A DNA stretch of 64,000 bases from IMG/VR virus record IMGVR_UViG_3300017770_000001, positions 62,001-126,000 of that record; one strand, given 5' to 3'. This document shows positions 1-64,000 of this stretch, one piece after another. The stretch comes from a virus. A model generated the notes under the pieces. It was not told where the DNA came from. It ran no database searches and saw only the letters and a list, made by a program, of their open reading frames with translations. Both the position numbers and the translations under genes were made by a program. The first letter of the stretch is position 1; every line of letters begins with the position of its first letter.

Positions 1-535
1 TTACGTCACCTGAAACTGCTACGTTATCAAATGAGTCTGAACCGTCATGGACAAGAATGTGTCCTGATGCTGGTGCTGAAATATCTGTATCAGATGCACC
101 TGCGATTGATGAAGTTGTTGATACGAAAGACAATGCTCCTGAACCATCGGTTCCAAGTACTTGTCCGTTTGAACCATCTGAAGATGGTAATGTTAATGTG
201 AGGTTTGAACCCAATGTGTCGGGTGATTTTAGAGCAACGAAATTTGTTCCGTTGTCTGAATCTTCTCTCAACTTAATAGATGCACCAGCTGTTGCACCGT
301 TACCTACTATGAAGTCTGAAGGTGTTGGTGTTGAACCAGCCAACATGTCTGTATAGTACTTACCACCGATTTCGTGAATAACTGCACTTGTACCGTCATG
401 TGATTCTATGAAGAGAGTTGCGTTCGCACCAGTTCCTGACCTATCCTGAACGTAGGCTAATTCACTTTCTGCTAAATCAGAAATTGCGGGATTAGCACTA
501 CCAGTAGACCTTTTAATTTGAATTACTGTTGCCAT
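1..535 (-). CDS. Virion structural / tail-fibre-like protein, 3' end beyond window
   Basis: The reading frame opens at an ATG at 535 and runs off the left edge with no stop, so only the first 178 residues are seen. The N-terminus reads MATVIQIKRSTGSANPAI followed by an LAESELAYV stretch, a start seen in many marine T4-like fibre or neck-appendage proteins. The rest is Gly/Ser/Asp-rich and beta-prone. An AGGAG Shine-Dalgarno sits 7 bases before the ATG and decides the start. A T4-type late box lies about 140 bp upstream, giving an unusually long leader. Its role as a structural protein is inferred from the N-terminal pattern and its place at the end of the tail block. Confidence 0.7.
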   Translation of the reverse strand, partial: MATVIQIKRSTGSANPAISDLAESELAYVQDRSGTGANATLFIESHDGTSAVIHEIGGKYYTDMLAGSTPTPSDFIVGNGATAGASIKLREDSDNGTNFVALKSPDTLGSNLTLTLPSSDGSNGQVLGTDGSGALSFVSTTSSIAGASDTDISAPASGHILVHDGSDSFDNVAVSGDV

Positions 536-684
536 TTTTTTCTCCTGAAAAAATTAATATATTGTTTTAAAATTTACGTAAATTCTATTTGTATAGAATT
601 AGATTATCATTATATTGCAGTCCACTCACAATGTGGGTCGTGTCTCACTGTCTGACACCTTGATTTGTGTAAGTATTTATAATA
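536..684 (-). other. Long 5' leader between late box and fibre gene
   Basis: There is no ORF here. The late box at 674-681 predicts a transcript starting near 668 and a leader of about 130 nt. The leader contains small inverted repeats, for example GTGTC...GACAC around 637-655 read on the minus strand. Most other late genes here have leaders of 0-25 nt. Any regulatory role is a guess. Confidence 0.3.
674..681 (-). promoter_or_regulatory. T4-type late promoter box
   Basis: The minus strand reads exactly TATAAATA, the T4 late promoter element recognised by gp55-type sigma with the gp33 coactivator. It lies just downstream of one gene's stop and points at the edge-truncated structural gene. Confidence 0.65.
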
Positions 685-936
685 CTAGAATGTTCCACCA
701 TCAATAACTGTAGTGGTTTCCCATCTATCTGTTTCAGCATTATAGTTTAGTAAACCTTTATCGGTTTCTGTTGCATTCACGTCTGCGATATCACTTATCG
801 AATTTACACTACTACCTCCTCCAGTAGAAGAGTCTCCGATTGCAACTTGCTTTGCTTTAATGCCTGTTGATTGTAATAGTCTTGATTTTAATGTCACGTT
901 ACTTGCGTTCCCTGATATCTTTGCTTTTATAGCCAT
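685..936 (-). CDS. Small virion-associated protein, unknown
   Basis: An 83-residue protein starting MAIKAKISGNASNV, with a Gly/Ser-rich linker and a C-terminal WETTTVIDGGTF. The second half (LLNYNAETDRWE) resembles the short sugar-binding or trimerisation tails that end many marine phage fibre proteins. It lies 10 bp after the adjacent Ig-like gene and is probably co-transcribed with it from the late box at 1285-1292. A structural accessory role is inferred from context; no family was recognised. Confidence 0.6.
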   Translation of the reverse strand: MAIKAKISGNASNVTLKSRLLQSTGIKAKQVAIGDSSTGGGSSVNSISDIADVNATETDKGLLNYNAETDRWETTTVIDGGTF

Positions 937-946
937 TTTATAAACC

Positions 947-1279
947 CTACCTTGTTACGCCGGGTGTTATTATTGCTTGTCCCTCAATGACTCTAGTCTT
1001 TGTTCCTGAGGCATCTGTTATTACTAAATCATAAACATATCTACCACTTTTCAAACCAGTGGTTTGAGTATCCGTAAGAGTAAGTGTTACCTTACCATTT
1101 GATGCAGTTATGGATGTACCAAAAGTTTCTGCAATGGTTTCAGAACCATATGTTTTTCTTATTTGTGCAGAGGCAGTGTACCCTGATAAGTCTATGATAT
1201 TGTCACTGGTATCAGAGACATCGATAGTAACTTCGAAATCGGTACCTTGGTCTATAAATATGTTTGCTATGATTGCCAT
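947..1279 (-). CDS. Ig-like small structural protein (BppU N-terminal-like)
   Basis: A 110-residue all-beta protein. The pattern IDQGTDFEVTIDV, then IIDLSGYTASAQIRK, then YVYDLVITDASG resembles the N-terminal domain of phage baseplate upper proteins and related small structural proteins. The likely role is an adaptor in the tail tip or fibres. The ATG lies exactly 5 bases after a TATAAATA box, so the late mRNA is predicted to start at or next to the AUG with no Shine-Dalgarno. The fold assignment is by eye and should be treated as tentative. Confidence 0.6.
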   Translation of the reverse strand: MAIIANIFIDQGTDFEVTIDVSDTSDNIIDLSGYTASAQIRKTYGSETIAETFGTSITASNGKVTLTLTDTQTTGLKSGRYVYDLVITDASGTKTRVIEGQAIITPGVTR

Positions 1280-1284
1280 ATAAC

Positions 1285-1292
1285 TATTTATA
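1285..1292 (-). promoter_or_regulatory. T4-type late promoter, leaderless arrangement
   Basis: The minus strand reads TATAAATA-GTTAT-ATG. In T4 the box spans about -13 to -6, so +1 falls on the A of the start codon at 1279. The same spacing is seen at gp25 (21424-21431), at 27676-27683 (C variant) and at 60048-60055. Confidence 0.7.
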
Positions 1293-1297
1293 CAACT

Positions 1298-3538
1298 TTA
1301 AGTGTTCGGGTCTGTTAATTGAGAAGTTGGTACACTTTGATGAGTCTTTTTCAATGTTCCACTATCATTTAAGTACACTTCATCCATTTTTCTTAACACT
1401 CCACCTTCATTAATCCAAATTTGTTTAACCTTTGCAAGAGGCCCTATAGGTCTTGTTGAAGGGAATGGTTGTCTCACTGGTCTACGTCTTGGAACCTGAT
1501 TATGATAATTATAAGTCTGTTGTACTGGTCTACGTCTTGGAACCTGATTATGATAACTATAAGTCTGTTGTAAATTCTTTTGTCTTGTTACTCTGTTATG
1601 ATAACTATAAGTCTGTTGTACAGATTTTCTTCTAGGAACCTGATTGTGATAAGAATATGTTTGTTGCAAATTCTTTTGTCTAGAAACTCTTTGTAATACT
1701 GCAACCCTAGCAGGTCTTTGTCTAGTCACATCTTCATTAACTTGATTTCTAACAGGTCTTTGTCTAGTCTCAACATTATTATATGGATAAGTTTGTTGTA
1801 CAGGACGTTGTTTAGTTACAATATTATTATACTGATATGTTTGTTGTATATTTCTTTGTTGTTCATTAGCCTGATTGACTTGATTTCTAACTGGTCTTCG
1901 TCTAGATACACGTTGTAATTGTTGTACTGTAGTTGGTCTACGTTTTGTTTCAGATGAAAGTGTTTGTACTCTTACTGGTCTTTGTCTATCTGAATCTTCG
2001 TTTCGTTGAGTTCTAACGGGTCTTCTTCTAGGTAATTGATTATGGTATGAATAAGTTTGTTGAGCAGGTTGTTGTTTATCATTAAGATTTGCAGTAGGTA
2101 CCTGATAATCAAGACCTTGTGCAGCTACTGATGCAAAATCTAAAGCAACACCTGTAGTAAATTGTTCTTGTCTTGCATAACCACGGGGTCTCACTCTTAC
2201 AAAGGTTCCTTTATTTCTCAACGCTGTTTGAGGAATATTTCGGGGGTTAACTGGTGATTGAACCTGAGAATTAAATGACCCCTCATGTTCCCACCCCAAT
2301 CTTGTATACTGACCACTGGTAATTGTAATTCCATATTGAGAATTATTTGGATGTTGAGAAAGAAATTCAAGTCCTTGATTCCCCTGTCCCTGAGGATGTC
2401 CTTGTCTTTGAGGATTGGGGACGGTTTGGTTTTGCACAGTATCAGTAGCTTCCATGTGAGCTGCAAACTTAGTATTCTTTCCTGTGTATCTTAAACGTCC
2501 TGTCCATTGTCTTTGGAACTGTCCCTCAAAAGAAAATCCTTGCATCTCCCACTGTGTATAATTTGTATGATTTCCCTGTGGCCCCGCACCTTCATAGTAT
2601 GGTGACTGAGTTCCTTGTAAGCTATACTGTGGCCCTCTGAAGAACATTGCACCCCTAAATGAGTCTCCTTCATGTGCATTACCCGATGCTTGTCTTGCTT
2701 GGAACGTATATTGACTTCCACTTACGGTACGTTGTTCTTGCATTGGAAACCCCATGAACTCAAAAGATGGTATCGTATTAGTTACCTGACCATATGGTGT
2801 TTCCATCTTAATAGCAGCTGTATCTCCTGAACCCCCATAAACTTGCATGTAATGAATGTAATTTTGGTGTGCTTGATTCCTAACAGGTCTTTGTTTTGAC
2901 TCTACGTTGTTGTACTGATAATTTTGCTGAGTGCTTTCTTGTATTCTATTATGGTACACATACGTTTGTTGAGTATTTTGTTGAACACGATTGTGATAAG
3001 TGTATTCTTGTTGAGTAGTGGTTGGAATCCTATTATGATACTGATAAGTTTGCTGAGTATCTTGTTGAACACGGTTGTGATAAGTGTAAGGTTGTCGAGC
3101 AGGTCTTTGTCTATTTACTCTATTATGATACTGATAATTTTGTTGTACAGGACGTTGTCTATCTACTCTATTATGATAGGTATAGTTCTGCTGATTAGGT
3201 TGTTGTGTCCTATTATGATAAGTGTAATCTTGTTGAGTATTTTGTTGTACTCTATTATGGTACTGATAAGACTGTCTTGTTGGTCTCTGTCTGCTCTCTA
3301 CGTTATTGTATTGATATGACTGTCTAGCTGGTCTTTGTCTGTTCTCTACGTTATTGTATTGATACGATTGTCTAGCAGGTCTCTGTCTATTCTCTACGTT
3401 GTTGTACTGATAATTTTGTTGTACAGGTCTCTGTCTATTTTCTTGATTGTTATATTGGTAGCTTTGTTGTACAGGTCTTCTATCATTGAAGGGTTGTTGA
3501 AAACTAGTCCCTGTATTAATATATGTTTCATTTGACAT
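1298..3538 (-). CDS. Tyr/Gln/Arg-rich repeat protein, probable virion structural
   Basis: A 746-residue protein of unusual build. Residues about 20-220 and 485-690 are arrays of 14-16-residue units of the form QQxYxYHNRV or RQRPVQQxYQYNN. They flank a non-repetitive, Gly/aromatic-rich middle of about 260 residues with sequences such as GFPMQEQRTVSGSQYTF and RGYARQEQFTTGV. The C-terminus (IWINEGGVLRKMDEVYLNDS) resembles short tail domains of marine phage adhesins. The protein is strongly basic and almost certainly low in regular structure over the arrays. A GAGGTG Shine-Dalgarno precedes the ATG. It lies among late tail genes. Tyr/Arg-rich repeat proteins of this general kind occur in marine T4-like virions, but the function is unknown. 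Confidence 0.75.
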   Translation of the reverse strand: MSNETYINTGTSFQQPFNDRRPVQQSYQYNNQENRQRPVQQNYQYNNVENRQRPARQSYQYNNVENRQRPARQSYQYNNVESRQRPTRQSYQYHNRVQQNTQQDYTYHNRTQQPNQQNYTYHNRVDRQRPVQQNYQYHNRVNRQRPARQPYTYHNRVQQDTQQTYQYHNRIPTTTQQEYTYHNRVQQNTQQTYVYHNRIQESTQQNYQYNNVESKQRPVRNQAHQNYIHYMQVYGGSGDTAAIKMETPYGQVTNTIPSFEFMGFPMQEQRTVSGSQYTFQARQASGNAHEGDSFRGAMFFRGPQYSLQGTQSPYYEGAGPQGNHTNYTQWEMQGFSFEGQFQRQWTGRLRYTGKNTKFAAHMEATDTVQNQTVPNPQRQGHPQGQGNQGLEFLSQHPNNSQYGITITSGQYTRLGWEHEGSFNSQVQSPVNPRNIPQTALRNKGTFVRVRPRGYARQEQFTTGVALDFASVAAQGLDYQVPTANLNDKQQPAQQTYSYHNQLPRRRPVRTQRNEDSDRQRPVRVQTLSSETKRRPTTVQQLQRVSRRRPVRNQVNQANEQQRNIQQTYQYNNIVTKQRPVQQTYPYNNVETRQRPVRNQVNEDVTRQRPARVAVLQRVSRQKNLQQTYSYHNQVPRRKSVQQTYSYHNRVTRQKNLQQTYSYHNQVPRRRPVQQTYNYHNQVPRRRPVRQPFPSTRPIGPLAKVKQIWINEGGVLRKMDEVYLNDSGTLKKTHQSVPTSQLTDPNT
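1465..2085 (-). repeat. Intragenic degenerate repeat array, C-terminal
   Basis: This array encodes the C-terminal series of QQTYSYHNQVPRRRPV-type units. Neighbouring units are close to identical at the DNA level (for instance around 1475-1560), as expected for expansion by recombination or slippage. Confidence 0.8.
2875..3485 (-). repeat. Intragenic degenerate repeat array, N-terminal
   Basis: This array encodes the N-terminal series, in two interleaved flavours: 16-residue RQRPVQQNYQYNNVEN units and 14-residue VQQNTQQDYTYHNR units. The flavours alternate in blocks, suggesting duplication of multi-unit segments. Confidence 0.8.
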
Positions 3539-3561
3539 TTAATGTTCACCTCTGTGTCCCA

Positions 3562-6315
3562 TTACACCACATACCACAAATGTCCATCGTTTGTACCACT
3601 GACACTTGAGGGTGCTGTTGAAACTACTTCATAATCTGATTCAACAAAATCTGAATCTATTTTTACACCTTTCCTTGTATTTATAGAGAGAACACCACTA
3701 CTATGTGCAAGACCATTACCTGCCACTGAAGATTTCAATCTTATCTCACCACCATCACCAGCTGCATGGAACTCTAATCCACCACTTGCATTTAGGTCTG
3801 CAGAAATTTTACCAGTTGATGTATTGTAATCAATACCTGGCCCACCTGATAAAGCTCCTCTTGCATCTGAGTCTGCGTATTGTGCAGCTGCAGAGAACGA
3901 AAGTGTATTTGCAGTGTCATTATAATTGACTGTAATGTTACTGTGTGTACCACTAGTAATCATGGCTGCTGCAGCGTCACGAGCTCTTTCGTCTGTGAAG
4001 TACATTGTACCACTTGAACCAGTTGCATCGGGGTCTTCTGACAAGTCACTTGTATTAGCAGCTGCGATTCTAGCATCTGCTCTTGCATTTGTAAAGTAAA
4101 GATTAGTTTCACCTTCGCTTAAATCATTTGTGTCAAAACCACTTATTGATATAGATGCATTTAATTTATCATTATTATCATCGTGAGTAAATGAGATACC
4201 ACTATGTGTTCCACCAGTGATGAATGATGCAGTTGTGTCTCTGATATATTCGGGGTCAACATCGAGTTCTAATGTACCTTCAGCATTATCATTATCGTTA
4301 TATGTTGCATTAAGACCATTGCTAACACTGTTTGAATTTACTATTAAACTTGCAACAGCATCTCTTGCTCTTTCATTTGTGAAGTAAAGGTTTGATGACC
4401 CTTCTGCAAAACTGTCGGTAGAACTACCAAGTGTTGTGGGTTCGAACCTATTATTACTTGCACTCCATGTAAGTGCTTGACCAGCTGCAACACCTGTAAT
4501 GTCCACATCACTTAAATCTCCAACACTTGCAGCTGTTATCCTTGCATCTGCTCTTGCATTTGTAAAGAATAAATTTGTTGTTGCGTGTTCTGTAATATCA
4601 CTTGAGTCTCCACTCATCTCACTTAGTTCGTCTTGTAAATCTAATTGTGAATCAACGTATGATTTGACTGCTAACTGTGAAGGAACTAAAGTGTTTGATG
4701 CATCTGCAAAAGTATTGTCTGTATCAATAGCATTTGTTATTCTTGCATCTGCTCTTGCATTTGTAAAATAAAGGTTTGCAACGTTTTCATCAATGTGAGA
4801 AGTATTTAATTCTATGTCTGCACTTCCATCAAAAGATACACCTGATATATTTCTTGCAGTCTCTAATACAGTTGCACTTGCAGCGTTTCCTGATGTGTCC
4901 TGATTACCTGATTGGTTGACGCCAGGCAAATTGATACTTGCACTTCCGTCAAAGGATACACCACCTATATCTCTTGCAGTTTCTAAAGTTGTAGCTGTAC
5001 TTGCATTACCGACTAGGTTACCTGTTGTAGTATCGATATATGCATTTGAAAATCTAACACTGTTTGTACCTAAGTCTCTTGAACTATCTCCATCGGGAAC
5101 GATGTCACTATCAAGTACACCATTGAATGTAACTGTATCAGTAGATGCATTACCCAAGTTTACATGACCATTGAGATTAGATTGACCATCTACAGTTAGA
5201 GTAGAGTTAAAATCTACAGCTCCATGTACCTCTAGTGTAGTTGAAATGTCCACACTTCCATCTTGATTTAAAGAACCTACGTTGTGTATTCCATCTGTAG
5301 TTGTTGCACCATCAACATCTAGATTACCAGTTACATCTAATCTTCCTGCTACTGCAGTGTTACCTGTTGCTGATGCAACTGTAAACTTATCAGTATTGAC
5401 ATCAAAGTTACCACCGATGTGTCCTGTTCCTGATGCATCTAGATTACCATTAAGGTCTAGATTACCATCAATTGTTGTTCCATCTAATGTTGTTAAACCA
5501 TCTACGTTTAGGTTTCCATCAATCTCTGCACTACCGTTTGCATTGATGTTACCAGTAGATGTAATCGATACTCCTGTTGAATTGAAACCACCACCGACAT
5601 CTAAATTACCTACGTTGAAATCACCACTGAAGTCTCCTGTGACACCCCCTGTGACGTTTCCTTGATTAATTGATAGTGTGTTGTCTGTAAGTGTAGGTGC
5701 AGATAGGGTATGACCTGTATCAAGGTCTACATCACCATTGATGAATGTTTTACCTTCTATCTGAACTACGTAACCTGATTGTAATTCTGTGACAACTGAA
5801 CCGATGTCACCATTAATAATAACACCACTATCGTTGTTATTGTAAATTGTGTTCTCTAATGTTTCAGTCCAAAACGTTTGTACTGCAGCTTGACCTGCGA
5901 CATCAAGGAATGAACCTGTAAATGCAACCACTCTGATAATATCATTATTAGTTGCACCCGATGTAAGTGTAACTCTAGTGTGATTACCGTTTGCATTTAC
6001 ATTTGATATTGTGAAATCTGTTGAGAGTTGTTGTAATTCACCGTTTTTGAATACGAGGAATCTATGGTCTCTAAACTCTAATTCATTTTGGTCGGATGAA
6101 CTGTCTGCACCTTCGAATACTGTTTGACCACCAGTTGCAGTGTAAATAAATCCTTGGAAAAAGAATTCTCTATCTCTTAAATCGTTTACTGCATCAACAA
6201 GTGTAGTTTTATCTTGAGTACGTAAACCACCAATATCCCCAACATCTGATGCTAGTTCGTTATACGACTGTCTCCACTCTTCGAGTGTACTATGTTGACT
6301 AACTGTTTTGGCCAT
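3562..6315 (-). CDS. Long tail-fibre protein with repeated LYFTNARADARI motif
   Basis: A 917-residue protein. The N-terminus (EEWRQSYNELASDVGDI) and a following domain of about 120 residues (QGFIYTATGGQTVFEG) look like a virion attachment module. Residues 170-450 are a long beta-rich run of short NLDVDG / LTVDGQSNLNG repeats, as in trimeric beta-helical fibres. Residues 500-780 carry five copies of an LYFTNARADARI or YFTDERARDA motif, seen in fibres of marine T4-like phages. The C-terminus ends SGTNDGHLWYVV. It overlaps the upstream coiled-coil gene by 17 bp and is probably host-recognition equipment. It is not recognisably homologous to T4 gp34 or gp37 by eye. Confidence 0.8.
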   Translation of the reverse strand: MAKTVSQHSTLEEWRQSYNELASDVGDIGGLRTQDKTTLVDAVNDLRDREFFFQGFIYTATGGQTVFEGADSSSDQNELEFRDHRFLVFKNGELQQLSTDFTISNVNANGNHTRVTLTSGATNNDIIRVVAFTGSFLDVAGQAAVQTFWTETLENTIYNNNDSGVIINGDIGSVVTELQSGYVVQIEGKTFINGDVDLDTGHTLSAPTLTDNTLSINQGNVTGGVTGDFSGDFNVGNLDVGGGFNSTGVSITSTGNINANGSAEIDGNLNVDGLTTLDGTTIDGNLDLNGNLDASGTGHIGGNFDVNTDKFTVASATGNTAVAGRLDVTGNLDVDGATTTDGIHNVGSLNQDGSVDISTTLEVHGAVDFNSTLTVDGQSNLNGHVNLGNASTDTVTFNGVLDSDIVPDGDSSRDLGTNSVRFSNAYIDTTTGNLVGNASTATTLETARDIGGVSFDGSASINLPGVNQSGNQDTSGNAASATVLETARNISGVSFDGSADIELNTSHIDENVANLYFTNARADARITNAIDTDNTFADASNTLVPSQLAVKSYVDSQLDLQDELSEMSGDSSDITEHATTNLFFTNARADARITAASVGDLSDVDITGVAAGQALTWSASNNRFEPTTLGSSTDSFAEGSSNLYFTNERARDAVASLIVNSNSVSNGLNATYNDNDNAEGTLELDVDPEYIRDTTASFITGGTHSGISFTHDDNNDKLNASISISGFDTNDLSEGETNLYFTNARADARIAAANTSDLSEDPDATGSSGTMYFTDERARDAAAAMITSGTHSNITVNYNDTANTLSFSAAAQYADSDARGALSGGPGIDYNTSTGKISADLNASGGLEFHAAGDGGEIRLKSSVAGNGLAHSSGVLSINTRKGVKIDSDFVESDYEVVSTAPSSVSGTNDGHLWYVV

Positions 6316-6520
6316 TTGTTATATTCCTCAAAAATTCTTTAATTTCATTTATCTCTTCTCTAAGAGTATTTATTTCATTTATTTGATTTTGAAACACTGT
6401 TTTTCTTTTCTTATAAATTGCAAGTGTTTGACTATCATTACTTATTATAGCACCTGATTCTTCATCTCTAAAAAGATGTTGTTCTCCTTGTACTCTTGCT
6501 AGTTCTTTCATTGTACTCAT
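6299..6520 (-). CDS. Small coiled-coil protein of the tail region
   Basis: 73 residues. The second half (QNQINEINTLREEINEIKEFL) has a heptad pattern typical of a coiled coil. It starts at the same base where the 2208-aa gene ends and overlaps the fibre gene downstream, so the three are translationally coupled. It may be a small accessory or chaperone for fibre attachment; this is inference from position only. Confidence 0.65.
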   Translation of the reverse strand: MSTMKELARVQGEQHLFRDEESGAIISNDSQTLAIYKKRKTVFQNQINEINTLREEINEIKEFLRNITNGQNS

Positions 6521-9500
6521 TACGTTGCTAACGCTATTGCTCTAAGGTTAGACACTAATGGAACTACAGAAGTATTATGTGCTTGTCCTACAATCTTAAT
6601 TGCAAAAGATGTAAACTCGGGTAAGTCTTCTATACTATATTCGTACTCTTTAAAATTCTTACCATCTTTATCTACGATAATATCAGGTGAACCATCGGTG
6701 TTAAAGAAGTTGTATCCTACATCATCAAAAGGAGTAGATTCGTCATTCAATAGAACCTTGTACATAACTTTTAGGTCTGTACTTAATGGACTAAATCCAT
6801 CTAACATAACCTTAATTGAAGATGCTGGTTCTTTTAAGTTAACTCTCTTAGTTACATATGTCATTGCATTCATCTCACCTTCTGCATTTTCTGTTGGGGT
6901 GATTGTTTGCTCATTAGTTGAACTCATACCATTTACTCTGTTTGCATTACAGATAACACCCATTGAAGACATATCAATTACTGGTGATACGTTTTCATTC
7001 AAAGTGATGTATGATACTTGTGTTTTAAATGACCTTGTACCTGATAATGATGATTGATTTACTTCATTAATTCTTGATGCAACAATACTTGGTGCGTCTA
7101 AGAATACATTGTCATTAAGTGTAACATATTGAGAAGAGTTTCTCATTGCATACGGTGTTCCTTTCACATAACTTTCGGGTGAATTCATTGCACACAATTG
7201 TAAGTTACATGTTAATCTTGTATCTCTCAATGTCAATGATGGAATCATTGTGTGGATTGAATCAAAGTAATAGTTTCTTGTACCTATTACTGATGTTCCT
7301 CCACCCACAGATGATGACACAGATGGTGCAGATGCACCGTCAATATCTGTTGAATCCCAATCTACAACAACTTCGTAACTGTCTAGTTTTGGATTTGCAA
7401 TTGCAGTATGTGTTTTATTTAATAGATTAATTGGTACTCCACCGATAGTATCTGTTACAGCATCAATATTAATCTGTATACTATTAGTTGTACTACCCAA
7501 GTTTGTTACAGTTAAAGTATCTGAGACACTATAATTACTACCACAATCTTGAATTTCTATATCTGATATTGCACCACCAGCTACTACGAACTTGAGTTTA
7601 CACCCAGTTCCACTTCCACTAGATGTAGTTGCAATATCATTGTAAGTACTATTTGAAGGTAATGCCCCTGATAATAATGTTGCACTTCCTTCACCTATAT
7701 TTGTTACACCGTTTTCTCTATCACCTTGTATACCTGATAAAGTTACATTTGATGTTGCATCATACATACCATGTGTATAATGATAAACCTTAACATTACT
7801 TGAACCTGATGTTGTTTGAATAGGGTTAACTTGTAGTGTATCATTTTCTAAATCACCATTCTCAAATATAATGTTTGCAATTTTTGTTGTATCAAACTTT
7901 GCAGTTTTCATATGGAACTTAAGGTCTTGTGTTTGTTCTGCAGTCCATGTTGATGCATTTTGTGATTTGAATAATGAACCTGCGTACGGTTGTCCTGATA
8001 TCAATTGACCAGTTTTAATGTCTTCTTCACCCATAGTTGAAATGAATGTTTCATACTTGTTAGAGTTTGATAATACTACGAAACAATATTCTTGTCCTTC
8101 TTCAACATATACTGGTGAATCAAATGTAAATGTAGTTGCAACTGAACCATCCTCTGAGATGTTTATCAGATTAGGATTTTTAGTTACTTCTGAATACGGA
8201 AGTACTATCTGGCCAGGGTAACCATTTACCATGTTTCTAATTTCAACTGTTACTGGTAAACTTTCATCTTTAGTATTAAAGTATAAATCTATAGATGTTA
8301 TAAACATACCACCACGACTCTCTACTAAGAAAGATTCTGCTAATGGGTCTTGCCATCCTCTGAACTCCCATACATCGGGGACATCAAATATATTATTTGG
8401 AATAATTGGTGCCTCATCCACTGGTGGTGTCACGATTGGTGGTGGTGGGTCAGGCGGCGGAGGTGGTGGAGGTGGTAATGGTGGGTCTTCAGCTGGTGGT
8501 ACTGGTGGTAATGGAGGTGCATCCAAATCGGTTGCAGTTCTGTTAAAGAACTCTCCTGACCTTTCAATACTTCTACCTGCTGTTAGATTTTCTCTAATAA
8601 CTCTACCATTCTTTGTAGATATAATTTCTGTTTGTGATGACTGCAATAATCCTTGTGCCTGATATACATTACTTGCATAAGAAGGTGGATTAGAAAGATT
8701 ACTTTCACTTGCAGTTATCTTGACTTCTCTTTGACCTGTTGGGAATCTTTGTGCATTGTTATTTGGTATATCAAAATATGCACGAAGTCTTCCATTTCTG
8801 TTTGATTTAATTACAGTTCCTTTTGCAGTTGCACCACCGTCTCCGAATGTTGAACTGAAAGGTGTAACATGTGCATTGACGTTAATACCATCAAAGAACA
8901 CATAGTGTTTTCTATTCGGTTGTAAGTTTTGTGCATCTAGTTCTACTCTTCTAGAACGGATGAAAGGTATAATACTTACACTTACAATCCTGTCTCTTCT
9001 GTCTTCTACAAAATCTTCGACTACTGTAGTCTTAACACCATTTCTTGTTTGTGTCTCGGGTGTTTCTGTAATAACTCTTGTAACATCTTCGCCAGGTATC
9101 CATTCACCACCTTGTGCTGGGTCTCCTGACCATGAACCAGGCCTTGATGAAACAACTTCTTCATTTACAACATTAGGTTCACCGACCCATGTTGTTTGCC
9201 ATGCATTCCATACAGTACCTAGTGAGTTTGTATTCTCAGCTAATACTGCATCATAGTTACCTTCTCTGTTAATTCTAACTTCGGGTAATCTTTCTGAATC
9301 ATTCCATACATCTGAATTTGGAGATAACTTAAGGTTACCGATAAATGCAAATACGTTATATGGGTTGACATTAATTGTTCTAGATGCTTTATCTTGATTT
9401 ACATATGTCTTTTCTGAATATGGTAGTGTTAGTAAATCACCAGTCTTCTGATAACTAGATGATGAAGCTTCATTTAGACCTAAGTCAAAGAATGAAGTGT

Positions 9501-12500
9501 AAACTTGTGGTCTAAGTGTACCTAGTTTAGTATCAATTGCAACACCATAATCAGGATGAGAAACATCACCGATACCATGACCCTTAAATGAATCAACAAC
9601 AAATCCTGATTTGAATCTATCGAATCCGTCTGCATCTTGGATTTGCATGTTTTGTGTATCTCTTTCTAAGAGAGATAGTGTTGTAAGTCTTTCTAGGTTT
9701 GCAACTCTGTTTTGTATCCTACCGATATCCTTCATGGTATATCTTCTATGGTCGATACTCTTAATCTTAATTTTCTTTAGGTTTGCAGTAAACGGTGGAA
9801 TGAACAATTCAAACATTTCAATTGCATCATCCATGACCTTTGGTTTAGTTGGTGATAAAGATGGTACACCACTATTTACTTGGAAGTTACCAGCTTTATG
9901 TAAGAATACTTTATCGATTCTAGGTACATAGAAAGTAATGTCACCTTGAATTGCACTATTCGTTACTGGTACATCTAATGCAGATGCAGTAAATCCTGTA
10001 CTCTCATATTTAAATGGAGCTGCAGTAATACCTGTAGAACTATCACTAATGTCTACTAGATTTGAATCTGTTGGGTCTATGTCTTGTGTTGGAAAACCTG
10101 AGAGACCAATTAACTGGTCTGCTACTGGTCTAAAGTCAACTGCATCTGATAACTCAAATTGACCATCGGGTTCTAAACCACCTAGGTCTACTTTGTTTGG
10201 TATATACTTTGGAATCTCTTGATAAGAAACTTGGTTGTCATATGATGACACATCAAAGAAGTTACCAGCACCATGTGTAAAGTAATCAAATACAATTAGT
10301 ATTGAATTGTTTGGAGCTGGTTCACCAGGCTTCAATTGTAATTTTGCATAGTCATAGAAACCATCTCTTTGACCATCATCAAAGAAGTATCTGTTCTTAA
10401 TTTCTTTACTACCTGATGACACATTCGATAATGTTCCTGTTGCAGTAGATGTCTCTCCAACTACAGATTCTGATGAATTGAATTGTGTACTTGACAAATA
10501 GTAGAAGTATGTTGTATTATCATCACCTGCGTAGTTAATGATTTTTGCTCTTGCACCTGTTGTCTGACCTTTAATAATCTCTTTATCTACAAAAGGTATT
10601 CCAGCATTTAATTGGTCAATAGTTGCACTAGGGGGTAAAGGATTACTTCCATCCTCTGCCTCATATATTCCTCTGATTTTAAATACATCGGCAAGACCTA
10701 ATGAAATTTCTTTGTCGTCATAACCAGTTCCGTAAAAACTATTTTGTGAAGAAGGAGAACCGACTTTTAACATCTTACCTTCTCTTAATGTTTTATCTCT
10801 TTGAACAGGTGAACCGATGTTAACTGTATATGATACTTTTAAAATTGCACCGTTATTTGCAGTTGCAAGACTACCAAATGATAGTGTACTACTATCTCCT
10901 GATAAACTAGTGAAGAAATCTCTTGGGTCTAATACGTCACCATTTAAGTATGTTGGTGAACCTGATGATTGTTCGATAACTGCCATCTCAACAAATTGAT
11001 TTACATTTGATGCAGTAATAGCTGGGAACGTATTTCCTGAACCTGCTGATATAGTGAATGCCTGACTAGCTACTTCGACTGTTGTCTGTCTTCTAACTTG
11101 ACAACTATCGGGTGTAAATGATTTTATAAAATCTCTACTGAATGCAAAAATATTTGCAGTTTGGTTTTGGTCGTATAACTTAACTCGTCTTCGTGTAACA
11201 TTACCTTGGAAAGTTTTACCACTACCGACATTAGCTGTAAGGGTAACGGATGTTGCACCACCAACTGTTTGTACAATGTGTTCTCCACCATCAATAGGGT
11301 TGACTATAACATCACCCTCTTTCAATTCGTCTTGGAATCTTGTTCCAAAACCAACTACAGTATCACTACCTGCTGTAAGTGATACTGTTCCTGATAAAAC
11401 CTTTACACCATCGACTATTACATTACCAGTAAATTTTTCTCTACTTGCATTACTAGGTGTTTGTGATACACCTCTCACTCTATCGATGTTATAATTTCTA
11501 ACAGATGCAATAGCATTGTTATATGTTGTGTTAGTAGACCCTGTACTTTGAATAGTATTACCAACTACAAATGTACCCTGTACGTCATGAACTAAAATAA
11601 AGTCATTAGAATAGTCAACGTCTGCTACTATACCATGAGCTCCTGTTACTGTGTCATCTACTCTATCACCAACATTTATTGGACTTGCATTAGATAATGC
11701 AGTAATACCAATCTTGGTAAACATCTTAATGTCGAATAGGTATAATGCATGTTTAGATGTAGGGTCTAGTACTTTATTGTTATCTACATCAACACTCTCT
11801 AGTTCATCAAAGTTTCGTACTCTTGCAAAACCGATTTGACCACTTGATGGTTCAGTCCCTAATGAAACTGTACTATCATATAATTTAATTAAGTGATTTG
11901 GTTTTAGTGAATCTTCTCCACCCTCATTACCAAACTCGGGGACTGAATGAATGTTAGTTACTTTTAAATAGTTACCAAGTCTTGCAGAAGTAGATGTTCC
12001 TGATAACTCTGCAACTGTTCTTGCTTTAGGTAATGATATAGGTGTTGTACCTATCTTATCAATTTCATGTCCTCTGACATATGCCTTGCCTGGCGAAACT
12101 TGTAATACGAACTTACCAACATCTCCACCTTGTGATGCAGTGTAATATCCTAGGTTGTCATTTTCTTGTAAGTGTTCTCTGAGAGTTGGAATGAACTGTC
12201 TAACTGTAAAGTCACCTGATTGGTCGTATGTTCTTCTTGCAAGTGAATTTTCAAAATTACTATAATTTGCAGAAGATACTTTTAGTTCTGTGGTACCATT
12301 TACTACTCTGTATAATTCGATGAAATTAGTATCATCTGTTGTATCCAATAACTTCTTAACAAAAGTTGTTTGAATCTTAAATCTGTCTGCGCCAGGTGCG
12401 TTTTCGTTTGTTGTTCCCTGTGCATTGTCTAATAATGAGTCGTCATCTGCAGAAGATATTAATTGTTCTGAGATATCTAAACCAACTCTATATGATGGTT

Positions 12501-13146
12501 GTCCTGAATACTTTTCTAAAATTAATTGTGCAGCGTCAACCTTTACAAAGAAACCTCTAAGATATACTACACCTTCTGTGATACTTGCAACGGATGAACG
12601 ACCAACTGGACTTTTATCAATTGTTTGCACTTTGAATTCATTATTATTACTTGCAGATGTTGGGTTACCATTCTCATCAACATTTACTTCTTCTAATTCT
12701 TCATTTGCATCAAAGTAAAAAGAGTTTGATGAATCTGTTCCACCTGCTAAGTATTTTACAACAAGAGTTGTTGGGTCATCAGATGTTTCTGCAACTGTTA
12801 AGTATACTCTTGCAACTGCACCTGAAGTTTTACCCTGAATGTATTTGTCTTTAAATGAATCTAAGTATGTAGAAACTGAACCACCAACACTGTTCGGATT
12901 GACATTATCAACCTTTACATAACCGTAATCATACACTACGTCTGTTTGAGCTCCATCCACAAGAGACCCTTCCTCAAATATATGTCCAGCAAATCTTTCG
13001 ACTTGATTCTGTAATATAGATTGAGACTGAGTTAATTCTCTAGCTTGTAATGGTCTCCCAGCACGGAATAATACTTTATGAAACTTCTTGTCTTCAGAAA
13101 AATCATCGTGATACGGGGTTACATTAAGGTCTGTCTTCTCTGTCAT
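6520..13146 (-). CDS. Giant baseplate/fibre-network structural protein (DUF4815-like)
   Basis: 2208 residues, the largest gene in the window. The N-terminus (FRAGRPLQARELTQSQSILQNQVERFAGHIFEEGS) is characteristic of the DUF4815 structural protein found next to gp8 in marine T4-like phages. Beta-rich modules follow. At about residues 1530-1570 there is an almost pure proline stretch coding for PPLPPVPP and PPPPPPPPD, then a distinct C-terminal part starting VWEFRGWQDPLAESFLVESRGG. It occupies the place of T4 gp9/gp10 after gp8 and probably links the baseplate rim to the fibres. The family assignment is from memory of the motif; the exact T4 equivalent is uncertain. Confidence 0.8.
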   Translation of the reverse strand: MTEKTDLNVTPYHDDFSEDKKFHKVLFRAGRPLQARELTQSQSILQNQVERFAGHIFEEGSLVDGAQTDVVYDYGYVKVDNVNPNSVGGSVSTYLDSFKDKYIQGKTSGAVARVYLTVAETSDDPTTLVVKYLAGGTDSSNSFYFDANEELEEVNVDENGNPTSASNNNEFKVQTIDKSPVGRSSVASITEGVVYLRGFFVKVDAAQLILEKYSGQPSYRVGLDISEQLISSADDDSLLDNAQGTTNENAPGADRFKIQTTFVKKLLDTTDDTNFIELYRVVNGTTELKVSSANYSNFENSLARRTYDQSGDFTVRQFIPTLREHLQENDNLGYYTASQGGDVGKFVLQVSPGKAYVRGHEIDKIGTTPISLPKARTVAELSGTSTSARLGNYLKVTNIHSVPEFGNEGGEDSLKPNHLIKLYDSTVSLGTEPSSGQIGFARVRNFDELESVDVDNNKVLDPTSKHALYLFDIKMFTKIGITALSNASPINVGDRVDDTVTGAHGIVADVDYSNDFILVHDVQGTFVVGNTIQSTGSTNTTYNNAIASVRNYNIDRVRGVSQTPSNASREKFTGNVIVDGVKVLSGTVSLTAGSDTVVGFGTRFQDELKEGDVIVNPIDGGEHIVQTVGGATSVTLTANVGSGKTFQGNVTRRRVKLYDQNQTANIFAFSRDFIKSFTPDSCQVRRQTTVEVASQAFTISAGSGNTFPAITASNVNQFVEMAVIEQSSGSPTYLNGDVLDPRDFFTSLSGDSSTLSFGSLATANNGAILKVSYTVNIGSPVQRDKTLREGKMLKVGSPSSQNSFYGTGYDDKEISLGLADVFKIRGIYEAEDGSNPLPPSATIDQLNAGIPFVDKEIIKGQTTGARAKIINYAGDDNTTYFYYLSSTQFNSSESVVGETSTATGTLSNVSSGSKEIKNRYFFDDGQRDGFYDYAKLQLKPGEPAPNNSILIVFDYFTHGAGNFFDVSSYDNQVSYQEIPKYIPNKVDLGGLEPDGQFELSDAVDFRPVADQLIGLSGFPTQDIDPTDSNLVDISDSSTGITAAPFKYESTGFTASALDVPVTNSAIQGDITFYVPRIDKVFLHKAGNFQVNSGVPSLSPTKPKVMDDAIEMFELFIPPFTANLKKIKIKSIDHRRYTMKDIGRIQNRVANLERLTTLSLLERDTQNMQIQDADGFDRFKSGFVVDSFKGHGIGDVSHPDYGVAIDTKLGTLRPQVYTSFFDLGLNEASSSSYQKTGDLLTLPYSEKTYVNQDKASRTINVNPYNVFAFIGNLKLSPNSDVWNDSERLPEVRINREGNYDAVLAENTNSLGTVWNAWQTTWVGEPNVVNEEVVSSRPGSWSGDPAQGGEWIPGEDVTRVITETPETQTRNGVKTTVVEDFVEDRRDRIVSVSIIPFIRSRRVELDAQNLQPNRKHYVFFDGINVNAHVTPFSSTFGDGGATAKGTVIKSNRNGRLRAYFDIPNNNAQRFPTGQREVKITASESNLSNPPSYASNVYQAQGLLQSSQTEIISTKNGRVIRENLTAGRSIERSGEFFNRTATDLDAPPLPPVPPAEDPPLPPPPPPPPDPPPPIVTPPVDEAPIIPNNIFDVPDVWEFRGWQDPLAESFLVESRGGMFITSIDLYFNTKDESLPVTVEIRNMVNGYPGQIVLPYSEVTKNPNLINISEDGSVATTFTFDSPVYVEEGQEYCFVVLSNSNKYETFISTMGEEDIKTGQLISGQPYAGSLFKSQNASTWTAEQTQDLKFHMKTAKFDTTKIANIIFENGDLENDTLQVNPIQTTSGSSNVKVYHYTHGMYDATSNVTLSGIQGDRENGVTNIGEGSATLLSGALPSNSTYNDIATTSSGSGTGCKLKFVVAGGAISDIEIQDCGSNYSVSDTLTVTNLGSTTNSIQINIDAVTDTIGGVPINLLNKTHTAIANPKLDSYEVVVDWDSTDIDGASAPSVSSSVGGGTSVIGTRNYYFDSIHTMIPSLTLRDTRLTCNLQLCAMNSPESYVKGTPYAMRNSSQYVTLNDNVFLDAPSIVASRINEVNQSSLSGTRSFKTQVSYITLNENVSPVIDMSSMGVICNANRVNGMSSTNEQTITPTENAEGEMNAMTYVTKRVNLKEPASSIKVMLDGFSPLSTDLKVMYKVLLNDESTPFDDVGYNFFNTDGSPDIIVDKDGKNFKEYEYSIEDLPEFTSFAIKIVGQAHNTSVVPLVSNLRAIALAT

Positions 13147-13188
13147 AAATTTCTACCAATATTTTAGTTTAAAGTTCTAAGAACTTGA

Positions 13189-14643
13189 TTACATCTCAAT
13201 AATGAGTTTAATGTCTTCTATTTGGTCTGCAGCTCTTGATACTGCACCCCTGTTTTCAATGTAGGTAACATTACCTGAATGTCTTTCAACTTCGGGATAG
13301 TTTTCATCAACTGCCGATACTGTACCAATTGTACCTGAACCGACAAACACTGTATTTGTACTTGAGAATGCATGATATGTATTATCATTATTTGCAACTT
13401 TCAAGTAAGATACTATTTTATTTGTTGTGTCGATTGATACGACTCTTCCGTTTGCAACACCAGCACCATCTGATGATGCATTTCTAATGATGTCGTCAAT
13501 TGCAAGACCTGATACACTCGATAGTGTTATCTTATCGTATGCAGCTAGTGTAGGTGCAGTTGCAACTGTTGTTGTTCCATCTTCGAATGGGTCTTTAACT
13601 AATCCGATTCTTCTAAAATCGTTGTCTGTTGGGAAATCTCCCTCACCTTCTGCAAACTCTAATCTAGAGTTGACGATTACATAGTTTCCACCTAGTTCAG
13701 AAACTGGGTCTGCACCATGACCATAAATTGGAGATATGATTGGTGTTAATGAACCACCTGAACCTGAACCGATACCTGAGATATCACCGATATTAATTGA
13801 TGCTCTTCTGTAACCACTTCCTTCGTTTGTTATTGTGACGTATTTGATTGCATTTGAAGCTACAACAACTGTACATGTACCACTTGAACCATCTCCTTTG
13901 ATAGGAACACTTGTGTATGTACCATTAGTGTAACCTGAACCACCATTAGTGACTCTGACGTGTAGTACTTCACCATCGTCTGCGTTGTTTTCAACATCCC
14001 ATTGAGCAGAACCATCGTCACCGGCAGCTGAACCGAGTCCTGTCTCTCCGTTTACTTCTGTTTGAGCTCCCAATGTTTTAACTGGGATAAAATCGTTTGT
14101 TACGAATTTGATAACATCTGATGCACTTACAGTGTATATGTATTTCCAAAGGTATCCTCTACCTGAACCAGCACCAGTATCTGTTGTTGCTACTAGGTTG
14201 TCGGGGTCAACACCTGTTGGTTTTACAGTTGATGCAACTGCAGTACCTGAAGTGTTTCTTCCAGTTCTAATACACTTGTATACATTGTATTCATCTGTGA
14301 TAACATAGAATTTTGAATCATACAAACCTGTTGCACCTGAAGGAGCTGTGTTTGATGATGAATAATCGTGTGCATATTCGTCATAGATTGTACCTGATGT
14401 CCAATCTCTTCTTGCAAGACCGTGTGATACGTCTGCAGTGTTCACTTTTTTAAGTGAAACCATATCTTCATAAGCATCAATCTCATCTCCAATCGCATTG
14501 ATTGGGGTTTCTACAGTATCATCTGTTCCCCAAAGATAAGGTCGTCCTATAAAGAGGTATGTTGAGGAACCTGCTTCCCCAAAATCTTCTTTAAATTGTT
14601 TAGCATTATTAATCCTAAACTTTTCTGTAATTATAGCTGCCAT
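13189..14643 (-). CDS. 8: Baseplate wedge protein gp8
   Basis: 484 residues against 334 in T4 gp8; the extra length is a Gly-rich insert in the middle. T4 gp8 hallmarks are visible: a FIGRPYLW start motif, ARRDW near residue 78, YKCIRTGRN, GYLWKYIYTV, and the C-terminal block RHSGNVTYIENR followed by DQIEDIKLIIEM, which aligns with the T4 C-terminus. The gp8 dimer joins gp10, gp7 and gp6 in each wedge. It has its own late promoter at 14671-14678 and a GGAG Shine-Dalgarno. Confidence 0.9.
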   Translation of the reverse strand: MAAIITEKFRINNAKQFKEDFGEAGSSTYLFIGRPYLWGTDDTVETPINAIGDEIDAYEDMVSLKKVNTADVSHGLARRDWTSGTIYDEYAHDYSSSNTAPSGATGLYDSKFYVITDEYNVYKCIRTGRNTSGTAVASTVKPTGVDPDNLVATTDTGAGSGRGYLWKYIYTVSASDVIKFVTNDFIPVKTLGAQTEVNGETGLGSAAGDDGSAQWDVENNADDGEVLHVRVTNGGSGYTNGTYTSVPIKGDGSSGTCTVVVASNAIKYVTITNEGSGYRRASINIGDISGIGSGSGGSLTPIISPIYGHGADPVSELGGNYVIVNSRLEFAEGEGDFPTDNDFRRIGLVKDPFEDGTTTVATAPTLAAYDKITLSSVSGLAIDDIIRNASSDGAGVANGRVVSIDTTNKIVSYLKVANNDNTYHAFSSTNTVFVGSGTIGTVSAVDENYPEVERHSGNVTYIENRGAVSRAADQIEDIKLIIEM

Positions 14644-14670
14644 TTTTTAAAATCTCCAATTGATATAAAC

Positions 14671-14678
14671 TATTTATA
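14671..14678 (-). promoter_or_regulatory. T4-type late promoter for gp8
   Basis: TATAAATA on the minus strand, 27 bases before the gp8 ATG, with GGAG between them. This one gives a conventional short leader with a Shine-Dalgarno. It overlaps the last codons of the upstream wedge gene. Confidence 0.7.
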
Positions 14679-14681
14679 CAA

Positions 14682-17600
14682 TCAACCTGAGCTAACATAG
14701 GAAGAAAGTGTAATATTTGATTTTCTGTTTGCTTTTTGCTCAAAATCGGGTACTAAGAAGGAAGAATAGTAATCATTTAAGTCTCGGACTCTAAGTCCTT
14801 CGAGATTACTTCTCTCATCCATAACCTTTCCACCTTCATTTTCTAATAATATTCCATCGTCATCTCCGTAATGATGGATATAATATGCTATGTCAAATGC
14901 TCTTTGATTTGATATTATATTTATACTTCGTAAAGTAGGGCCTAATCTTGCACTTGAAACTGTAGATGATACACCTAAACTTCTTTCAGTGATAAAGTAA
15001 TCATCCCTGACTGTTAGTGTTGCATCTTCTAATATCCATTTATCATTACCGATATTAACTCCATCGGTATTGATTGTTGCAGTTTCAAATAGTAATCCAT
15101 CACCATCATGTTGGTCATGTGATTGATTAGGATATGATTGTTCATCGTCTACATGGTCTTGTTGGAATTCATTTGATGGTGGTTCTTGTACCAAGAAGTT
15201 ATCTACAGGTTCTTGAATCAGTTTAAAACCATCTTCCATTATTAAAAACTCTTCTGCATATGAATCAAACTGAATAACCTTACCCTTGTCTGATGGTCTA
15301 AAACTACCACCTGTGATTAAGTCTTCTCTTGTTTGATATTCATTGTTATTGAAATCAAGTGATAATGATGTCTTTGCAATGTCACCCGATATACCACCCT
15401 CTTGTCTCAATCCTACTTGTGTAAACGATGATGCAAATGAATTGATGACAAACAAGTTTAAGTGTCTTGCTCTATGTGAACTATCACCAACCTCAGTAAA
15501 TGCACCTGATTTTGCACCTGCTGGGTTTGATACACTTACAATATCATAAGTTGTTGGTTTGATTGCACTACCTGTTCTTGGGTCTGTAGTTGCACTCGGT
15601 ATACCTGCTTCTCTTAATACTATTACATCATCATTGAGTTCGTCTTCTCTAGTCTCCATGATGACAAACACTTTGTGTGTTGAGTTAATCTTAGCTTCTA
15701 CTTCTAATACCCTAGAAACAAAACTATCATCACTTTCAGAAATCTCTGTACCTATGACATATCCTTGACCTGTTATTTGGTCAATGATACCTGTTACATT
15801 TGTATCATTTTCACTGTCATAAACAACACCGTTGATATACCTTTCAGCTTTTAGTTTACCGTCTAATGAATCTTCAAGTTCTACAGGATAATAATTATTA
15901 ACTGCATTGTCATCTTCTGTATTCCATGTTTCATCTTCCCATAGTAAATCTATTGAATCTACTTTTGAACCAATAATAAGTGTAGGTATAAATGCTCTTG
16001 TTGTTTCAGTACTATCGAATGTCCTGTTATATACATCTGCAGTTGCATTAACGTTTGTTCTAATTGCAACCTCACCAAAGAATATATGTCCTGCTGGGTG
16101 AATGAGGTTCTTAACAATAGACCTCCATTTGTTGATAGATTCACCAACCTTGATTACATATGAATGTGTTTGATAATACTTACTATCAAAGATGTTCATT
16201 GCAGATGCATCTAGGTAACCGTAGTCATTTGCAAAGTTTCCATCTTCTATTGCCTCACCGACAAAGTTACCCATTGCTCTAATAGGATTGAACTTTGCAA
16301 CCTTAGAAGTTCCACCACTATAGTTTAGTTGTTCTCCTTCTTTGAAATAACCTGTGAGGTCTTTAAATTTTAAAACACTTGTTGTTGTATTGTAATCTAT
16401 AACAATACCTGTTGCACCTGTTGTATTACCTGTAATGGTAGTTCCACGTGCAAGTACATTTGATGGTACTGTAATTAACATTGGGAAAGTACTACTTGAC
16501 TTTATTGTACCATGTGTGTTATACTTATTACCCACTTCTGTCATTCGAAGTGAACCAACCCCACCTATAGTTGTTGAGTAAGTAAGAATTTTTGCATTAG
16601 TTCCTGATGGTACATTGTGTTGTGTTATTGTACCTGTTGCAGTAGACTGTAAACCTGTGATTGTTTCGTTGGTGTTAAATGACCCTGAATCCTCAGGTCT
16701 TCTTTGAACTTCTAATCTATTCCTGTCATTATCAATGTAGACGATTTTACTAGTTCCACCACCCGCTCCTGTAATTGTTTCACCTACTTGGAATCCTGAT
16801 AAGTGTGTTGCACTCATATAAATGTAACCGCCAGGTGCAGCGATTGGTAATGAGTTGTACCCAGCACCCTGATTGAGTATAGTTACTTTTCTAATTCCTG
16901 TGGGTGCAGATAGTCCGTCTACACTATCATATGTTAGTGGTGTTCCGTCTTCAGCAAGTATACTATTAAACTGTCCAAATACTTCTACAAAATCTCCACC
17001 ATTCAATGCAGTGGTAAATGTTATTGTATCAAGATTGTCATTTATGGTGAACCCTGTTGTTTTGGTTATACCATTAACATCAATTCTTACAGTGTTTTCA
17101 TCGAATGCCATGAATAGATTGTTATCATCTAATCCTGATACCACTGTTTGTCCTGACGTTGCAGTATATTCGAAGTGTCCAAAGTGTACACCTGATTCAG
17201 ATAACATAATGTCACCTACAGCTTCGATTCTACCTAATGCACCTGAACCACCAGTTCCTGAGTTATCAAATATAACTAAGTCACCATCCTTAAATCCACT
17301 ACCCTGTTCGGATACATAAACTTCTGTAACAGACCCTGATGTCAAACCATCCACTTGACCTGTAGCATCAGTTGCGTCATCACCTTTACCTGATTCAAAA
17401 ATTACATTATCAGTTAATGTATAAAGTGAACCAAGTGTTGGAGTGTCATCTTCATTAATGAACCCTGTTCCATCTTCTAATAACAAATCCCCTGAGTTAT
17501 CTTCAAGTATAAATGTATTAGAATAACCTACATCTGTAGTTGTACCTGATATTACACCTCTAAGTATTCCTGTTTGTATTTCTTTAGTTTTACGGTTTTC

Positions 17601-18551
17601 AACTTCTATCAAACCATCTACTGTAAACTCACCAAAGTGAAAATCTGATATTTGTACTTTGTAATTAATCTCAGAGTTGGGGTCAAAGAATACACCTTCG
17701 ATTACAGCTTCTGCAACCTTATTACCTAGTGAATCCTTTTGTACAATTTTACCATGTGATGGTGGTTGAAATCTAGGTTCATCCATTCTAACTTGTATAA
17801 AGTTCTTTTGTTTCCAACCTGAGTCTGATACATGCAGTGTGTTATCAATAGGATACACAACTTCTGCATTCTCTTTGTAAAGAATTCTGAACAAGAACTC
17901 TAGGGATTCTTTTGTACCCTTAGTCTTGTATAAATCTTTAATATGTTTTATAATAAGTTTCTTGTCTGCCTCAATCAAGAAATCAATCGAAGGCATGAAG
18001 TCTTTTTGGAAATATGCAAGAAACTCTTCTGTTGTTCTGTCGATATCAGAATAATCTAATAACTTGTTATTTGCAAGTATAGAATTCTGTCTATGTGTTT
18101 TTACTTTACCAGTTTGATTACTGGTTCTTCCGAGGACTTGTTCACCCTCTCTAAAATTGTAATCAGTAATCATGTCTAGATACATGACCTTATCATTGAT
18201 TACTTTTATCTTTGCTAATGCACCCGATGTCTTACCAACAAGATACTCACCGACTTCAAAAGGTTGAGTATTAGATAAGTCGAGATTAGCACCGTCCCAT
18301 ACAGTGAACTTATTGTCCACCATAGGGGTTGGTTTAGCAGTTTCAGTTTCTTGAATGATACTTCCACCACCATCTTCTAACCCTAAGGTTTGAAGTTCAC
18401 CTTGAGATTCTAGAGTCAGAATGTCCGACTCTAGAAAATCAAAATATGCATCTAAGAAAGCAACAAATTCGGGTGATTCGTCCCTTACGTAATCGGGTAA
18501 GAGATTTACTAATCTATCCGATAAATTGTGTACCGTCTTATATGTTTTCAT
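14682..18551 (-). CDS. Large baseplate wedge protein in the gp7 position
   Basis: 1289 residues, starting MKTYKTVHNLSDRLVNLLPDYVRDESPEFV, then a helical N-terminal domain containing DLYKTKGTKESLEFLFRILY at about residues 207-226, followed by many beta modules. It lies between gp6 and gp8, exactly where T4 has gp7 (1032 aa). By position it should be the gp7-type wedge core that binds gp8, gp10 and gp6/gp53. I do not see convincing residue-level similarity to T4 gp7, so the assignment is positional. Confidence 0.7.
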   Translation of the reverse strand: MKTYKTVHNLSDRLVNLLPDYVRDESPEFVAFLDAYFDFLESDILTLESQGELQTLGLEDGGGSIIQETETAKPTPMVDNKFTVWDGANLDLSNTQPFEVGEYLVGKTSGALAKIKVINDKVMYLDMITDYNFREGEQVLGRTSNQTGKVKTHRQNSILANNKLLDYSDIDRTTEEFLAYFQKDFMPSIDFLIEADKKLIIKHIKDLYKTKGTKESLEFLFRILYKENAEVVYPIDNTLHVSDSGWKQKNFIQVRMDEPRFQPPSHGKIVQKDSLGNKVAEAVIEGVFFDPNSEINYKVQISDFHFGEFTVDGLIEVENRKTKEIQTGILRGVISGTTTDVGYSNTFILEDNSGDLLLEDGTGFINEDDTPTLGSLYTLTDNVIFESGKGDDATDATGQVDGLTSGSVTEVYVSEQGSGFKDGDLVIFDNSGTGGSGALGRIEAVGDIMLSESGVHFGHFEYTATSGQTVVSGLDDNNLFMAFDENTVRIDVNGITKTTGFTINDNLDTITFTTALNGGDFVEVFGQFNSILAEDGTPLTYDSVDGLSAPTGIRKVTILNQGAGYNSLPIAAPGGYIYMSATHLSGFQVGETITGAGGGTSKIVYIDNDRNRLEVQRRPEDSGSFNTNETITGLQSTATGTITQHNVPSGTNAKILTYSTTIGGVGSLRMTEVGNKYNTHGTIKSSSTFPMLITVPSNVLARGTTITGNTTGATGIVIDYNTTTSVLKFKDLTGYFKEGEQLNYSGGTSKVAKFNPIRAMGNFVGEAIEDGNFANDYGYLDASAMNIFDSKYYQTHSYVIKVGESINKWRSIVKNLIHPAGHIFFGEVAIRTNVNATADVYNRTFDSTETTRAFIPTLIIGSKVDSIDLLWEDETWNTEDDNAVNNYYPVELEDSLDGKLKAERYINGVVYDSENDTNVTGIIDQITGQGYVIGTEISESDDSFVSRVLEVEAKINSTHKVFVIMETREDELNDDVIVLREAGIPSATTDPRTGSAIKPTTYDIVSVSNPAGAKSGAFTEVGDSSHRARHLNLFVINSFASSFTQVGLRQEGGISGDIAKTSLSLDFNNNEYQTREDLITGGSFRPSDKGKVIQFDSYAEEFLIMEDGFKLIQEPVDNFLVQEPPSNEFQQDHVDDEQSYPNQSHDQHDGDGLLFETATINTDGVNIGNDKWILEDATLTVRDDYFITERSLGVSSTVSSARLGPTLRSINIISNQRAFDIAYYIHHYGDDDGILLENEGGKVMDERSNLEGLRVRDLNDYYSSFLVPDFEQKANRKSNITLSSYVSSG

Positions 18552-18564
18552 TAATAGTTACCTA

Positions 18565-19050
18565 CTAAGCTACTGTCGCACCGCCAGATTCAGCAATTGA
18601 ATACCATGCAGAACCATCCCATAAACAAATAACTGACTCACCTTTACCATCTAAGATGATTTGGTTTGAAGATGCTGAGGATGAACCCCAACTAGTTACT
18701 GTGATGTTTGCGTCTGCAGCTGCATCGCCTGGGTCTGTTGTCATGATAATAATTTTTAACTGTCCGACATGGTTACCATTATCCAATGTGTATGCAATGT
18801 CTGTGTTAGAACCTGAGATATCAATCTTAGTTACTAATGTGTCATTACTACCCAAATTAGTTTGTGCAGTTGTTTCTGTTTCAATTGAATCACAAGCTAT
18901 AGTACTTGGGATGTTTTGGAACAAAGTTGCCAGTGACATTTTTTTGTTTACTGGTGTACCGCCGGGGTTATCTACGATGTGCAATAGGTCATCCGATTGA
19001 ACTTCTGTTGAAGCAATTGGTGACAATGCTGTTATTTTTTTATCTGCCAT
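18565..19050 (-). CDS. Small fibre/adhesin-like structural protein
   Basis: 161 residues. The N-terminus MADKKITALSPIASTEVQSDDLLHIVDNP is a frequent start of phage fibre or collar accessory proteins; the C-terminal half is beta-rich and ends CLWDGSAWYSIAESGG. AGGAG lies 7 bases before the ATG. It is inserted between gp6 and the gp7-position gene, where T4 has nothing equivalent. It is probably a baseplate decoration, with low certainty. Confidence 0.6.
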   Translation of the reverse strand: MADKKITALSPIASTEVQSDDLLHIVDNPGGTPVNKKMSLATLFQNIPSTIACDSIETETTAQTNLGSNDTLVTKIDISGSNTDIAYTLDNGNHVGQLKIIIMTTDPGDAAADANITVTSWGSSSASSNQIILDGKGESVICLWDGSAWYSIAESGGATVA

Positions 19051-19121
19051 TTTTTTCTCCTAAAAATATAATCCGAGTTAACGGGAAACTACTCGCGGGA
19101 CTCGCGTCACGTTTTTCATCA

Positions 19122-20993
19122 TTATGAGTATGTTGGGGTTGAACTAAATCCAACTCCAGCACTCGATTCACCACTTGCGATGGTGTCTGCCTCACCTTTA
19201 ACCGTTGTGTTACTCAACTTGATGTCAATTAATTGACCTCTAGATGAAACGATGTCATTACTGACTGGTGTTATAGTGAAGGCTATGGTAGAATCAGCAT
19301 TACTTGTATCAGTTATGTTAATTCCATCAATCTTTATTTCTCCAGTACCATAGTTAACAGTTCCTGCCTCAGAGTCTACATAAACTCTGTTTGCACCTGA
19401 CTGATAGTAACGTCTTAAATTACCTTTACCATCATCATCAAAGAACTGTGTATTTACACTATCTCCTGAAATTTTAAAACCTGTTGTTTGTAATATACCA
19501 CCACCCATTGAATTGTGTCCATCATGAGGATGATATAATCCATTACCAAAATTAATAGTATAACCTAATGATTTATTCTTGGTAATAATTTGTTCGTATT
19601 TTAATTTGACTCTTGATATACTTGATAGTATAGATGAGTTTGCAATATCTATTGCATTAGAAAACTTAGAATACCTAAAGATAGAATCAAATCCATTTAG
19701 GAAGTTACTATCATAATTTTCTACTGCAGTTTCTACTGCACTTTCCAGTTCACCCAAACTAACTGTTGCTTCTCTTGGATTGTATTTGAAAACAACATCA
19801 AGTACGATGTCAATTACTTTTGCATCTACGATGACTGGTCTTACAGTTAACATATTGAGGTCTCTCAATTTTGAAACTACATTTGCCTTCTCAGCTTCTG
19901 AGAGGTAATTACTGTTAACTGGTTTTAATGATAAGAATATCTTACCATATTCGGGTGGGTTATTATCTTCACCACCCCATATTGCAATTGCATCTGCATT
20001 CGGATAGAACTCTGACACTTTAGATTTGTAGTCATCAAGTGTTACTAATCTGTTCTGTGATGCATATGATTTAGATGCTTTAAATTTAATTGATTCGATA
20101 GATTCTTTTTCTGCACCACCGTAAGCAGGTGTAACATTTTGTATTGATGCATCTGAAAACCCATTGATGTTATCTACTAGTGCAAAGTTTAAAGCACCGT
20201 TTGCATGTATCACATCTGTTACAAGATATGTGACCTGAATGATATCACCATCGAAAGGTTTTGCACCTAGTGTATCATCTCCAAAATAAAATTCTGTGTA
20301 ACCATCTTCGTTTTCCTGAGTGAAGTAAACCTTTGCAGTGGTAGTGATGGATGATACATTATCTGCCTTAGTATAGTTTGATGGTTTTCCATCACTGATT
20401 AATTTTACACCTAGTGTTATAACATCTGCTCTAAGATTAGACAATACAAACTTTGGATTCTGTTCTGTTGAATCATAAACAAATGTATCAGTTACATACA
20501 CACCTTGTTTTACATTAATACTAGGGTACGAGAAAGTAGTACCATTCTGAGTAGGGGTTACAGATGCAGTACACACAAACTCGTATGTTGTTCCGTTGTA
20601 AACAGTTGAGAATCTTTGTCCTCTAGGTATTGTCATAGCTGCAGACGATGGAATGGTTGAATCTGCATTCCTGACTCCTACCAACTCTATATCAAAAACT
20701 GATGTTGCACTTGATACACTTGAAGGTGTGAAACCTAAATCTTTTGCACGTGATACTACATTCTTTCTGATTTGTGCAGAATCTAAAAACATCTCACTAG
20801 CTGCAAGGTTAGTATTGAATGCAGAAATATGAGATGAATATGCAAGAAGGTCAATCAGTGTTGCAAGGTTAGAACCTTCGAAGTTATAATCCTTAAATGC
20901 ATCTTGTCCTTTTAGGAAGTTTTTGAGGTTATCGGATATGTCATCGAAACCTATGTCTGTAACGTTGAGTGTTGAACTTTTTACTTTTGCCAT
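19122..20993 (-). CDS. 6: Baseplate wedge protein gp6 (J-like)
   Basis: 623 residues (T4 gp6 is 660). The start FDDISDNLKNFLKGQDAFKD and the helical segment LIDLLAYSSHISAFNTNLAASEMFLDSA are typical of marine phage gp6, the wedge protein that forms the inner dodecameric ring with gp25 and gp53 and drives sheath contraction. Later sequence (ENEDGYTEFYFGDDTLGAKP) matches the baseplate-J beta domain. It overlaps gp25 by one base (stop/start fusion). Confidence 0.88.
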   Translation of the reverse strand: MAKVKSSTLNVTDIGFDDISDNLKNFLKGQDAFKDYNFEGSNLATLIDLLAYSSHISAFNTNLAASEMFLDSAQIRKNVVSRAKDLGFTPSSVSSATSVFDIELVGVRNADSTIPSSAAMTIPRGQRFSTVYNGTTYEFVCTASVTPTQNGTTFSYPSINVKQGVYVTDTFVYDSTEQNPKFVLSNLRADVITLGVKLISDGKPSNYTKADNVSSITTTAKVYFTQENEDGYTEFYFGDDTLGAKPFDGDIIQVTYLVTDVIHANGALNFALVDNINGFSDASIQNVTPAYGGAEKESIESIKFKASKSYASQNRLVTLDDYKSKVSEFYPNADAIAIWGGEDNNPPEYGKIFLSLKPVNSNYLSEAEKANVVSKLRDLNMLTVRPVIVDAKVIDIVLDVVFKYNPREATVSLGELESAVETAVENYDSNFLNGFDSIFRYSKFSNAIDIANSSILSSISRVKLKYEQIITKNKSLGYTINFGNGLYHPHDGHNSMGGGILQTTGFKISGDSVNTQFFDDDGKGNLRRYYQSGANRVYVDSEAGTVNYGTGEIKIDGINITDTSNADSTIAFTITPVSNDIVSSRGQLIDIKLSNTTVKGEADTIASGESSAGVGFSSTPTYS

Positions 20994-21418
20994 TATCTTA
21001 CCCTACTTAAAGTAACTGTTAATTGTTGTTTATCTAAATTCGTTTGTCTAATTTTGTAAGATATTTTCACGTCCACTTCCCCTCTACTTGTTACTTCTCC
21101 GAAATTTACTTCTACTCCTGTAACTCTTGGTTCAAAATCTAAAATAGTTTTTTTAATATCTTCTGCATACTTGTAATGAAATCTAGGGTTATCTAATTCA
21201 AATAACATCTCCCTTATATTACTACCAAATCCTGGCTTGAACGGTCTCTCATAATAGTTAGTCATCATAATATTACGTACAGCTCTCTTGATTGCATCGG
21301 TATCATATTTCAATGATATATCACCTGTAATAGGATGTGGTCTGAAAAACAAATCCAAGTCTGCATAGACTTTTTCTGCTACTGTTTTACCACTTGATTT
21401 GATTTTTTCATATGCCAT
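20993..21418 (-). CDS. 25: Baseplate wedge protein gp25
   Basis: 141 residues (T4 gp25 is 132). It has the GPW/gp25 signature: DLDLFFRPHPITGDISLKYD, then AVRNIMMTNYYERPFKPGFGSNIREMLFE. gp25 forms the core trifurcation unit with gp6 and initiates sheath polymerisation. The ATG is 5 bases after a TATAAATA late box, so the mRNA is predicted to be leaderless. This promoter probably also serves gp6 and the genes beyond. Confidence 0.92.
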   Translation of the reverse strand: MAYEKIKSSGKTVAEKVYADLDLFFRPHPITGDISLKYDTDAIKRAVRNIMMTNYYERPFKPGFGSNIREMLFELDNPRFHYKYAEDIKKTILDFEPRVTGVEVNFGEVTSRGEVDVKISYKIRQTNLDKQQLTVTLSRVR

Positions 21419-21423
21419 AATAC

Positions 21424-21431
21424 TATTTATA
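21424..21431 (-). promoter_or_regulatory. T4-type late promoter, leaderless arrangement
   Basis: The minus strand reads TATAAATAGTATTATGGC, so predicted +1 is the A of the gp25 start codon. The string is identical, apart from the first base, to the element before the plus-strand gene at 27689. Confidence 0.75.
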
Positions 21432-21433
21432 CA

Positions 21434-22924
21434 CTAAACTTTGATAATTGAAACACTACTTCCTAAAACAGGTGTACTATTGAAAACAACGTTACCTGAA
21501 CTGGTTGTATATGTTCCTACAAGTGGAAGTCCAACTTGTTCTTCTCCATCTATGAAGACCATTAGGGTACCGTCACCTGATGGTATAGCAAAGGTATCTG
21601 TCACTCCGTTTGCAGTAAAACTTGAAACACCCTCATCACTTCCAGCATCATTAAACCTTATGAATCTCTGTACTAATTTTCCATCAACAATGGTATCTGA
21701 TGATTGACTTTGTGTTTCTGAATCAATCTTTTGTATTCTATCTGAATTATCATTATTAGGTGTAACTTGTTGTACACTTATTACACCACTGATACCAACA
21801 ATGGTTGGAATTGCTGGTGGGAATCCTATTAGTTTTAAGAAATCACAAAATGTAATTGTTAATAAATCAAATAACTTTCCTAATCCGATTGCACTGAAAA
21901 ACTTCTTGACAATCTTGACCCAATCAAATAACAATTTCTTCTGCCAGTTCTGACAAAATTCTTGAAATGCAATTTTGATTTCCATAATCTTTTGTTCTAA
22001 TGACTGTACAGTTGTTTTTATCTTACCACCGATGATTGATAGTATGTCAAATCCAAACACCGATAAATTGTTTAACACTTCATCAATCTTTTCACTAATT
22101 TTTTTTAGTTCTTCCCTGATAGCTTTCTTTGCCTCTTCAGCAAGATTGAGGTCTTGAAGTTTTTTGAGTAACTCTTTTCTTCTTTCCATGAATGATTGAA
22201 TTGCATTATCAATCAATGCACCGATATCAGGCATTGTGAATAATTTCACCAGTGAAGGTAATCCTAATGCATCCCATATCTTATCAAATTTATCAATCAA
22301 TTTACCGAAGACACCATGTAGTCCATTAGTTAGAAATCCCTGTATCTCTGTTTTAATATATTGCCAAGTTACCTTTGCTTTCCACTCATCACACAATACA
22401 CCAAACTCAGCTCTCCACGACCTAAACTTTTCGGGTATTGCAGAAAAGAACTTATCAATGTTTGCAAGTATCTGAGCTCTTATCTCTGATTGATATGTGG
22501 GGTCAAAAATTCTAACGATATCTATTGCAAGACCAGCAAACTTAAATACTAATTCTATTGGTATTAACTTTGATATAATTTCTGCAATCTTTCTTGGTAT
22601 GTAAATATGAAACTCCTGAATCAGTTCAGTGATTGCATCATTAATTTCTTTCTGCCAATCCCTGACCTTGAGTTTCTCCCAATATGGACTCAGAAGTTTT
22701 TGTAACTTGTCAATAAAATCTTCTATAGTCTTTATAAGTTCCTTTATCTCATTACGTAAGTCTTCTGTAAGTTCATCTGCCATAGTAACAAGTGCAACTC
22801 TGAGTTGACTTGGTATCTGTGCAATCTGATTAAGTGCATTGACTAAGTCTTCCTTAGTTGGTAAAGAAAATATCGTATCGGGTGAACATCCAAAAGATGT
22901 TGGAACTTGTACTGTAAATGCCAT
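21434..22924 (-). CDS. Conserved virion protein between gp5 and gp25
   Basis: 496 residues. Residues 1-380 are helical with long amphipathic stretches (EDLRNEIKELIKTIEDFIDKL, RKELLKKLQDLNLAEEAKKA). The last 70 residues form a separate small beta domain (SSFTANGVTDTFAIPSGDGT) like those that cap fibre proteins. A gene at this place, between hub gp5 and wedge gp25, is usual in marine T4-like phages. It is probably a hub or tail-tip component; no function is known to me. Confidence 0.65.
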   Translation of the reverse strand: MAFTVQVPTSFGCSPDTIFSLPTKEDLVNALNQIAQIPSQLRVALVTMADELTEDLRNEIKELIKTIEDFIDKLQKLLSPYWEKLKVRDWQKEINDAITELIQEFHIYIPRKIAEIISKLIPIELVFKFAGLAIDIVRIFDPTYQSEIRAQILANIDKFFSAIPEKFRSWRAEFGVLCDEWKAKVTWQYIKTEIQGFLTNGLHGVFGKLIDKFDKIWDALGLPSLVKLFTMPDIGALIDNAIQSFMERRKELLKKLQDLNLAEEAKKAIREELKKISEKIDEVLNNLSVFGFDILSIIGGKIKTTVQSLEQKIMEIKIAFQEFCQNWQKKLLFDWVKIVKKFFSAIGLGKLFDLLTITFCDFLKLIGFPPAIPTIVGISGVISVQQVTPNNDNSDRIQKIDSETQSQSSDTIVDGKLVQRFIRFNDAGSDEGVSSFTANGVTDTFAIPSGDGTLMVFIDGEEQVGLPLVGTYTTSSGNVVFNSTPVLGSSVSIIKV

Positions 22925-23943
22925 TATGAGTTAAGTTTAATTTCGTTTGCGTAAAGACCGATAGTGGGTGCAGTGACTGTTAAGTCTTTGATAGATGTGA
23001 TATCTGTTTCACCTGTCACATCAATTTGTGCATCACCACCCACGTCTAATTTTGCATCACCTAAAATCTTGACATTTACTTTACCACCGATGTACACCTC
23101 ATCATCTTTACAGACAACTGTGTATCTGTCATTGACAATCCTAGTTACCTCAGAACCATCATGATGAATCTCATGGAATGTTCCTGACCTGTGTTGAACT
23201 GCAATTCTTTCATGTTCAAGTGTATCATCTACTTCTAGTAAATGACCTGATTCTGTGAATGTTGTTTTATTGTAAGGATACTTAGGTTCTCTTTTTACAC
23301 CAATATCTTTGTCTTTAAAATTGTCTAGAGGTATCTCTCTATCTTTGTAGTTTGGTTTTTCACCTGTATGGTATTTACCTAAATCACTCTCACCTCTTTC
23401 TAGTGGATAATATGGTAAATCAGATTTACTTACTTTATCATAGTCTACTTCTGACCCCTCACCTTCGTAATCTATTTTAACTTTCTTTGGTAACTTAGGT
23501 GACTCTTCGATTGATACGTCTAGTCCAAATCCTCTTTGTGATGAGTGTTTAGGATTCTCACCATCGGGTGTATTTTTGTATTCTCCCTTCGACAAAAGTC
23601 TTGGGTCATTGAATCCTTCAGATGTTTTAGGTCTGTATTTTTGGTTATCATCTTCTCTAGAATGTTCGGGTGAGATACCAGCAACCACACCTGTTATGAC
23701 TGGGTCTTGCATAGATTTATCTCTAAAGAAACCTACAACGTTTGTACCCTCAGTCAAACCATGTTGTGTACCAAAACCTGAATGACCTGTAGATGTAGTT
23801 GGAAGAATTACTTGACACCATGGTAAGTCGGGTGTTGATATCATTTGTTTGTCATGAGTGTGATACCCATGAATACGAACACGAACCCTTCCTATCTTTA
23901 GAGGGTCATGTCTATCTTCAACTACTCCATAAAAATTTATCAT
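22924..23943 (-). CDS. 5: Baseplate hub / tail spike gp5, lacking the lysozyme domain
   Basis: 339 residues (T4 gp5 is 575). The N-terminal OB fold is clear: INFYGVVEDRHDPLKIGRVRVRIHGYH, DLPWCQVILP, VVGFFRDKSMQDPVITGVV. The C-terminus (VDDTLEHERIAVQHRSGTF, then VYIGGKVNVKILGDAKLDVGG) is the start of the triple beta-helix needle. The T4 lysozyme domain between the two is absent, replaced by a charged linker rich in K, D, G and P (about residues 100-230). The spike must therefore rely on another enzyme, or none, to pass peptidoglycan. Its stop and the next gene's start share bases (TAATG-type coupling). Confidence 0.88.
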   Translation of the reverse strand: MINFYGVVEDRHDPLKIGRVRVRIHGYHTHDKQMISTPDLPWCQVILPTTSTGHSGFGTQHGLTEGTNVVGFFRDKSMQDPVITGVVAGISPEHSREDDNQKYRPKTSEGFNDPRLLSKGEYKNTPDGENPKHSSQRGFGLDVSIEESPKLPKKVKIDYEGEGSEVDYDKVSKSDLPYYPLERGESDLGKYHTGEKPNYKDREIPLDNFKDKDIGVKREPKYPYNKTTFTESGHLLEVDDTLEHERIAVQHRSGTFHEIHHDGSEVTRIVNDRYTVVCKDDEVYIGGKVNVKILGDAKLDVGGDAQIDVTGETDITSIKDLTVTAPTIGLYANEIKLNS

Positions 23944-25403
23944 GCTCTCCTACCTCTCGTTGGTGTATCATCTACTTTCACCTGTTCTATAGGTTTTGCA
24001 AATGATTCCTTCACACACTCTAATATTAACTTACTAAAATCTTTGTTTCCTATCTCTAGTGTCATATCAGTAATCAAATATCTATCATCTGTTTTTTCAT
24101 CTCTAGGCATCATACCATCGTCATGTGCAACCTCAGCTGCTGGAATGTCTAATTCTACAACTGTACCCACAGATATATCTGACCTTGCAGATACTTCTAC
24201 TATAACAGTGTTTTGTTGTAGTTGTTCCAACATTGCTCGTCTTTGTAAACAATTATTTTCATTGTTGTCTGCATTATATGATACGAACACTTCCTTATCA
24301 TCTACCTTTTTTCTATTGTCATATGCATGAGGCATTAAGTAATCATACTTAACTACTGAATTGTGTGATTCATTCAGACCATCTTCTTCTCCAAGTGAAA
24401 CAACTTCGGGTGACACATCTTGGTCTTGTAACATTTTACCTTTTAATATTTTCTCAGGCCCTGACTTAATCATGTGATAACCCGATACGTGGTCTCTTCT
24501 TGTTTCACTAAAGTGTTTATCGATATCAAATACACTACTCTTTACAATCTTAGATACAGGATTTAATGTTTTTAGTGTTGATGCAAAACCACCATTTTGT
24601 AACCCTCTTAAAGTATTGAAATGTGAGGGTCGGTGATACTTGATTATTTGAGTATTTAAACCTACCTGTTGTTCTTCTCTAGATAACTCTCTACTATCAA
24701 TCGAAGACCTATCTCTGTATGTAAATTTGACAGGTGCATTCAACTTTATCATTTCATGTAAGGGCATGAATCTTATCCCACCCGTGAGTGTAGAGAATAA
24801 AAAGAATGAATTTTTATATGCAACTCGTTTGTCTGAGATATCTGCATTATCTTTACAAAACTCTAATACACTATTGACATTCCAATTAGGACTAATAAAC
24901 TGAACATTCTTTGGTTCTGAATCAACAAACAAATCTAACTCATCTTGTTTTGCATCTAATTCATCCACCATAAGATTTGCAAGAATACTTGTCATGGAAC
25001 CTCTATACACTTTGGATACTCGTTTCTTCAATCCTCTCATCAACATAGGGTCACATATGTGTAATGTATAACTTGTACTTGCAAGGTCAACTCTTTGTTC
25101 TTTGACAGCTTTGAACACTCTAAAGTTTTTTGTAATCTTACTATCTTTCGATACTTCTTCATTACCTTCAAATTGTGCAATTTCTAAAGTGATGTATTCC
25201 TGACCTGTCATTCTAAAACTTCTGAGTAAGTTTAGTGAATCCATAATTTGTATCTGTCCCGATACAAACTTGGAATGGATACTTTCTTGAAGATACAGTG
25301 TTGTAAACACTTCTGATAAATCAACCGAGTCCCCAAACTGATTTACTAAAATTACCCCACCTATAGAAATAGTTTTGGGTTGTATATTTTGATTACCTGA
25401 CAT
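23940..25403 (-). CDS. 27: Baseplate hub gp27-like
   Basis: 487 residues (T4 gp27 is 391). The N-terminus has the hub tube-domain pattern (LSEVFTTLYLQESIHSKFVSGQIQIMDS) seen in gp27 and gpD-like proteins. A central stretch ANLMVDELDAKQDELDLFVD and FISPNWNVNSVLEFCKDNAD matches the second hub domain. It overlaps gp5 by 4 bp, as expected for partners that form the gp27-gp5 needle complex. Confidence 0.82.
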   Translation of the reverse strand: MSGNQNIQPKTISIGGVILVNQFGDSVDLSEVFTTLYLQESIHSKFVSGQIQIMDSLNLLRSFRMTGQEYITLEIAQFEGNEEVSKDSKITKNFRVFKAVKEQRVDLASTSYTLHICDPMLMRGLKKRVSKVYRGSMTSILANLMVDELDAKQDELDLFVDSEPKNVQFISPNWNVNSVLEFCKDNADISDKRVAYKNSFFLFSTLTGGIRFMPLHEMIKLNAPVKFTYRDRSSIDSRELSREEQQVGLNTQIIKYHRPSHFNTLRGLQNGGFASTLKTLNPVSKIVKSSVFDIDKHFSETRRDHVSGYHMIKSGPEKILKGKMLQDQDVSPEVVSLGEEDGLNESHNSVVKYDYLMPHAYDNRKKVDDKEVFVSYNADNNENNCLQRRAMLEQLQQNTVIVEVSARSDISVGTVVELDIPAAEVAHDDGMMPRDEKTDDRYLITDMTLEIGNKDFSKLILECVKESFAKPIEQVKVDDTPTRGRRA

Positions 25404-25405
25404 TA

Positions 25406-26134
25406 TTAGATTAGTCTTTCAAACTCATCAATCACTCTACCCATTAGAGATGGGTTGATAACTTTGATAGACCTTTTTTCCTCGTTTTCATTTAACTCTT
25501 TCTCATAAAAAGTTACAGATGTATAACCTGATGTAGGAACATTGGTTCTTAAACCATTATCATTTTCATAATAACACACACCGTCTCTTGCATCTTGTAC
25601 ACTAGACATGGTGAAAGATTTGGAACTGACTGCACCTGTTATTGTTTCAGATGCATTGAATTTTGAATCAGTATCTACTAAGATTCTATTATATGTAGGG
25701 TCTACTTTAAGAACAGTTCCACTCTTTGACCCAACTGTAACCTTTTCACCCAATACAAACTTTTCTGATTTAGGTGGATTACTTGTAAAATTATATGATA
25801 CAACATCTGAAGAAGATGATGCAACCAACCATTTACCTTTATATACTTTATCTAAATGTTTTTCAAACTCTTGTGTGTCTTTAAACCAATCATCAAAGTT
25901 ATCAAAGTCGTTGACAAGGTAAAACGTCCAATATAGGTCTGAATTTTTATATAACTTAGATGCAACTACATCGGGTCTTTCACCTTCTTTGATATTGTAT
26001 TTTTCGTATGAGATAACGTTGTTGAAATTTTTCTGAGATATACCTACTTTCTTAAATATATCTTTAACATACACTGTTACACCTGAATCAAAAGTGTAAA
26101 CTAATTCGGGGAAGTTATCGAAATAATTACTCAT
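25406..26134 (-). CDS. 53: Baseplate wedge protein gp53
   Basis: 242 residues (T4 gp53 is 196). The key block is RPDVVASKLYKNSDLYWTFYLVND followed by FDDWFKDTQEFEKHL, which parallels the T4 RPEELANAIYGNPQLYWVLLMCND region and its LysM-like fold. gp53 clamps the gp6-gp25-gp7 core of adjacent wedges. A C-terminal extension after residue 110 is not present in T4. It starts at the base where gp48 ends. Confidence 0.85.
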   Translation of the reverse strand: MSNYFDNFPELVYTFDSGVTVYVKDIFKKVGISQKNFNNVISYEKYNIKEGERPDVVASKLYKNSDLYWTFYLVNDFDNFDDWFKDTQEFEKHLDKVYKGKWLVASSSSDVVSYNFTSNPPKSEKFVLGEKVTVGSKSGTVLKVDPTYNRILVDTDSKFNASETITGAVSSKSFTMSSVQDARDGVCYYENDNGLRTNVPTSGYTSVTFYEKELNENEEKRSIKVINPSLMGRVIDEFERLI

Positions 26135-27213
26135 TATCCTGCTCCGTTGTTACTATCTCTAACTGGTTTTGTATCAGATTCTGCAAGAGCTCTCATACTT
26201 GGTGATGCAACTTTCTTATGATAATTACCCTGAGTGATAATCTTTGTTTCTGAAAATTGTAAGTTAAGTGTGGTTTTGACTGGTGTGCCTTGATTGAATA
26301 TTGCAAACTTTTGCCCACCACCATAGTTTACTGTCACTCCAGTAAGTACAGATTCTTCAAATCCTTCTAATACTTTTTCAGACATACCATTAACTGTTAT
26401 ATCCCAAGTGTTTGGAGTGTTAAAGACTGAAGACCTTGGTGCAGTACCAAAGTTAGGTAACATACCCATCTTAAACCAGTATATAATTCTGTTTACTTCT
26501 CTTGCCTCAGATTCTGATTCGGGATAGAATTCAAAATCAAATGTGTGGTTTCTAAATTGTACAGTATCAAAAAGTTTTTCCTCTAATGGATTGAGTGCAA
26601 TCCCTAGTTTTTTGTTTTGCACTTTACCCAAATCAGTAGATTCTAATAAACTTTTATACATACCATAAAACATGTCTGTATTTCCATCAGCATATTTTGC
26701 AGCTAATCCACTTAACTTTTCCTGTTTGTAAGAAACCGTCTGAGAGTTTTGAAAGTTATCGGGTAAATACAATGCAATATCAATATCAAAATTGTCCATT
26801 GTTGGATAATCTAAATCTTGTACTTCAGATGTAGCATCTCCTGCTAATGTACCCCTACTCTTATGATTAGAATTGAACCTCAAGAAGGATGGTGTCTCAA
26901 ATGAATTCTCTAAAGGGTATGTTAAAAATAATGTTCTACCCTTTGGTGGGTTTTTAACACGTGCCATGATAGGCCCATACTTTGCAGAGGCTTCAGCAGC
27001 TACTTTCTTCCTTCTTGCATCCAATTTCTTGGTTGTATTTGCAGCTTGCAGTTGGATTGCATCAATATTTACCTCACCCCGATTTTCTGTTTGTGCAGCT
27101 GGGTCTCTAGATAAGTCTTTATCCTCAAATAAAGAACCTATACCTTTGATAGTATCAATGATGTCTTCTGCCTGATTGACTTTCTTGATTATTTTGTCTA
27201 TTACGTTTGCCAT
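26134..27213 (-). CDS. 48: Baseplate tail-tube cap gp48-like
   Basis: 359 residues, against 364 in T4 gp48. Features of the gp48/gp54 family: NHTFDFEFYPESESEAREVNRIIYWFK, then GQKFAIFNQGTPVKTTLNLQFSETKIIT near the C-terminus. gp48 sits on the hub and starts tube polymerisation with gp54. The first 60 residues are helical and charged. Its start region overlaps two late promoter boxes on opposite strands, making this the divergence point of the late genes. Confidence 0.78.
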   Translation of the reverse strand: MANVIDKIIKKVNQAEDIIDTIKGIGSLFEDKDLSRDPAAQTENRGEVNIDAIQLQAANTTKKLDARRKKVAAEASAKYGPIMARVKNPPKGRTLFLTYPLENSFETPSFLRFNSNHKSRGTLAGDATSEVQDLDYPTMDNFDIDIALYLPDNFQNSQTVSYKQEKLSGLAAKYADGNTDMFYGMYKSLLESTDLGKVQNKKLGIALNPLEEKLFDTVQFRNHTFDFEFYPESESEAREVNRIIYWFKMGMLPNFGTAPRSSVFNTPNTWDITVNGMSEKVLEGFEESVLTGVTVNYGGGQKFAIFNQGTPVKTTLNLQFSETKIITQGNYHKKVASPSMRALAESDTKPVRDSNNGAG

Positions 27214-27214
27214 A

Positions 27215-27222
27215 TATAAATA
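27215..27222 (+). promoter_or_regulatory. T4-type late promoter for the plus-strand block
   Basis: Exact TATAAATA, beginning two bases after the gp48 start codon on the other strand and 20 bases before the gp4 ATG. No clear Shine-Dalgarno follows. Confidence 0.7.
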
Positions 27223-27237
27223 CCTTAACTATACATC

Positions 27238-27245
27238 TATTTATG
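27238..27245 (-). promoter_or_regulatory. Probable late promoter (C variant) for gp48
   Basis: The minus strand reads CATAAATA, one mismatch from the late consensus, 24 bases before the gp48 ATG with AAGG between. It overlaps the gp4 start codon. Together with 27215-27222 it forms back-to-back late promoters within 31 bp. Confidence 0.45.
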
Positions 27246-27680
27246 TCATACAGTGGAAGGTTCAAACCAAAGAACTATAAAAAATATAAAGGTGACCCAA
27301 CGAAGATAATCTATCGTTCTTTATGGGAAAGACGATTCATGGTCTACTTGGATAACAATGATAAAATTATAGAATGGAACTCTGAAGAGGTTATCATACC
27401 ATACCGTTCGCCTGTAGATAAGAGAGTCCACAGATACTTTCCTGACTTCTATATCAAATATCAAAATGCAAAAGGTCAAATCATACGTGAGATTATAGAA
27501 GTCAAACCTAAAGGTCAACTATCACCCCCCAAAAAACCTAAACGTAGAACTAAACGATATCTTACAGAAATCAAAACCTATGCAGTGAACCAAGCAAAAT
27601 TTAAAGCTGCAGAAGAGTGGTGTAAAGACAGGAAATTTAATTTTAGAATTCTTACAGAAGATGAGTTAGTAAAGTCATAA
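27243..27680 (+). CDS. 4: Head completion protein gp4 (gp50)
   Basis: 145 residues from the ATG at 27243, close to T4 gp4 (150). The match is strong throughout: SYSGRFKPKNYKKYKGD, IIYRSLWERRFMVYLD, IIEWNSEEVIIPYRSP, KRVHRYFPDFYIKY, EVKPKGQLSPPKKPKRRTKRY. gp4 acts after DNA packaging so that tails can join, and has an endonuclease-like fold (note the E-SEEVIIPY, DFYIKY and EVKP spacing). An upstream in-frame ATG at 27207 is rejected because it lies before the late promoter. Confidence 0.93.
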   Translation: MSYSGRFKPKNYKKYKGDPTKIIYRSLWERRFMVYLDNNDKIIEWNSEEVIIPYRSPVDKRVHRYFPDFYIKYQNAKGQIIREIIEVKPKGQLSPPKKPKRRTKRYLTEIKTYAVNQAKFKAAEEWCKDRKFNFRILTEDELVKS

Positions 27681-27683
27681 ATA
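27676..27683 (+). promoter_or_regulatory. Probable late promoter (C variant), leaderless arrangement
   Basis: CATAAATAGTATTATGGC runs into the ATG at 27689 with 5 bases between box and start codon, matching the gp25 promoter in 17 of 18 positions. It overlaps the gp4 stop. Confidence 0.5.
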
Positions 27684-27688
27684 GTATT

Positions 27689-28279
27689 ATGGCAATAAAC
27701 TTAGTAGCAAGATATTTAGCACTTAAACCTGTAGAGATTGAAGAACATACTAGAGAAAGTATAGAATGGTTCAAGGATAATCTTAGACAAATTCGTTTGA
27801 CTGAGACAGGTAGAAAAAACTTACTTACTGAAGGTAGAAAAGTTGCAAACATGGAAGAAGGAAAGATTCATATGTTTTTCTACGATGCAAAACATAAAGA
27901 AAAACTTCCCTACTACGATAGATTTCCATTAATTATAACTTTAGATAGAAAACCTACTCACTTTACAGGATTGAATCTACACTATCTTCCACCAAGAATG
28001 AGAGTAGAGTTTATAAACAGAATAGATGAGTTTATGTCTGATAGAAATATGGACGAGAACACTAAGTTTAGATTAAAATACGATTTGTTAGAGGGTATAA
28101 GACGACTAAGATTCTTCAAACCCTGTTTTAAACAATACTTGTACAGTCAAGTGCAAAGTAAGATAGTAGAGGTACCCGTGGATAAGTGGGAACTTATTAC
28201 CATGTTACCATCACAGATGTTTACAGTAAATGCAAACACTGTTTATTCAGATAGTAGAAAAACAATAGAGGCAATGTAA
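27689..28279 (+). CDS. Conserved phage protein with YYDRFPLI motif, unknown
   Basis: 196 residues. The motif block GKIHMFFYDAKHKEKLPYYD, then RFPLIITLDRK, then FTGLNLHYLPPRMRVEF is one I recognise as recurrent in marine T4-like phages, but I cannot name a function. The C-terminal half is basic and helical (RRLRFFKPCFKQYLY). It lies between gp4 and the tube-initiator-like gene, so it is probably virion- or packaging-related. It ends TAATG, sharing bases with the next start. Confidence 0.65.
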   Translation: MAINLVARYLALKPVEIEEHTRESIEWFKDNLRQIRLTETGRKNLLTEGRKVANMEEGKIHMFFYDAKHKEKLPYYDRFPLIITLDRKPTHFTGLNLHYLPPRMRVEFINRIDEFMSDRNMDENTKFRLKYDLLEGIRRLRFFKPCFKQYLYSQVQSKIVEVPVDKWELITMLPSQMFTVNANTVYSDSRKTIEAM

Positions 28280-29097
28280 TGGCAAAAGTAGAAATGGGAG
28301 GCCCTAACAAGATTAAATCTGCAATGCAGTATGGTGTTGCAAAACCTAATCTGTTTGTGGTTAACTTATTTGGCCCTAAAATAAATGGATTAGAAACTTC
28401 ATTCGGTATCGAAGGTATTCGGTGTGTAACTGCAGAGATACCAGCAACAACGATTACCACATCTGAACACTCAACATATGGAGTGTTAAGAAAATATCCT
28501 AGTGGTGTAGATAACAATGGTGGTCAAACCACACTATCTTTCATGGTAGATAATTCATGGGAAGATATATCACTTATACAATTATGGCAAGAACTAGTTT
28601 ACAGTCCTCTTACAGGAGACACGGAAAAGGCACCAATCTTTAATTTTAAAAAAGATTACATCGGTAAGATAGAAGTAATGACTTTTACTAGAAATGGACA
28701 AATAACTTACAAGACTGAGTTAGAAGAGTGTTTCCCAGTATCTATACAAACAGTTGCATTAGACCAAACTAATGTCGATACACCTCTACTAGTAACTGTA
28801 GATTTCTCATTCACTTATCAGAAAAAGACACCAATGAATATTACAGTAAGAGATAGTAAGTATGAAGAAATATACAACGAGATGGTGTCAAAACAAAGAA
28901 CAAGAGACGATATTATTAATGCAAGAAGATTAACAGAACCTTCTGCATTAGACAGATTTAAAGAATTGTTGAGTGGTGCATCATCGTTTAGTGATAGAGC
29001 TGCAGACATTCTTGGAAGAGTTAACAGAATCGAAGGACAAGTTAACCGTGGAACATCAACAATCGACAGGATTAATAACCTGTTGGGTGGTGATTAA
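28279..29097 (+). CDS. Tail-tube-fold protein, probable tube initiator gp54-like
   Basis: 272 residues with the tail-tube fold signature: PNLFVVNLFGPKI, a beta block TLSFMVDNSWEDISLIQLWQ, then IEVMTFTRNGQITYKTELEE, CFPVSIQTVALD, and LVTVDFSFTYQ. This is the pattern shared by T4 gp19 and gp54. A helical C-terminal tail of about 70 residues (FKELLSGASSFSDRAADILG) favours gp54, the initiator between gp48 and the tube, over the tube subunit. The choice between the two is inference. Confidence 0.7.
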   Translation: MAKVEMGGPNKIKSAMQYGVAKPNLFVVNLFGPKINGLETSFGIEGIRCVTAEIPATTITTSEHSTYGVLRKYPSGVDNNGGQTTLSFMVDNSWEDISLIQLWQELVYSPLTGDTEKAPIFNFKKDYIGKIEVMTFTRNGQITYKTELEECFPVSIQTVALDQTNVDTPLLVTVDFSFTYQKKTPMNITVRDSKYEEIYNEMVSKQRTRDDIINARRLTEPSALDRFKELLSGASSFSDRAADILGRVNRIEGQVNRGTSTIDRINNLLGGD

Positions 29098-29122
29098 TAT
29101 TATATAATAGGAGAACTATATT

Positions 29123-29833
29123 ATGGGATTACCCGTTTTAGATACACCAAGGTATCAATGTGAACTACCAAGTACAGGAGAAACAGTAGAGTTTCGACCT
29201 TTCTTGGTCAAAGAACAGAAACTTCTTTTAATGATGAAAGAAGGAGAGACCGAGATTGCAATCTTGGAAACTGTAAGACAACTCTTGGAATCGGTTGTCT
29301 ATACAAAACTTGATATTAGAAGACTACCAAGTTTTGATATTGAATATTTGTTTATTCAAGTAAGAGCAAAATCAGTTGGTGAAACTATTCAACTGAGGTT
29401 CTACTGTCAAAATGAGGAATGTGAAAATGGTTCTGCTGACGTTAACATAGACTTAAGTGAAATTGTTGTTAGTAGAGAAAACGAAAAGTCGAATGATATC
29501 AAAGTAAGTGAAGGTGTTGGAATTACATTTACGTATCCTAACATTGAAGTACTACAAAAAGTAAGTGGAATACCTGATACACAAGAACAGGTATTTCAAA
29601 TGATTAGATTATGTGGTGACACAATCTATGATGAAGACAATGTATACGATTTATCTGATGTAGAAGAAGATGAAATGAAAACATTTTATGAGAGTTTAAC
29701 CATAGAGAACTCAAATGATATACAATCATTCTTTATGGGTATGCCTTTCGTTTCACACAAAGTAGAATATGAGTGTTCTACGTGTAAGACAAAAGGTGAA
29801 AGAGAATTGAAGGGTCTATCTAATTTTTTTTAG
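29123..29833 (+). CDS. 26: Baseplate hub subunit gp26-like, with zinc ribbon
   Basis: 236 residues (T4 gp26 is 208). The start MGLPVLDTPRYQCELPSTGE, then FRPFLVKEQKLLLMM, matches the T4 baseplate-hub family. Two Cys pairs, CQNEEC near residue 97 and CSTC near the C-terminus, probably form a zinc site. In T4, gp26 takes part in hub assembly. AGGAG lies 10 bases before the ATG. The next gene starts within its stop (TAGTG). Confidence 0.75.
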   Translation: MGLPVLDTPRYQCELPSTGETVEFRPFLVKEQKLLLMMKEGETEIAILETVRQLLESVVYTKLDIRRLPSFDIEYLFIQVRAKSVGETIQLRFYCQNEECENGSADVNIDLSEIVVSRENEKSNDIKVSEGVGITFTYPNIEVLQKVSGIPDTQEQVFQMIRLCGDTIYDEDNVYDLSDVEEDEMKTFYESLTIENSNDIQSFFMGMPFVSHKVEYECSTCKTKGERELKGLSNFF

Positions 29834-30021
29834 TGGCTCTTTCTCATGACAGTATAAACACATACTATCAAACAAACTTTCAATTAATGCAACATCATAA
29901 GTATTCATTATCAGAATTGGAAAATATGTTACCATGGGAAAGAGATATCTATACGAGTCTCTTAGTACAACATCTTAAAGACGAAAACGAAAAGATGAAG
30001 CAAAGACAAAACAGGAGATAA
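29833..30021 (+). CDS. Small conserved hub-region protein, GTG start
   Basis: 62 residues. The stop of the gp26-like gene and this GTG start share bases (TAGTG), so translation is coupled. The motif LSELENMLPWERDIYTSLLVQHL is conserved in small proteins after gp26 in marine phages and recalls short tail-assembly-chaperone partners. Helical and charged, with no membrane segment. A T4 gp51-like role in hub assembly is possible but unproven. Confidence 0.65.
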   Translation: MALSHDSINTYYQTNFQLMQHHKYSLSELENMLPWERDIYTSLLVQHLKDENEKMKQRQNRR

Positions 30022-30023
30022 AA

Positions 30024-30413
30024 ATGGCAGACGATACAGTCAAACAAGGAAGTGGAGAAGTCAAGGTAAACCTTGAGAAGTATACTGAACTTGTATTAAA
30101 GGTGGATGAAGCACAAGACAAAATTAGAGAAATGGAAAAGATGTCCAAGGAACTCAAGATTGCAACTGCAGCTGCAAAACCAGTCGAGAGATTTTCATTT
30201 GGTGCATTGTTCCGTGATGAGAATGATATCAATGAGAAATCTATCATTGGTTTTACATCATTTGGAATCATGGTAGTGTTTGGATTATGTGACCTAATCA
30301 CTGCATTTTGGGGTATGGACTTACTCATCTCTGACACTATCTACACTTCCTTTGTAGTTATTACATTGGGTGCATTTGGAATATCAGAAGCAGGAAAAGC
30401 ATTCGGGAAATAA
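30024..30413 (+). CDS. Two-TM membrane protein of the tail operon
   Basis: 129 residues: a charged helical N-terminus (LKVDEAQDKIREMEKMSKEL), then two hydrophobic segments at about 74-96 (IIGFTSFGIMVVFGLCDLITAF) and 102-122 (DTIYTSFVVITLGAFGISEA). It begins just after the previous stop with GGAG upstream and is followed 3 bp later by the tape-measure candidate. It could be a holin, or a protein carried in the tail lumen that acts on the inner membrane at DNA entry; its position in the tail operon favours the latter slightly. Confidence 0.6.
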   Translation: MADDTVKQGSGEVKVNLEKYTELVLKVDEAQDKIREMEKMSKELKIATAAAKPVERFSFGALFRDENDINEKSIIGFTSFGIMVVFGLCDLITAFWGMDLLISDTIYTSFVVITLGAFGISEAGKAFGK

Positions 30414-30416
30414 ATC

Positions 30417-32762
30417 ATGCCATCAGCAGAAGACCTAATCAAAAAAGTAATCAGTAACAACACTGTTAATGTTCAGATAATGACACCTGAACTCGATAAA
30501 AAACTCGAGGATATGGAAGAACGTCAAAAAGAACAACATGATGAGAGTATAGACACCCAAAAGAAAACTAAAGATGAGTTTGCAAAGATATCAAACCAAG
30601 GGTCTTCTAACTTCAAAGAAGGTGGTGAAATGATTAACAAAGGTCTCAAGGGTCTTACTGGTGTTGACATTGGTGGTAAGTTTAGTGACCTCAAAGATAA
30701 AGTAGGTGACCTTGGTAACATCTTCAAAGGGTTTGGTAAATTATTAAAATTTCAAGGTATTGCAGAAGGAACTGGAGCTTTTGCAGAATTTAAAGCAGTT
30801 GACATAGCTAAACAAGAACTTAGTGTAACTGAACAATTAAAAAAGTCTATTGATAAACAAAATAGACTTGGTGAGAAAGAAAGAAAGTCTGAAGTTGCAT
30901 CAAGGATACAGAAAGAACAACCCATCAATGTTGAAAAAATAAAAGAAGATTTATCGATAGTCACTAGTGCTACTAGTGAAGAACTTGATGCAATCTTAAC
31001 GAAGGACTTGGGTGGTGCAATTAAGAATTTTGCAGAAGGTAAAGCACTCTCTTTTGATGATGAGGGTAATCTTTCTCAAGATAAACAACAGAGAAAAGCA
31101 ATTAAAGATGAGGCATATGCAAATTTAAAAGAGTCTCTTGGTATCACAGAAGATATGGCAGAGATGCTTGAAACCTCAGGTTTTGAGGACACCTTGAAAG
31201 ACTTTTTAGAAAACTCAAGTAGACTTGCATATGAACTAAGGTCTGTAGATTTGAATCCTGATGGACAATTAGTAGAAGATGCATTGAATCCGAACTTTGG
31301 TGGTTTTAGATTAATGGATGGGGGTGAGTTTGCAGAAAACCCTAAGGGTATTCTAGAAGGATTAAATGACAAAGCTGGAGAAGAATTAAATGATGAAAAA
31401 AAACAATTTAAAGACCTCTCAGATGAATCAAAGAAAACATTGTTACAAACTTTTGGTATTACAGATGACTTCATAGATTCTTATGGTGATGCTCAGAAAG
31501 CTGTTGATGCAATATCAAGTAATACTGTAGAAAGTGTTGAAGTGTTAAGAAATACTTTTTCTAGGAGTTTCGATACTCCAGTGCAACAAGAAAACTTACA
31601 ACAAGAACTGCAACAACAACAAAATTTCAAGTCTGAGAATGTAGACGATGAACAAACTCAGACAATGATGGATTTCCTTTCGAATCTTCCTCCTATCCTT
31701 GCAGTTCTACAAGACCAACTTGATATGGATGAAGACCAAAAAGATAAATTATTTGGTGGTCAAAAGAAAACAGGTAGTATAGTTGATAAAGATGGTAATC
31801 CTATATCATCAGAAGATTTTAAATCTCCTATGGGTGGTTTTCAAGATGCACTTAAAGATGGTGGACGTAGTTTATTTGATTCAGTTGTACAGGGTGCTGG
31901 TTTTGGTGCTGGTAGTCAAGCTATTCAAAAAAAGATAGGTAAGTCGGGTGACTTTGGTGGTCAAAAACCCTCAAATATTCCACCAAAACAACCAAAAGGA
32001 ACCACTACACCTAAGGGTACTGCAGTAAGAGCTGGTGGTGGTCTCTTAACAGGTTTACGTACTGCAGTAACGGGATTTCTTGGTGGTGCTGGTGGTATTG
32101 CAACTCTAGTAGGTCTTGTAGTCGCAGGGGCGGGTATCCTTGGAATAGAGAAACGTGACAGTAACATTGCTAATACAGATGAAGACAAAGGTGAAGGTGA
32201 TACTGATTATGCAAAAAGAAAGAAAGAAGAATTAGACCTAAAGAGAACTGAGTTACAAGGTGATGAAACCAACTTCCTCGGTATGCAAAAAATCACTGCA
32301 AAGAGTATCATCGATGATAACACCTACGAGGGTGGTCAAGGTTTTTTTGATACTGTAGGTAATCTCTTACAGGGGTCATCAGAAATATACTTTGACAAAC
32401 TTAATCAAGATGATGCACTTCTACGTTTAGACCAGTTAATGGCTGCAGATGATTTGATTGGTGATGATTTATCAAAAGAAGATAGAAAACAATTAGACCA
32501 AGAACTCAGAGATGCACAAACAGCTGCACAGAAACAATTAGAAGACATGCAATCAGAGACAGGTGAAAGAGTTACACTTGAAGAGTTAGGTAAGTATTAC
32601 GACTTTGAAGTGTTAGGTGAGAACATGTTGAAGAACATACAACCTCCAGCTATGGTAACAACTGATAATAGTGTTATCAATAATAGTACTACGATTACTA
32701 GTGCAAATCCAAGACAATACGATAATGATATAGATAGAGCTCAAGGAGCTGCATACACTTAA
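30417..32762 (+). CDS. Tail tape-measure / hub protein candidate (gp29 role)
   Basis: 781 residues, mostly helical and charged (ELDKKLEDMEERQKEQHDES), with a glycine-rich hydrophobic segment at about 533-575 (GGLLTGLRTAVTGFLGGAGG, IATLVGLVVAGAGILG) that could span a membrane. This layout is typical of tape-measure proteins. It follows the hub genes, where T4 has gp27-gp29-gp48. T4 gp29 is 590 residues. It ends 4 bp inside the convergent gene on the other strand. No motif proves the role. Confidence 0.62.
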   Translation: MPSAEDLIKKVISNNTVNVQIMTPELDKKLEDMEERQKEQHDESIDTQKKTKDEFAKISNQGSSNFKEGGEMINKGLKGLTGVDIGGKFSDLKDKVGDLGNIFKGFGKLLKFQGIAEGTGAFAEFKAVDIAKQELSVTEQLKKSIDKQNRLGEKERKSEVASRIQKEQPINVEKIKEDLSIVTSATSEELDAILTKDLGGAIKNFAEGKALSFDDEGNLSQDKQQRKAIKDEAYANLKESLGITEDMAEMLETSGFEDTLKDFLENSSRLAYELRSVDLNPDGQLVEDALNPNFGGFRLMDGGEFAENPKGILEGLNDKAGEELNDEKKQFKDLSDESKKTLLQTFGITDDFIDSYGDAQKAVDAISSNTVESVEVLRNTFSRSFDTPVQQENLQQELQQQQNFKSENVDDEQTQTMMDFLSNLPPILAVLQDQLDMDEDQKDKLFGGQKKTGSIVDKDGNPISSEDFKSPMGGFQDALKDGGRSLFDSVVQGAGFGAGSQAIQKKIGKSGDFGGQKPSNIPPKQPKGTTTPKGTAVRAGGGLLTGLRTAVTGFLGGAGGIATLVGLVVAGAGILGIEKRDSNIANTDEDKGEGDTDYAKRKKEELDLKRTELQGDETNFLGMQKITAKSIIDDNTYEGGQGFFDTVGNLLQGSSEIYFDKLNQDDALLRLDQLMAADDLIGDDLSKEDRKQLDQELRDAQTAAQKQLEDMQSETGERVTLEELGKYYDFEVLGENMLKNIQPPAMVTTDNSVINNSTTITSANPRQYDNDIDRAQGAAYT

Positions 32763-32968
32763 TCTATCTTATCGTAGTACTTTGTTTTTCTAGGTATGAT
32801 TTTGGTTTTGTCCGAATGGACTTTTGATGAGGCACCTTTTGGTGTTACTTTTCTGACTTTTATTTCGGGTTCTTTCTTACCAAAGATTTTCTCCCAATTA
32901 TCTGCATAAGATTGTTCGTCTGAGTTCCGTCTCTTGGAACCTTTTCCACCGTGCCATTGTTTAGACAT
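32759..32968 (-). CDS. Small basic conserved protein downstream of rpsU
   Basis: 69 residues, Lys/Arg-rich. The start KQWHGGKGSKRRNSDEQSYADNWEKIFGKK is a pattern I have seen in marine T4-like phages, function unknown. It begins inside the S21 stop codon (TAATG), so the two are translated together, and its own stop overlaps the convergent tape-measure gene by 4 bp. High basicity suggests RNA or DNA binding. Confidence 0.65.
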   Translation of the reverse strand: MSKQWHGGKGSKRRNSDEQSYADNWEKIFGKKEPEIKVRKVTPKGASSKVHSDKTKIIPRKTKYYDKID

Positions 32969-33213
32969 TACTTTCTTCTGTATGTATTCTTTGCTTGTAG
33001 TTTGTTTAGTTTCTTTCTACGTTTCAACTGATTGTTAATGATGTTTCTTTCTTCATTAGGTTTAATGTAGTATCTTCTATCACGAACTTCTTTCACAGTT
33101 CCATCTCGTTCAGCTTTCTTCTTGAACTTACGGAATATCATATCAAAGGTTTCAGGTCTACGTTCTTGTTTCTTATTGAAATCTTTTCTGAAATCTCTTT
33201 TTGTATTTTTCAT
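32968..33213 (-). CDS. rpsU: Ribosomal protein bS21 homologue
   Basis: 81 residues. The core RRPETFDMIFRKFKKKAERD, then GTVKEVRDRRYYIKPNEERN, follows the bacterial S21 pattern (FDxALRRFKRxxExxGxxxEVRRRxxYEKPxxER) almost position for position, with basic N- and C-terminal extensions. S21 sits on the 30S platform next to the 16S 3' end and the anti-Shine-Dalgarno and affects mRNA choice. Phage S21 genes are known in marine phages, where exchange onto host ribosomes has been proposed. There is no Shine-Dalgarno before its ATG; a structured leader lies upstream. Confidence 0.9.
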   Translation of the reverse strand: MKNTKRDFRKDFNKKQERRPETFDMIFRKFKKKAERDGTVKEVRDRRYYIKPNEERNIINNQLKRRKKLNKLQAKNTYRRK

Positions 33214-33446
33214 ATATTAGTTTCTATTAAAATGTATAGTCGCCCCGTCTTTTACAGCATTCCCGCTCTATACCAACAAACTCCGCGTAATTTTAGTAAC
33301 CCAACAATACTAATGTTACCAGTTTGTTTTTCCCTTACTATGTGACCCCAAGACAATCGCATCCACGTCGCAACCTCGTCCATAGTTCGTTGATACCTTC
33401 ACATGTTTCATCATATACTTAGAAGTATCAACCCCTCAAAACTCGA
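33214..33446 (-). other. Structured, GC-richer leader upstream of rpsU
   Basis: A 233-bp gap with no ORF of note. Inverted repeats on the transcribed strand: GTTGATAC...GTATCAAC (33389-33432), extended by CTTC/GAAG to about 11 pairs with one bulge; GTAAC...GTTAC around 33293-33318; and GTATAG...CTATAC around 33232-33285. A -10-like TATACA lies about 30 bases before the rpsU start. This could be the gp32 3' end plus an S21 leader, perhaps a site for autoregulation by S21. Confidence 0.45.
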
Positions 33447-34343
33447 TTAGGAGTCTGCAGCGAGTTTCTTAAAGTAACTCATTGCATCATCTTCATCTAC
33501 TGAAGTGTCTGCAGTAGGGATAGCAGGTTCTTCAGTGACATTGTTATTGACACCTTCCCATGGTGCTGTTACTGTATCTTCTGAGATTGTCTCTGCAGTT
33601 GATGTTGCAACATTACCAGTAAGTCCTAGTGTTCTATCGAGTCTTTCTTTCAACTCTTCATAAGATTTGAAGTTTTCAGGTGCTACAATTTCTTGTAAAG
33701 GGAACACAGACTCGTAGATACTATTTAGTTCATTCTCATCTGTTGATAATGCAGAAAGTGAATCAAATTCTGATTTATCATAGTTCCAATAACCGTCAAC
33801 TTTTCTTATTTTGATTTTGAAGTTTGCACCTTCATCTCTCAAGTCGAAAGGATTGATTGCTTTTTCATCTTCGAATGCTGGAGAAATTGCTTCTTTCAAC
33901 ATCTCAAAGATTTTTTTGCCATATCTGTATTTGAACACTTTACCTTCGTTGTGTGGATTTTTTGGGTCTGAAATAACATGGATATTGGACACATAGTGTA
34001 AACGTCTTTTTTGTTTACGTGCAATTTCTTTGTTTGCTTCAATCCCAGTGTTCCATAACTGAGTGTTGTATTCAGACACAGGGTCTTGTTTACCAATGGT
34101 GGTTAATGATTTCTCAATATACCATCCACCTGGCCCTTGGAACCCATGGTCAAAGTAAGATACCCAAGGCATCTCTTCACCATCGGGTGTAGGAAGAAAC
34201 CTAATTACTGCATAACCATTTCCACTCTTGTCGAGTTCAGGTTTCCAGTAGTTTTCGGTTTCGTTTTTAAGATTATCACTTTTAGGTGATGTAGATGCAG
34301 CGTTCATTGCTGCTCTTAATTTATCTAGACTATCGTTTGGCAT
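33447..34343 (-). CDS. 32: Single-stranded DNA-binding protein gp32, no zinc ligands
   Basis: 298 residues (T4 gp32 is 301). Conserved parts: basic N-terminus (LDKLRAAMNAA), YWKPELDKSGNGYAVIRFLP, then SYFDHGFQGPGGWYIEK, and an acidic C-terminal tail ending DDAMSYFKKLAADS. It coats ssDNA in replication and recombination. T4 gp32 holds zinc through His64 and three Cys; here H66 is kept but the Cys positions are Ser or other (SLTTIGKQDPVSEYN, residues 79-93) and the protein contains no Cys at all. AGGAG lies 8 bases before the ATG. Confidence 0.92.
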   Translation of the reverse strand: MPNDSLDKLRAAMNAASTSPKSDNLKNETENYWKPELDKSGNGYAVIRFLPTPDGEEMPWVSYFDHGFQGPGGWYIEKSLTTIGKQDPVSEYNTQLWNTGIEANKEIARKQKRRLHYVSNIHVISDPKNPHNEGKVFKYRYGKKIFEMLKEAISPAFEDEKAINPFDLRDEGANFKIKIRKVDGYWNYDKSEFDSLSALSTDENELNSIYESVFPLQEIVAPENFKSYEELKERLDRTLGLTGNVATSTAETISEDTVTAPWEGVNNNVTEEPAIPTADTSVDEDDAMSYFKKLAADS

Positions 34344-35130
34344 TGTATTCTCCTATTTTATTAACAATTGTATTAGTCATTTTATCATAACGGTCATAGT
34401 CGGGGGTTCCTTTAGTCCACTTCAAAAGATGTGGTAAGTAACCCTCTCCTAATATCCATCTCTCACTACTTTCATAATAAGAGAGTTTAGTATAATCGAT
34501 TTCTTCCATTTCGTCAATAGACTTTTTGAAATAAATCTTCTTATCTTTATATTCCTCACATAGTGCAAGGAACTGAGCTCTCTGAATGTCTTTGACACCC
34601 ATCCACTCCTCATATTTAGGTTTGTAATTTACTGAACCTTCATATACATTTGACACATCATCGGTAAACAATGCATCGAAACCTGTTAGTGTTATCTCAT
34701 CATGACCATTCTGAAATGCATATGCAATTGCAGAAGGCCCCGACATTAAGTTCTTCATTATGTCGTTATTGTAGATAACAATGTTGTCTACGTGTTTAGA
34801 GTTGACACCTAGAAAAGACACATACTTGTCTATCTCTAAGTCACCCTGTATGACTAGTAAATCATCATCGTCATGTATCTCTTCAATGACTTCTTGTCCT
34901 TCATGTCCTAGTCGTAACATGTCGACATGTTGCATGGGTATGAAACTCATATCACCTACAACGAACTTGTTCTCTTTATAGTATCCATTATGAACTATCT
35001 CTCTATGCATAGTTATGTCGATACTGAATAGTAGGTCGGGTGTATAACCATCTCTATAGATTGCATTACATCCCCACCAATTGGATTCGGGGATGATTCT
35101 ACTCTTACCGTTTCCTACTATTGTGAGCAT
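34330..35130 (-). CDS. DUF115/MptE-like or glycosyltransferase-like protein
   Basis: 266 residues. The N-terminus MLTIVGNGKSR, then WWGCNAIYRD and PDLLFSIDITMHREIV, follows the pattern of DUF115 / sialyltransferase-type Rossmann proteins (GNGPS, then a Cys-Asn and a D-D pair). A second conserved part, GPSAIAYAFQNGHDEITLTGFD, fits the same fold. It overlaps gp32 by 14 bp and gp59 by 13 bp, so it is embedded in the replication operon. Sugar or nucleotide transfer is possible; the substrate is unknown. Confidence 0.55.
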   Translation of the reverse strand: MLTIVGNGKSRIIPESNWWGCNAIYRDGYTPDLLFSIDITMHREIVHNGYYKENKFVVGDMSFIPMQHVDMLRLGHEGQEVIEEIHDDDDLLVIQGDLEIDKYVSFLGVNSKHVDNIVIYNNDIMKNLMSGPSAIAYAFQNGHDEITLTGFDALFTDDVSNVYEGSVNYKPKYEEWMGVKDIQRAQFLALCEEYKDKKIYFKKSIDEMEEIDYTKLSYYESSERWILGEGYLPHLLKWTKGTPDYDRYDKMTNTIVNKIGEYNAKR

Positions 35131-35711
35131 AATTCTAAAAGTTTTTGTTTCATAGTGTTGATGTTGTATGACATGAATGTTTTATATTTTTGTATCCTTC
35201 TATGTACATCGGGATACACTATGTTTTCGTTTATTAGTTTTAACCAGTCATCACTGTAGTGTGTAACATCATCCAGTATACACATTGTCTCAATAGAAAC
35301 ATCACCTGCTAAGTAAGACCTTAGTAACCTAGGGTGTTGTCCATCAACTACTTTGAGTTGTGTTTGGATTTTAAACTTAAGTAGAAGGTCTGATATTTCT
35401 TGTTCAAATAAGTACGACAACTTTTGATTACGTTTCTTCCAGTCCTTATAAACTTTGATTGATGTTTCGTCATTAACCAAGTCGACTGCATACGAATCTT
35501 TAAGACAAAGATTTGCAACATAAAAGTCCTGTAAGTTTTGCCCATATAGTTTGAACAGTTTTCCAAAATGATACTTATCTTTTCTTTTAAGAAATGCATT
35601 GATGTCTCCTCTTACTTTACCATTATACTTTACAAAGTCGTAGTCTGAATAGAAGTGTAACTTTATTCCAAGATAAAGTTGATATGCATCATATCCTTCA
35701 CGACTTGTCAT
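35118..35711 (-). CDS. 59: Helicase loader gp59
   Basis: 197 residues (T4 gp59 is 217). The N-terminal block YQLYLGIKLHFYSDYDFVKYNG, then FLKRKDKYHFGKLFKLYGQN, matches T4 (KLYLMIKQHMNGKYDVIKYN, KRRDKYFFQKL). The C-terminal helices contain LRSYLAGDVSIETMCILDD. gp59 loads the gp41 helicase on gp32-coated forks. It is immediately followed by the glycosyltransferase-like gene and gp32, in keeping with their interaction. Confidence 0.88.
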   Translation of the reverse strand: MTSREGYDAYQLYLGIKLHFYSDYDFVKYNGKVRGDINAFLKRKDKYHFGKLFKLYGQNLQDFYVANLCLKDSYAVDLVNDETSIKVYKDWKKRNQKLSYLFEQEISDLLLKFKIQTQLKVVDGQHPRLLRSYLAGDVSIETMCILDDVTHYSDDWLKLINENIVYPDVHRRIQKYKTFMSYNINTMKQKLLELCSQ

Positions 35712-36008
35712 CTAGGATATAATCTTAGATTTTGGTACTTGAATTTGTCCTGTTGATTCTTTGAAAGCGTCTGCAACTTTTTCATTAGTTGGGGTCATAA
35801 ACACTATCGAAGAAAATACTACATCGTTAGGATTCTCTTCTCCTGTTACTGCAATACCTTTTGCAAATCCCATCTGACCTGTTTCGGGATTCGATAGAAT
35901 CATACGTGGGTCTGTAATTTGCACAGAACCATCTTCGTTCAATGCATTTAACTTACCTACATACTCTCCACTTGTTGTCACTATTGTGACGATGTCACCT
36001 TTATCCAT
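35712..36008 (-). CDS. LSm-like small beta protein
   Basis: 98 residues. The first half, DIVTIVTTSGEYVGKLNALN, then EDGSVQITDPRMI, has the Sm1/Sm2-like beta pattern of LSm folds (GEYVGKL, then a DPR loop). AGGAG lies before the ATG and the stop abuts gp59. Homologues stand in replication and late-transcription operons of marine T4-like phages. RNA binding is plausible but not shown. Confidence 0.6.
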   Translation of the reverse strand: MDKGDIVTIVTTSGEYVGKLNALNEDGSVQITDPRMILSNPETGQMGFAKGIAVTGEENPNDVVFSSIVFMTPTNEKVADAFKESTGQIQVPKSKIIS

Positions 36009-36017
36009 AATATACTC

Positions 36018-36251
36018 CTATACTGGAAGAACACCTTGACTGGATGTTCCTCGATTAATTAATCTAAGTTTGTTTGCTTCTGCCTCTAACCGTTCTTTTA
36101 GTGTCGGGGTTAAAAGTCTCTTTGCACTTTCGGGTTCAATGTTATTGGTTTCACATACTTTAATAATTGCACCCATCACATCTTTACTTGCATCTCTACT
36201 CCTACCTAGGATTTCTTCGACCTCATTTGAGAATTCTTTTTTTGTTATCAT
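36018..36251 (-). CDS. 33: Late-promoter coactivator gp33
   Basis: 77 residues from the ATG at 36251 (MITKKEFSNEVEEILGRSRD). GGAG 6 bases upstream decides this start; it overlaps the stop of the nuclease gene. T4 gp33 (112 aa) bridges RNA polymerase and the sliding clamp at late promoters. The conserved core here is DVMGAIIKVCETNNIEPESA followed by KERLEAEANKLRLINR. Its presence fits the TATAAATA boxes found across the window. Confidence 0.8.
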   Translation of the reverse strand: MITKKEFSNEVEEILGRSRDASKDVMGAIIKVCETNNIEPESAKRLLTPTLKERLEAEANKLRLINRGTSSQGVLPV

Positions 36252-36252
36252 A

Positions 36253-36936
36253 CTATACTCCGTATAAAGATTCATATCTCCCACGTAACTTAACTAAGTC
36301 GTTAATGTATCCGTAAGGTTCTGTCATAAACATTTGTGAATACCCACCTTCGATTGCAACGATAGTCACAAGATTAGTTGGTTGTTCACCCGTCAATTCG
36401 TTTACCATACATGCATAAGCTGTCTCTTGCATAAAGTATGATTTGATGTATTTCTCATCTTTGTGTTTTGCACTTGTCTTGAAGTCAATGATACATAGTT
36501 CATCTTGGAACACACCGATACAGTCTACACGACCTGCCATACGTAACTCATCAGACCATAGAGGTGCTTCAAGTGCAATAGGTTGAATCTCATCCAACAC
36601 TGGTTGCACTGCATTAAACATTTCTAGTTGTAAGGGATTTTCGATACCGATATCATCTGTCTCTGCACGTAAGTAATTTTCAAAGATATTATGCATCTTA
36701 GTACCACGTCTCGATGCACCTGCTGTAATCCTGTTTGCTTTCTCTTCACCAATACGTTGTCTCCACAACTTAATGTGTTCTCTTGTTTCTAATCCGATTA
36801 CAGTAGTAACACTTGGGTACTTGTTACCATCGGGTGTATTATACATTCTTTGACCACCATCGGTTTGTTCCGAATAAACATTTTCGATATGTTCTAGGTC
36901 ATGTATGTCGTAATAATATCTCATTGGTTCTATCAT
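36253..36936 (-). CDS. PD-(D/E)XK nuclease, RecB/Cas4-like
   Basis: 227 residues from the ATG at 36936, chosen because GAGGAAG lies 8 bases upstream and the previous stop lies 1 base away. Catalytic pattern: RGTKMHNIFENYL (motif I His), then AGRVDCIGVF (Asp), then LCIIDFKTS (Asp-x-Lys). This is the RecB-family exonuclease arrangement common in cyanophage-like myoviruses, likely a recombination or host-DNA-degradation nuclease. It stands directly upstream of gp33 and gp59. Confidence 0.8.
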   Translation of the reverse strand: MIEPMRYYYDIHDLEHIENVYSEQTDGGQRMYNTPDGNKYPSVTTVIGLETREHIKLWRQRIGEEKANRITAGASRRGTKMHNIFENYLRAETDDIGIENPLQLEMFNAVQPVLDEIQPIALEAPLWSDELRMAGRVDCIGVFQDELCIIDFKTSAKHKDEKYIKSYFMQETAYACMVNELTGEQPTNLVTIVAIEGGYSQMFMTEPYGYINDLVKLRGRYESLYGV

Positions 36937-36937
36937 T

Positions 36938-37246
36938 TTACTTCTTCCTCGACTGTAAGTCAATATGTTTTTGAATAATTTCCTTACTCTTTATTTCTTT
37001 TGCACTACGTTTACGATACTGGTCTAGGTTAGAACCTTTGTTTGCATCTGCAACTTTACTTAACACTTCTTTGAAACCATCGTCTGCTTTTACTCTGTCA
37101 CCATGACCACCTACGATGGAAGGTGTTCCAAGTATTACTTGTTTAAGGTGTGGGTTGTCTAACTTGAACTGGTCAAGTTTAGTATATGACATTGAATGTT
37201 CTTCAATCTCACTTGTTTCATTATTTAAAAAATCGTATAGGGGCAT
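36938..37246 (-). CDS. FmdB-type small regulatory-like protein
   Basis: 102 residues from ATG at 37246, which shares bases with the upstream stop (TGATG). The start MPLYDFLNNETSEIEEHSMS, then LDQFKLDNPHLKQVILGTPS, follows the marine phage FmdB-like family (MPxYxF...), but the zinc-ribbon Cys residues of true FmdB are absent. The C-terminus is basic and helical. Function unknown. Confidence 0.65.
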   Translation of the reverse strand: MPLYDFLNNETSEIEEHSMSYTKLDQFKLDNPHLKQVILGTPSIVGGHGDRVKADDGFKEVLSKVADANKGSNLDQYRKRSAKEIKSKEIIQKHIDLQSRKK

Positions 37247-37785
37247 CACTTGCTCATAAAATTAGGTATTGGTCTATCAGTCCACTTTGCAAAATCTTTC
37301 TTGTAGACCTGATAGTATTTATGGTATGCATCAATAGACTTATCAGTCTTAACATCATCGGGCATACACTGTGGAGGTTCTCTCCAACTACCCAATTCAA
37401 TATTCATGGGTAGTTGGTCGAGTAACACTCTAAGTTTTCTATCTGTTTCATGTACTCTACCATAACGGTAAGTATACTCATCACATAGTGCAATAAACAT
37501 ATCGTACATGTATTGATACTGGATTGCATTTTCACGAACCCATATTGCACTTGGGTGTTTGATGTGTGAAGCTTTGTATAATACACTCTGCATTTTTCTG
37601 TCTTGCAAACGATAACGTTTAATGTTTCTACCATTTGCAGTCTTGTCTAGGTACTCCTCACCGTCTAGTATACGATGTGCAGTCGATAACATTTGTGCAT
37701 ACTCGATAACCATCTTGACTACATGTTTGTCACAGTGTAAGTGTGATGAGACTACAGGGTCTTCGTTCAGATAAAATATATTCAT
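37246..37785 (-). CDS. Conserved phage protein with CDKHVVKM motif
   Basis: 179 residues. The N-terminal block MNIFYLNEDPVVSSHLHCDK, then HVVKMVIEYAQMLSTAHRIL, is strongly conserved in marine T4-like phages. Multiple His and a Cys (HLHCDKHVVKM) suggest metal binding. Related genes are sometimes labelled as pyrimidine-dimer glycosylases, but I see no clear similarity to T4 DenV. The second half has SHIKHPSAIWVREN and PMNIELGSWREPPQCMPDD. Function left open. Confidence 0.65.
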   Translation of the reverse strand: MNIFYLNEDPVVSSHLHCDKHVVKMVIEYAQMLSTAHRILDGEEYLDKTANGRNIKRYRLQDRKMQSVLYKASHIKHPSAIWVRENAIQYQYMYDMFIALCDEYTYRYGRVHETDRKLRVLLDQLPMNIELGSWREPPQCMPDDVKTDKSIDAYHKYYQVYKKDFAKWTDRPIPNFMSK

Positions 37786-37787
37786 AA

Positions 37788-38933
37788 TTATTTAAATACC
37801 TTGAATGTACCGTCATTCGAAGTTCTATCAAAGATGTTTAGTTTATCTAAGTTGTGAAGTTTCTCGATTGCTGGTATCATACCATACATCTTAACTTTAC
37901 CTCTCTTCAACTTTCCACCTTCGTTGAAACATGAACGTACATTCTCAATTGATTCCTTAACATCGATGTGACATTTTAGTGTTCTTTTATTATACTGTTC
38001 TTCGGGGTCTGATGTCAATACCCCTGCGTGAAAAACCATCCTTACTTCAACATCATTGTCGACTGCTATCTTACAAGATGCAAGTAAGTGTTTGTGTGCA
38101 AGGTCATAAGATGTAGGGAAGTAGATAATCTTTGTATCATCTGTTATGTCTATACCTTTTTCATATACAGGAACATAGTTGTTTTCCTTACACCATCCTT
38201 TTGCTTGGTTGTTATCAAAAGGTATTGCTCTCAATCCTTCATAACTTTCTGATTGCATCATTACTGATAGTGCAACTAGTGTTGCATCTCTATTACTGAA
38301 TGGTCGTCTCTCACACATCTCATCTATCCTACTCATTACAGTGTCGAATGCTTGTCTCTCATTCTTACCTTTGAATGATATCCATCCATTCTTGACTGCT
38401 CTAAGACACTCAGTCTTGATATCTTGAGTCTTGATTGGAGTGTAAGTTCTTTTCTTATCTTGTGACAACTGACCTGCTACTGATAAGTTATCTTTGATTC
38501 TAGAATCGGATGCACCTACCTTAGGTACAAACACGTATGCCATGATGTCATCAATAAACTTTTTATCGAAGACTCTATCTCTACCGTGACCTGTAATGTA
38601 TTCATAATACTCTACACTAGGGTCGGGTTGAAACACACATGAAAGTGGTTCTAGTAAGTCGAACCCATCATCGAAACTAGAGTAGAGGTCATTCTCTTCT
38701 TGTTTAGTGTGAGCTCCACCTGCTCTTGATTCCTGTCCAAAGGTATCATCACCTAATTGGTTATTGACAATACTTCTAGATAGAATACGTGGTGAGTTAC
38801 CCGATAGTTCGATAGAATCGAATTCCTTAGAAAGGATTGGGTATCTTGTTTTTTGAAAATGTTCAACGTGAAGTTTTAAGTGTTCTTCAGTGAACGGGTT
38901 TGATTTGTCCAAGGGGACGATTAAGTCAATCAT
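37788..38933 (-). CDS. Unknown 381-aa protein, first gene of the gp32-gp59 operon
   Basis: 381 residues, no family recognised. The N-terminus MIDLIVPLDKSNPFTEEHLKL and a GHGRDRVFDKKFIDDIMAYV segment at about residue 114 have a faint ParB-like look, not enough to call. The second half (IIYFPTSYDLAHKHLLASCK, VEVRMVFHAGVLTSDPEEQY) is alpha/beta. CAGGAG lies 7 bases before the ATG. A host-type promoter at 38995-39023 drives it and probably the following genes down to gp32. Confidence 0.6.
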   Translation of the reverse strand: MIDLIVPLDKSNPFTEEHLKLHVEHFQKTRYPILSKEFDSIELSGNSPRILSRSIVNNQLGDDTFGQESRAGGAHTKQEENDLYSSFDDGFDLLEPLSCVFQPDPSVEYYEYITGHGRDRVFDKKFIDDIMAYVFVPKVGASDSRIKDNLSVAGQLSQDKKRTYTPIKTQDIKTECLRAVKNGWISFKGKNERQAFDTVMSRIDEMCERRPFSNRDATLVALSVMMQSESYEGLRAIPFDNNQAKGWCKENNYVPVYEKGIDITDDTKIIYFPTSYDLAHKHLLASCKIAVDNDVEVRMVFHAGVLTSDPEEQYNKRTLKCHIDVKESIENVRSCFNEGGKLKRGKVKMYGMIPAIEKLHNLDKLNIFDRTSNDGTFKVFK

Positions 38934-38994
38934 AAATTCTCCTGTTTTTGGTGAGGACGGTGTTTGCCTTCCTCTGATTTACTATAATATATTT

Positions 38995-39023
38995 AGTATA
39001 ATATAAAACTCTAAGATTGTCTA
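38995..39023 (-). promoter_or_regulatory. Early promoter, TAGACA-N17-TATACT
   Basis: On the minus strand: -35 TAGACA (39023-39018, one mismatch) and -10 TATACT (39000-38995), spacer 17. It gives a leader of about 55 nt with a GAGGA...TCCTC hairpin before the 37788-38933 gene. Related to the repeated promoters listed elsewhere. Confidence 0.55.
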
Positions 39024-39293
39024 GAGGTTTTTTATATTTTCTAAAACTTTTTCTACTTCTTTCCATGAGAGGTGTCCAATAACATCATGTGTTATAACGG
39101 TTGAGAAATCCAACTCACCTTCGTTGAGAACTGCAAGTTCCCATAATCCATTCTTACCACCATAACTGAAATCGTGTTTTACTACACTTGCACCATAACC
39201 ATTTGGAAATGCATACTTATGTTGAACACCATTATTAATATAGTCCGTATCTGAAAGGAACTCTCTAAATTTTTCTACTGTATCATACATCAT
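39021..39293 (-). CDS. Small unknown protein
   Basis: 90 residues, starting MMYDTVEKFREFLSDTDYIN. Contains an aromatic/Gly stretch FPNGYGASVVKHDFSYGGKN and ends WKEVEKVLENIKNL. The ATG overlaps the stop of the SleB-type hydrolase gene (4 bp), so it is coupled to it. No family recognised. Confidence 0.6.
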   Translation of the reverse strand: MMYDTVEKFREFLSDTDYINNGVQHKYAFPNGYGASVVKHDFSYGGKNGLWELAVLNEGELDFSTVITHDVIGHLSWKEVEKVLENIKNL

Positions 39294-39862
39294 TTATAAA
39301 ATATGTGGTTGTTAATAATTACAGTCTCATTCAATGAGTCTGCCCAATATGGATATACCGTATCTGCATGATAGTGTGTTGCACCTTCAGTGAAGTCTGC
39401 AAAGTCTCCATTTAAAACTCTTGATGCAGTTGCAAGTGAAAACATCCACGTTGCACTATCAACAGGGTCGTCTGATTTACCATCACAGAACCAACTGAAC
39501 TGACACTTATGTCTAACTGGTGTAAGATTACCTTTCCAGTTTTCCTTCCATAGTGCCTGATAGATAACATCACACACATTGTCGGGATAAGAGTTATGTT
39601 CAACCCTGTTTAATACAACAAGTGAAACTGCAACCTTACCTGCTACAGGTTGGTTACCAGCTTCAAAGTATATGTTCTTTGCCATGCAAAAAACTTCTCC
39701 GTTAGCATCATATGCTTTTACCGTTTGTGGAAACAGTAATAGTGACATGAGCATTGCACCAAACATCATACCAGTTAAGAATGACTTAAACATATTCTTA
39801 CCATTGTATTTCATTTGACTGTCAATAGCATCACCCCACTTACTTTTCAACATCATCTCCAT
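39290..39862 (-). CDS. SleB/CwlJ-type cell-wall hydrolase with signal anchor (endolysin candidate)
   Basis: 190 residues. A hydrophobic segment (MFKSFLTGMMFGAMLMSLLL, then FPQTVKAYD) at about residues 24-50 is a signal sequence or anchor. The catalytic domain begins FCMAKNIYFEAGNQPVAGKV, the Hydrolase_2 signature with the active Glu in YFEA, and ends THYHADTVYPYWADSLN. It cuts peptidoglycan and reaches the periplasm by itself, as SAR or secreted endolysins do. Several ATGs (39862, 39853, 39814, 39793) are possible starts. The gene upstream encodes a tiny membrane protein. Confidence 0.82.
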   Translation of the reverse strand: MEMMLKSKWGDAIDSQMKYNGKNMFKSFLTGMMFGAMLMSLLLFPQTVKAYDANGEVFCMAKNIYFEAGNQPVAGKVAVSLVVLNRVEHNSYPDNVCDVIYQALWKENWKGNLTPVRHKCQFSWFCDGKSDDPVDSATWMFSLATASRVLNGDFADFTEGATHYHADTVYPYWADSLNETVIINNHIFYK

Positions 39863-39983
39863 CTTTTCGTTTTTCCCATGGAAAGGGTTTGTTGATATGT
39901 AAACCTGCGAAGGTTAATGATATCATAATCACACATAATAAAAACCCACCAATTGCACTAATCTGTACTACTTCCTGTTCCAT
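39840..39983 (-). CDS. Tiny membrane protein before the hydrolase, holin-like
   Basis: 47 residues from the ATG at 39983, which follows the previous stop by one base. One transmembrane segment (VQISAIGGFLLCVIMISLTFAG) and a charged tail (WEKRKDGDDVEK). It overlaps the hydrolase gene. Size, topology and position fit a pinholin-type or spanin-like lysis helper, but nothing in the sequence proves it. Confidence 0.55.
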   Translation of the reverse strand: MEQEVVQISAIGGFLLCVIMISLTFAGLHINKPFPWEKRKDGDDVEK

Positions 39984-39984
39984 A

Positions 39985-40197
39985 TTAATACCCACTCGTT
40001 GTATGTGCATACTCATCGGGACAATCTTCTTCTCCACAGACACATGAGTTTTTCTCTAAGTCAAGTTCACCTTGATTAGGATTCATGTCCTGTGCATTAG
40101 TTGTTCCATAAGTTGCAAGATTAAAAACGTCATCTGCTGATAACTTACCGTCTGTACATTGTGCAATTAATTTTGCACTTTCATAATTAAGCGACAT
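39985..40197 (-). CDS. Small protein with Cys cluster
   Basis: 70 residues from the ATG at 40197, set by GGAG 6 bases upstream. N-terminal helix LNYESAKLIAQCTDGKLSAD, C-terminal CVCGEEDC cluster that could bind a metal. It overlaps the preceding gene by 11 bp. No family recognised. Confidence 0.55.
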   Translation of the reverse strand: MSLNYESAKLIAQCTDGKLSADDVFNLATYGTTNAQDMNPNQGELDLEKNSCVCGEEDCPDEYAHTTSGY

Positions 40198-40576
40198 ATC
40201 TTTCTCCATTGTAATTATATCCATTTTTGTTATAACTGTCTAGAATCAAGTCAACTACATCAGTTGCCCATATTGATTTACCACCAACGTGCCAATCATA
40301 TTCTTCTAAAGGAACTCTTCCATCCTTCCAATTATAAATTGTGACTGTTTCATATTCCCAGTCGTCTTTGTCGATTCCATCGATGGTGTCTGCATCGTAA
40401 TACTTTGCATCGATGACCCACTCACAATTGACCTTATCATTTGGGTCTGCACTTGTGAATGTAGGTGGGCCAAGAACCTCAATCAACCTATCATAGGTTG
40501 TTGTTTTGTATCCCTGTAGGGAAGTTCCACCCGATGTCATATCGGGAGAACACACTTCGTAATCTTTAATAATCAT
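40187..40576 (-). CDS. Conserved phage protein with YNWKDG...WHVGG motif
   Basis: 129 residues from the ATG at 40576 (TAATG fusion with the upstream stop). The pattern SLQGYKTTTYDRLIEVLGPP, then EWVIDAKYY, then VTIYNWKDG and WHVGGKS is one I recognise from many phages, always unassigned. It looks like a small alpha/beta domain. Function unknown. Confidence 0.65.
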   Translation of the reverse strand: MIIKDYEVCSPDMTSGGTSLQGYKTTTYDRLIEVLGPPTFTSADPNDKVNCEWVIDAKYYDADTIDGIDKDDWEYETVTIYNWKDGRVPLEEYDWHVGGKSIWATDVVDLILDSYNKNGYNYNGERYVA

Positions 40577-40968
40577 TATGCAACCTCCAACTGAGATTCT
40601 GCAATCTCTGAAATAAGTTGGTCTGCATGACCGTTCCATTCGGGATGGTCGGGAGTATCAAACGGACTCTCCACAACCTCGATATTGGTAATGTAGTCAA
40701 ATGAACCATTCATTCCATTGAACCTGTTCACATGTTTCATAACCAATGCAGCCACACTTGCCTCAGTCAAACTAGGGTTCTCGTAATAAGAGTGTTGACC
40801 CTCACCATATGCATTTTCTTCAAAGATGAGTTTCTCTACACTGAAGTGTACAGAGTAGACTGAACCACCCTTGAACTTATGAAAGTTCTCACCATACTCT
40901 TCTAAATTCTGAGTAGTGACAACATAAGTTCTTGAAGTCCCGTTCTTGATGTGATTTAAATATGTCAT
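40576..40968 (-). CDS. Unknown protein, first gene behind an early promoter
   Basis: 130 residues, starting MTYLNHIKNGTSRTYVVTTQ. No recognised family. A strong AAAGGAG Shine-Dalgarno lies before the ATG and the host-type promoter at 40997-41026 is just upstream, giving a leader of about 22 nt. It is followed by a chain of coupled small genes down to the hydrolase. Confidence 0.62.
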   Translation of the reverse strand: MTYLNHIKNGTSRTYVVTTQNLEEYGENFHKFKGGSVYSVHFSVEKLIFEENAYGEGQHSYYENPSLTEASVAALVMKHVNRFNGMNGSFDYITNIEVVESPFDTPDHPEWNGHADQLISEIAESQLEVA

Positions 40969-40996
40969 AATTTCTCCTTTAATCTATTACTCTTAT

Positions 40997-41026
40997 AGTA
41001 TACTAAAAAGTGATACCCATTGTCAA
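40997..41026 (-). promoter_or_regulatory. Repeated early promoter, copy A (TTGACA-N18-TATACT)
   Basis: Minus strand -35 TTGACA (41026-41021) and -10 TATACT (41002-40997), spacer 18. The spacer ends CACTTTTTAG. This 37-bp element differs from copy B (41358-41387) at a single base of the spacer. Confidence 0.8.
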
Positions 41027-41028
41027 GT

Positions 41029-41256
41029 CTAATGGAATCTTTTTTTCTCACCATTGATAACAATGAAGTCGATATCAATTGCACCTATAATCTGTATACC
41101 TTCTCTATGCATAACAGACTCACACATCTGTTCCCAACACCAATTCATGATGTTACCATCACCATTGTATAGTGCAAGTTGCATTTCTTTACTGTTTAGA
41201 GGAATTTCTATTGGTTGGGATGATGCTATGTGTTCACCCATGATACCATTTATCAT
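41029..41256 (-). CDS. Small unknown protein
   Basis: 75 residues, starting MINGIMGEHIASSQPIEIPL, ending DFIVINGEKKRFH. No family recognised. The ATG overlaps the stop of the upstream 32-residue membrane peptide gene (ATGA) and has AGGAG 8 bases upstream inside that gene. Confidence 0.6.
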   Translation of the reverse strand: MINGIMGEHIASSQPIEIPLNSKEMQLALYNGDGNIMNWCWEQMCESVMHREGIQIIGAIDIDFIVINGEKKRFH

Positions 41257-41351
41257 ATCACTTCTCCTATAATTATTAACACTAATAAAACCACTAAAGG
41301 CTGAATGAAATCAGAATCTAGTAGACCGTTCTTTTTTAATATATCTATCAT
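41253..41351 (-). CDS. 32-residue single-TM microprotein, leaderless
   Basis: Reading the gap in frame gives a 32-residue ORF: MIDILKKNGLLDSDFI followed by the hydrophobic stretch QPLVVLLVLIIIGEVI. The start codon is exactly 7 bases after the -10 hexamer of promoter copy B, so the predicted +1 is the A of the AUG. There is no room for a Shine-Dalgarno. The stop TGA overlaps the next gene's ATG. The combination of promoter spacing, coupling and membrane helix makes it likely real. Function unknown; tiny membrane proteins are common phage host-takeover factors. Confidence 0.62.
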   Translation of the reverse strand: MIDILKKNGLLDSDFIQPLVVLLVLIIIGEVI

Positions 41352-41357
41352 TCTTAT

Positions 41358-41387
41358 AGTATACTAAAAAGTGAGACCCATTGTCAA
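41358..41387 (-). promoter_or_regulatory. Repeated early promoter, copy B, leaderless
   Basis: Minus strand -35 TTGACA (41387-41382), -10 TATACT (41363-41358), spacer 18, followed by ATAAGA and then ATG at predicted +1. Confidence 0.8.
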
Positions 41388-41390
41388 GTC

Positions 41391-41639
41391 TCAGAGTGAT
41401 AATTCTTCATTGATTTGACGTTCGATACGTCTCATCTCAAGATACTCCATGACTATGTCTTTTTCATTTTGGGTTAAATCATTTATACTTTGGAGACCCC
41501 ACGGCATACCAATAGAAACAAGTTTGTTTCCTAGTACGACTGAATCATTCCATTTAGTATCGTCCTCAGAGAAGAGTCCGTGATATTCTAGTTGGTCAAT
41601 CATATCTTGACCGAGTTTAATTATATATTTTGTTTTCAT
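41391..41639 (-). CDS. Small unknown protein, leaderless
   Basis: 82 residues, starting MKTKYIIKLGQDMIDQLEYH; the C-terminal half is helical and charged (NEKDIVMEYLEMRRIERQIN). No family recognised. The ATG is 8 bases after the -10 of the promoter at 41647-41676, so the mRNA is predicted to start at -1 or +1 of the start codon without a Shine-Dalgarno. Confidence 0.62.
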   Translation of the reverse strand: MKTKYIIKLGQDMIDQLEYHGLFSEDDTKWNDSVVLGNKLVSIGMPWGLQSINDLTQNEKDIVMEYLEMRRIERQINEELSL

Positions 41640-41646
41640 AGATTGT

Positions 41647-41676
41647 ATAATACTAAATTATGCAGTCTATTGTAAA
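41647..41676 (-). promoter_or_regulatory. Repeated early promoter, copy C (TTTACA-N18-TATTAT), leaderless
   Basis: Minus strand -35 TTTACA (41676-41671), -10 TATTAT (41652-41647), spacer 18, then 7 bases and ATG at 41639. Confidence 0.7.
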
Positions 41677-41699
41677 GGGGTTTTTGAAAATAAATTAAA

Positions 41700-42365
41700 T
41701 TATTCTGTTGGTGCTTCTTCACGCATCGTTTCAAACAAAGATGCAATGTCTACATCATATGCCCATGGAGCGTCATTTGCATGGTCGGGGTCTGATTCGT
41801 GTAGGAGAGATTTAGAACACTTACCTGCTGTGATTGCAGCTTTGTAATGAGTTAACCATTCTTGGTAGTGTGCATTGTTTACATCACTAACTTCAATTTG
41901 CATATTTCTTCTTGTATGCATGTACTCACCCATTTCAACCATACCACGAGAGTTTCCACTGACATGGTCACCTGCTGATTCATCGATGTTATACATTTGA
42001 ATACTAAGAGATTGCTCTGAATCAAACCATGTGTAGTTTGAAGATACATCTACTATTTCGACATCATCAGGCATATTTTGGTTATGCCAACCAGTCATTA
42101 GACAATGTTTCAACATAAACTCACCACCGTCTGCAAAGACATGATTAATTTTTACATGGTCATCTTCTTGAACAGTATTTACACTTACTAAGTTATTGTT
42201 TATAACTGTATTAGTAAAGTAGCCTGGTTTTAATGAAAGAACACTCCAATCGTTGAATTTCATGTTCCCATCATCATTAAAGATTTCATTATCTATATTA
42301 ACCTTTAGTCCTTCTACGCTTTGGTTGACTAACGGGTAAAGTTTTTCTGTAAATGTAATTGCCAT
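41700..42365 (-). CDS. Unknown 221-aa protein
   Basis: 221 residues, starting MAITFTEKLYPLVNQSVEGL. Mixed alpha/beta with a motif MVEMGEYMHTRRNMQIEVSD and a C-terminal Asp/His-rich part (HESDPDHANDAPWAYDVD). GAGGG lies about 8 bases before the ATG. The base-level style matches its neighbours. No family recognised. Confidence 0.6.
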   Translation of the reverse strand: MAITFTEKLYPLVNQSVEGLKVNIDNEIFNDDGNMKFNDWSVLSLKPGYFTNTVINNNLVSVNTVQEDDHVKINHVFADGGEFMLKHCLMTGWHNQNMPDDVEIVDVSSNYTWFDSEQSLSIQMYNIDESAGDHVSGNSRGMVEMGEYMHTRRNMQIEVSDVNNAHYQEWLTHYKAAITAGKCSKSLLHESDPDHANDAPWAYDVDIASLFETMREEAPTE

Positions 42366-42368
42366 ATG

Positions 42369-42647
42369 TTATCCCTCTATGATACTATTTAGATAATCTA
42401 TTTGTTTACGAACTATGTCGATTCTGTTTGGCCAATAGATATAATCCTTGTCTGAATCCTTTGCAAGGTTTTCAAGAAGTGGTCTAATAAACTCATCCAG
42501 TTTAGTTAACTTTGTAGATAATACATCTACTAGTTCTTGGTTCTCTTCACTAGATGCAGCTGTCTTACTAACTTTCTCATCTAACTTTATAAGGTCATCA
42601 CTGTCTACTGCAGTAAAACCAAAATCGTTGTAATTAAAATCATCCAT
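42369..42647 (-). CDS. Conserved phage protein with YIYWPNR motif
   Basis: 92 residues from the ATG at 42647 (TAATG fusion with glutaredoxin stop). N-terminal DDFNYNDFGFTAVD, a helical middle, and C-terminal DKDYIYWPNRIDIVRKQID, a motif I recall in many T4-like cyanophages without function. Possibly a structural or chaperone partner. Confidence 0.65.
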   Translation of the reverse strand: MDDFNYNDFGFTAVDSDDLIKLDEKVSKTAASSEENQELVDVLSTKLTKLDEFIRPLLENLAKDSDKDYIYWPNRIDIVRKQIDYLNSIIEG

Positions 42648-42889
42648 TATACATCTATTGCTCCAACACGTCCTTGATGCCATGCGGCAAGTTCTGTGTA
42701 TCCACCTATATTTATATCATCCACACGTATTTGTGGAAATGTTCTTGCTGTTGGAAATACCTCAAACAACTGTTCAGTTGTATAGTCTTGTCCTAACGAT
42801 TTGTATTCGTAAGAATATCCTTCTCTCTCACAAAGACTCTTTGCTTTGTCACAGAAAGGACAACTTGGTTTACCGTATATTTCTATCAT
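42647..42889 (-). CDS. Glutaredoxin
   Basis: 80 residues from the ATG at 42889, set by GGAG upstream. Thioredoxin fold with active site CPFC (residues 10-13), cis-Pro region TFPQIRVDD and the GGYTEL turn. T4-like phages use glutaredoxin to reduce ribonucleotide reductase, and NrdB is encoded in this window at 62549-63646. It overlaps the preceding gene by 4 bp. Confidence 0.92.
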   Translation of the reverse strand: MIEIYGKPSCPFCDKAKSLCEREGYSYEYKSLGQDYTTEQLFEVFPTARTFPQIRVDDINIGGYTELAAWHQGRVGAIDV

Positions 42890-43305
42890 ATTTCTTTTCT
42901 CCATATCTTGAGATTTCTCTCATTATTTATAGTATCAGTATGATAAGTCATATTAAGACTATCACCTACTACATAACCTAAATTTCGTAAGGGTTTCTTG
43001 GGTACATATAATCCCATCGGTTCTGCATGAAAATTATCTATACTAAACATCTGTTTAGTGTTATCCCAAAGACCAAAAGTCATTTTCCAGTTTTCTCTAG
43101 GGTTAAATAAATCTTCATGAATATACCATTCGTCATGTGTGAAGACACATAAGTGGTCATCATTGTTTATGATAAAGGAAAACAACACACTTGGTGATTC
43201 TCTCATACCCATCAGGTTTGTCTCTTTCCACGGAACCCTACAACACCATTCGTCTTCATTGCTAGCTTGTCGGGTGTGTGTATATTTTTTATTTAAGAAG
43301 TCCAT
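42886..43305 (-). CDS. Unknown 139-aa protein
   Basis: 139 residues, starting MDFLNKKYTHTRQASNEDEW. Aromatic-rich (CCRVPWKE, HDEWYIHEDLFNPRENWKM). No family recognised. It overlaps the SDR gene by 17 bp and runs into glutaredoxin, so it belongs to the same transcription unit as the SDR/FkbM/radical SAM cassette and may act on the same substrate. Confidence 0.58.
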   Translation of the reverse strand: MDFLNKKYTHTRQASNEDEWCCRVPWKETNLMGMRESPSVLFSFIINNDDHLCVFTHDEWYIHEDLFNPRENWKMTFGLWDNTKQMFSIDNFHAEPMGLYVPKKPLRNLGYVVGDSLNMTYHTDTINNERNLKIWRKEI

Positions 43306-43897
43306 TCCTTTCCAAGTCTAATAACATTGCTTTATCACTTTGCACATCACTATAGTTTGCATGTGCTTGTATTGTAATTTCGGGTATCTCTATTGATGGA
43401 TATGATGTAACTAAATGGTAAATCATACCAGCAATGTCTTGTTGTCTAAGACTAGGTAAATCATTGTGATTCAGGAGTCCTAGATTGACTGTAGACATCT
43501 TAAACTTTTTATCTGAGTTGTATGTCAAGTTATTACAAAAATGTGTTAGAGAGGCTTTCTGTGCCGCATAGAGGTATCCCTTAGATATGTTTGGTTGTGA
43601 TGCACGACTACCAATGTTGATTAAGTATTTACTAGGGTCATGTCTCCAACTTGAATTGTATACAATATCTACAATATTTGTTTGGTCAAAATCTTGATGT
43701 GCATTATTAATTAGTACGTCTAAGTGGTTTGGGTTACTTTCGTCAAACACCCATGCCCCTACTCCGTTCATAATAATATCATCAGTGTGCATATACTTCA
43801 CTGTAATGGTCTCACCCTTGTGGGGTGTTCCCATAAGTGTCTTACCGATTATACTTGATAATCCTCTGTCTTCTTTACCTGTTATTCCTACTATCAT
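43289..43897 (-). CDS. Short-chain dehydrogenase/reductase (SDR)
   Basis: 202 residues. SDR features: N-terminal VGITGKEDRGLSSIIGK in the place of the TGxxxGxG turn, NNA at 64-66, INIGS with catalytic Ser near 97, and YAAQK (Tyr110, Lys114). The nucleotide turn is somewhat degenerate. It is shorter than usual (about 250). It starts inside the FkbM stop (ATGA). It probably reduces or epimerises a sugar or other small substrate together with the neighbouring methyltransferase and radical SAM protein. Confidence 0.72.
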   Translation of the reverse strand: MIVGITGKEDRGLSSIIGKTLMGTPHKGETITVKYMHTDDIIMNGVGAWVFDESNPNHLDVLINNAHQDFDQTNIVDIVYNSSWRHDPSKYLINIGSRASQPNISKGYLYAAQKASLTHFCNNLTYNSDKKFKMSTVNLGLLNHNDLPSLRQQDIAGMIYHLVTSYPSIEIPEITIQAHANYSDVQSDKAMLLDLERNGLLK

Positions 43898-44754
43898 CTT
43901 TCGAAAAATATCTCCGTTTGACCACCTCTATTTGAGTTCTGTCTATACTCATAAACAGAGTCTGTCATTTCGTGGTTAATTTTAAATCCCATACCAGTTA
44001 ACAATTCTTTTGCAACTTCGAATCTAGGATTATCTTTAAACACTTCAATCATGATGTGTTTTACACTTGCACCTATACACTTCCATCCACCGTCAATAAT
44101 TGACGTATCATTTGTTCCGTCTACATCTATCTTTAAAATAGTGGGTGATTGTAGTCCGTGTTTGTAAACTAAATTATCTAGTGTCTCTTGTACTAGTCTT
44201 GTCTTGACTGATTTATTTTTAGAAGTTATCTCACTGGATACACCTTCTCCACCTCTCATACCTTGATTCCATATCTTATACGACACTTCATCTGACACTG
44301 GTACGTTCATTGGAAAAATTACATTACTGCAATCATTCATCACAATGTTGTCTACAAGGAAACCAAAGTTTCTTACATGAGGTTCAAATGCATAGATACT
44401 GTCACAACCTAACTGAGATGCATACAAACTATACTGACCACAGTTTGCACCTATGTCATAGAAGACACTATCCTTCTCAATAACGTTTTGTAACCATAGA
44501 GTAGTCCATGGTTCTTTCTTGTATATAGATTGACTACGTCCACGAACCAAATGGTTCAACACGTCCTTAGGATATGCAAAGAGAATCTTTACACCTGTTT
44601 CTGTTTCGATACGTTCTTCGATTCCCCACGGAAAAAAGTTTTCCCAATCGGGGTCTTTTATTTTCTTTTCAAAATTAAAACCATTGTATACTTCTTGTAT
44701 CTCTTCGATACTAAGTTGTCTTATTTGAACGTCTGGCTTGTTGAAGGTCATCAT
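43894..44754 (-). CDS. FkbM-family methyltransferase
   Basis: 286 residues. SAM-binding motif I is SVFYDIGANCGQYSLYAS (about 96-113), followed by YAFEPHVRNFGFLVDNI and the FkbM second motif TILKIDVDGT. FkbM enzymes methylate hydroxyls of sugars and related compounds. It overlaps the radical SAM gene by 44 bp and the SDR by 4 bp. The substrate is not predictable from sequence. Confidence 0.85.
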   Translation of the reverse strand: MMTFNKPDVQIRQLSIEEIQEVYNGFNFEKKIKDPDWENFFPWGIEERIETETGVKILFAYPKDVLNHLVRGRSQSIYKKEPWTTLWLQNVIEKDSVFYDIGANCGQYSLYASQLGCDSIYAFEPHVRNFGFLVDNIVMNDCSNVIFPMNVPVSDEVSYKIWNQGMRGGEGVSSEITSKNKSVKTRLVQETLDNLVYKHGLQSPTILKIDVDGTNDTSIIDGGWKCIGASVKHIMIEVFKDNPRFEVAKELLTGMGFKINHEMTDSVYEYRQNSNRGGQTEIFFER

Positions 44755-45667
44755 AATGTTTTGTCACAATATCAAATGATGGTTTTCCAAATAGTGAACC
44801 ATCTACACTACACTTATTACAAGGAGACATACTTCTATCTCCCTTTATAAGTTTCTTTCTAATTCTTGTCATAGGTTTAGAGAACCACACATCATACAAT
44901 GACTGTGAAAGTAAATTACCTACTACGTGTTCTCTACCCCAATCGTTTGAACAGAATAGAACATCTCCGTTCCAATCTACAAACATTTTGTAGAACGGAT
45001 AGTGACACGGTTTACCCTTGAGAGATGTAATGTTAGTTTCTTCTATTCCAACCCAATCTACAACACCACTTCTATTATTAAGTATTAGTCCGTGTTCTTT
45101 TACAGCTTCACTCCAATGCATTCTATATTTGTAACGGTCAAGAGGGACACCTGCTTCTTCCATCATAGGATTGAATGTATCCATTTGAAAATCACCATCA
45201 TATAGATTGATGTAGAGTAAGTCCAATCCCTTTTCGTGTATTAGACTTCTTGCATATTCTACAGTTAACTTATCTCCATTGGTATTACACTCTAGTGTTG
45301 CATTGGGTAAGTGTTGTCTGAATGCATGAACGATGTCGGGGAAAACGGGGTTCAGTAAATTCTCACCAAACCCACTAAAACTAATTTTACCTTTGTAATC
45401 ATTTGCACTCAATTCTTCTGCAATGATGTTTGCACCTTTTACGGTAAGGTGAAGATTCCTGTTGGGAAAAACCTTGGGGTCATGTCTAGGACAAAATACA
45501 CAGGTTCTGTTACACAACTCTGTTGTATTAACTTCTACTGTTAGGATGGACGATAGAGGACTTAAGTCCTCATCGTTTTGTTTTTCCCAATGGTTCTTTT
45601 CCTGTTGTCTACGATGTTCTAAGAAATCGTATTGGTCTACTACAGGAATCTTCTCCGTGTTCTTCAC
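44711..45667 (-). CDS. Radical SAM protein with SPASM-type C-terminus
   Basis: 318 residues, GTG start sharing bases with the upstream stop (TAGTG). The cluster motif is CNRTCVFC (Cys52, Cys56, Cys59: CX3CX2C), followed by ISFSGFGENLLNP and CNTNGD in the expected barrel positions. The C-terminal part has CHYPFYKMFVDWNGDVLFCS and later PCNKC, a SPASM-like second Fe-S cluster site. Such enzymes modify peptides, sugars or tRNA. With FkbM and SDR beside it, a sugar or nucleobase pathway is likely, but this is inference. Confidence 0.85.
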   Translation of the reverse strand: MKNTEKIPVVDQYDFLEHRRQQEKNHWEKQNDEDLSPLSSILTVEVNTTELCNRTCVFCPRHDPKVFPNRNLHLTVKGANIIAEELSANDYKGKISFSGFGENLLNPVFPDIVHAFRQHLPNATLECNTNGDKLTVEYARSLIHEKGLDLLYINLYDGDFQMDTFNPMMEEAGVPLDRYKYRMHWSEAVKEHGLILNNRSGVVDWVGIEETNITSLKGKPCHYPFYKMFVDWNGDVLFCSNDWGREHVVGNLLSQSLYDVWFSKPMTRIRKKLIKGDRSMSPCNKCSVDGSLFGKPSFDIVTKHYDDLQQARRSNKTT

Positions 45668-46854
45668 TACTCAGTTGATATCTCTGCACCTTGCTCTGTG
45701 AGTTCGGCAATGAGACTATCTGCTTGTCTTTGGAAATCGACCATCATAATTTGTTTGGTCTTTTTAGAATCAACTTCAAATCCTAGTTCATCTGCAGATT
45801 TTTGAATCTGTGCTTTAGTCATTCCTTGCAAATCGTCTGCATCGGGAATTACTATTTCTTCAAACTCTTCATACTCTTCTTCTGCACTTGCATTCTTGTC
45901 TGCAATCTTTTGTTCTAGTTCTTCTACTGATTCATATGTGTTAACTTCTAAATCTTTTGCAAGACTTAATAGGGGGTCGTTCACTACTTCAGTTGTATCG
46001 TCTACTTCTGATAGTGTGTCTTCTTTTTCTAGTTCGTCTGCAATGTTAGATAAAGCTTCGTTAACATCATCTGTACCATGTTTCTCTAACCACTCATCGT
46101 GTTCTTTATCTTGTAGACCTACGTTCTCTTCTTTGACATGTTCACCAACCCAGTCTCCACCTACTTCGTTGAAGTCAAACTTGTCATCTTCCACTTCAGA
46201 GACGGGACTCTCTTCTTGTGGGATGTTAGATGATGTGACTGATGGTTCACTACCAGTGACCCTACCACTGACTAAGTTTGCCATCTCACGTGCTTTACTT
46301 CTAGGTTTCTGTACGGTCTCTTCAGTTGGAATAGAAAAATCACTAGGTTGTGATTCTACTTGTTGGGTTTCCAGTTGAGGTTGTTGTACTTTGACTTTCT
46401 CTTGTTCTAATTCATTTTCAATAAATTTGAATTCCATAACTTGTCCTGTATCAGATGATTTTACATCCTCTACACTTCTAGCTTGGGTAAGTGTGTTTAG
46501 TTCTGCAATCTCTTGCTCATCCACTATTGGTTGTGGTGTTAGTTTAACTGTTGCAAGTTCTTTCTCTAGTTCTCTTCGTTTGAGTCTTTCGTCTGCAAAC
46601 TTCTTCTTCAGTAAGAATGCATCTTGTTCCTCTTTGAGTTTACGTGCTGACTCTTCTGCTTGAAGTCTAATCATACGTTCTTGTTCTAGTCTCTGTTGTT
46701 CTTGTACGAAGAATTCTAGTTCTAGTGTTAGATTGTTTCTGAGTTCTGATACAGTCATGAGTTCGTTACCCTTGAGGGCACCTCTCTCTGTTACCATATC
46801 ATTTACTGTGATGAGCGTCTTTAAATGCTCGGGTGTTATATATTTTGTATCCAT
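45667..46854 (-). CDS. Acidic coiled-coil protein with SAP/Rho-N-like C-terminus
   Basis: 395 residues. Residues 50-105 form a charged coiled coil (QEQQRLEQERMIRLQAEESA). The centre is acidic and low complexity (SEVEDDKFDFNEVGG, EEEYEEFEEIVIPD). The C-terminus GMTKAQIQKSADELGFEVDS followed by KKTKQIMMVDF resembles a short helix-extended-loop-helix domain of the SAP/HeH/Rho-N type that binds nucleic acid. Function unknown. A structured leader with a possible 25-codon upstream ORF precedes it. Confidence 0.6.
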   Translation of the reverse strand: MDTKYITPEHLKTLITVNDMVTERGALKGNELMTVSELRNNLTLELEFFVQEQQRLEQERMIRLQAEESARKLKEEQDAFLLKKKFADERLKRRELEKELATVKLTPQPIVDEQEIAELNTLTQARSVEDVKSSDTGQVMEFKFIENELEQEKVKVQQPQLETQQVESQPSDFSIPTEETVQKPRSKAREMANLVSGRVTGSEPSVTSSNIPQEESPVSEVEDDKFDFNEVGGDWVGEHVKEENVGLQDKEHDEWLEKHGTDDVNEALSNIADELEKEDTLSEVDDTTEVVNDPLLSLAKDLEVNTYESVEELEQKIADKNASAEEEYEEFEEIVIPDADDLQGMTKAQIQKSADELGFEVDSKKTKQIMMVDFQRQADSLIAELTEQGAEISTE

Positions 46855-46931
46855 TATTTAATTTCCATCCTATAGGTGGTCACAGCTCGACTAGAAAGGT
46901 TTACATATCGGAAAGTGATAATCCTTTCCAT
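46854..46931 (-). CDS. Possible 25-residue upstream ORF
   Basis: The frame starting at 46931 reads MERIITFRYVNLSSRAVTTY and ends with TAA fused to the next ATG (TAATG). There is no Shine-Dalgarno; a -10-like TATACA lies 10 bases upstream of its ATG. It may be a leader peptide, a tiny protein, or chance. Confidence 0.33.
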   Translation of the reverse strand: MERIITFRYVNLSSRAVTTYRMEIK

Positions 46932-46978
46932 ATTTTTTTTTATGTATAGTCTCTAGTGTGACCTTAAATATTTAGTAA
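46855..46978 (-). promoter_or_regulatory. Structured leader with long-range pairing
   Basis: On the transcribed strand GGTCACA (46963-46957) pairs perfectly with TGTGACC (46884-46878), and inside lie TAGA/TCTA and a GGAAAG...CTTTCC hairpin (46910-46929 region). The string GACTATACAT is shared with the rpsU leader. This may be a promoter plus regulatory RNA. Confidence 0.4.
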
Positions 46979-47275
46979 TTATAAACGACTAGTAGTACTA
47001 GCCGTCACTTTAATTTCAGTTCTGTTTGTGGTTGGTACTTCGTCACTGTTCACATTCCATTCACATGTCCACTTACGAGTGTCACCAGTACCACGATATT
47101 TATTTGTATCGTAATCATAAATCATTTCTATAGTTTCTTCTCTGAAGTAATCATAGATAAGAATGAAACCAGTGATAGGGTCGAACTGTCTAACCTCACC
47201 AATGCATTCAATGTCTCCACGTCTGTAGAAACATTGTCTGTCTTTTGCATTCAAATTTAATTTATTAACTACCAT
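46979..47275 (-). CDS. Small unknown protein
   Basis: 98 residues, starting MVVNKLNLNAKDRQCFYRRG. The central part (VRQFDPITGFILIYDYFREE, then KWTCEWNVN) is beta-rich. No family recognised. It is followed by the structured leader at 46855-46978. Confidence 0.58.
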   Translation of the reverse strand: MVVNKLNLNAKDRQCFYRRGDIECIGEVRQFDPITGFILIYDYFREETIEMIYDYDTNKYRGTGDTRKWTCEWNVNSDEVPTTNRTEIKVTASTTSRL

Positions 47276-47283
47276 ACGATTAT

Positions 47284-47793
47284 TTAGTCACTAATCACTT
47301 CGGGAAAAGCAATATCTACTAAATCTTTTGTAATTCTTTTAAAAGGATTCTTTTTATCCTTAACCAAATCAATCATCTCTGCTTCTTTCGTTGGAATAGA
47401 TTCCAATAATTCAATCCACATAGCTTCACGTTTTAATTCTTGCAACTCATCGTTTACGAAATATTTAAATTTCTTAAACTCAAACCTTAATGAACTCTCT
47501 GTTAAATCATCAGCAGGTGCTGGATTTGGAGTGTAAGGTGTTTTACCTTCGGGTAAACGTGATTCAATATTCTTATCGAATATCCATTGTAGTACAGGTA
47601 ATACTGCACCGTTTCTTTCTGCATAGTGTTTCAATCCATGTGCAGCTTTCTCATCATTCTCGACAAGATTGCATTGTTCTAGAATTGCAAATACACTTGC
47701 ATCGTTTGGAAGTCTAACTCTTTCAGTAGCTAACTTCATTAGTGGTTTATTGGTAGAACCTTTTGGTCTACCTCTTCCTTTTTTCTCTGTCAT
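47284..47793 (-). CDS. Conserved phage protein with AT-hook-like N-terminus
   Basis: 169 residues. The N-terminus KKGRGRPKGSTNKP is an AT-hook-type DNA minor-groove motif. The rest is helical and ends LVKDKKNPFKRITKDLVDIA, a pattern familiar from T4-like cyanophages (unassigned family). It starts inside the RNase H stop (4-bp overlap), which hints at a role in DNA replication or packaging. Confidence 0.65.
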   Translation of the reverse strand: MTEKKGRGRPKGSTNKPLMKLATERVRLPNDASVFAILEQCNLVENDEKAAHGLKHYAERNGAVLPVLQWIFDKNIESRLPEGKTPYTPNPAPADDLTESSLRFEFKKFKYFVNDELQELKREAMWIELLESIPTKEAEMIDLVKDKKNPFKRITKDLVDIAFPEVISD

Positions 47794-48632
47794 AATCTAA
47801 AGTCCTTAACGTTAGTCATTAACTCATTCAGTTGATGTTTCCTAAGGTAGTCATATACCTTACCACTAGGGACAGTAATGTCAGCAAATTCTTTTAAGAC
47901 GTTCACTTCAATATCCTGTGGAATACATTCTAAATCAATTAATGTTTGATTTCTTAAATAGTTACGATAGTATTTATCTTCTTTATCTATCTCTATTTTA
48001 AGATATGTTTCGACAACTTGTTTTCTTAAAGGTGTCTGTCTTACATTTTCAGAGATGACATCGTCACGTGATAAGAAGTTTGGAACTCCATCTGACTTAT
48101 CTCCTCTGAGTATATGTTCTTTTAAAAATAATTTTGGGTCTTCGGGTTTAATATATTTGTTTAGGTTTGGAGACCACTGGGTAACACTAGGATACTTCTG
48201 TAGTTGTTGGAAGTCCTTGTCACCACTAATAATTAATACATCTTCATCGGGTGCATGATGTTTAGTAAGTACTGCAATAATATCATCAGCTTCACATGCA
48301 TCTACTTGCATCATTTTCCATGGGAAGTTTTCTTTTATTTCCTCACGTACCTTATGGAGTGCATCAAAAAATAAACCCCAGTCTAGTCCACTCTTATCTC
48401 GTGTACGTTTACGGTTTATCTTATAGTAGGGATAGTACTTCTTTCTCCAATTATTCTTCTCATCGGCACACAGGACGACCTCACCTAGGTTCTCACCATG
48501 GTTACGGATATATGTCTTTAGTGTATTAAGAATCATATGACGAAGGAGTTGTTCATTTATTTCTCCCTCATTATATTTAAGTTGTGCCATCAGACCTGCT
48601 ATCATAGTCTGAGTAAAATCAATTAGTATCAT
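47790..48632 (-). CDS. rnh: T4-type RNase H (5'-3' exonuclease, FEN family)
   Basis: 280 residues (T4 RNase H is 305). Metal-binding acids are in place: ILIDFTQT (Asp5), VVLCADEKNNWRKKYYPYYK, DACEADDIIAVL and ISGDKDFQQLQ, then the helical arch and GDKSDGVPNF (H3TH region). It removes RNA primers and adjacent DNA from Okazaki fragments. GAGG lies 8 bases before the ATG and a tight AACCC/GGGTT hairpin stands just upstream. Confidence 0.9.
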   Translation of the reverse strand: MILIDFTQTMIAGLMAQLKYNEGEINEQLLRHMILNTLKTYIRNHGENLGEVVLCADEKNNWRKKYYPYYKINRKRTRDKSGLDWGLFFDALHKVREEIKENFPWKMMQVDACEADDIIAVLTKHHAPDEDVLIISGDKDFQQLQKYPSVTQWSPNLNKYIKPEDPKLFLKEHILRGDKSDGVPNFLSRDDVISENVRQTPLRKQVVETYLKIEIDKEDKYYRNYLRNQTLIDLECIPQDIEVNVLKEFADITVPSGKVYDYLRKHQLNELMTNVKDFRL

Positions 48633-48658
48633 AATATTATCCTCAACAACCCTGTGGG

Positions 48659-49054
48659 TTATTTGTATTTTTTATTTAATGCACGTAAAGTTTTATTCAT
48701 CTTACGTTTTGCACTTTCTTTTTCCCATTTAACTTTATTTTTATTAAGATAGGTATTTGCACCTTTAATTATCTTCTCAATAAATGCAGTAAACTTTTGT
48801 TTCTCTGCAGTAGTCATATAAGAGTAAGCTTCAACCATATCTTTGTCATTAGATTTTAATTCATTGACCATACTTTCATAATCATCGATTATTATTTGTA
48901 CGACCTTAGGTTTAAAATCAATTTGATTTAAATATTTCTCCATATTAAAAGAAGACTTATATCCTTCTTCTTGAAATTTATCTATTTCATACTCGATAAT
49001 ACCCATTGCAAGGTTTGCCTTACGAGTCATTGCTTCTAAAATAGGGGATGCCAT
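48659..49054 (-). CDS. Conserved helical protein, unknown
   Basis: 131 residues, starting MASPILEAMTRKANLAMGII, entirely helical and basic towards the C-terminus (KRKMNKTLRALNKKYK). AAAGGA precedes the ATG. Stands between RNase H and another conserved unknown. No function known. Confidence 0.58.
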   Translation of the reverse strand: MASPILEAMTRKANLAMGIIEYEIDKFQEEGYKSSFNMEKYLNQIDFKPKVVQIIIDDYESMVNELKSNDKDMVEAYSYMTTAEKQKFTAFIEKIIKGANTYLNKNKVKWEKESAKRKMNKTLRALNKKYK

Positions 49055-49098
49055 TATTTAATTCCTTTCATGTTTAATTTAAAATGTATATATATCAT

Positions 49099-49437
49099 TT
49101 AACTACTCATTTGAGATATCTCTTCTGCTTCCTTCTGAGAAATAACAGGGACTGCATTACTCTTATGCATGGTTGCAATACCTTTGACAAGGGTTCCAGT
49201 GTATACAGGAGACTCTTGTTTGGTACAGTCACCACTAATCTTGTGATACTCACCCGACCTCATATATTCTTCCATCAAAGACTTGTACTGTTGTTCTTGT
49301 CTACGAATAGTTTCTTTATATTGTAACGTCTGTGTAAAATCTACAGGTGGTTTCTTCTTCTGCAAGAATGCCTTCGTCTTACGTTTCTTACCGTGAGGGC
49401 CGTACCTTATAGATGAATTAAGATTAATTATTCCCAT
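49099..49437 (-). CDS. Conserved small protein, leaderless early gene
   Basis: 112 residues, starting MGIINLNSSIRYGPHGKKRK, basic N-terminus, central helix QEQQYKSLMEEYMRSGEYHK. The SIRYGPHGKKRKT start is familiar from marine T4-like phages, function unknown. The ATG is 8 bases after the -10 of the promoter at 49445-49474, predicting a leaderless mRNA. Confidence 0.65.
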   Translation of the reverse strand: MGIINLNSSIRYGPHGKKRKTKAFLQKKKPPVDFTQTLQYKETIRRQEQQYKSLMEEYMRSGEYHKISGDCTKQESPVYTGTLVKGIATMHKSNAVPVISQKEAEEISQMSS

Positions 49438-49444
49438 GACTACT

Positions 49445-49474
49445 ATAATACCTTATATGGGGGGTTATTGTCAA
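49445..49474 (-). promoter_or_regulatory. Repeated early promoter, copy (TTGACA-N18-TATTAT), leaderless
   Basis: Minus strand -35 TTGACA (49474-49469), -10 TATTAT (49450-49445), spacer 18, then AGTAGTC and the ATG at 49437. Confidence 0.78.
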
Positions 49475-49479
49475 TAGGT

Positions 49480-50094
49480 TTATTGATTAAATCCAAAGGT
49501 TTCGAAATCTTTTAAGTATAAGTCTTGTACCATATGTTTCATCCACTGAGGTATGTCGAAGGTGTCGATAGGTTTCATACCGTACTTGTCACTGACATCC
49601 TTGTGGTTGTGTCGATATCCTTGAGTGTTACTAGTGGGTACTGCAATACTTTGAGTGATAGGTAGGTCGACTCCTGTGTTTAAATGATACCAGTATCCCA
49701 TTTGTTGTCCGTCAAGATAATAATAATCATACTGAGACCCTAAAAGATACTCACTGGTTGATAAAACGTCATACACAGTGTCATACTTATAGGGTAGAGT
49801 GAATAAATGTCTGAACTGAGAAACAAATCTGTCATACGGATGTCGTACCAAACCACTAATTCGGATTTTTTGTGACATACTGTCATACCTTCTAGGAAAG
49901 TCTGAGACTCTCTCTGAGTAATCTTTCCATGTCCAGTGACCATGTGACTCATTTACATCAAACAATCCCCTAGGACGAAGTGTGGTGTTCTCTGACAACC
50001 ATGTACGGACAAAGGTACCACCTGTTTTGGGTGCATGTATCTGACAATAGACGGATTCAACGAATTCCCCCATGTCATTTACCCATAAAATCAT
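49480..50094 (-). CDS. PAPS-dependent sulfotransferase 1
   Basis: 204 residues. The 5'-phosphosulfate loop is HAPKTGGTFVRTW (PKTGGT at 22-27) and the 3'-phosphate motif RHPYDRFVSQF (84-94), the two defining elements of the sulfotransferase fold. Substrate segment unclear. It moves sulfate from PAPS to a hydroxyl of a glycan or small molecule. A second sulfotransferase (56036-56734) and an APS-kinase-like gene (53999-54445) lie nearby. Confidence 0.82.
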   Translation of the reverse strand: MILWVNDMGEFVESVYCQIHAPKTGGTFVRTWLSENTTLRPRGLFDVNESHGHWTWKDYSERVSDFPRRYDSMSQKIRISGLVRHPYDRFVSQFRHLFTLPYKYDTVYDVLSTSEYLLGSQYDYYYLDGQQMGYWYHLNTGVDLPITQSIAVPTSNTQGYRHNHKDVSDKYGMKPIDTFDIPQWMKHMVQDLYLKDFETFGFNQ

Positions 50095-50135
50095 AAATTC
50101 ACCGTCCCGTAGAGACTATTACGGTATTTTTTTTA

Positions 50136-50810
50136 TTAGTTTCGATGATGGTCATACATTTCTGCATACATTTTACCTTTAGGTTCTAATTTATTGTAAC
50201 ACTTCCAATTAAATACACGTCTCGGATGTAATAAATTAAAAGATTGTTCAGGTTTATGGAGAGCTGGTGGGTGTAAGGTATTCGACCACACTATTAAACG
50301 ATTATTTACGTTGTCAACTGTCTTAAACGGAGTGACGTTGTGACCTCTACCATCAAAAAGGTGTAAAGGAATACTTGGTTCCTCAGGTTTACGTAAATAT
50401 ATCATAGCTGCATAGGGTTTGGTCTTAATATCACGATGAATCATCTGAGAAACACACCCACCTTTTGCATATTGACCAAAAGACCACCAATGATAGAGGT
50501 TATCCCACGTATGAGTGTCGTAAGAAAGGGTGTCGATACACTCTTTGAACACTTCATTGGTCTCTAAACCTACTACAATGTCATAAAGTTCATTAAATCC
50601 GTATCTTTTCAGATTATCACGTTCATCTATACGGGATTGCAAGTCTTGTCGGAGGTTATGTGTGTTAGGATAATGTGAATCCATCTTCTCTTGGTACAAT
50701 TTCTCACAATGTTGGTCGTACTCATCATTATACAGACAATAATCTACAACATCCTTAGGTAGGAAGTCGTCAATGACTATATGATGGAAGGGTTCTTTAA
50801 AAATCTCCAT
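50136..50810 (-). CDS. 2OG-Fe(II) oxygenase-like protein 1
   Basis: 224 residues. Double-stranded beta-helix pattern with the first metal pair HRD at 125-127 (SQMIHRDIKTKPYAAMIYL), the distal His in NRLIVWSNTLHPPAL (His180) and a following Arg. N-terminus FHHIVIDDFLPKDVVDYCL is typical of prolyl-4-hydroxylase-like phage proteins. The transcript from the promoter at 51220-51249 would reach it through a long structured leader. Confidence 0.72.
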   Translation of the reverse strand: MEIFKEPFHHIVIDDFLPKDVVDYCLYNDEYDQHCEKLYQEKMDSHYPNTHNLRQDLQSRIDERDNLKRYGFNELYDIVVGLETNEVFKECIDTLSYDTHTWDNLYHWWSFGQYAKGGCVSQMIHRDIKTKPYAAMIYLRKPEEPSIPLHLFDGRGHNVTPFKTVDNVNNRLIVWSNTLHPPALHKPEQSFNLLHPRRVFNWKCYNKLEPKGKMYAEMYDHHRN

Positions 50811-50981
50811 GGTACTAGTATATATCCTAAAAAAAATTTACAGACGTATTCATATAAAAAGGTTTACCCACAGAAATTTCTCTCGAAAAATTCTTATAGG
50901 GGGTACTTGCCCTACTCTAAATCTCTCTAGGAGTCCCATAAGCTATCATTAGTGATTCTCTCAGGTTACTCACAAGTTATC
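50811..50981 (-). other. Gap between structured RNA region and oxygenase gene
   Basis: No ORF. It holds small hairpins (GGG...CCC around 50899-50912) and, on the transcribed strand, TACCC...GGGTA followed by AACCTTTTT around 50860-50905, a weak terminator candidate. An AGGA lies about 15 bases before the oxygenase ATG. Confidence 0.3.
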
Positions 50982-51188
50982 CACAGGGTGAACACAGAGA
51001 CCGCTCCGAAACCCTTTAGAATCAAGGGCTCGGAGGCCGCTGAGAGGAGCTCAACGAAGTCCCTGTGTTGTTTCCACAGTTTTCATAATATAATTGGTGG
51101 TCTCTCTCACTTCCACCTTGGGGTTCTCTGTGTTCCAACACCTAGTCCTACTTAAAGGAGGTCTACAAGGGATTTTCTGATGACTAGG
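50982..51188 (-). ncRNA. Candidate structured non-coding RNA with anti-SD-like loop
   Basis: GC-rich island in an AT-rich genome, without ORF. On the minus strand: 7-bp helix CCTAGTC/GACTAGG (51188-51182 with 51147-51141) whose loop carries CCTCCTTT (51161-51154), identical to the 16S anti-Shine-Dalgarno core; an 11-bp perfect helix GAACACAGAGA/TCTCTGTGTTC (51135-51125 with 51000-50990), extended by 2 more pairs past one bulged base; inside it GGTGG/CCACC, CTGTG/CACAG and a 12-bp GC-rich hairpin (51035-51004). CACAGGG (51067-51061) can also pair with CCCTGTG (50988-50982), a pseudoknot. Predicted 5' end about 51213. No known family recognised. Confidence 0.55.
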
Positions 51189-51219
51189 TTCTGTATCCCA
51201 TGTACTCTACTACTATTAC

Positions 51220-51249
51220 ATTATACTACTAAATGACTGTTACTGTCAA
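51220..51249 (-). promoter_or_regulatory. Near-perfect sigma-70 promoter (TTGACA-N18-TATAAT)
   Basis: Minus strand -35 TTGACA (51249-51244), -10 TATAAT (51225-51220), spacer 18: the strongest match in the window. Predicted +1 about 51213, directly upstream of the structured island, with the next CDS more than 400 nt away. Confidence 0.85.
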
Positions 51250-51254
51250 CCCCT

Positions 51255-51608
51255 TTATCTAAGATAGTGGGGGCCGTACATGTTTGTTTGGTCAACGATG
51301 TAACCCTTTAATAGGTTACCACGTGATTGATTGAGTGCTGGAGTCTGCCATCCTTGTGCCTTAAGAACACTTCCAACGGGGAAGTTCTTGTTACCCACGT
51401 TGATGAACCCCCACACACTACCATGTTCTGAGTCTTTCGTCTCATAAGAAGTAACACGGATGTACTTACGACCAATGGTATAGTCATGATAGGACTCACG
51501 TTCCTTACAGTGTTCCCACTTACTATGGGTTACATTAGTCAAAGAAGTACATAACTCCTCTACTAGTTCAATCATATCGGTTGCTTCCTTCTGATAGTCT
51601 TTACTCAT
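51255..51608 (-). CDS. Conserved phage protein with GWQTPALNQSRGN motif
   Basis: 117 residues. Helical N-terminus, then GRKYIRVTSYETKDSEHGSV, WGFINVGNKNF and GSVLKAQGWQTPALNQSRGN, a block I recall from many T4-like cyanophages without function. Possibly a small beta-barrel domain. It overlaps the coiled-coil gene upstream by 4 bp. Confidence 0.65.
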   Translation of the reverse strand: MSKDYQKEATDMIELVEELCTSLTNVTHSKWEHCKERESYHDYTIGRKYIRVTSYETKDSEHGSVWGFINVGNKNFPVGSVLKAQGWQTPALNQSRGNLLKGYIVDQTNMYGPHYLR

Positions 51609-51856
51609 ATTATCTCCTTTAGAAATTTAGTTAATTTGGTTTGTTTTCTGATTAGTTGTTGTTCGGAGGTCTTAAGGTCTTTCTGTGTTCTTAATATACA
51701 CACACTAGAAGACCAGTCATCACCTATAGGAGTATCAGTCTTCATCTCTTCTAGACGTTCTTTCTCACTCCTGATAAGACTCTGTAGGTGTCTGATGTCT
51801 AACTCCAGTTCGAGTTGTTTGAGTCTTAGTTCCTTTTCTTTCTCTTGTCTTGTCAT
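51605..51856 (-). CDS. Small coiled-coil protein, nearly leaderless
   Basis: 83 residues from the ATG at 51856 (MTRQEKEKELRLKQLELELD), a classic heptad-repeat coiled coil. An upstream in-frame ATG at 51865 falls inside the promoter. With -10 at 51866-51871 the predicted +1 is 51859, three bases before the AUG. No Shine-Dalgarno. Confidence 0.62.
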   Translation of the reverse strand: MTRQEKEKELRLKQLELELDIRHLQSLIRSEKERLEEMKTDTPIGDDWSSSVCILRTQKDLKTSEQQLIRKQTKLTKFLKEII

Positions 51857-51865
51857 TATGTACAT

Positions 51866-51895
51866 AGTATACCACTAAATGGGGGTCATTGTCAA
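51866..51895 (-). promoter_or_regulatory. Repeated early promoter (TTGACA-N18-TATACT), near-leaderless
   Basis: Minus strand -35 TTGACA (51895-51890), -10 TATACT (51871-51866), spacer 18. A second copy lies exactly 100 bp upstream. Confidence 0.8.
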
Positions 51896-51965
51896 GGGGT
51901 AGAGTATGGTATTAGTTCATATAGGGGGGAGGAGACGATTTGTAAGCTGCACTCCCAGTACTATT

Positions 51966-51995
51966 AGTATAGCAAAAAGTGATACCTATTGTCAA
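51966..51995 (-). promoter_or_regulatory. Repeated early promoter, tandem upstream copy
   Basis: Minus strand -35 TTGACA (51995-51990), -10 TATACT (51971-51966), spacer 18, with the CACTTTTT spacer end shared with copies A and B. No start codon follows closely, so its transcript carries a leader of about 100 nt into the next gene or is itself a small RNA. Confidence 0.78.
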
Positions 51996-52200
51996 GTCGC
52001 GTGGGAGCCCTTTGTTTATAAGGGTTTGGGGGTAGTACCTCTGAGACCCTCTCGATATCTCCTCTGTCTAGTCTCTCCTAACACCCTCGATGATTCCGTA
52101 AAAAAGACCTCTCATACGTCTCTCTTCATTTCCTATTATTTTACACACTATCACACACTTCTACACACTAATTTAATCAGAGTAGTTCCGAGTCCTTGTA
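51996..52200 (-). other. Non-coding stretch with small hairpins and a 10-bp tandem repeat
   Basis: No convincing ORF in about 205 bp. On the minus strand it shows CCCTT...AAGGG (52015-52031) and GAGAC...GTCTC (52043-52077 region) pairings and three GTGTGT decamers. It lies between the terminator of one operon and the tandem promoters of the next, and is GC-richer than its surroundings. Confidence 0.4.
52139..52168 (-). repeat. Three tandem decamers GTGTGTNNNA
   Basis: Read on the minus strand: GTGTGTAGAA, GTGTGTGATA, GTGTGTAAAA, in direct succession. The 10-bp period equals about one helical turn, as expected for a cooperative DNA-binding site. Function unknown. Confidence 0.5.
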
Positions 52201-52236
52201 AAAAATAATAAAACCCTTTAGATATAGGGGTTTTGG
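52200..52236 (-). terminator. Intrinsic terminator after the 52218-52826 gene
   Basis: On the minus strand AAAACCC...GGGTTTT forms a 7-8-bp stem, directly followed by ATTATTTTTTA. The stem overlaps the last codons of the oxygenase gene. It is the clearest terminator in the window. Confidence 0.75.
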
Positions 52237-52826
52237 AGCTCCACATACCGTTCAGGTGTATGGATACATGACATGTCACCAGTCCAGTCCTTGGTCATGA
52301 TGTCAAATGCAAGACTTATTCGAGGTTCTTTATGATAGTACGTCTTTACCCTATGAGGTACTTCTTCCCCTAACACTACACATTCTCCTAGTCTATTGGT
52401 ATAATGAGTGTCGTTGATGAGTATTCCATGGTCTTCCTTACCACTAACGAATACACTACATGCATATACGATGTTCTGATGACCTTGTTTCGTTCTCTCA
52501 TGTTCCTCTCTGTGTACGTGTTTCTTAATCATTTGACCGTATCTGAGTATATTACCCCAACACTGTACCCATAGTGAGTCATACTCTGCAAATAGAGGTA
52601 TACTGAATAGTTTGGGTGTAAAAATGTTCCGTAACTCTGTGTGTTCCAACCAGTTGTATACATGGAGTTTGTTTGTTATTCCACTGTATCCGTTGTGTTT
52701 ATGGATATGGGGTATTTTCAGTACGTCTTCTTCGTGTGTGAGGAGTAGGTCTTTGACTGTCTTACACTCTTGATGTGTAAAAAAATCGTGTTGTTGGTGT
52801 ATTCTGTAGGGGTTATGTTTTGTCAT
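52218..52826 (-). CDS. 2OG-Fe(II) oxygenase-like protein 2
   Basis: 202 residues. Probable metal site HVHREEHE (His105, Glu107), distal His in EEVPHRVKTYYHKEPRISLAFD (His158) and 2OG-binding Arg169. The jelly-roll pattern is clear (GILINDTHYTNRLGECVVLG). His/acid usage with Glu instead of Asp is less common. It is the last gene of an operon and ends in an intrinsic terminator. It starts inside the stop region of the small membrane protein gene. Confidence 0.65.
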   Translation of the reverse strand: MTKHNPYRIHQQHDFFTHQECKTVKDLLLTHEEDVLKIPHIHKHNGYSGITNKLHVYNWLEHTELRNIFTPKLFSIPLFAEYDSLWVQCWGNILRYGQMIKKHVHREEHERTKQGHQNIVYACSVFVSGKEDHGILINDTHYTNRLGECVVLGEEVPHRVKTYYHKEPRISLAFDIMTKDWTGDMSCIHTPERYVELQNPYI

Positions 52827-53031
52827 AATATGAACGTATGATATACACTCGTGTGTAAGCTACCACTGTCATCCATGCAGTAATGGTTGTTCCTATGACG
52901 AAGGGGTCTGTCCATTCTAATAGGTCTATGCATACGTAGAGTCCTAATAGGTTGAGTGGGTAGTTGATTAATAGTCCTGTACCTACTGTGGTGAATGTTT
53001 CTTTATGTCTTTGTCTTACTTTCTTGTTCAT
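52813..53031 (-). CDS. Small two-TM membrane protein (DUF7220-like)
   Basis: 72 residues: FTTVGTGLLINYPLNLLGLY, VCIDLLEW and TTITAWMTVVAYTRVYIIRS form two hydrophobic segments; the ending TRVYIIRSYYDKT matches a family of tiny phage membrane proteins that end in VRSYxxRR. Function unknown. Confidence 0.62.
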   Translation of the reverse strand: MNKKVRQRHKETFTTVGTGLLINYPLNLLGLYVCIDLLEWTDPFVIGTTITAWMTVVAYTRVYIIRSYYDKT

Positions 53032-53203
53032 AATATTTCCATACCTCTCTATAGAGACAAAATCTTTCGTTACCTGTGTCTTCGGTGATGTATGTGAATT
53101 GCATACCTAATAGTTGATTGACTGTACCACGAAATGTACCGTTGAGTGTACAAGTGTGTTCAATAAAATCTCCTTTCTTAGGTTTCTTCGGTGTCAAACT
53201 CAT
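53003..53203 (-). CDS. Small beta protein, unknown
   Basis: 66 residues, starting MSLTPKKPKKGDFIEHTCTL, then FRGTVNQLLGMQFTYITEDT: an SH3-like or OB-like small barrel pattern. It overlaps genes on both sides by 26-29 bp. No family recognised. Confidence 0.55.
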   Translation of the reverse strand: MSLTPKKPKKGDFIEHTCTLNGTFRGTVNQLLGMQFTYITEDTGNERFCLYREVWKYYEQESKTKT

Positions 53204-53906
53204 TGATTACTTCCTCTTCTTTGTGTCCTAGGTTCTGTATACGGTAATTCATTTGGTCTATTTGGTCAAGTGTTCTGTGTTTACCGTACTTGTTCTTTGT
53301 GAGTATGTTTCTCCATCTGTCTTGGAACTCTCTGTAAGGGGTGTTGATAGACTTACTGTTGTCCCAGTGTGGGAACATCTCTATGAAGTCTTCTCCCTCG
53401 TACTTGTATGTGGTGACTTCGTAATGGTGTATATCTGTACCCTCTCCGAAGGTGTATTCTGATATCCACTGGTCATAGGTGAGTGGTTTGTCGTATTTCG
53501 TTCCCTGTGTGTTCCATAAGTCAATGTATCCCACGTTCAAATCCAGTTGCACACGTGCCTTAACAATGCCTGGGTGTGTCAAAATTCGTTCTTCTTCAGG
53601 TGTGTACCAACTCTGACTTGGAAACCATGGAGTGTTATGTGTCAATTCATCATACAAGTATAGGAATTTTGATGCCTGATAGGGGTTAATCTTACCCTTG
53701 TCCCATGCAGATTGCATGTGTAAGTCTTTGTCTTCTAATAGGGGTTTATAGTGTACTAAGTGTTTCTCTATCTTTTCTATCCATAGGGGAGGCATCTCTC
53801 TTGGGGACAACCGTGTGACGTGTATTCCTTGTTCGAAATAGGAATTGAACATACGTCTGAGTTGTATGATGTCCTGTTCACTACCTTTATAATTAAAATG
53901 TATCAT
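53178..53906 (-). CDS. Unknown 242-aa protein
   Basis: 242 residues from the ATG at 53906 (MIHFNYKGSEQDIIQLRRMF). Contains TRLSPREMPPLWIEKIEKHL and LTHPGIVKARVQLDLNVGYI. The alpha/beta profile and lack of cysteines tell little. The start lies inside the end of the hidden 47-residue gene upstream, so it is probably coupled to it. A longer in-frame start at 53948 is less likely for this reason. Confidence 0.58.
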   Translation of the reverse strand: MIHFNYKGSEQDIIQLRRMFNSYFEQGIHVTRLSPREMPPLWIEKIEKHLVHYKPLLEDKDLHMQSAWDKGKINPYQASKFLYLYDELTHNTPWFPSQSWYTPEEERILTHPGIVKARVQLDLNVGYIDLWNTQGTKYDKPLTYDQWISEYTFGEGTDIHHYEVTTYKYEGEDFIEMFPHWDNSKSINTPYREFQDRWRNILTKNKYGKHRTLDQIDQMNYRIQNLGHKEEEVINEFDTEET

Positions 53907-54036
53907 AGATAAAAAATTGTAACATGTATATGATGAATAGAGGAACAATAGTAAGTATAATGATAGCTTCCAGTATAGAGTCCTTTTTGACTCCTAGTCT
54001 ACGTAATAAGTAGGGAATCCATTCGTCTGGCATCAT
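53893..54036 (-). CDS. 47-residue membrane microprotein
   Basis: A frame read across the gap gives MMPDEWIPYLLRRLGVKKDS then a hydrophobic segment (ILEAIIILTIVPLFIIYML) and a short aromatic tail. It overlaps the last 38 bases of the APS-kinase-like gene in another frame and the first 14 bases of the next gene, the same tight packing seen around it. A weak GAGAG lies about 9 bases upstream. An amphipathic head plus one TM helix suggests an inner-membrane factor; function unknown. Confidence 0.58.
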   Translation of the reverse strand: MMPDEWIPYLLRRLGVKKDSILEAIIILTIVPLFIIYMLQFFIYDTF

Positions 54037-54445
54037 TTAAATACTCTCTCAGTCCTTCTAGTCCTTGTTGATACATTCCTAGGTTTGTCTTGAGGAATTG
54101 TATCGGTATATGTTTTGTGACCCTTATATCGTATCTCTTGGGTCGTTCAAATATGGTATTGGTGTCTTGATATTGACTCTCTTGTATCGTGTCCATCCAT
54201 ATGGTATAATCTGCATCGACTACACGTCTTGTCTCTTCTAGTGGACATACGAAGTCCATAATACCGAAGTCATAAAAAGACATTCTGTAACTCTGTCTCA
54301 TACGTCCTTCGTGACTAAAGTCCCAATCGTTACACTTCTCTCTGAGTGTGTCTGCATTGTAGTGTGGAACCTGAAAATGATATGATAGTTCACGAGATAT
54401 AGTCGATTTACCACTAGAGGGTAAACCCATGACTAGTACCTTCAT
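53999..54445 (-). CDS. cysC: Adenylylsulfate (APS) kinase-like protein
   Basis: 148 residues (CysC enzymes are about 180-200). Walker A is GLPSSGKST (7-15); next HYNADTLREKCNDWDFSHEG, R, then the DFVCPLEETR strand and DTNTIFERP, matching APS kinase (D-x-D/N-x-hR, FSxExR, PxxxxR, FExP). Product would be PAPS, the sulfate donor for the two sulfotransferases in this window. The usual DGD is NAD here, so specificity should be tested. Its ATG overlaps the stop of a 46-residue membrane protein gene. Confidence 0.75.
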   Translation of the reverse strand: MKVLVMGLPSSGKSTISRELSYHFQVPHYNADTLREKCNDWDFSHEGRMRQSYRMSFYDFGIMDFVCPLEETRRVVDADYTIWMDTIQESQYQDTNTIFERPKRYDIRVTKHIPIQFLKTNLGMYQQGLEGLREYLNDARRMDSLLIT

Positions 54446-54582
54446 TTCCTTATATTCTTAATGGTCTCACTAATAATAAATTCTTCGTATTCACGTTTTG
54501 CAGTGTTTCTACCACTCTTATATGAGAAGTAAACACATGATGCAATAAAGACTATGTGTATAAGATACAGTTCTTCGGTCAT
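54442..54582 (-). CDS. 46-residue membrane microprotein
   Basis: In-frame reading of the gap gives MTEELYLIHIVFIASCVYFS, then a basic/acidic tail (YKSGRNTAKREYEEFIISET). GGAG lies 5 bases before the ATG; start and stop both overlap neighbours as ATGA. One N-terminal TM helix with a cytoplasmic tail. Clearly a gene by packing and ribosome site. Function unknown. Confidence 0.75.
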   Translation of the reverse strand: MTEELYLIHIVFIASCVYFSYKSGRNTAKREYEEFIISETIKNIRK

Positions 54583-54779
54583 AAAGACTCCTTATGTTGT
54601 TTGGTCACAAAGTCCAACACCTGTGTCCTTGTGTACCATTCACTATTATATAGGGTTACGTTCCCTGTACGGGTATTGGTGACAATGTATCTGTCATAGA
54701 TGTATTGTGCAATACAGTCTTTGAAGTTCATCTCCTTCTCTACCTTGTAGTCACCTAACATACTCTCTAACACTCTCAT
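54579..54779 (-). CDS. Small unknown protein
   Basis: 66 residues from the ATG at 54779 (TAATG fusion, GGAGG upstream): MRVLESMLGDYKVEKEMNFK, then CIAQYIYDRYIVTNTRTGNV. Mixed alpha/beta. No family recognised. Part of the chain of coupled small genes leading to the APS-kinase-like gene. Confidence 0.6.
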   Translation of the reverse strand: MRVLESMLGDYKVEKEMNFKDCIAQYIYDRYIVTNTRTGNVTLYNSEWYTRTQVLDFVTKQHKESL

Positions 54780-54961
54780 TACCAACCTCCGTCAATTGTT
54801 TCCATTACTTCATTCATATGACCTAACAGTTGTGTGATAGGTTCATCGTAGTCACCAATTTCATAGTCAACGTCATCTTGTTCTTTAAACATTGCTTTTA
54901 TTTGGTCACCATACTGAACAACCTGTTCAAGTTGTTCTCTCATTTCATCTGATATAGCCAT
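54779..54961 (-). CDS. Small acidic protein
   Basis: 60 residues, strongly acidic (DEMREQLEQVVQYGDQIKAM, then DDVDYEIGDYDEP). Starts on the base where the upstream membrane gene ends. Acidic small phage proteins often act as DNA mimics or inhibitors, but there is no direct sign here. Confidence 0.55.
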   Translation of the reverse strand: MAISDEMREQLEQVVQYGDQIKAMFKEQDDVDYEIGDYDEPITQLLGHMNEVMETIDGGW

Positions 54962-55371
54962 TACGCTTCCTTATTAGGGTTCCAAATAGTTAGGTTCTTA
55001 GTCTTTAGTCTATTTAAAACTATGTTATACCTTGACTGTTCTTCCTTCCATTCCTTCAACCATTTGTGACCATCACGTTCTGCATCAACAAAGATTGCAT
55101 TGGTGAGTGCAAGAGGAACTAAGATTCCTACGTGAATAATGATACTTATTACTGTACTGTAGTTAAAGAATCCTAGGTAGTTTGCAGCTAGAAATCCAAA
55201 GAACACACTCCACATAGTAAACAATACTAACATAAAGTACGTCTGTAGACTAGGGTCGGGTATATACTTCAATGGGTTATACCTTACATCCATTACCCTT
55301 CTCCAACCACTTACAATGGTCATAACACTTCTTCTAAACAAACTAGGTTTTTTCATATTTGGTTTAATCAT
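54961..55371 (-). CDS. Two-TM membrane protein
   Basis: 136 residues from the ATG at 55371, chosen because GGAG lies 6 bases upstream (alternatives 55383, 55395). TM segments at TYFMLVLFTMWSVFFGFLAA and VISIIIHVGILVPLALTNAI; basic N-terminus, charged C-terminal helix (GHKWLKEWKEEQSRYNIVLN). No family recognised. Its start overlaps the end of a 33-residue hidden gene. Confidence 0.62.
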   Translation of the reverse strand: MIKPNMKKPSLFRRSVMTIVSGWRRVMDVRYNPLKYIPDPSLQTYFMLVLFTMWSVFFGFLAANYLGFFNYSTVISIIIHVGILVPLALTNAIFVDAERDGHKWLKEWKEEQSRYNIVLNRLKTKNLTIWNPNKEA

Positions 55372-55465
55372 CTCTTTCTCCATTAAATCTAACAAACTCT
55401 TTTATCACATGTATCCCAACTGATGCCCATGTAACCACTACTAAACTCCAAAACAACACTTCCAT
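55364..55465 (-). CDS. 33-residue single-TM microprotein
   Basis: ORF in the gap: MEVLFWSLVVVTWASVGIHV followed by IKEFVRFNGERDD. Its ATG shares bases with the upstream stop (TAATG) and its stop overlaps the next ATG. One TM helix with a short charged tail, similar in plan to the other microproteins of this region. Function unknown. Confidence 0.6.
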   Translation of the reverse strand: MEVLFWSLVVVTWASVGIHVIKEFVRFNGERDD

Positions 55466-55779
55466 TACAATAGAATGTTCTCCACGAAGTTACGTAACAA
55501 GAACAATAGACCCACACCATTCAGTATGATGAGAGCTCTGTCGTTCCATAGTATTGATACCCACAACCATAGTGCAATACCAATGATTGATAATGACAAG
55601 TCATATGTGACGAGTTCTTCGTTACCTCTCATACTCATTGCAATCATCACAAATACAGATGCAACCCATTTCACGTACCAGTCAAGTGTATACTTAGGTG
55701 TTGCACTCTTAAATATACGTGGACTTTCTAGTTCAGGTACTGCATCTATTTCTTTTTTTGTAAATTCGAGTTTACTCAT
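55465..55779 (-). CDS. Conserved phage membrane protein
   Basis: 104 residues. YTLDWYVKWVASVFVMIAMS, YDLSLSIIGIALWLWVSILW, NDRALIILNGVGLLFLL: two to three TM segments. The pattern YTLDW..K..AS....AMSxR and WNDRALI is one I recall from marine T4-like phages. Function unknown. Confidence 0.68.
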   Translation of the reverse strand: MSKLEFTKKEIDAVPELESPRIFKSATPKYTLDWYVKWVASVFVMIAMSMRGNEELVTYDLSLSIIGIALWLWVSILWNDRALIILNGVGLLFLLRNFVENILL

Positions 55780-56039
55780 GATTTCTTTATCTTATATTTG
55801 TCTTGTGTTGGTATCTTACGTGTCTCTAGTGTCTCTTTGATATAGTCCTTGAACATGTCTGCACCCTTAAAACGTGGGGGTGGATATAGTGTATCCTCAT
55901 TCTGCATAAAAAATAGACACATCATTGCAACATCTCTGAACTCTACTGCAACACCGTTGAATAGTAGTATCTTGTCATCAGTGTGTTTTCTACCTTGCAC
56001 CCACTGGAACTTGTCCCAATTCTTTATATCGTTACTCAT
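55776..56039 (-). CDS. Small unknown protein
   Basis: 87 residues from the ATG at 56039 (ATGA overlap with the sulfotransferase stop). MSNDIKNWDKFQWVQGRKHT, then ILLFNGVAVEFRDVAMMCLF. Directly downstream of sulfotransferase 2 and coupled to it. No family recognised. Confidence 0.6.
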   Translation of the reverse strand: MSNDIKNWDKFQWVQGRKHTDDKILLFNGVAVEFRDVAMMCLFFMQNEDTLYPPPRFKGADMFKDYIKETLETRKIPTQDKYKIKKS

Positions 56040-56734
56040 AGTGATATTGGTGTGTATCCTAACCACCTGAAATCATCATTGAAGTCTTCTGATATCATAT
56101 CATATTCTTCATGTGTTAGTCTATACTTTAGACGATTGGGTGTTACATTTTGTGCATCATCCATGTCAAATTCATAATGTGCAACACTTAACATCTTGTC
56201 TACTATCTCTTCCAACTGGAAAAATGCACAGTTTAGTTTCTCTCCATCTAGATGATAACAGAACTGCCATTGTGGTACACCATATTCAGTAGATAAGAAT
56301 CTCTTCCTATTGACTGCATATCCTTTGTCCCATCCCATTTGTGGTTGTTCTTTGTGTAATTTGTACAGTGATGACACTACTCTTTTGTATGGGTTTCTAA
56401 CAACACACATTTTCTGACACCCATCAACAAATGATAGAATCTCTTTAAAGAACTTTGGTTTGTTTTCTTTATACCAGTTGACTGGTTTACCATAACCGAA
56501 CTTTATAATCTCTGACTTCTTTGCCTGGTTATTGGTTTTACAGAATTCTTGGATACCATATAGTATTGTTTGAGTTCCACAACGTGGTGGTGATAGGAGA
56601 CACAACTCATCCCATCTATACGAGTTGATTCTACGTGGGTCTGTACCCCATTCAAACTGTTCAGAATTGAATTGTGGAAGATTAGCTATCTTCTCTTTCT
56701 CTTCGTCTGTATAGTTACGTCTTACGTAAAACAT
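56036..56734 (-). CDS. PAPS-dependent sulfotransferase 2
   Basis: 232 residues. PSB loop SPPRCGTQTILYGIQEF (PPRCGTQT at 49-56) and 3'-phosphate motif CVVRNPYKRVVSSLYKL (RNPYKR at 113-118). Distinct from sulfotransferase 1 in sequence, so not a recent duplicate; it probably acts on another acceptor or site. Overlaps the upstream nuclease gene by 20 bp. Confidence 0.8.
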   Translation of the reverse strand: MFYVRRNYTDEEKEKIANLPQFNSEQFEWGTDPRRINSYRWDELCLLSPPRCGTQTILYGIQEFCKTNNQAKKSEIIKFGYGKPVNWYKENKPKFFKEILSFVDGCQKMCVVRNPYKRVVSSLYKLHKEQPQMGWDKGYAVNRKRFLSTEYGVPQWQFCYHLDGEKLNCAFFQLEEIVDKMLSVAHYEFDMDDAQNVTPNRLKYRLTHEEYDMISEDFNDDFRWLGYTPISL

Positions 56735-57050
56735 CTAAAAACCTCTCTGCATCTATTACTACTAATGGTTTCTTACCATTCTTCTTCATGACAACAATAG
56801 GTTCATAGTCACCACTGTTGTCACATGCTTGAGTATATGCATCCCAAACATTTAATTTCTCTTGATTCTTACATTCTACACTATATGGAAAGATTTGTCT
56901 AGACATTTTTCCTAAAATAATGTCTTCACCTTGGGAACCCATAGGTCTTGATTCTAAATCTTCGGGGTCTAGGTCGAGGTGTTCTACTAGTTTTTTTGCA
57001 AACCACTGTTGTAGTCTACGACCTTTGGCTTTTGCACTTGATGTCTTCAT
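56715..57050 (-). CDS. PD-(D/E)XK-type small nuclease
   Basis: 111 residues. RRLQQWFAKKLVEHLDL, then SRPMGSQGEDIILG, then YSVECKNQEKLNVWDAYTQA: the E...GED...ECK arrangement of small Holliday-resolvase-like or restriction-like nucleases. It may act in recombination, in late DNA processing or against host or rival DNA. It overlaps the zinc-ribbon gene upstream by 35 bp. Confidence 0.72.
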   Translation of the reverse strand: MKTSSAKAKGRRLQQWFAKKLVEHLDLDPEDLESRPMGSQGEDIILGKMSRQIFPYSVECKNQEKLNVWDAYTQACDNSGDYEPIVVMKKNGKKPLVVIDAERFLDVLRKT

Positions 57051-57189
57051 AATATTTTACACTGCAATATGCATCACAAAACACTTTTATACTTCCATTC
57101 TGTATAGGAGTGTGATACTTTATTTCTTCACGGATGAGGGGGTTGTTACAAACGTAACACCTAATCGTCTCTTTGTTGGTCATTGTCAT
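57016..57189 (-). CDS. Small zinc-ribbon protein
   Basis: 57 residues from the ATG at 57189 (or 57183). CYVCNNPLIREEIKYHTPI, then FCDAYCSVKYYEDIK: four Cys in two pairs forming a ribbon. It overlaps the oxygenase gene upstream by 29 bp. The zinc ribbon suggests nucleic acid or protein binding; no specific function. Confidence 0.62.
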   Translation of the reverse strand: MTMTNKETIRCYVCNNPLIREEIKYHTPIQNGSIKVFCDAYCSVKYYEDIKCKSQRS

Positions 57190-57898
57190 TTTGTCTATCG
57201 TGGTATCGTCTCTCGGGATACAAGAAGTACACTTGACTATATCTCCAGTTGTTCTTATAATGTTCGTAATCGTCAATCACTGCACCATGCATTCTGTTAC
57301 CAGCAAAGATGACTGCACGATTGAACTTATGTTTGATTTTTCTAATGGTCTTATGACGAATCGGGTCAAACTCAAACATGAGATTCTCATGTTCTTTATT
57401 ATCGGGGAAGTTACCTTCATAGATATCTGTACCACCATTACCATCTCTGTCCATGAAAATAATCATGTTTAGAACTGATTGTTCATCGGGTGTTCTGATG
57501 TCGTCATCTAAGTGAGGGAAGTGTTGTACATTGTTTGGATATGACTTGAGTGTCCTAAAACAATTGAACTCGAACACTTGGTCAAAGTTGTAGTGTCCTT
57601 TCCAAAAGTGTCGTCTACAGGTATCTAGTATGTTACCCATGTAGTTCTCAGTATTCTGTTTCATACCATATGACCATGATACTATCAAACGACAATCATC
57701 GTAATCTTTACCATTACGTGTTTTGTCTGCATCAAAGAACTTCCACTTAGGGTAGTCTTGTTGTTGCAACCACTCATAGATTGCATCGGGGTCGTCATAG
57801 AAGTTATCTATGGTTATTGTCTTGTTTTCTCTATCCCAATCTATATCCCATTCGGGTGCAAATTGAAACAGTTTGTCTAGGTCTACTGGTTGTCTCAT
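57161..57898 (-). CDS. 2OG-Fe(II) oxygenase-like protein 3 (DUF6445-like)
   Basis: 245 residues. Metal site HFPHLDDD (His129, Asp131), distal His in GNRMHGAVIDDYEHY (His204) and a QVYFLYP ending. N-terminus TITIDNFYDDPDAIYEWLQQ is the usual opening of this group. It overlaps the next oxygenase gene by 4 bp, so two different 2OG-type enzymes are made from one message. Confidence 0.72.
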   Translation of the reverse strand: MRQPVDLDKLFQFAPEWDIDWDRENKTITIDNFYDDPDAIYEWLQQQDYPKWKFFDADKTRNGKDYDDCRLIVSWSYGMKQNTENYMGNILDTCRRHFWKGHYNFDQVFEFNCFRTLKSYPNNVQHFPHLDDDIRTPDEQSVLNMIIFMDRDGNGGTDIYEGNFPDNKEHENLMFEFDPIRHKTIRKIKHKFNRAVIFAGNRMHGAVIDDYEHYKNNWRYSQVYFLYPERRYHDRQNDNDQQRDD

Positions 57899-59007
57899 GA
57901 TTTCTTGTTTTTCTCCTCAAGTTCTTCATTATGTTCTGACATCAACTGTTCGTATGATTTGTCTGATTCGTTGATAGGTCTTGGATTATGGTGTGCTAAG
58001 TTAAATGATAATGATATACGTTCATAGTTATCACTGAAGTGTTCTTCTGATTGTCCCTCTACCCCATGATATAACCATGAAGGCCATAGTAAGAAATCCA
58101 TACATTTAGGATGGAAGTGTAACTCATGTGTAAAACCACCTGTACCAAGTAATGATGCTTTGTTAGATGGTAACTTAGAAGACTCAAATGATATTTCCTT
58201 GTCTCTATATTCCAACTCGTTCATCTTCATTGCCATCTGTGATTGTGGGTTGACAAATTTGATAGGCATGTCATTACCTTCATCTGACTTGATGTACCAA
58301 GTACCACTGATTGCAGAACCATTGTGTATATGATAGTGATGTTGATTTGAACCTTGATATCTATTGACCCATGCAAACAGATGAACGTGTTCAGTATCAT
58401 CGATGTAATCATCCCACACATGTTCCATGTATTCTCTATATGTCTGTTTGATGTTCATCTCAAAGTCTTTGAACCACTGTTTCTGATACATCATTGCACG
58501 TGCTTTCTTAGAGAAGTATGTGGTGTAACACTCATCTGCACGTGGATGTGTTTCTGCAACAACCTTAGTCAATTCTCTGATATCATTTATGATTTCTTCT
58601 CTATCAAGACCATCGATTACACCCTTAAACATAGGTGTTTCGAATATTGGAAACAACTCACCATGGTATGGTCTCTGTCCCTCTAGTATTGGAACAAACA
58701 TAGGGTCTTCACCTTGAGCTGCATGTGGTGGTTTTTCACCTAGAGGTTTAGGTCGGTTTTCTCTCATCTTCATGAGGTCGTCAACTGATGGACTAAGACC
58801 ATCTTCTGTGTCTGCTGGAATGTCGTGTTCGACATCTAAGGATTTGATAAGTTCTTGTCTCTTGTTTAGATATTCTCTGTCACCCTCCTCTACTAGAGGT
58901 GGATTTTCAACATCCATGAATGTTACAGAACGGTCGACATTTTCACGATTTACATCTTTGTCAAATACACGTTCTCGGTCATTTCCTTTTAGTTTTCTAG
59001 GTAACAT
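57895..59007 (-). CDS. 2OG-Fe(II) oxygenase-like protein 4 (TIGR02466-like)
   Basis: 370 residues. The C-terminal 250 follow the marine phage TIGR02466 pattern: LFPIFETPMFKGVIDG, SNQHHYHIHNGSAISGTWYI (metal His at 226-228), LWPSWLYHGVEGQSEE (distal His) and ERISLSFNLA (2OG Arg). The first 110 residues are a charged, disordered-looking extension rarely present in the family. Substrate unknown. It shares bases with the lipoprotein gene upstream. Confidence 0.75.
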   Translation of the reverse strand: MLPRKLKGNDRERVFDKDVNRENVDRSVTFMDVENPPLVEEGDREYLNKRQELIKSLDVEHDIPADTEDGLSPSVDDLMKMRENRPKPLGEKPPHAAQGEDPMFVPILEGQRPYHGELFPIFETPMFKGVIDGLDREEIINDIRELTKVVAETHPRADECYTTYFSKKARAMMYQKQWFKDFEMNIKQTYREYMEHVWDDYIDDTEHVHLFAWVNRYQGSNQHHYHIHNGSAISGTWYIKSDEGNDMPIKFVNPQSQMAMKMNELEYRDKEISFESSKLPSNKASLLGTGGFTHELHFHPKCMDFLLWPSWLYHGVEGQSEEHFSDNYERISLSFNLAHHNPRPINESDKSYEQLMSEHNEELEEKNKKS

Positions 59008-59489
59008 TATTTGGTTTCTTCCTCAATTTTCTTAGTTACATCTTCATAGTATACAACGACTTCACCCAGTTCTCTGATGTATCGTCTTAGTTCTTGCATG
59101 TTTGTTGACATGACTTTATAATCACCTACAGACGTTGCAACAAATACAATGTCTCCTTTGTTCTGTTCCTTCATAGTATCTAGGAACCTATCAAGGTAAG
59201 TGTAACCTTGAGGCCAATCGGGATTCTCTCTGTCTTCTTGTATACATTCCTTTGGTCTCTTCATAGAACCATCATCTTGTAGTCTCTTGATACAAGGGTT
59301 TACTATACGTGCCTCAGACACCACAAACCATTTAGGTGGTGTGAGTTGTAAAGGTCTTGGTAGTTCGGGTTGAATGATATCTATCTCTAATGGTTTAGAT
59401 ACAATCTCTACTTGTTTGGTTGGTAGTAGAGAACACCCTGTAAAGATACTAGTCGTTAGTATCAGAATTCCTAAGTTCTTTAGTGTCAT
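59007..59489 (-). CDS. Lipoprotein, outer-membrane spanin candidate
   Basis: 160 residues. Signal with lipobox: LGILILTTSIFTGCSLLPT (Cys19). Proline-rich segment EIDIIQPELPRPLQLTPPKW follows, typical of o-spanins, but the protein is longer than most Rz1-like ones. It overlaps the TM/coiled-coil gene upstream by 41 bp in a different frame, the usual Rz/Rz1 arrangement. The late promoter at 60048-60055 fits a lysis role. Confidence 0.68.
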   Translation of the reverse strand: MTLKNLGILILTTSIFTGCSLLPTKQVEIVSKPLEIDIIQPELPRPLQLTPPKWFVVSEARIVNPCIKRLQDDGSMKRPKECIQEDRENPDWPQGYTYLDRFLDTMKEQNKGDIVFVATSVGDYKVMSTNMQELRRYIRELGEVVVYYEDVTKKIEEETK

Positions 59490-59823
59490 TCTCTATCTCC
59501 TTAAATACTTCTGCAGTTCCATTATTAAATCGGGTTTCCATCAACCCTGGCTTCACTAATGCAAGTTTATCAAAGTTGTGTTTAGAGAATATCTCTAGAT
59601 ACCTAGCTTTGTCTGCCTCGATTTCGTTATTTCGTTTTTGTAAGTTACCTAATGCTTTACCCTGTCTCTCATATGATTCTTGTAGGGCAACCATGGTCTG
59701 TTTCTGTTCTTCGACTGCAGTTTCTAATTTATAGTTGTTTGCAGTGAGTGTTTGATTCTCATTATATAAGTACCATGAACCTAATCCTAGTACTAGTATA
59801 ATTGCAATGAAAAATTGATTCAT
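59449..59823 (-). CDS. TM plus coiled-coil protein, inner-membrane spanin candidate
   Basis: 124 residues. N-terminal anchor FFIAIILVLGLGSWYLYNE, then a periplasmic coiled coil (NNYKLETAVEEQKQTMVALQ, then RQGKALGNLQKRNNEIEADK). This is the i-spanin (Rz) plan. Overlap with the lipoprotein gene supports it. Placed after a small gene that has its own late promoter. Confidence 0.7.
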   Translation of the reverse strand: MNQFFIAIILVLGLGSWYLYNENQTLTANNYKLETAVEEQKQTMVALQESYERQGKALGNLQKRNNEIEADKARYLEIFSKHNFDKLALVKPGLMETRFNNGTAEVFKEIENDTKELRNSDTND

Positions 59824-60042
59824 TTATACGTCCTCTATGATATAGTTCAAACCCGATGATGACCTATATTCTATCACTTTGTTATTCTCATCTCTAAACT
59901 TGAGATGTTTCTCCTTTTGAATGAGAACCTTTTTTGTTATATAAGTTCTATCATCGTTATCTCCATACTCGGAATTAAACGATACTGTTATCTTATATCG
60001 GGTTGCAAAAAGACTCTTCACCCATATCCATAATTTATCCAT
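59824..60042 (-). CDS. Small protein, leaderless late gene
   Basis: 72 residues from the ATG at 60042 (MDKLWIWVKSLFATRYKITV). TATAAATA ends 5 bases before the ATG, so upstream in-frame codons would not be in the late mRNA. An amphipathic N-terminus with Trp residues then a beta-rich domain. It heads the putative spanin operon and could be a holin-associated or regulatory protein; unknown. Confidence 0.6.
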   Translation of the reverse strand: MDKLWIWVKSLFATRYKITVSFNSEYGDNDDRTYITKKVLIQKEKHLKFRDENNKVIEYRSSSGLNYIIEDV

Positions 60043-60047
60043 ATGAG

Positions 60048-60055
60048 TATTTATA
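60048..60055 (-). promoter_or_regulatory. T4-type late promoter for the spanin operon, leaderless
   Basis: The minus strand reads TATAAATA-CTCAT-ATG, predicted +1 on the start codon at 60042. It is the only late box found heading a gene in the accessory region and fits timed expression of lysis genes. Confidence 0.68.
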
Positions 60056-60566
60056 CTTCTTTTCTTAGGTCTTTTAGTTTGTCGATTGTTCTTTCTGCAG
60101 TGGTGTGAAGGATACCGATTCCTCCTGCTTTCTCCCATGCCTCGATGTTCTCTAGTCTATCATCAACAAGTACATAACCCTTGTTTGCAAATGCAGCTTT
60201 CTGTTTACCACCCATAGTGCAAGTAACTACCACACAAGGGTCAACATGTTTTCTAATCCACTCGTTCTTGTCATAGACAACTAGTTCTCTGTTGACCTTA
60301 CCAGCTGCAGTTAGTATCTCCCACGGTAATTCACAGTGTTTGACATATGCAATCAAGTCATACATGTCACTCATAGGTTCTAGTTTTGCAAACAGTCTTT
60401 TGTTTGTTAGTTCTTCCTTTCTTAGGTCGTACTCATTGTGACCATATGCATCATTAGTCAATGCATGACCAATCATCTCGGGTTTTGCAACTCCACTGAG
60501 GAAGTCTGCAAGTACTCCATCCATATCTAGAAAGATTCTTTTCACGTTTTTCATTTCTTTTTCCAT
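60051..60566 (-). CDS. HAD-like 5'-nucleotidase/phosphatase
   Basis: 171 residues from the ATG at 60566 (MEKEMKNVKR). HAD motif I is IFLDMDGVLADFL; motif IV VLVDDRLENIEAWEKAGG; ILTAAGK gives motif II (Thr). The 5'(3')-deoxyribonucleotidase family in T4-like phages looks like this. The ATG is exactly 7 bases after the -10 of the promoter at 60573-60602, so the message is predicted leaderless; an internal ATG at 60554 is an alternative. It may tune nucleotide pools alongside NrdB. Confidence 0.78.
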   Translation of the reverse strand: MEKEMKNVKRIFLDMDGVLADFLSGVAKPEMIGHALTNDAYGHNEYDLRKEELTNKRLFAKLEPMSDMYDLIAYVKHCELPWEILTAAGKVNRELVVYDKNEWIRKHVDPCVVVTCTMGGKQKAAFANKGYVLVDDRLENIEAWEKAGGIGILHTTAERTIDKLKDLRKEV

Positions 60567-60572
60567 ACTGTT

Positions 60573-60602
60573 ATAATAACAGAAAACACTACCCATTGTC
60601 AA
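60573..60602 (-). promoter_or_regulatory. Repeated early promoter (TTGACA-N18-TATTAT), leaderless
   Basis: Minus strand -35 TTGACA (60602-60597), -10 TATTAT (60578-60573), spacer 18, then AACAGT and ATG at predicted +1. It overlaps the end of the oxygenase gene upstream. Confidence 0.8.
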
Positions 60603-61200
60603 GTGGAATCTTGGTTATTTTACTTAGATTACACATGAATATCCACCTTGTTTCATCCGTATCATTACGATAAGAATGAAAGGGTCTTTCCCCGTCTATA
60701 CCCATCCAATAACCACAATTGACTGACCATGGGTCTTGTTGACCTCCTATACCTCTAGTCTTTTGTGGGTTCATCTCATCAAAAAATAGTGTTCCGTCAC
60801 CATCAGTAGGATGTAAGTATATAATAAGTGTATGTAGTTTTCTTGGAGTGTCTTGATGCACTCCATATCTGCAATGAGGTGGTGTTGTTTGTAACTCACC
60901 ATTAATTGTGTAGTGTGACTCACCCCTATCATGTTTGACCATGATACTTTCTTCATGGTTTTGAAAATAGTCTGTAGCGAAATCATGTGCAGACTGTATG
61001 ATAGGGTAACGTTCCTTATGGTATACACCTAACTGGTCACTACATGGTCTGTTTTGACCATCAATAATCTTAGTTAAGGGAACTGTCTTTAGTTGGTCGG
61101 GTTTGGGTGGGTTTTGAATAATCTCAAGTAAACCTTCTAGAATATCTTGTGGAAAAAAATTAGTTAAACGGATACCATATTCAAATCTTTCTTCTTTCAT
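60589..61200 (-). CDS. 2OG-Fe(II) oxygenase-like protein 5
   Basis: 203 residues. Metal pair RYGVHQDTPRKLHTLIIYL (His115, Asp117), then GTLFFDE, distal His in RPFHSYRND (His175) and 2OG Arg185 (DETRWIFMC). N-terminus IRLTNFFPQDILEGLLEII is standard. Starts inside the IscA stop region. Confidence 0.75.
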   Translation of the reverse strand: MKEERFEYGIRLTNFFPQDILEGLLEIIQNPPKPDQLKTVPLTKIIDGQNRPCSDQLGVYHKERYPIIQSAHDFATDYFQNHEESIMVKHDRGESHYTINGELQTTPPHCRYGVHQDTPRKLHTLIIYLHPTDGDGTLFFDEMNPQKTRGIGGQQDPWSVNCGYWMGIDGERPFHSYRNDTDETRWIFMCNLSKITKIPLDNG

Positions 61201-61505
61201 GACTTAAATTGTACACTGACACCACAACCACATGCAGACTGTTCATTTGGGTTTAGGAATTTAAAAAACTCGTTTAACCCTTCTTTGACGTAATCTAAAG
61301 TCATACCATTTAAGAATGGTCGACTGTTTTCGTCTATGACAAAGGAGAACTTACCGTAATCAATTACTTCATCCCCTTCTCTTAAGATGTCTTCTGCAAA
61401 GATATATTCATATCCAGCACAACCACCACCTGTCACACCAAGTCTGATTCTAGGAACATTACGTTCTACTAGTTTCTGAATTGCAGTGTCGGTGACTTCT
61501 ATCAT
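61197..61505 (-). CDS. IscA/ErpA-type Fe-S cluster carrier
   Basis: 102 residues, usual length for the A-type carriers. The three cluster ligands are present: GVTGGGCAGYEY (Cys29) and the C-terminal CGCG (Cys92, Cys94). Such genes are known in marine T4-like phages. It could support the phage radical SAM enzyme or maintain host Fe-S proteins. Its start overlaps the stop of the hidden zinc-ribbon gene. Confidence 0.92.
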   Translation of the reverse strand: MIEVTDTAIQKLVERNVPRIRLGVTGGGCAGYEYIFAEDILREGDEVIDYGKFSFVIDENSRPFLNGMTLDYVKEGLNEFFKFLNPNEQSACGCGVSVQFKS

Positions 61506-61651
61506 TTTTCTTCTATGTCATCGTCATGTAGTGTGTAACCACAGAAGATGCAAAACATTGGTTCATATTCTAATCCTTCCATGTTATGTTTAACTTGAAA
61601 TTGTCCTTCACACTCTGAACATACTATATCTAGATTTTGATTATCAGCCAT
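61502..61651 (-). CDS. 49-residue zinc-ribbon protein
   Basis: Reading the gap in frame gives MADNQNLDIVCSECEGQFQV then EYEPMFCIFCGYTLHDDD. The four Cys (11, 14, 34, 37) form a two-knuckle zinc ribbon. GGAG lies 7 bases before the ATG; its stop overlaps the IscA start (ATGA) and its start overlaps the upstream stop. Clear gene, likely a nucleic-acid or transcription accessory factor. Confidence 0.78.
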   Translation of the reverse strand: MADNQNLDIVCSECEGQFQVKHNMEGLEYEPMFCIFCGYTLHDDDIEEK

Positions 61652-61892
61652 TATCTATCTCCATATCTGGCAATACCATGGATACAAAATTGTCCCATGA
61701 TTTGGGTTTACCGTCAATTAACATGACGGGTAGTTCTTTTCTGTTATATTTCTTTAACACATCCTGTGCAAGTCTAAAGTCTTCACCTAAACGATACACT
61801 CGGACTTCATGTTCCGATATGTCTAGTGTCTTTGTCAAGTGTTCTGACCTCATGGACATTGCACTATCATCTACGTAAAGTAATACTTGCAT
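61644..61892 (-). CDS. Thioredoxin-fold-like small protein without CxxC
   Basis: 82 residues. VLLYVDDSAMSMRSEHLTKT, then ELPVMLIDGKPKSWDNFVSM resembles the cis-Pro half of a glutaredoxin-like fold, but no catalytic Cys is present. Coupled to the membrane protein upstream and the zinc ribbon downstream. The fold guess is weak. Confidence 0.55.
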   Translation of the reverse strand: MQVLLYVDDSAMSMRSEHLTKTLDISEHEVRVYRLGEDFRLAQDVLKKYNRKELPVMLIDGKPKSWDNFVSMVLPDMEIDNG

Positions 61893-62101
61893 TAGAATTT
61901 AAAAGCTAGTAGTAAAAAAATACCAAATAAAAATAAGTTTGTAAATAGTAATAACAATCCTAAGATAGTGTGATACCACACCCATCTTGTCCTATATGCA
62001 TTATCTATCGTGAGTTCTTCGGGGTCTGCATCGGGATTCTCTTCGATGTGTTTCTTTACTATGTCTTCTTCTTTACCCCAAAAAATGTCATACCATGTCA
62101 T
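61892..62101 (-). CDS. Small two-helix membrane protein
   Basis: 69 residues. Charged N-terminal half (WGKEEDIVKKHIEENPDADP), then WYHTILGLLLLFTNLFLFGI and FLLLAFKF, one long or two short TM segments. Stands between cytochrome c and the thioredoxin-like gene; whether it helps anchor or handle the cytochrome is a guess. Confidence 0.6.
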   Translation of the reverse strand: MTWYDIFWGKEEDIVKKHIEENPDADPEELTIDNAYRTRWVWYHTILGLLLLFTNLFLFGIFLLLAFKF

Positions 62102-62114
62102 ACTATTCTCCTTA

Positions 62115-62552
62115 TCAGTCGTTCAAGGTTTCTCCTATGAACCTACCAATAGTGTCAATTTCTTCTTCTGATAACATAGCTGCCTGGGCCCACATTGTGG
62201 AACTCATTGCACCTACGGTACCCCTGTTCTTATAAGTCGTCAATCTATCTACTATGTAATCAGATGACCGACCTGCAAGTTTTGGAAAGACTGCCATACC
62301 TTGTCCCTCCATTCCATGACAAGCTGCACAACCTGCCCATAAACTTCTGATAGAACTAAATTCATCTGCAGATGCAAGTTCTTGTTTTGCACGTTCTATC
62401 TCTGATGGTGTACCGTATATAGAAACATACTCTTCATAACATTCTCCTGTACATGAAGTGTTTCGTGGGTAACCACTGTATTCTAGGTTGTTGTATGCTA
62501 ATGCAATAGTCCCAACCATCATTAAACAAATACTAAATATATATCCTTTCAT
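62115..62552 (-). CDS. Secreted class I cytochrome c
   Basis: 145 residues. Signal peptide MKGYIFSICLMMVGTIALA, cleavage near residue 19. Haem site WAGCAACHGMEGQG (Cys75, Cys78, His79), then FPKLAGRSSDYIVDRLTTYK and AMSSTMWAQAAMLSEEEIDT with the probable Met axial ligand at 116 or 120: the c553/c5-like pattern. A CTGEC pair at 34-38 lies in an N-terminal extension. It acts in the periplasm and needs host Ccm haem attachment. It could carry electrons to a terminal oxidase during infection. The start overlaps the nrdB stop. Confidence 0.88.
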   Translation of the reverse strand: MKGYIFSICLMMVGTIALAYNNLEYSGYPRNTSCTGECYEEYVSIYGTPSEIERAKQELASADEFSSIRSLWAGCAACHGMEGQGMAVFPKLAGRSSDYIVDRLTTYKNRGTVGAMSSTMWAQAAMLSEEEIDTIGRFIGETLND

Positions 62553-63646
62553 AGTGTAAAGTCCTTAAATGTGTCATCACTGACATCTCGTTTTATTCCA
62601 CCAATTACATAAGACTCAATCTCTGTCTCTTGTGGTGCATTCTGTAATGATTTACTTCTCAACCAGTGTTCTGTCCATGGTAGTGGATTAGTTGTTGCTG
62701 GTATATCATATATAGGTTTTAAACCTATTCCCTTAAGTCTTCTATTTGCAATCCACTCTACGTATTTACCTAACAATGGTGCAGATAGACCAATCATACT
62801 TCCCTTCTCGAATAAGAACTCTGCCCACTCTTTCTCTTGGTCGACTGCATCTCTGAACATTTTATACACTTCTTCTTCAGTGTCTTTTATGACCTTAGTC
62901 ATAATCTTGTCGTTCTCATGTTTCTGCCAGTTCTTGATGATGTGTGTAGACACTGCAAGATGTTGTGCTTCATCCCTTGCAATGAATGATATAATCTTTG
63001 CACTCCCTTCCATTAGTTTGAGTTCACCGAATCCAAATGTACATGCAAACGACACATAGAATCTGATACCCTCTAAGATGTTCACTGACATCATTGCAAG
63101 GTACAATGCTTTGTATAACTCATACTCATCTACTTTAAGACCTAGTAATTTACGTCTACCAATCTCGATAAACTTGTCATATCTTTCTGTAACTGCCTCT
63201 GCACGTTTTAGGATAGCAGGTTCATCTACGATAGTGTCAAATACTTCACTTGGATTTGCATATAGATTCTTTACCATGTGAGTGTAAGAACGTGAATGGA
63301 TAGTTTCCATAAAGTCCCATGTCACCATTGCACCCTCCAACTCGGGAAGTGTAACAAATGGTAAGAATGCAATAGCAGGGCCTCTACCCTGTACTGAATC
63401 TAGTAATGTTTGATATCTTAAGTTTGATGTAAAGATATGTTTCTGTGCTTCATTTAGTGATTGAAAGTCATTTCTATCTTTCTGTAGAGACACCTCTTCG
63501 GGTCTCCAAAAGTATCCTAACTGTGTTTGTGTTAGTTTATCAAATACTGGATATTTGAACTCGTCAAATCTTTGTGTGTTCAATGGTTCACCAAAGAACA
63601 TCTTCTCCTTTGTGAAGTCTACCTTATTTCTGTTGAATATTGTCAA
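62549..63646 (-). CDS. nrdB: Class Ia ribonucleotide reductase small subunit
   Basis: 365 residues. All di-iron ligands are in place: Asp83 (TLLDSVQ), Glu114 and His117 (FMETIHSRSYTHM), Glu192 (ILEGIRF), Glu226 and His229 (ARDEAQHL), plus radical Tyr121. It makes dNTPs with NrdA, which must lie outside the window. Glutaredoxin (42647-42889) is the likely reductant. It overlaps the oxygenase at the window edge by 23 bp. Confidence 0.95.
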   Translation of the reverse strand: MTIFNRNKVDFTKEKMFFGEPLNTQRFDEFKYPVFDKLTQTQLGYFWRPEEVSLQKDRNDFQSLNEAQKHIFTSNLRYQTLLDSVQGRGPAIAFLPFVTLPELEGAMVTWDFMETIHSRSYTHMVKNLYANPSEVFDTIVDEPAILKRAEAVTERYDKFIEIGRRKLLGLKVDEYELYKALYLAMMSVNILEGIRFYVSFACTFGFGELKLMEGSAKIISFIARDEAQHLAVSTHIIKNWQKHENDKIMTKVIKDTEEEVYKMFRDAVDQEKEWAEFLFEKGSMIGLSAPLLGKYVEWIANRRLKGIGLKPIYDIPATTNPLPWTEHWLRSKSLQNAPQETEIESYVIGGIKRDVSDDTFKDFTL

Positions 63647-64000
63647 TTTCTTTTACCTCTGCGTGTGTGTCGTGTGGGGGGTTACATTTACTTTTTAGTG
63701 TAGTGTTTGGAAAACTAATCGGATAGTCGTTTGGTATGTGTGCAAACTCGGGTTGCACTTCTAACTTAGACACATATATTTTCCTATCTTCTGACTGTCT
63801 ACTGTAGTCTTCATAGAAACTGTCCCTACCATCATACTTGACTTGGGGTGCCATCTGATATACTTTACCGTTTTCATTTACCCAATGACAAAATATATGA
63901 TACGAGTAATCTCCTACTAATCTGTCTCTCCAATGAAATACATTTGGCCCTTGATACACCATCACATCTCCCACTTCTAGTGATATGGGTACCAAACCTT
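63624..64000 (-). CDS. 2OG-Fe(II) oxygenase-like protein 6, 5' end beyond window
   Basis: The frame is open to the right edge, so only the C-terminal 125 or so residues are visible. GDVMVYQGPNVFHWRDRLVG, then YSYHIFCHWVNENGKVYQM is the distal-His and 2OG-Arg half of the prolyl-hydroxylase-like fold common in marine phages. The HxD half lies outside. It overlaps nrdB by 23 bp. Confidence 0.65.
   Translation of the reverse strand, partial: GLVPISLEVGDVMVYQGPNVFHWRDRLVGDYSYHIFCHWVNENGKVYQMAPQVKYDGRDSFYEDYSRQSEDRKIYVSKLEVQPEFAHIPNDYPISFPNTTLKSKCNPPHDTHAEVKEIDNIQQK

Follow-up and report, generated by a model that had tools for sequence, protein, structure and literature searches.

The window analysed here (64 kb) corresponds to bases 62001-126000 of an uncultivated virus record with a length of 135,072 bases. 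On the minus strand of the window lies a locus whose product is, on balance, a non-coding RNA of about 385 nt. The RNA would be a divergent member of a new family and would act early and in trans, likely as a scaffold. Judged by sequence comparison, the family is an RNA family of related T4-like marine phages and is new to Rfam 15. It combines an early promoter with the hairpins A, B and C, a linker that varies and a 3′ core, and most members also have an AT-tract. Related phages with this RNA are found across many marine metagenomes. The baseplate protein gp6 of the source phage has its best match in the OM43 phage Melnitz (41% identity), followed by the Pelagibacter phages Mosig and HTVC008M. 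For this reason the source phage is assigned, on sequence grounds, to the T4-like marine phages of the wider Melnitz/Mosig/HTVC008M group. The minus strand holds 71 of the 81 predicted genes of the window. Around the RNA locus are small uncharacterised genes, and interspersed with them are genes resembling a sulfotransferase (PF03567) and a 2OG-Fe(II) oxygenase, at window 49480-50094 and 52218-52826. The features discussed below are the following.

51220-51249, minus strand: early sigma-70 promoter TTGACA-N18-TATAAT, 12/12 match, with similar placement in 17 homologues
50826-51213, minus strand: putative span of the RNA (about 385 nt), with its two ends placed from the promoter position, the conserved 5′ domain, the 3′ core and the AT-tract
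51141-51188, minus strand: hairpin A, CCTAGTC (51188-51182) paired with GACTAGG (51147-51141) around a 34-nt loop; 7 pairs, with compensatory changes in relatives
51154-51161, minus strand: CCTCCTTT, candidate anti-Shine-Dalgarno (anti-SD) motif in loop A, present in the window and the 99%-identical L002 only and not conserved
51130-51141, minus strand: hairpin B equivalent GTGTTGGAACAC, assigned by position and by resemblance to the family form xUGU-CCGA-ACAx
51096-51117, minus strand: hairpin C, GGTGG/CCACC with the loop AAGTGAGAGAGA; the loop is common to L174 and L181 and the stem covaries
50990-51135, minus strand: linker domain of the predicted fold, closed by an 11-bp helix
50893-50942, minus strand: 3′ core CTTATGGGACTCCTAGAGAG...CCCCTATAAG with a foldable terminal hairpin, 19/19 identity with type-2 members
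50826-50839, minus strand: AT-tract AAATTTTTTTTAGG, at which the unit probably ends; 15/18 members have a tract of this kind after the 3′ core
41029-41256, minus strand: homologue of gene X, profile match with E 1.3e-30

Promoter, extent and predicted fold

The TTGACA-N18-TATAAT promoter reported by the earlier note was found on the minus strand, with TTGACA at 51249-51244, a spacer of 18 nt and TATAAT at 51225-51220. It agrees with sigma-70 at 12 of 12 positions and is the sole such site within 48-54 kb. Similar minus-strand promoters (TTGACAATGGGTATCACTTTTTAGTATACT and the like) recur in the window at 51995, 51895, 41387 and 41026 and also in related phages, and by this recurrence the 51249 promoter is one of a putative set of early promoters in the phage. 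An extended early-promoter consensus, TTGACAATGGGTxTCACTTTTTxGTATACT, is common to the phage clade (L005, L011-L028 and others; window 51995, 51895, 51249, 41387 and 41026).

About 400 bp behind the promoter had been described as free of open reading frames. This holds for the minus strand: downstream of the promoter no ORF of at least 40 aa is met before the ATG at 50810, where the next minus-strand gene begins (50136-50810, 224 aa, no family assigned), and a 67-aa GTG ORF in the RNA region is on the plus strand only. The end at 50982 that had been given for the RNA proved too short, as conserved 3′ elements are located beyond it at 50942-50893 and 50839-50826. With the AT-tract at 50839-50826 as its probable 3′ end, the window RNA probably runs to that tract.

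The core of the region (50985-51190) folds on the transcribed strand with a predicted energy of -71.7 kcal/mol and a z of -3.3, and 1 of 300 dinucleotide shuffles was as good; the z of the opposite (plus) strand is -1.8. Over the full 330 nt of the RNA region the z is only -2.0, and folding energy alone is therefore insufficient as proof of an RNA. The elements of the structured island claimed earlier are present in the computed fold, namely hairpin A, the 11-bp helix and further hairpins. The long-range helix is formed by GAACACAGAGA (51135-51125) and TCTCTGTGTTC (51000-50990). Hairpins are predicted in the linker domain at 51079-51063, 51055-51039 and 51035-51004; the last of these had been called a 12-bp GC hairpin and is indeed present, but with 11 pairs and a bulge. 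The linker domain of the window is restricted to the source phage and its 99% relative, and its helices, including the 11-bp helix, are without covariation support. The hairpin B equivalent shares bases with the 5′ strand of the long-range helix, which is favoured in the minimum free energy fold, and its pairing in the window is uncertain.

Homologues and compensatory changes

Scans with neighbouring proteins yielded a single near-identical copy of the RNA (L002, 99.1%). When the window RNA was searched against the complete records of relatives, G009 and G010 matched it at 19/19 positions close to its 3′ end, within non-coding sequence that has homologues of window genes nearby; the 3′ core is likewise identical over 19/19 positions to the RNA 3′ end in the type-2 members G009, G010 and G044-G046. 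The motif CAGAGGnnnATGTCCGAACAT is common to the non-coding stretch of G009/G010 and to gaps of high GC content in other relatives. When the two motifs were used as scan patterns, five contigs were matched by both, the motifs being about 200 bases apart, and further scans enlarged the membership.

Gene X encodes 72-76 aa, ends in ..VINGVxKxFH, has no match in PHROGs or Pfam and directly precedes the RNA in nearly all relatives. A scan with its alignment yielded L174, L176, L181 and L184, each with the RNA behind gene X. In L174 the RNA lies directly 3′ of gene X and shares 79% identity with the window RNA over 115 nt (E 2e-17). 3′ cores similar to that of the window are found in L174, L176 and L199. 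The last was obtained by a GTDB scan with the 3′-core pattern only, which gave three matches: L199, Cellulomonas and a Synechococcus MAG. Upstream of the match in L199 are gene X, TATAAT and the hairpins A, B and C (38.4 bits with model R2). Since L199 was found via the 3′ core alone and has the 5′ domain, the 5′ domain and the 3′ core travel together. The Cellulomonas match is regarded as chance. L199 is contig JAAXIF010000075.1, titled Sphingobacteriales MAG; it is phage-like, carrying gene X and the RNA family, and is probably misbinned phage DNA. The exact 5′ motif had no match in GTDB genomes, a DNA search of 50,697 annotated phage records gave no match to the RNA family, and blastn of the window RNA and two family members against annotated phages returned chance matches only, or none.

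A model built from the window core alone (R1) gave only weak matches in relatives. Alignment of the divergent members with MAFFT was wrong, and model-based alignment was used instead, with model R2, built from six members, serving for alignments of nine and 11 members. These alignments are fitted to the model and thus favour the structure; slid structures and shuffles nonetheless stayed far below. In the alignment of 11 relatives 95.4% of cells are paired, and double changes occur in 14 of the 18 pairs (43 cells), compared with 7.0 pairs and 9.7 cells in shuffles, none of 500 shuffles being as high; structures slid along this alignment gave 3-5 cells. The nine-member alignment has double changes in 13 of 18 pairs and 31 cells, versus 6.5 in shuffles (0/500 as high), and slid structures over both alignments gave 2-5 cells. 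A hand alignment of the helices A and C that includes the window, L174, L181 and L022 has all 12 of its 12 pairs doubly changed, with 55 cells versus 12.0 in shuffles. Model R3 matched L181, L046, L021 and L022, earlier known by synteny and blast only, at E 0.0007-0.002. A promoter-like site lies 5′ of hairpin A in 17/17 homologues, at a distance of 17-53 nt and mostly of 17-26 nt. Of 18 members, 15 have the AT-tract, defined as at least A3 and at least T5 followed by GG, downstream of the 3′ core, and a locus contains only 0-2 such tracts. The compensatory changes in homologues, for which the earlier note had suggested looking, and the conserved promoters bear out its description of a highly structured non-coding RNA.

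The window RNA is taken, from its sequence features, as a divergent and relocated member of the family. This assignment is based on homology and synteny with L174, the compensatory changes in A and C, loop C, the promoter, the 3′ core and the AT-tract. Helix A is TCTATCC/GGATAGA in L174 and CCTAGTC/GACTAGG in the window, and hairpins A and C are both kept by compensatory change. Loop C of the window (also given as GUGAGAGAGA) carries UGARA and has the counterparts GAGTGAGAGAGA in L174 and CATGAGAGAGA in L181, the others having AUGARA. The promoter at 51249-51220 is followed by hairpin A from 51188, and both the 3′ core and the AT-tract AAATTTTTTTTAGG match the family. With covariance models built without the window, its copy scored 7.2 bits as the best in 2 kb (E 0.23); in 64 kb it scored 11.7 bits (E 0.37) and ranked sixth behind apparent noise, so that neither value is significant. 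Unlike the RNA of L174, the window RNA is not located behind gene X. The gene X homologue of the window is followed by the early promoter at 41026 and a gene, with no RNA behind it, and the common context directly behind gene X is treated as non-defining.

Two further pairings considered for the family were not adopted. By eye, CCGA in loop B can be paired, as in a pseudoknot, with UCGG in the 3′ core in types 1 and 2, L164, L174 (as UUAGAA/UUCUGA) and L176; no such pairing is found in the window, L181 and L199. A 5′-3′ closing helix, GGUUCAUC/GAUGACC, breaks down in L137.

An open frame, ANSPxExLxxGPLMLRHRD, is present in the 3′ domain of L119, L137, L115, L164 and L129, with some synonymous-looking changes. 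Its reading as a peptide or tmRNA-like tag is the less favoured one: L033 has an in-frame stop, and in type-1 members the frame diverges, by eye, at the AT-tract. Conservation of this region at the RNA level is preferred for these reasons.

A second conserved structured non-coding region is located at window 33446-33225, minus strand, directly 3′ of the gene 33447-34343, which from its look we take to be gene 32, encoding the ssDNA-binding protein. L216, L217 and L218 have AGTAAGGGAAA...GCGGAA...AGAGCGGGAATGCTGTAAA..GGGGCGAC at the same place. Its stems seem to covary (GTATAG/CTATAC vs GTTAAG/CTTAAC; TTGATAC/GTATCAA vs GCCCTTGT/ACAAGGGC), and Rfam gave no match to the region. Its hairpin 1, which has ..TATATGATGAAACATGTGAAG in the loop, is similar to the family's loop A, with 12.6 bits and an E of 0.0023 in 700 nt, and the RNA behind gene 32 may thus share the hairpin-A loop with the family in the same phages.

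Possible function of the RNA

We propose that the RNA would be transcribed early by the host polymerase and would be stable and act in trans. Most likely it would serve as a scaffold, the conserved loops and the 3′ core binding, in the course of takeover, a protein or RNA of either the phage or the host. Candidate binding loops are A (..UAUGUGAAAG), B (CCGAA) and C (UGARA). The linker between the 5′ domain and the 3′ core tolerates cargo, either an ORF or a tRNA with the same ORF: it is absent or short (L129), contains the small ORF gene Y, or contains tRNA-Gly and gene Y. Gene Y lies between the two domains in L031, L033, L174, L176, L181, L184 and L022 and has no match in Pfam or PHROGs. The tRNA-Gly (anticodon ACC) is positioned between hairpin C and gene Y in L181 (588-660) and L184 (891-963). 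More tentatively, the family could represent a new class of early RNA scaffolds, produced by the host polymerase immediately upon infection, in which fixed hairpins and a 3′ core are combined with an exchangeable linker in an RNP or RNA-only complex for host takeover.

An autonomous early RNA acting in trans appears likelier than the leader of a single gene because the genes after the RNA vary between members: gene Y in some and, in others, a 164-aa protein or several small ORFs, while the window has the 224-aa gene. A cis-acting leader, that is, a long structured 5′ UTR controlling the next gene like a riboswitch or a stability element, is nevertheless the main rival, since the transcript ends are predicted ones and the 5′ domain is often succeeded by gene Y. 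The RNA and the gene that comes after it (in some relatives gene Y, in the window 50136-50810) share a strand, a strong GC terminator between the window RNA and that gene is absent, gene Y sits between the 5′ and 3′ domains in the seven members named above, and a glutamine riboswitch has been reported in the related phage Melnitz (PMC9004378). We nonetheless consider a leader unlikely. The downstream gene not only varies but is absent or remote in several members, the RNA is retained in members without gene Y, and no riboswitch class matches. Furthermore, L176, L181 and L199 have a second promoter between the 5′ and the 3′ domain, and in these the two domains may be two transcripts.

Still less probable is that the RNA is a mobile or selfish element, moving between early intergenic sites with gene Y and the tRNA as its cargo. 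The different sites of the RNA in the window and in L174 and the varying linker cargo would agree with such an element. However, the RNA interrupts no gene, its placement behind gene X is kept in most relatives, and no signature of a group I/II intron, ribozyme or endonuclease was found (Rfam for the RNA; Pfam and PHROGs for gene Y).

We give little credence to a role as an R-loop primer, in which the early transcript would prime replication as at the transcription-dependent origins of T4: there are a strong early promoter, a predicted structured transcript and a perfect DnaA-box TTATCCACA (50977-50985, plus strand), the sole copy in the window and inside the RNA locus, but a single DnaA-like box is roughly at chance level, this one lies in a portion peculiar to the source phage, and the GC skew around the site drifts only gradually.

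The earlier note had suggested that the RNA could bind SD sequences, act as a decoy or pair with mRNAs, and so favour leaderless phage messages. As an anti-SD decoy, its CCTCCTTT loop would pair with SDs in the mRNAs of the host or the phage and thereby alter translation. The motif does lie in the loop of the 7-bp helix, at 51161-51154 in the 34-nt loop of hairpin A. About five of its eight bases are predicted to be mostly unpaired, and its expected count in 330 nt is 0.0016 from base composition, before allowing for post-hoc choice. ACCUCCUUU is similar to the 3′ end of 16S rRNA. Pairing over 7-9 nt is possible with the SDs of three phage genes (40576-40968, 51255-51608 and 62549-63601), and may be due to chance. 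The decoy reading is contradicted by the relatives. L174 has GACCTC--TTAAG in place of GACCTCCTTTAAG (in a longer reading, GACCTC--TTAAGTAG vs GACCTCCTTTAAGTAG), while helix A is kept by double changes. At the corresponding end of the loop, other members read TATGTGAAAG, GGTTAAG or TGTTAAG, and CCTCC occurs in none of these. Loss of the motif in close relatives with persisting helices had itself been named as evidence against the decoy, and L174 presents this case. The idea that leaderless messages are favoured does not hold either: 56 of the 81 genes have an SD match of at least 4 nt upstream of the ATG, and 22 of those have one of at least 5 nt. It is correct that no plus-strand gene uses AAAGGAGG, its only plus-strand copy being the RNA's own complement; this says little because the predicted genes are predominantly on the minus strand. 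Selection for anti-SD pairing is thus not seen in the sequences compared, and the decoy is very improbable. A striking motif of a single genome can mislead when homologues are not considered.

Comparison with known phage RNAs

The Rfam search suggested earlier revealed no known family: the window RNA had no match in Rfam 15 at the gathering score or at E up to 10, the RNAs of the relatives had none either, and in the rest of the 135-kb record two tRNAs were the only Rfam matches. Neither glnA/Downstream-peptide nor other known riboswitches were matched in Rfam. ARAGORN and Rfam were negative for one-piece and permuted tmRNA at the window RNA and in the relatives, where only the tRNA-Gly of L181 and L184 was found. 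The T4 stable RNAs C and D are phage-encoded stable RNAs located in the T4 tRNA cluster.

Melnitz and Mosig encode a permuted two-piece tmRNA with a glutamine (glnA-type) riboswitch (PMC9004378). Like the RNA described here, it is a structured RNA of related T4-like marine phages, and that of Melnitz is behind an early promoter (PMC9004378). In contrast, the window RNA is without a CCA acceptor and T-arm, and neither tmRNA nor riboswitch was found in the window or the rest of the record with ARAGORN and Rfam. The family model gave no credible match in Melnitz, Mosig and HTVC008M (best E 0.06 or worse), and the two matches that were checked in this set are in or beside structural genes.

The manA, wcaG and PhotoRC-II RNA motifs of T4-like cyanophages (PMC2864571) also covary and likewise come from sequences of marine phages and metagenomes. 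They are mostly 5′ UTR motifs of metabolic genes, however, and none matches the family.

GOLLD and ROOL (PMC12286853) resemble the new family as phage-encoded structured RNAs. GOLLD in addition has a conserved and a variable region, sometimes with tRNAs in the linker (PMC12286853), which is comparable to the tRNA-Gly of L181 and L184. The new family differs from both in its helices, its early promoter and the lack of an Rfam match; many GOLLD RNAs exceed 800 nt, whereas the new RNAs have about 190-400 nt without cargo. Covarying phage RNA families missing from databases are uncommon finds, and beside GOLLD and ROOL this family provides a defined target for studying a non-coding role of early phage RNA.

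Follow-up and report, generated by a model that had tools for sequence, protein, structure and literature searches.

In the 64,000-nucleotide stretch of viral DNA analysed here (the window), which belongs to a 135-kb virus record, an open reading frame (ORF) on the minus strand encodes a protein that, by profile, CxxCH motif, downstream Met and modelled fold, is a single-haem class I cytochrome c, with haem loading and His/Met ligation predicted. The gene represents a conserved phage family of single origin and is not a host fragment. No description of this family was found in the open-access literature, where absence is not proof, and it apparently had not been described before. The function that we infer for it, a membrane-tethered electron carrier that would keep host respiration running as a heterotroph counterpart of the petE and PTOX cassette of cyanophages, has in our estimation about an even chance of being correct.

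Protein features, family and origin

The cytochrome gene and its parts are as follows:
62115..62552, minus strand: class I cytochrome c, membrane-anchored or exported (predicted), 145 aa (Pfam Cytochrom_C, 493 viral relatives, AF2, VIA-align)
62484..62546, minus strand: N-terminal hydrophobic helix, residues 3-23, signal peptide or anchor (AF2 helix; ALA|Y in the window copy)
62439..62453, minus strand: CxGxC motif (CTGEC), residues 34-38 (invariant in the phage family, 82 sequences)
62118..62363, minus strand: haem-binding cytochrome c domain (predicted), residues 64-145 (profile and structure matches)
62316..62330, minus strand: CAACH haem attachment site, residues 75-79 (sequence, 82-sequence alignment)
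62193..62195, minus strand: Met120, predicted axial haem ligand (invariant in 82 sequences)

The ORF, which is real, starts with the ATG at 62552 and ends at 62115; the sequence-only reading, which had proposed a phage-carried periplasmic cytochrome c, gave no strand for it. The product matches Pfam Cytochrom_C (PF00034) with an E value of 7.7e-7 and 30.8 bits (curated cut-off 21.3), and the same domain is matched by all 43 members of profile set A1 at E <= 0.01. In an alignment of 82 sequences, C34, G36, C38, Y39, C75, H79 and M120 are invariant and the CAACH site, already recognized by that reading, is kept in all sequences but one. The exception, a relative at L198:1497-1931, has CAASH (C78S) and might be a single-thioether variant, a non-functional variant or a sequencing error. 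Since Met116 is replaced by Gln in 6 of the 82 sequences, the invariant Met120 is the likely axial ligand, and it lines up with a Met in cytochromes c4, c546/556 and c554; a missing axial Met had been named beforehand as speaking against the assignment.

The quality of the AF2 model rose with alignment depth, from a pLDDT of 67 with 43 sequences to 83.6 with 82. Comparison of residues 64-144 of the model with known structures (VIA-align) gave matches to 8yts (cytochrome c546/556; Z 14.3, rmsd 1.4 A over 81 residues), to c552 (Z 12.9), to c554 (Z 12.6) and to cytochrome c4 as a subunit in the bc1-cbb3 supercomplex (Z 11.8). The earlier description of the C-terminus as c553-like was right in kind, the best structure and profile matches being to the group of c546/556, c552, c554, c553 and c4. 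A search of the BFVD viral structures gave no match to the cytochrome, which is an absence only. Membership in cytochrome c4 was rejected, as the phage protein has one CxxCH in 145 aa and c4 two haem domains per chain, and identity with the cbb3 oxidase subunit CcoP (TIGR00782) was rejected at 18.5 bits versus a curated cut-off of 179.95.

An N-terminal membrane segment and the CxGxC motif are present in 82 of 82 phage proteins. The signal peptide seen by the sequence-only reading holds for the window copy insofar as its hydrophobic N-terminus ends in ALA|Y, but an AxA-like cleavage site occurs in just 17 of 78 relatives, the window copy among them, and most family members are therefore probably anchored by the N-terminal helix instead of being soluble, as predicted from sequence. 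The invariant CxGxC had been missed, as had the recurring alternative oxidase (AOX) and small membrane-protein neighbours described below, and no CxGxC region turned up in the homologues examined from a sample of about 1,060 cellular genomes. In the membrane-anchored cytochrome cy (CycM), the haem domain is tethered to the membrane through an uncleaved N-terminal helix and a long flexible linker. The phage protein likewise has one haem domain, and its predicted N-terminal helix may stay uncleaved, but it is set apart, by description, by a short two-helix CxGxC region and the lack of a long flexible linker.

Relatives of the cytochrome were detected in 493 viral contigs using a profile built from 43 sequences, and pairwise dN/dS had a median of 0.18 with synonymous sites partly saturated, indicating purifying selection. 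A chance ORF is excluded because of these viral relatives, the invariant haem residues and the low dN/dS. A host fragment or a misassembly, the former having been raised beforehand as a fragment of a larger host enzyme, was rejected, as the gene stands alone and sits amid T4-like genes in many contigs. The cytochrome gene was found in none of the cultured phages among 50,697 records, and a profile check of Melnitz and C48C1 detected none either; the only GenBank phage match (MW202476, E 1e-3) was discarded because it lies antisense to annotated genes. Three close matches in bacterial metagenome-assembled genomes (MAGs) are flanked by phage genes (nrdA, nrdB and others) and are read as phage DNA in MAGs because the surrounding stretches consist of phage genes. 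Cytochrome-bearing phage contigs (L082, L083 and L084) were apparently binned into MAGs labelled Synechococcus, Sphingobacteriales and Planctomycetaceae.

Among the 80 domains of a tree, the 25 from phages formed one clade (99/96) within the proteobacterial monohaem cytochromes, although the tree rests on only 83 columns and does not fix the sister group. Cellular genomes were scanned from about 400 Pseudomonadota, 300 genomes from the order of a small genome that bears a rhodopsin gene and is SAR11-like in size and GC and 370 genomes of the class of one further genome (G318), presumably Gammaproteobacteria; matches were confined to the haem domain (best E about 1e-21), and no close relative of the phage cytochrome was present in the sampled SAR11-like genomes. 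The closest cellular kin among those sampled were proteobacterial c4/c552/c554-type cytochromes. With c4, c552, c554 and c546/556 (PF00034) the phage protein has 26-32% identity over about 80 residues, with best Z scores of 11.8-14.3, and has in common the CxxCH, the helix order, the downstream Met and an FPKLAGQ-type motif, whereas it differs from them as a monohaem protein with an N-terminal membrane helix, a CxGxC module and a clade of its own. Carriage in phage genomes, the presence of cellular relatives and purifying selection are the features of an auxiliary metabolic gene.

Gene neighbourhood

Genes of the window that bear on the neighbourhood of the cytochrome are as follows:
62549..63646, minus strand: nrdB, class Ia ribonucleotide reductase small subunit (Pfam E 8e-56; phrog_86 E 2.9e-153)
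61892..62101, minus strand: TM69, 69-aa single-span membrane protein, downstream of the cytochrome (its family adjoins p144 in other phages)
61644..61892, minus strand: thioredoxin/glutaredoxin-like protein, 82 aa, family f36 (weak phrog_22 thioredoxin match, E 0.083)
54961..55395, minus strand: p144, two-span membrane protein (start ATG 55356 likelier than the listed TTG)

In the window, the end of nrdB (62549) and the start of the cytochrome (62552) overlap by 4 bp, the 82-aa thioredoxin/glutaredoxin-like protein occupies a slot where relatives often have glutaredoxin, and p144 lies 7 kb downstream of the cytochrome. Neighbours were counted in 62 dereplicated loci, and enrichment was assessed against random placement within the locus in 5,000 shuffles. 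The immediate neighbours of the cytochrome were glutaredoxin (24 loci), f9TM, a single-span protein (16), nrdB (14) and p144 (11), many of these pairs with 4-bp overlaps. Among lineages with both genes in the locus, glutaredoxin was adjacent in 24 of 33, f9TM in 16 of 23 and nrdB in 14 of 41 (within two genes in 29 of 41), and in 11 of 17 distinct lineages p144 immediately preceded the cytochrome; for p144 and f9TM this occurred in many flanking contexts. None of the 5,000 shuffles reached these adjacencies for any of the four genes, P values that are optimistic as lineages share descent. No enrichment beside the cytochrome was seen for o-spanin (0 of 27 lineages) or RNase H (0 of 28). The coupling to nrdB claimed by the sequence-only reading is thus true of the window, but only 14 of the 62 dereplicated relatives have nrdB right next to the cytochrome and the link is lineage-specific. 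In many relatives the cytochrome gene has another setting, among gp46 or peroxiredoxin, gp47, spanins or UvsW, and peroxiredoxin is among its neighbours in some. The p144 protein keeps His88, NPL and MWS invariant, gave no match to a Pfam, PHROG or PDB family, and has distant relatives in Melnitz and C48C1, both without the cytochrome.

AOX, identified by Pfam with an E value of 1.6e-66, is present in at least 205 marine viral contigs. Of 14 distinct lineages with both genes in the locus, 6 have it next to the cytochrome, where 1.3 are expected (P 0.0006, optimistic given shared descent), with either gene first and across seven flanking contexts. AOX also stands beside p144 or f9TM without the cytochrome, with links that are weak or not significant (P 0.05 for p144, P 0.30 for f9TM). 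AOX is missing from the record of the window phage, and no cyanophage record matches AOX at a tblastn E value of 1e-5. Examples of AOX are found at L047:5432-5995, in L214-L293 and in the GenBank phage C48C1 (OQ984149, 26249-26818), where it is annotated as hypothetical.

Proposed function and alternatives

According to the proposed function, the cytochrome would be exported through the inner membrane, mostly staying tethered by its N-terminal helix, and its haem would be attached by the Ccm machinery of the host. It would then carry electrons along the periplasmic side of the membrane, most probably from the host cytochrome bc1 to the host cytochrome c oxidase, such that respiration and ATP supply could continue while host proteins are replaced. 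In relatives, phage AOX would drain the quinol pool directly, and a phage with both genes could keep electrons leaving the quinol pool by either exit. Of the two roles suggested by the sequence-only reading, sustaining electron flow to a terminal oxidase has the best support, given the c4/c552/c554-type haem domain, the membrane tether and the AOX adjacency. By sequence and model, a haem domain of this group on a membrane tether would suit bc1-to-oxidase transfer, and cytochrome c4 is a subunit of the Pseudomonas bc1-cbb3 supercomplex (8smr, among the structure matches). Topology, redox partners and benefit to the phage are all presumed here. Counting against a shuttle, CxGxC is not known from cytochromes of that kind and may indicate a different task. 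AOX oxidises quinol directly, bypassing cytochrome c, and the two genes are therefore not consecutive steps of one pathway. Also, the window phage lacks AOX in its record and the SAR11-like genomes sampled lack a close relative of the cytochrome.

Alternatively, the cytochrome might contribute the haem to a redox complex in the inner membrane, specific to these phages and formed with p144 and f9TM or TM69, in which CxGxC would serve for docking or as a second redox site and electrons would pass from quinol or another donor to an oxidase. The frequent p144 and f9TM adjacencies, many with 4-bp overlaps, the invariant residues of p144 and the occurrence of AOX beside p144 or f9TM even without the cytochrome are consistent with such a complex, but the AOX links to these proteins are statistically poor, p144 lies 7 kb away in the window phage and matches no known family or structure, and Melnitz and C48C1 have p144-like proteins without the cytochrome, so that we regard it as rather unlikely. 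A wider version, also judged improbable, would see a mobile respiratory set (CxGxC cytochrome c, AOX, p144, f9TM or TM69) in hundreds of marine T4-like heterotroph phages, forming a phage-specific electron-transport branch that includes a membrane redox complex without cellular counterpart. The strict conservation of C34, G36, C38 and Y39, equal to that of the haem site, and the glutaredoxin and, in some relatives, peroxiredoxin neighbours would fit a thiol-redox or metal role, in which the two CxGxC cysteines would form and break a disulfide, or hold a metal (copper, for instance), and exchange electrons with the haem, perhaps to defend the periplasm against oxidants or to help assemble an oxidase. 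This is quite unlikely, as CxGxC may be no more than a structural disulfide, the His or Met needed for a copper motif is absent, and both glutaredoxin and peroxiredoxin work in the cytoplasm.

Redox supply for nucleotide synthesis, the other role suggested earlier, would have the cytochrome feed electrons to NrdAB or glutaredoxin, and it fits the gene order only: nrdB, cytochrome and glutaredoxin follow each other in many lineages, and 4-bp overlaps occur at both junctions, and both partners are frequent neighbours. However, c-type cytochromes receive their haem and function in the periplasm, on the other side of the membrane from ribonucleotide reductase and glutaredoxin, which makes electron supply to NrdAB improbable, and in many relatives the gene lies away from nrdB; we give this role very little credence, and the position in an nrdB operon more likely reflects expression timing. 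Energised membranes matter in holin timing and an i-spanin gene abuts the cytochrome in 3 of 62 lineages, as might be expected if the cytochrome helped to hold the proton-motive force until lysis and thereby set when lysis occurs, but with o-spanin adjacent in 0 of 27 lineages this is very unlikely. That the gene is a functionless passenger recently acquired from a host, class I cytochromes being common in proteobacteria, is scarcely credible and already contradicted by the one deep phage clade, the low dN/dS, the 493 contigs and the phage-specific N-terminal module.

What is known of how phages control the energy metabolism of their hosts comes mainly from cyanophages. The tethered-carrier function, proposed for a cytochrome present in hundreds of ocean phage contigs, suggests that many phages of non-photosynthetic bacteria re-equip host respiration during infection; if true, such phages also rebuild respiration, and respiration and oxygen use in infected cells become testable through two named genes, the cytochrome and AOX. 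Cyanophages carry petE (plastocyanin) and PTOX as a hypothesised mobile cassette (PMC3037559). In both cases T4-like marine phages encode a small electron carrier together with a di-iron quinol oxidase, whereas here the carrier is a haem and not a copper protein, AOX has no cyanophage match at the above threshold and the hosts are apparently non-photosynthetic. Virome reads of cbb3 oxidase (PMC3474794) and phage SoxD (PMC8190135, where two SoxD highlighted lack haem motifs) are cytochrome c-related viral genes too, but they encode enzyme subunits and not a conserved family of free cytochromes. Phage AlaS is thought to support respiration (PMC11480375).

Other genes of the window

The window phage is a marine phage with T4-like baseplate proteins, and by gp6 its closest cultured phages are the Methylophilales phage Melnitz (41%) and the Pelagibacter phages Mosig and HTVC008M (39-40%). 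The PHROG label 'ferrochelatase' for the gene upstream of nrdB was not used, as a full-length relative has no Pfam match. A run of genes at 57161-61200 includes a 2OG-Fe(II) oxygenase-like gene by Pfam (57895-59007) and two by appearance (57161-57898 and 60589-61200), and an IscA-like Fe-S protein (61197-61505) belongs to the same run. A spanin-like pair lies at 59007-59823, where a lipoprotein-like ORF (59007-59489) overlaps a membrane coiled-coil ORF (59449-59823). Beside p144, a small membrane protein (55465-55779) matches DUF6552 with an E value of 4.6e-18. The ORF at 56036-56734 is sulfotransferase-like in appearance only, and a sulfotransferase-like protein at 49480-50094 matches PF03567 with an E value of 1.3e-7.
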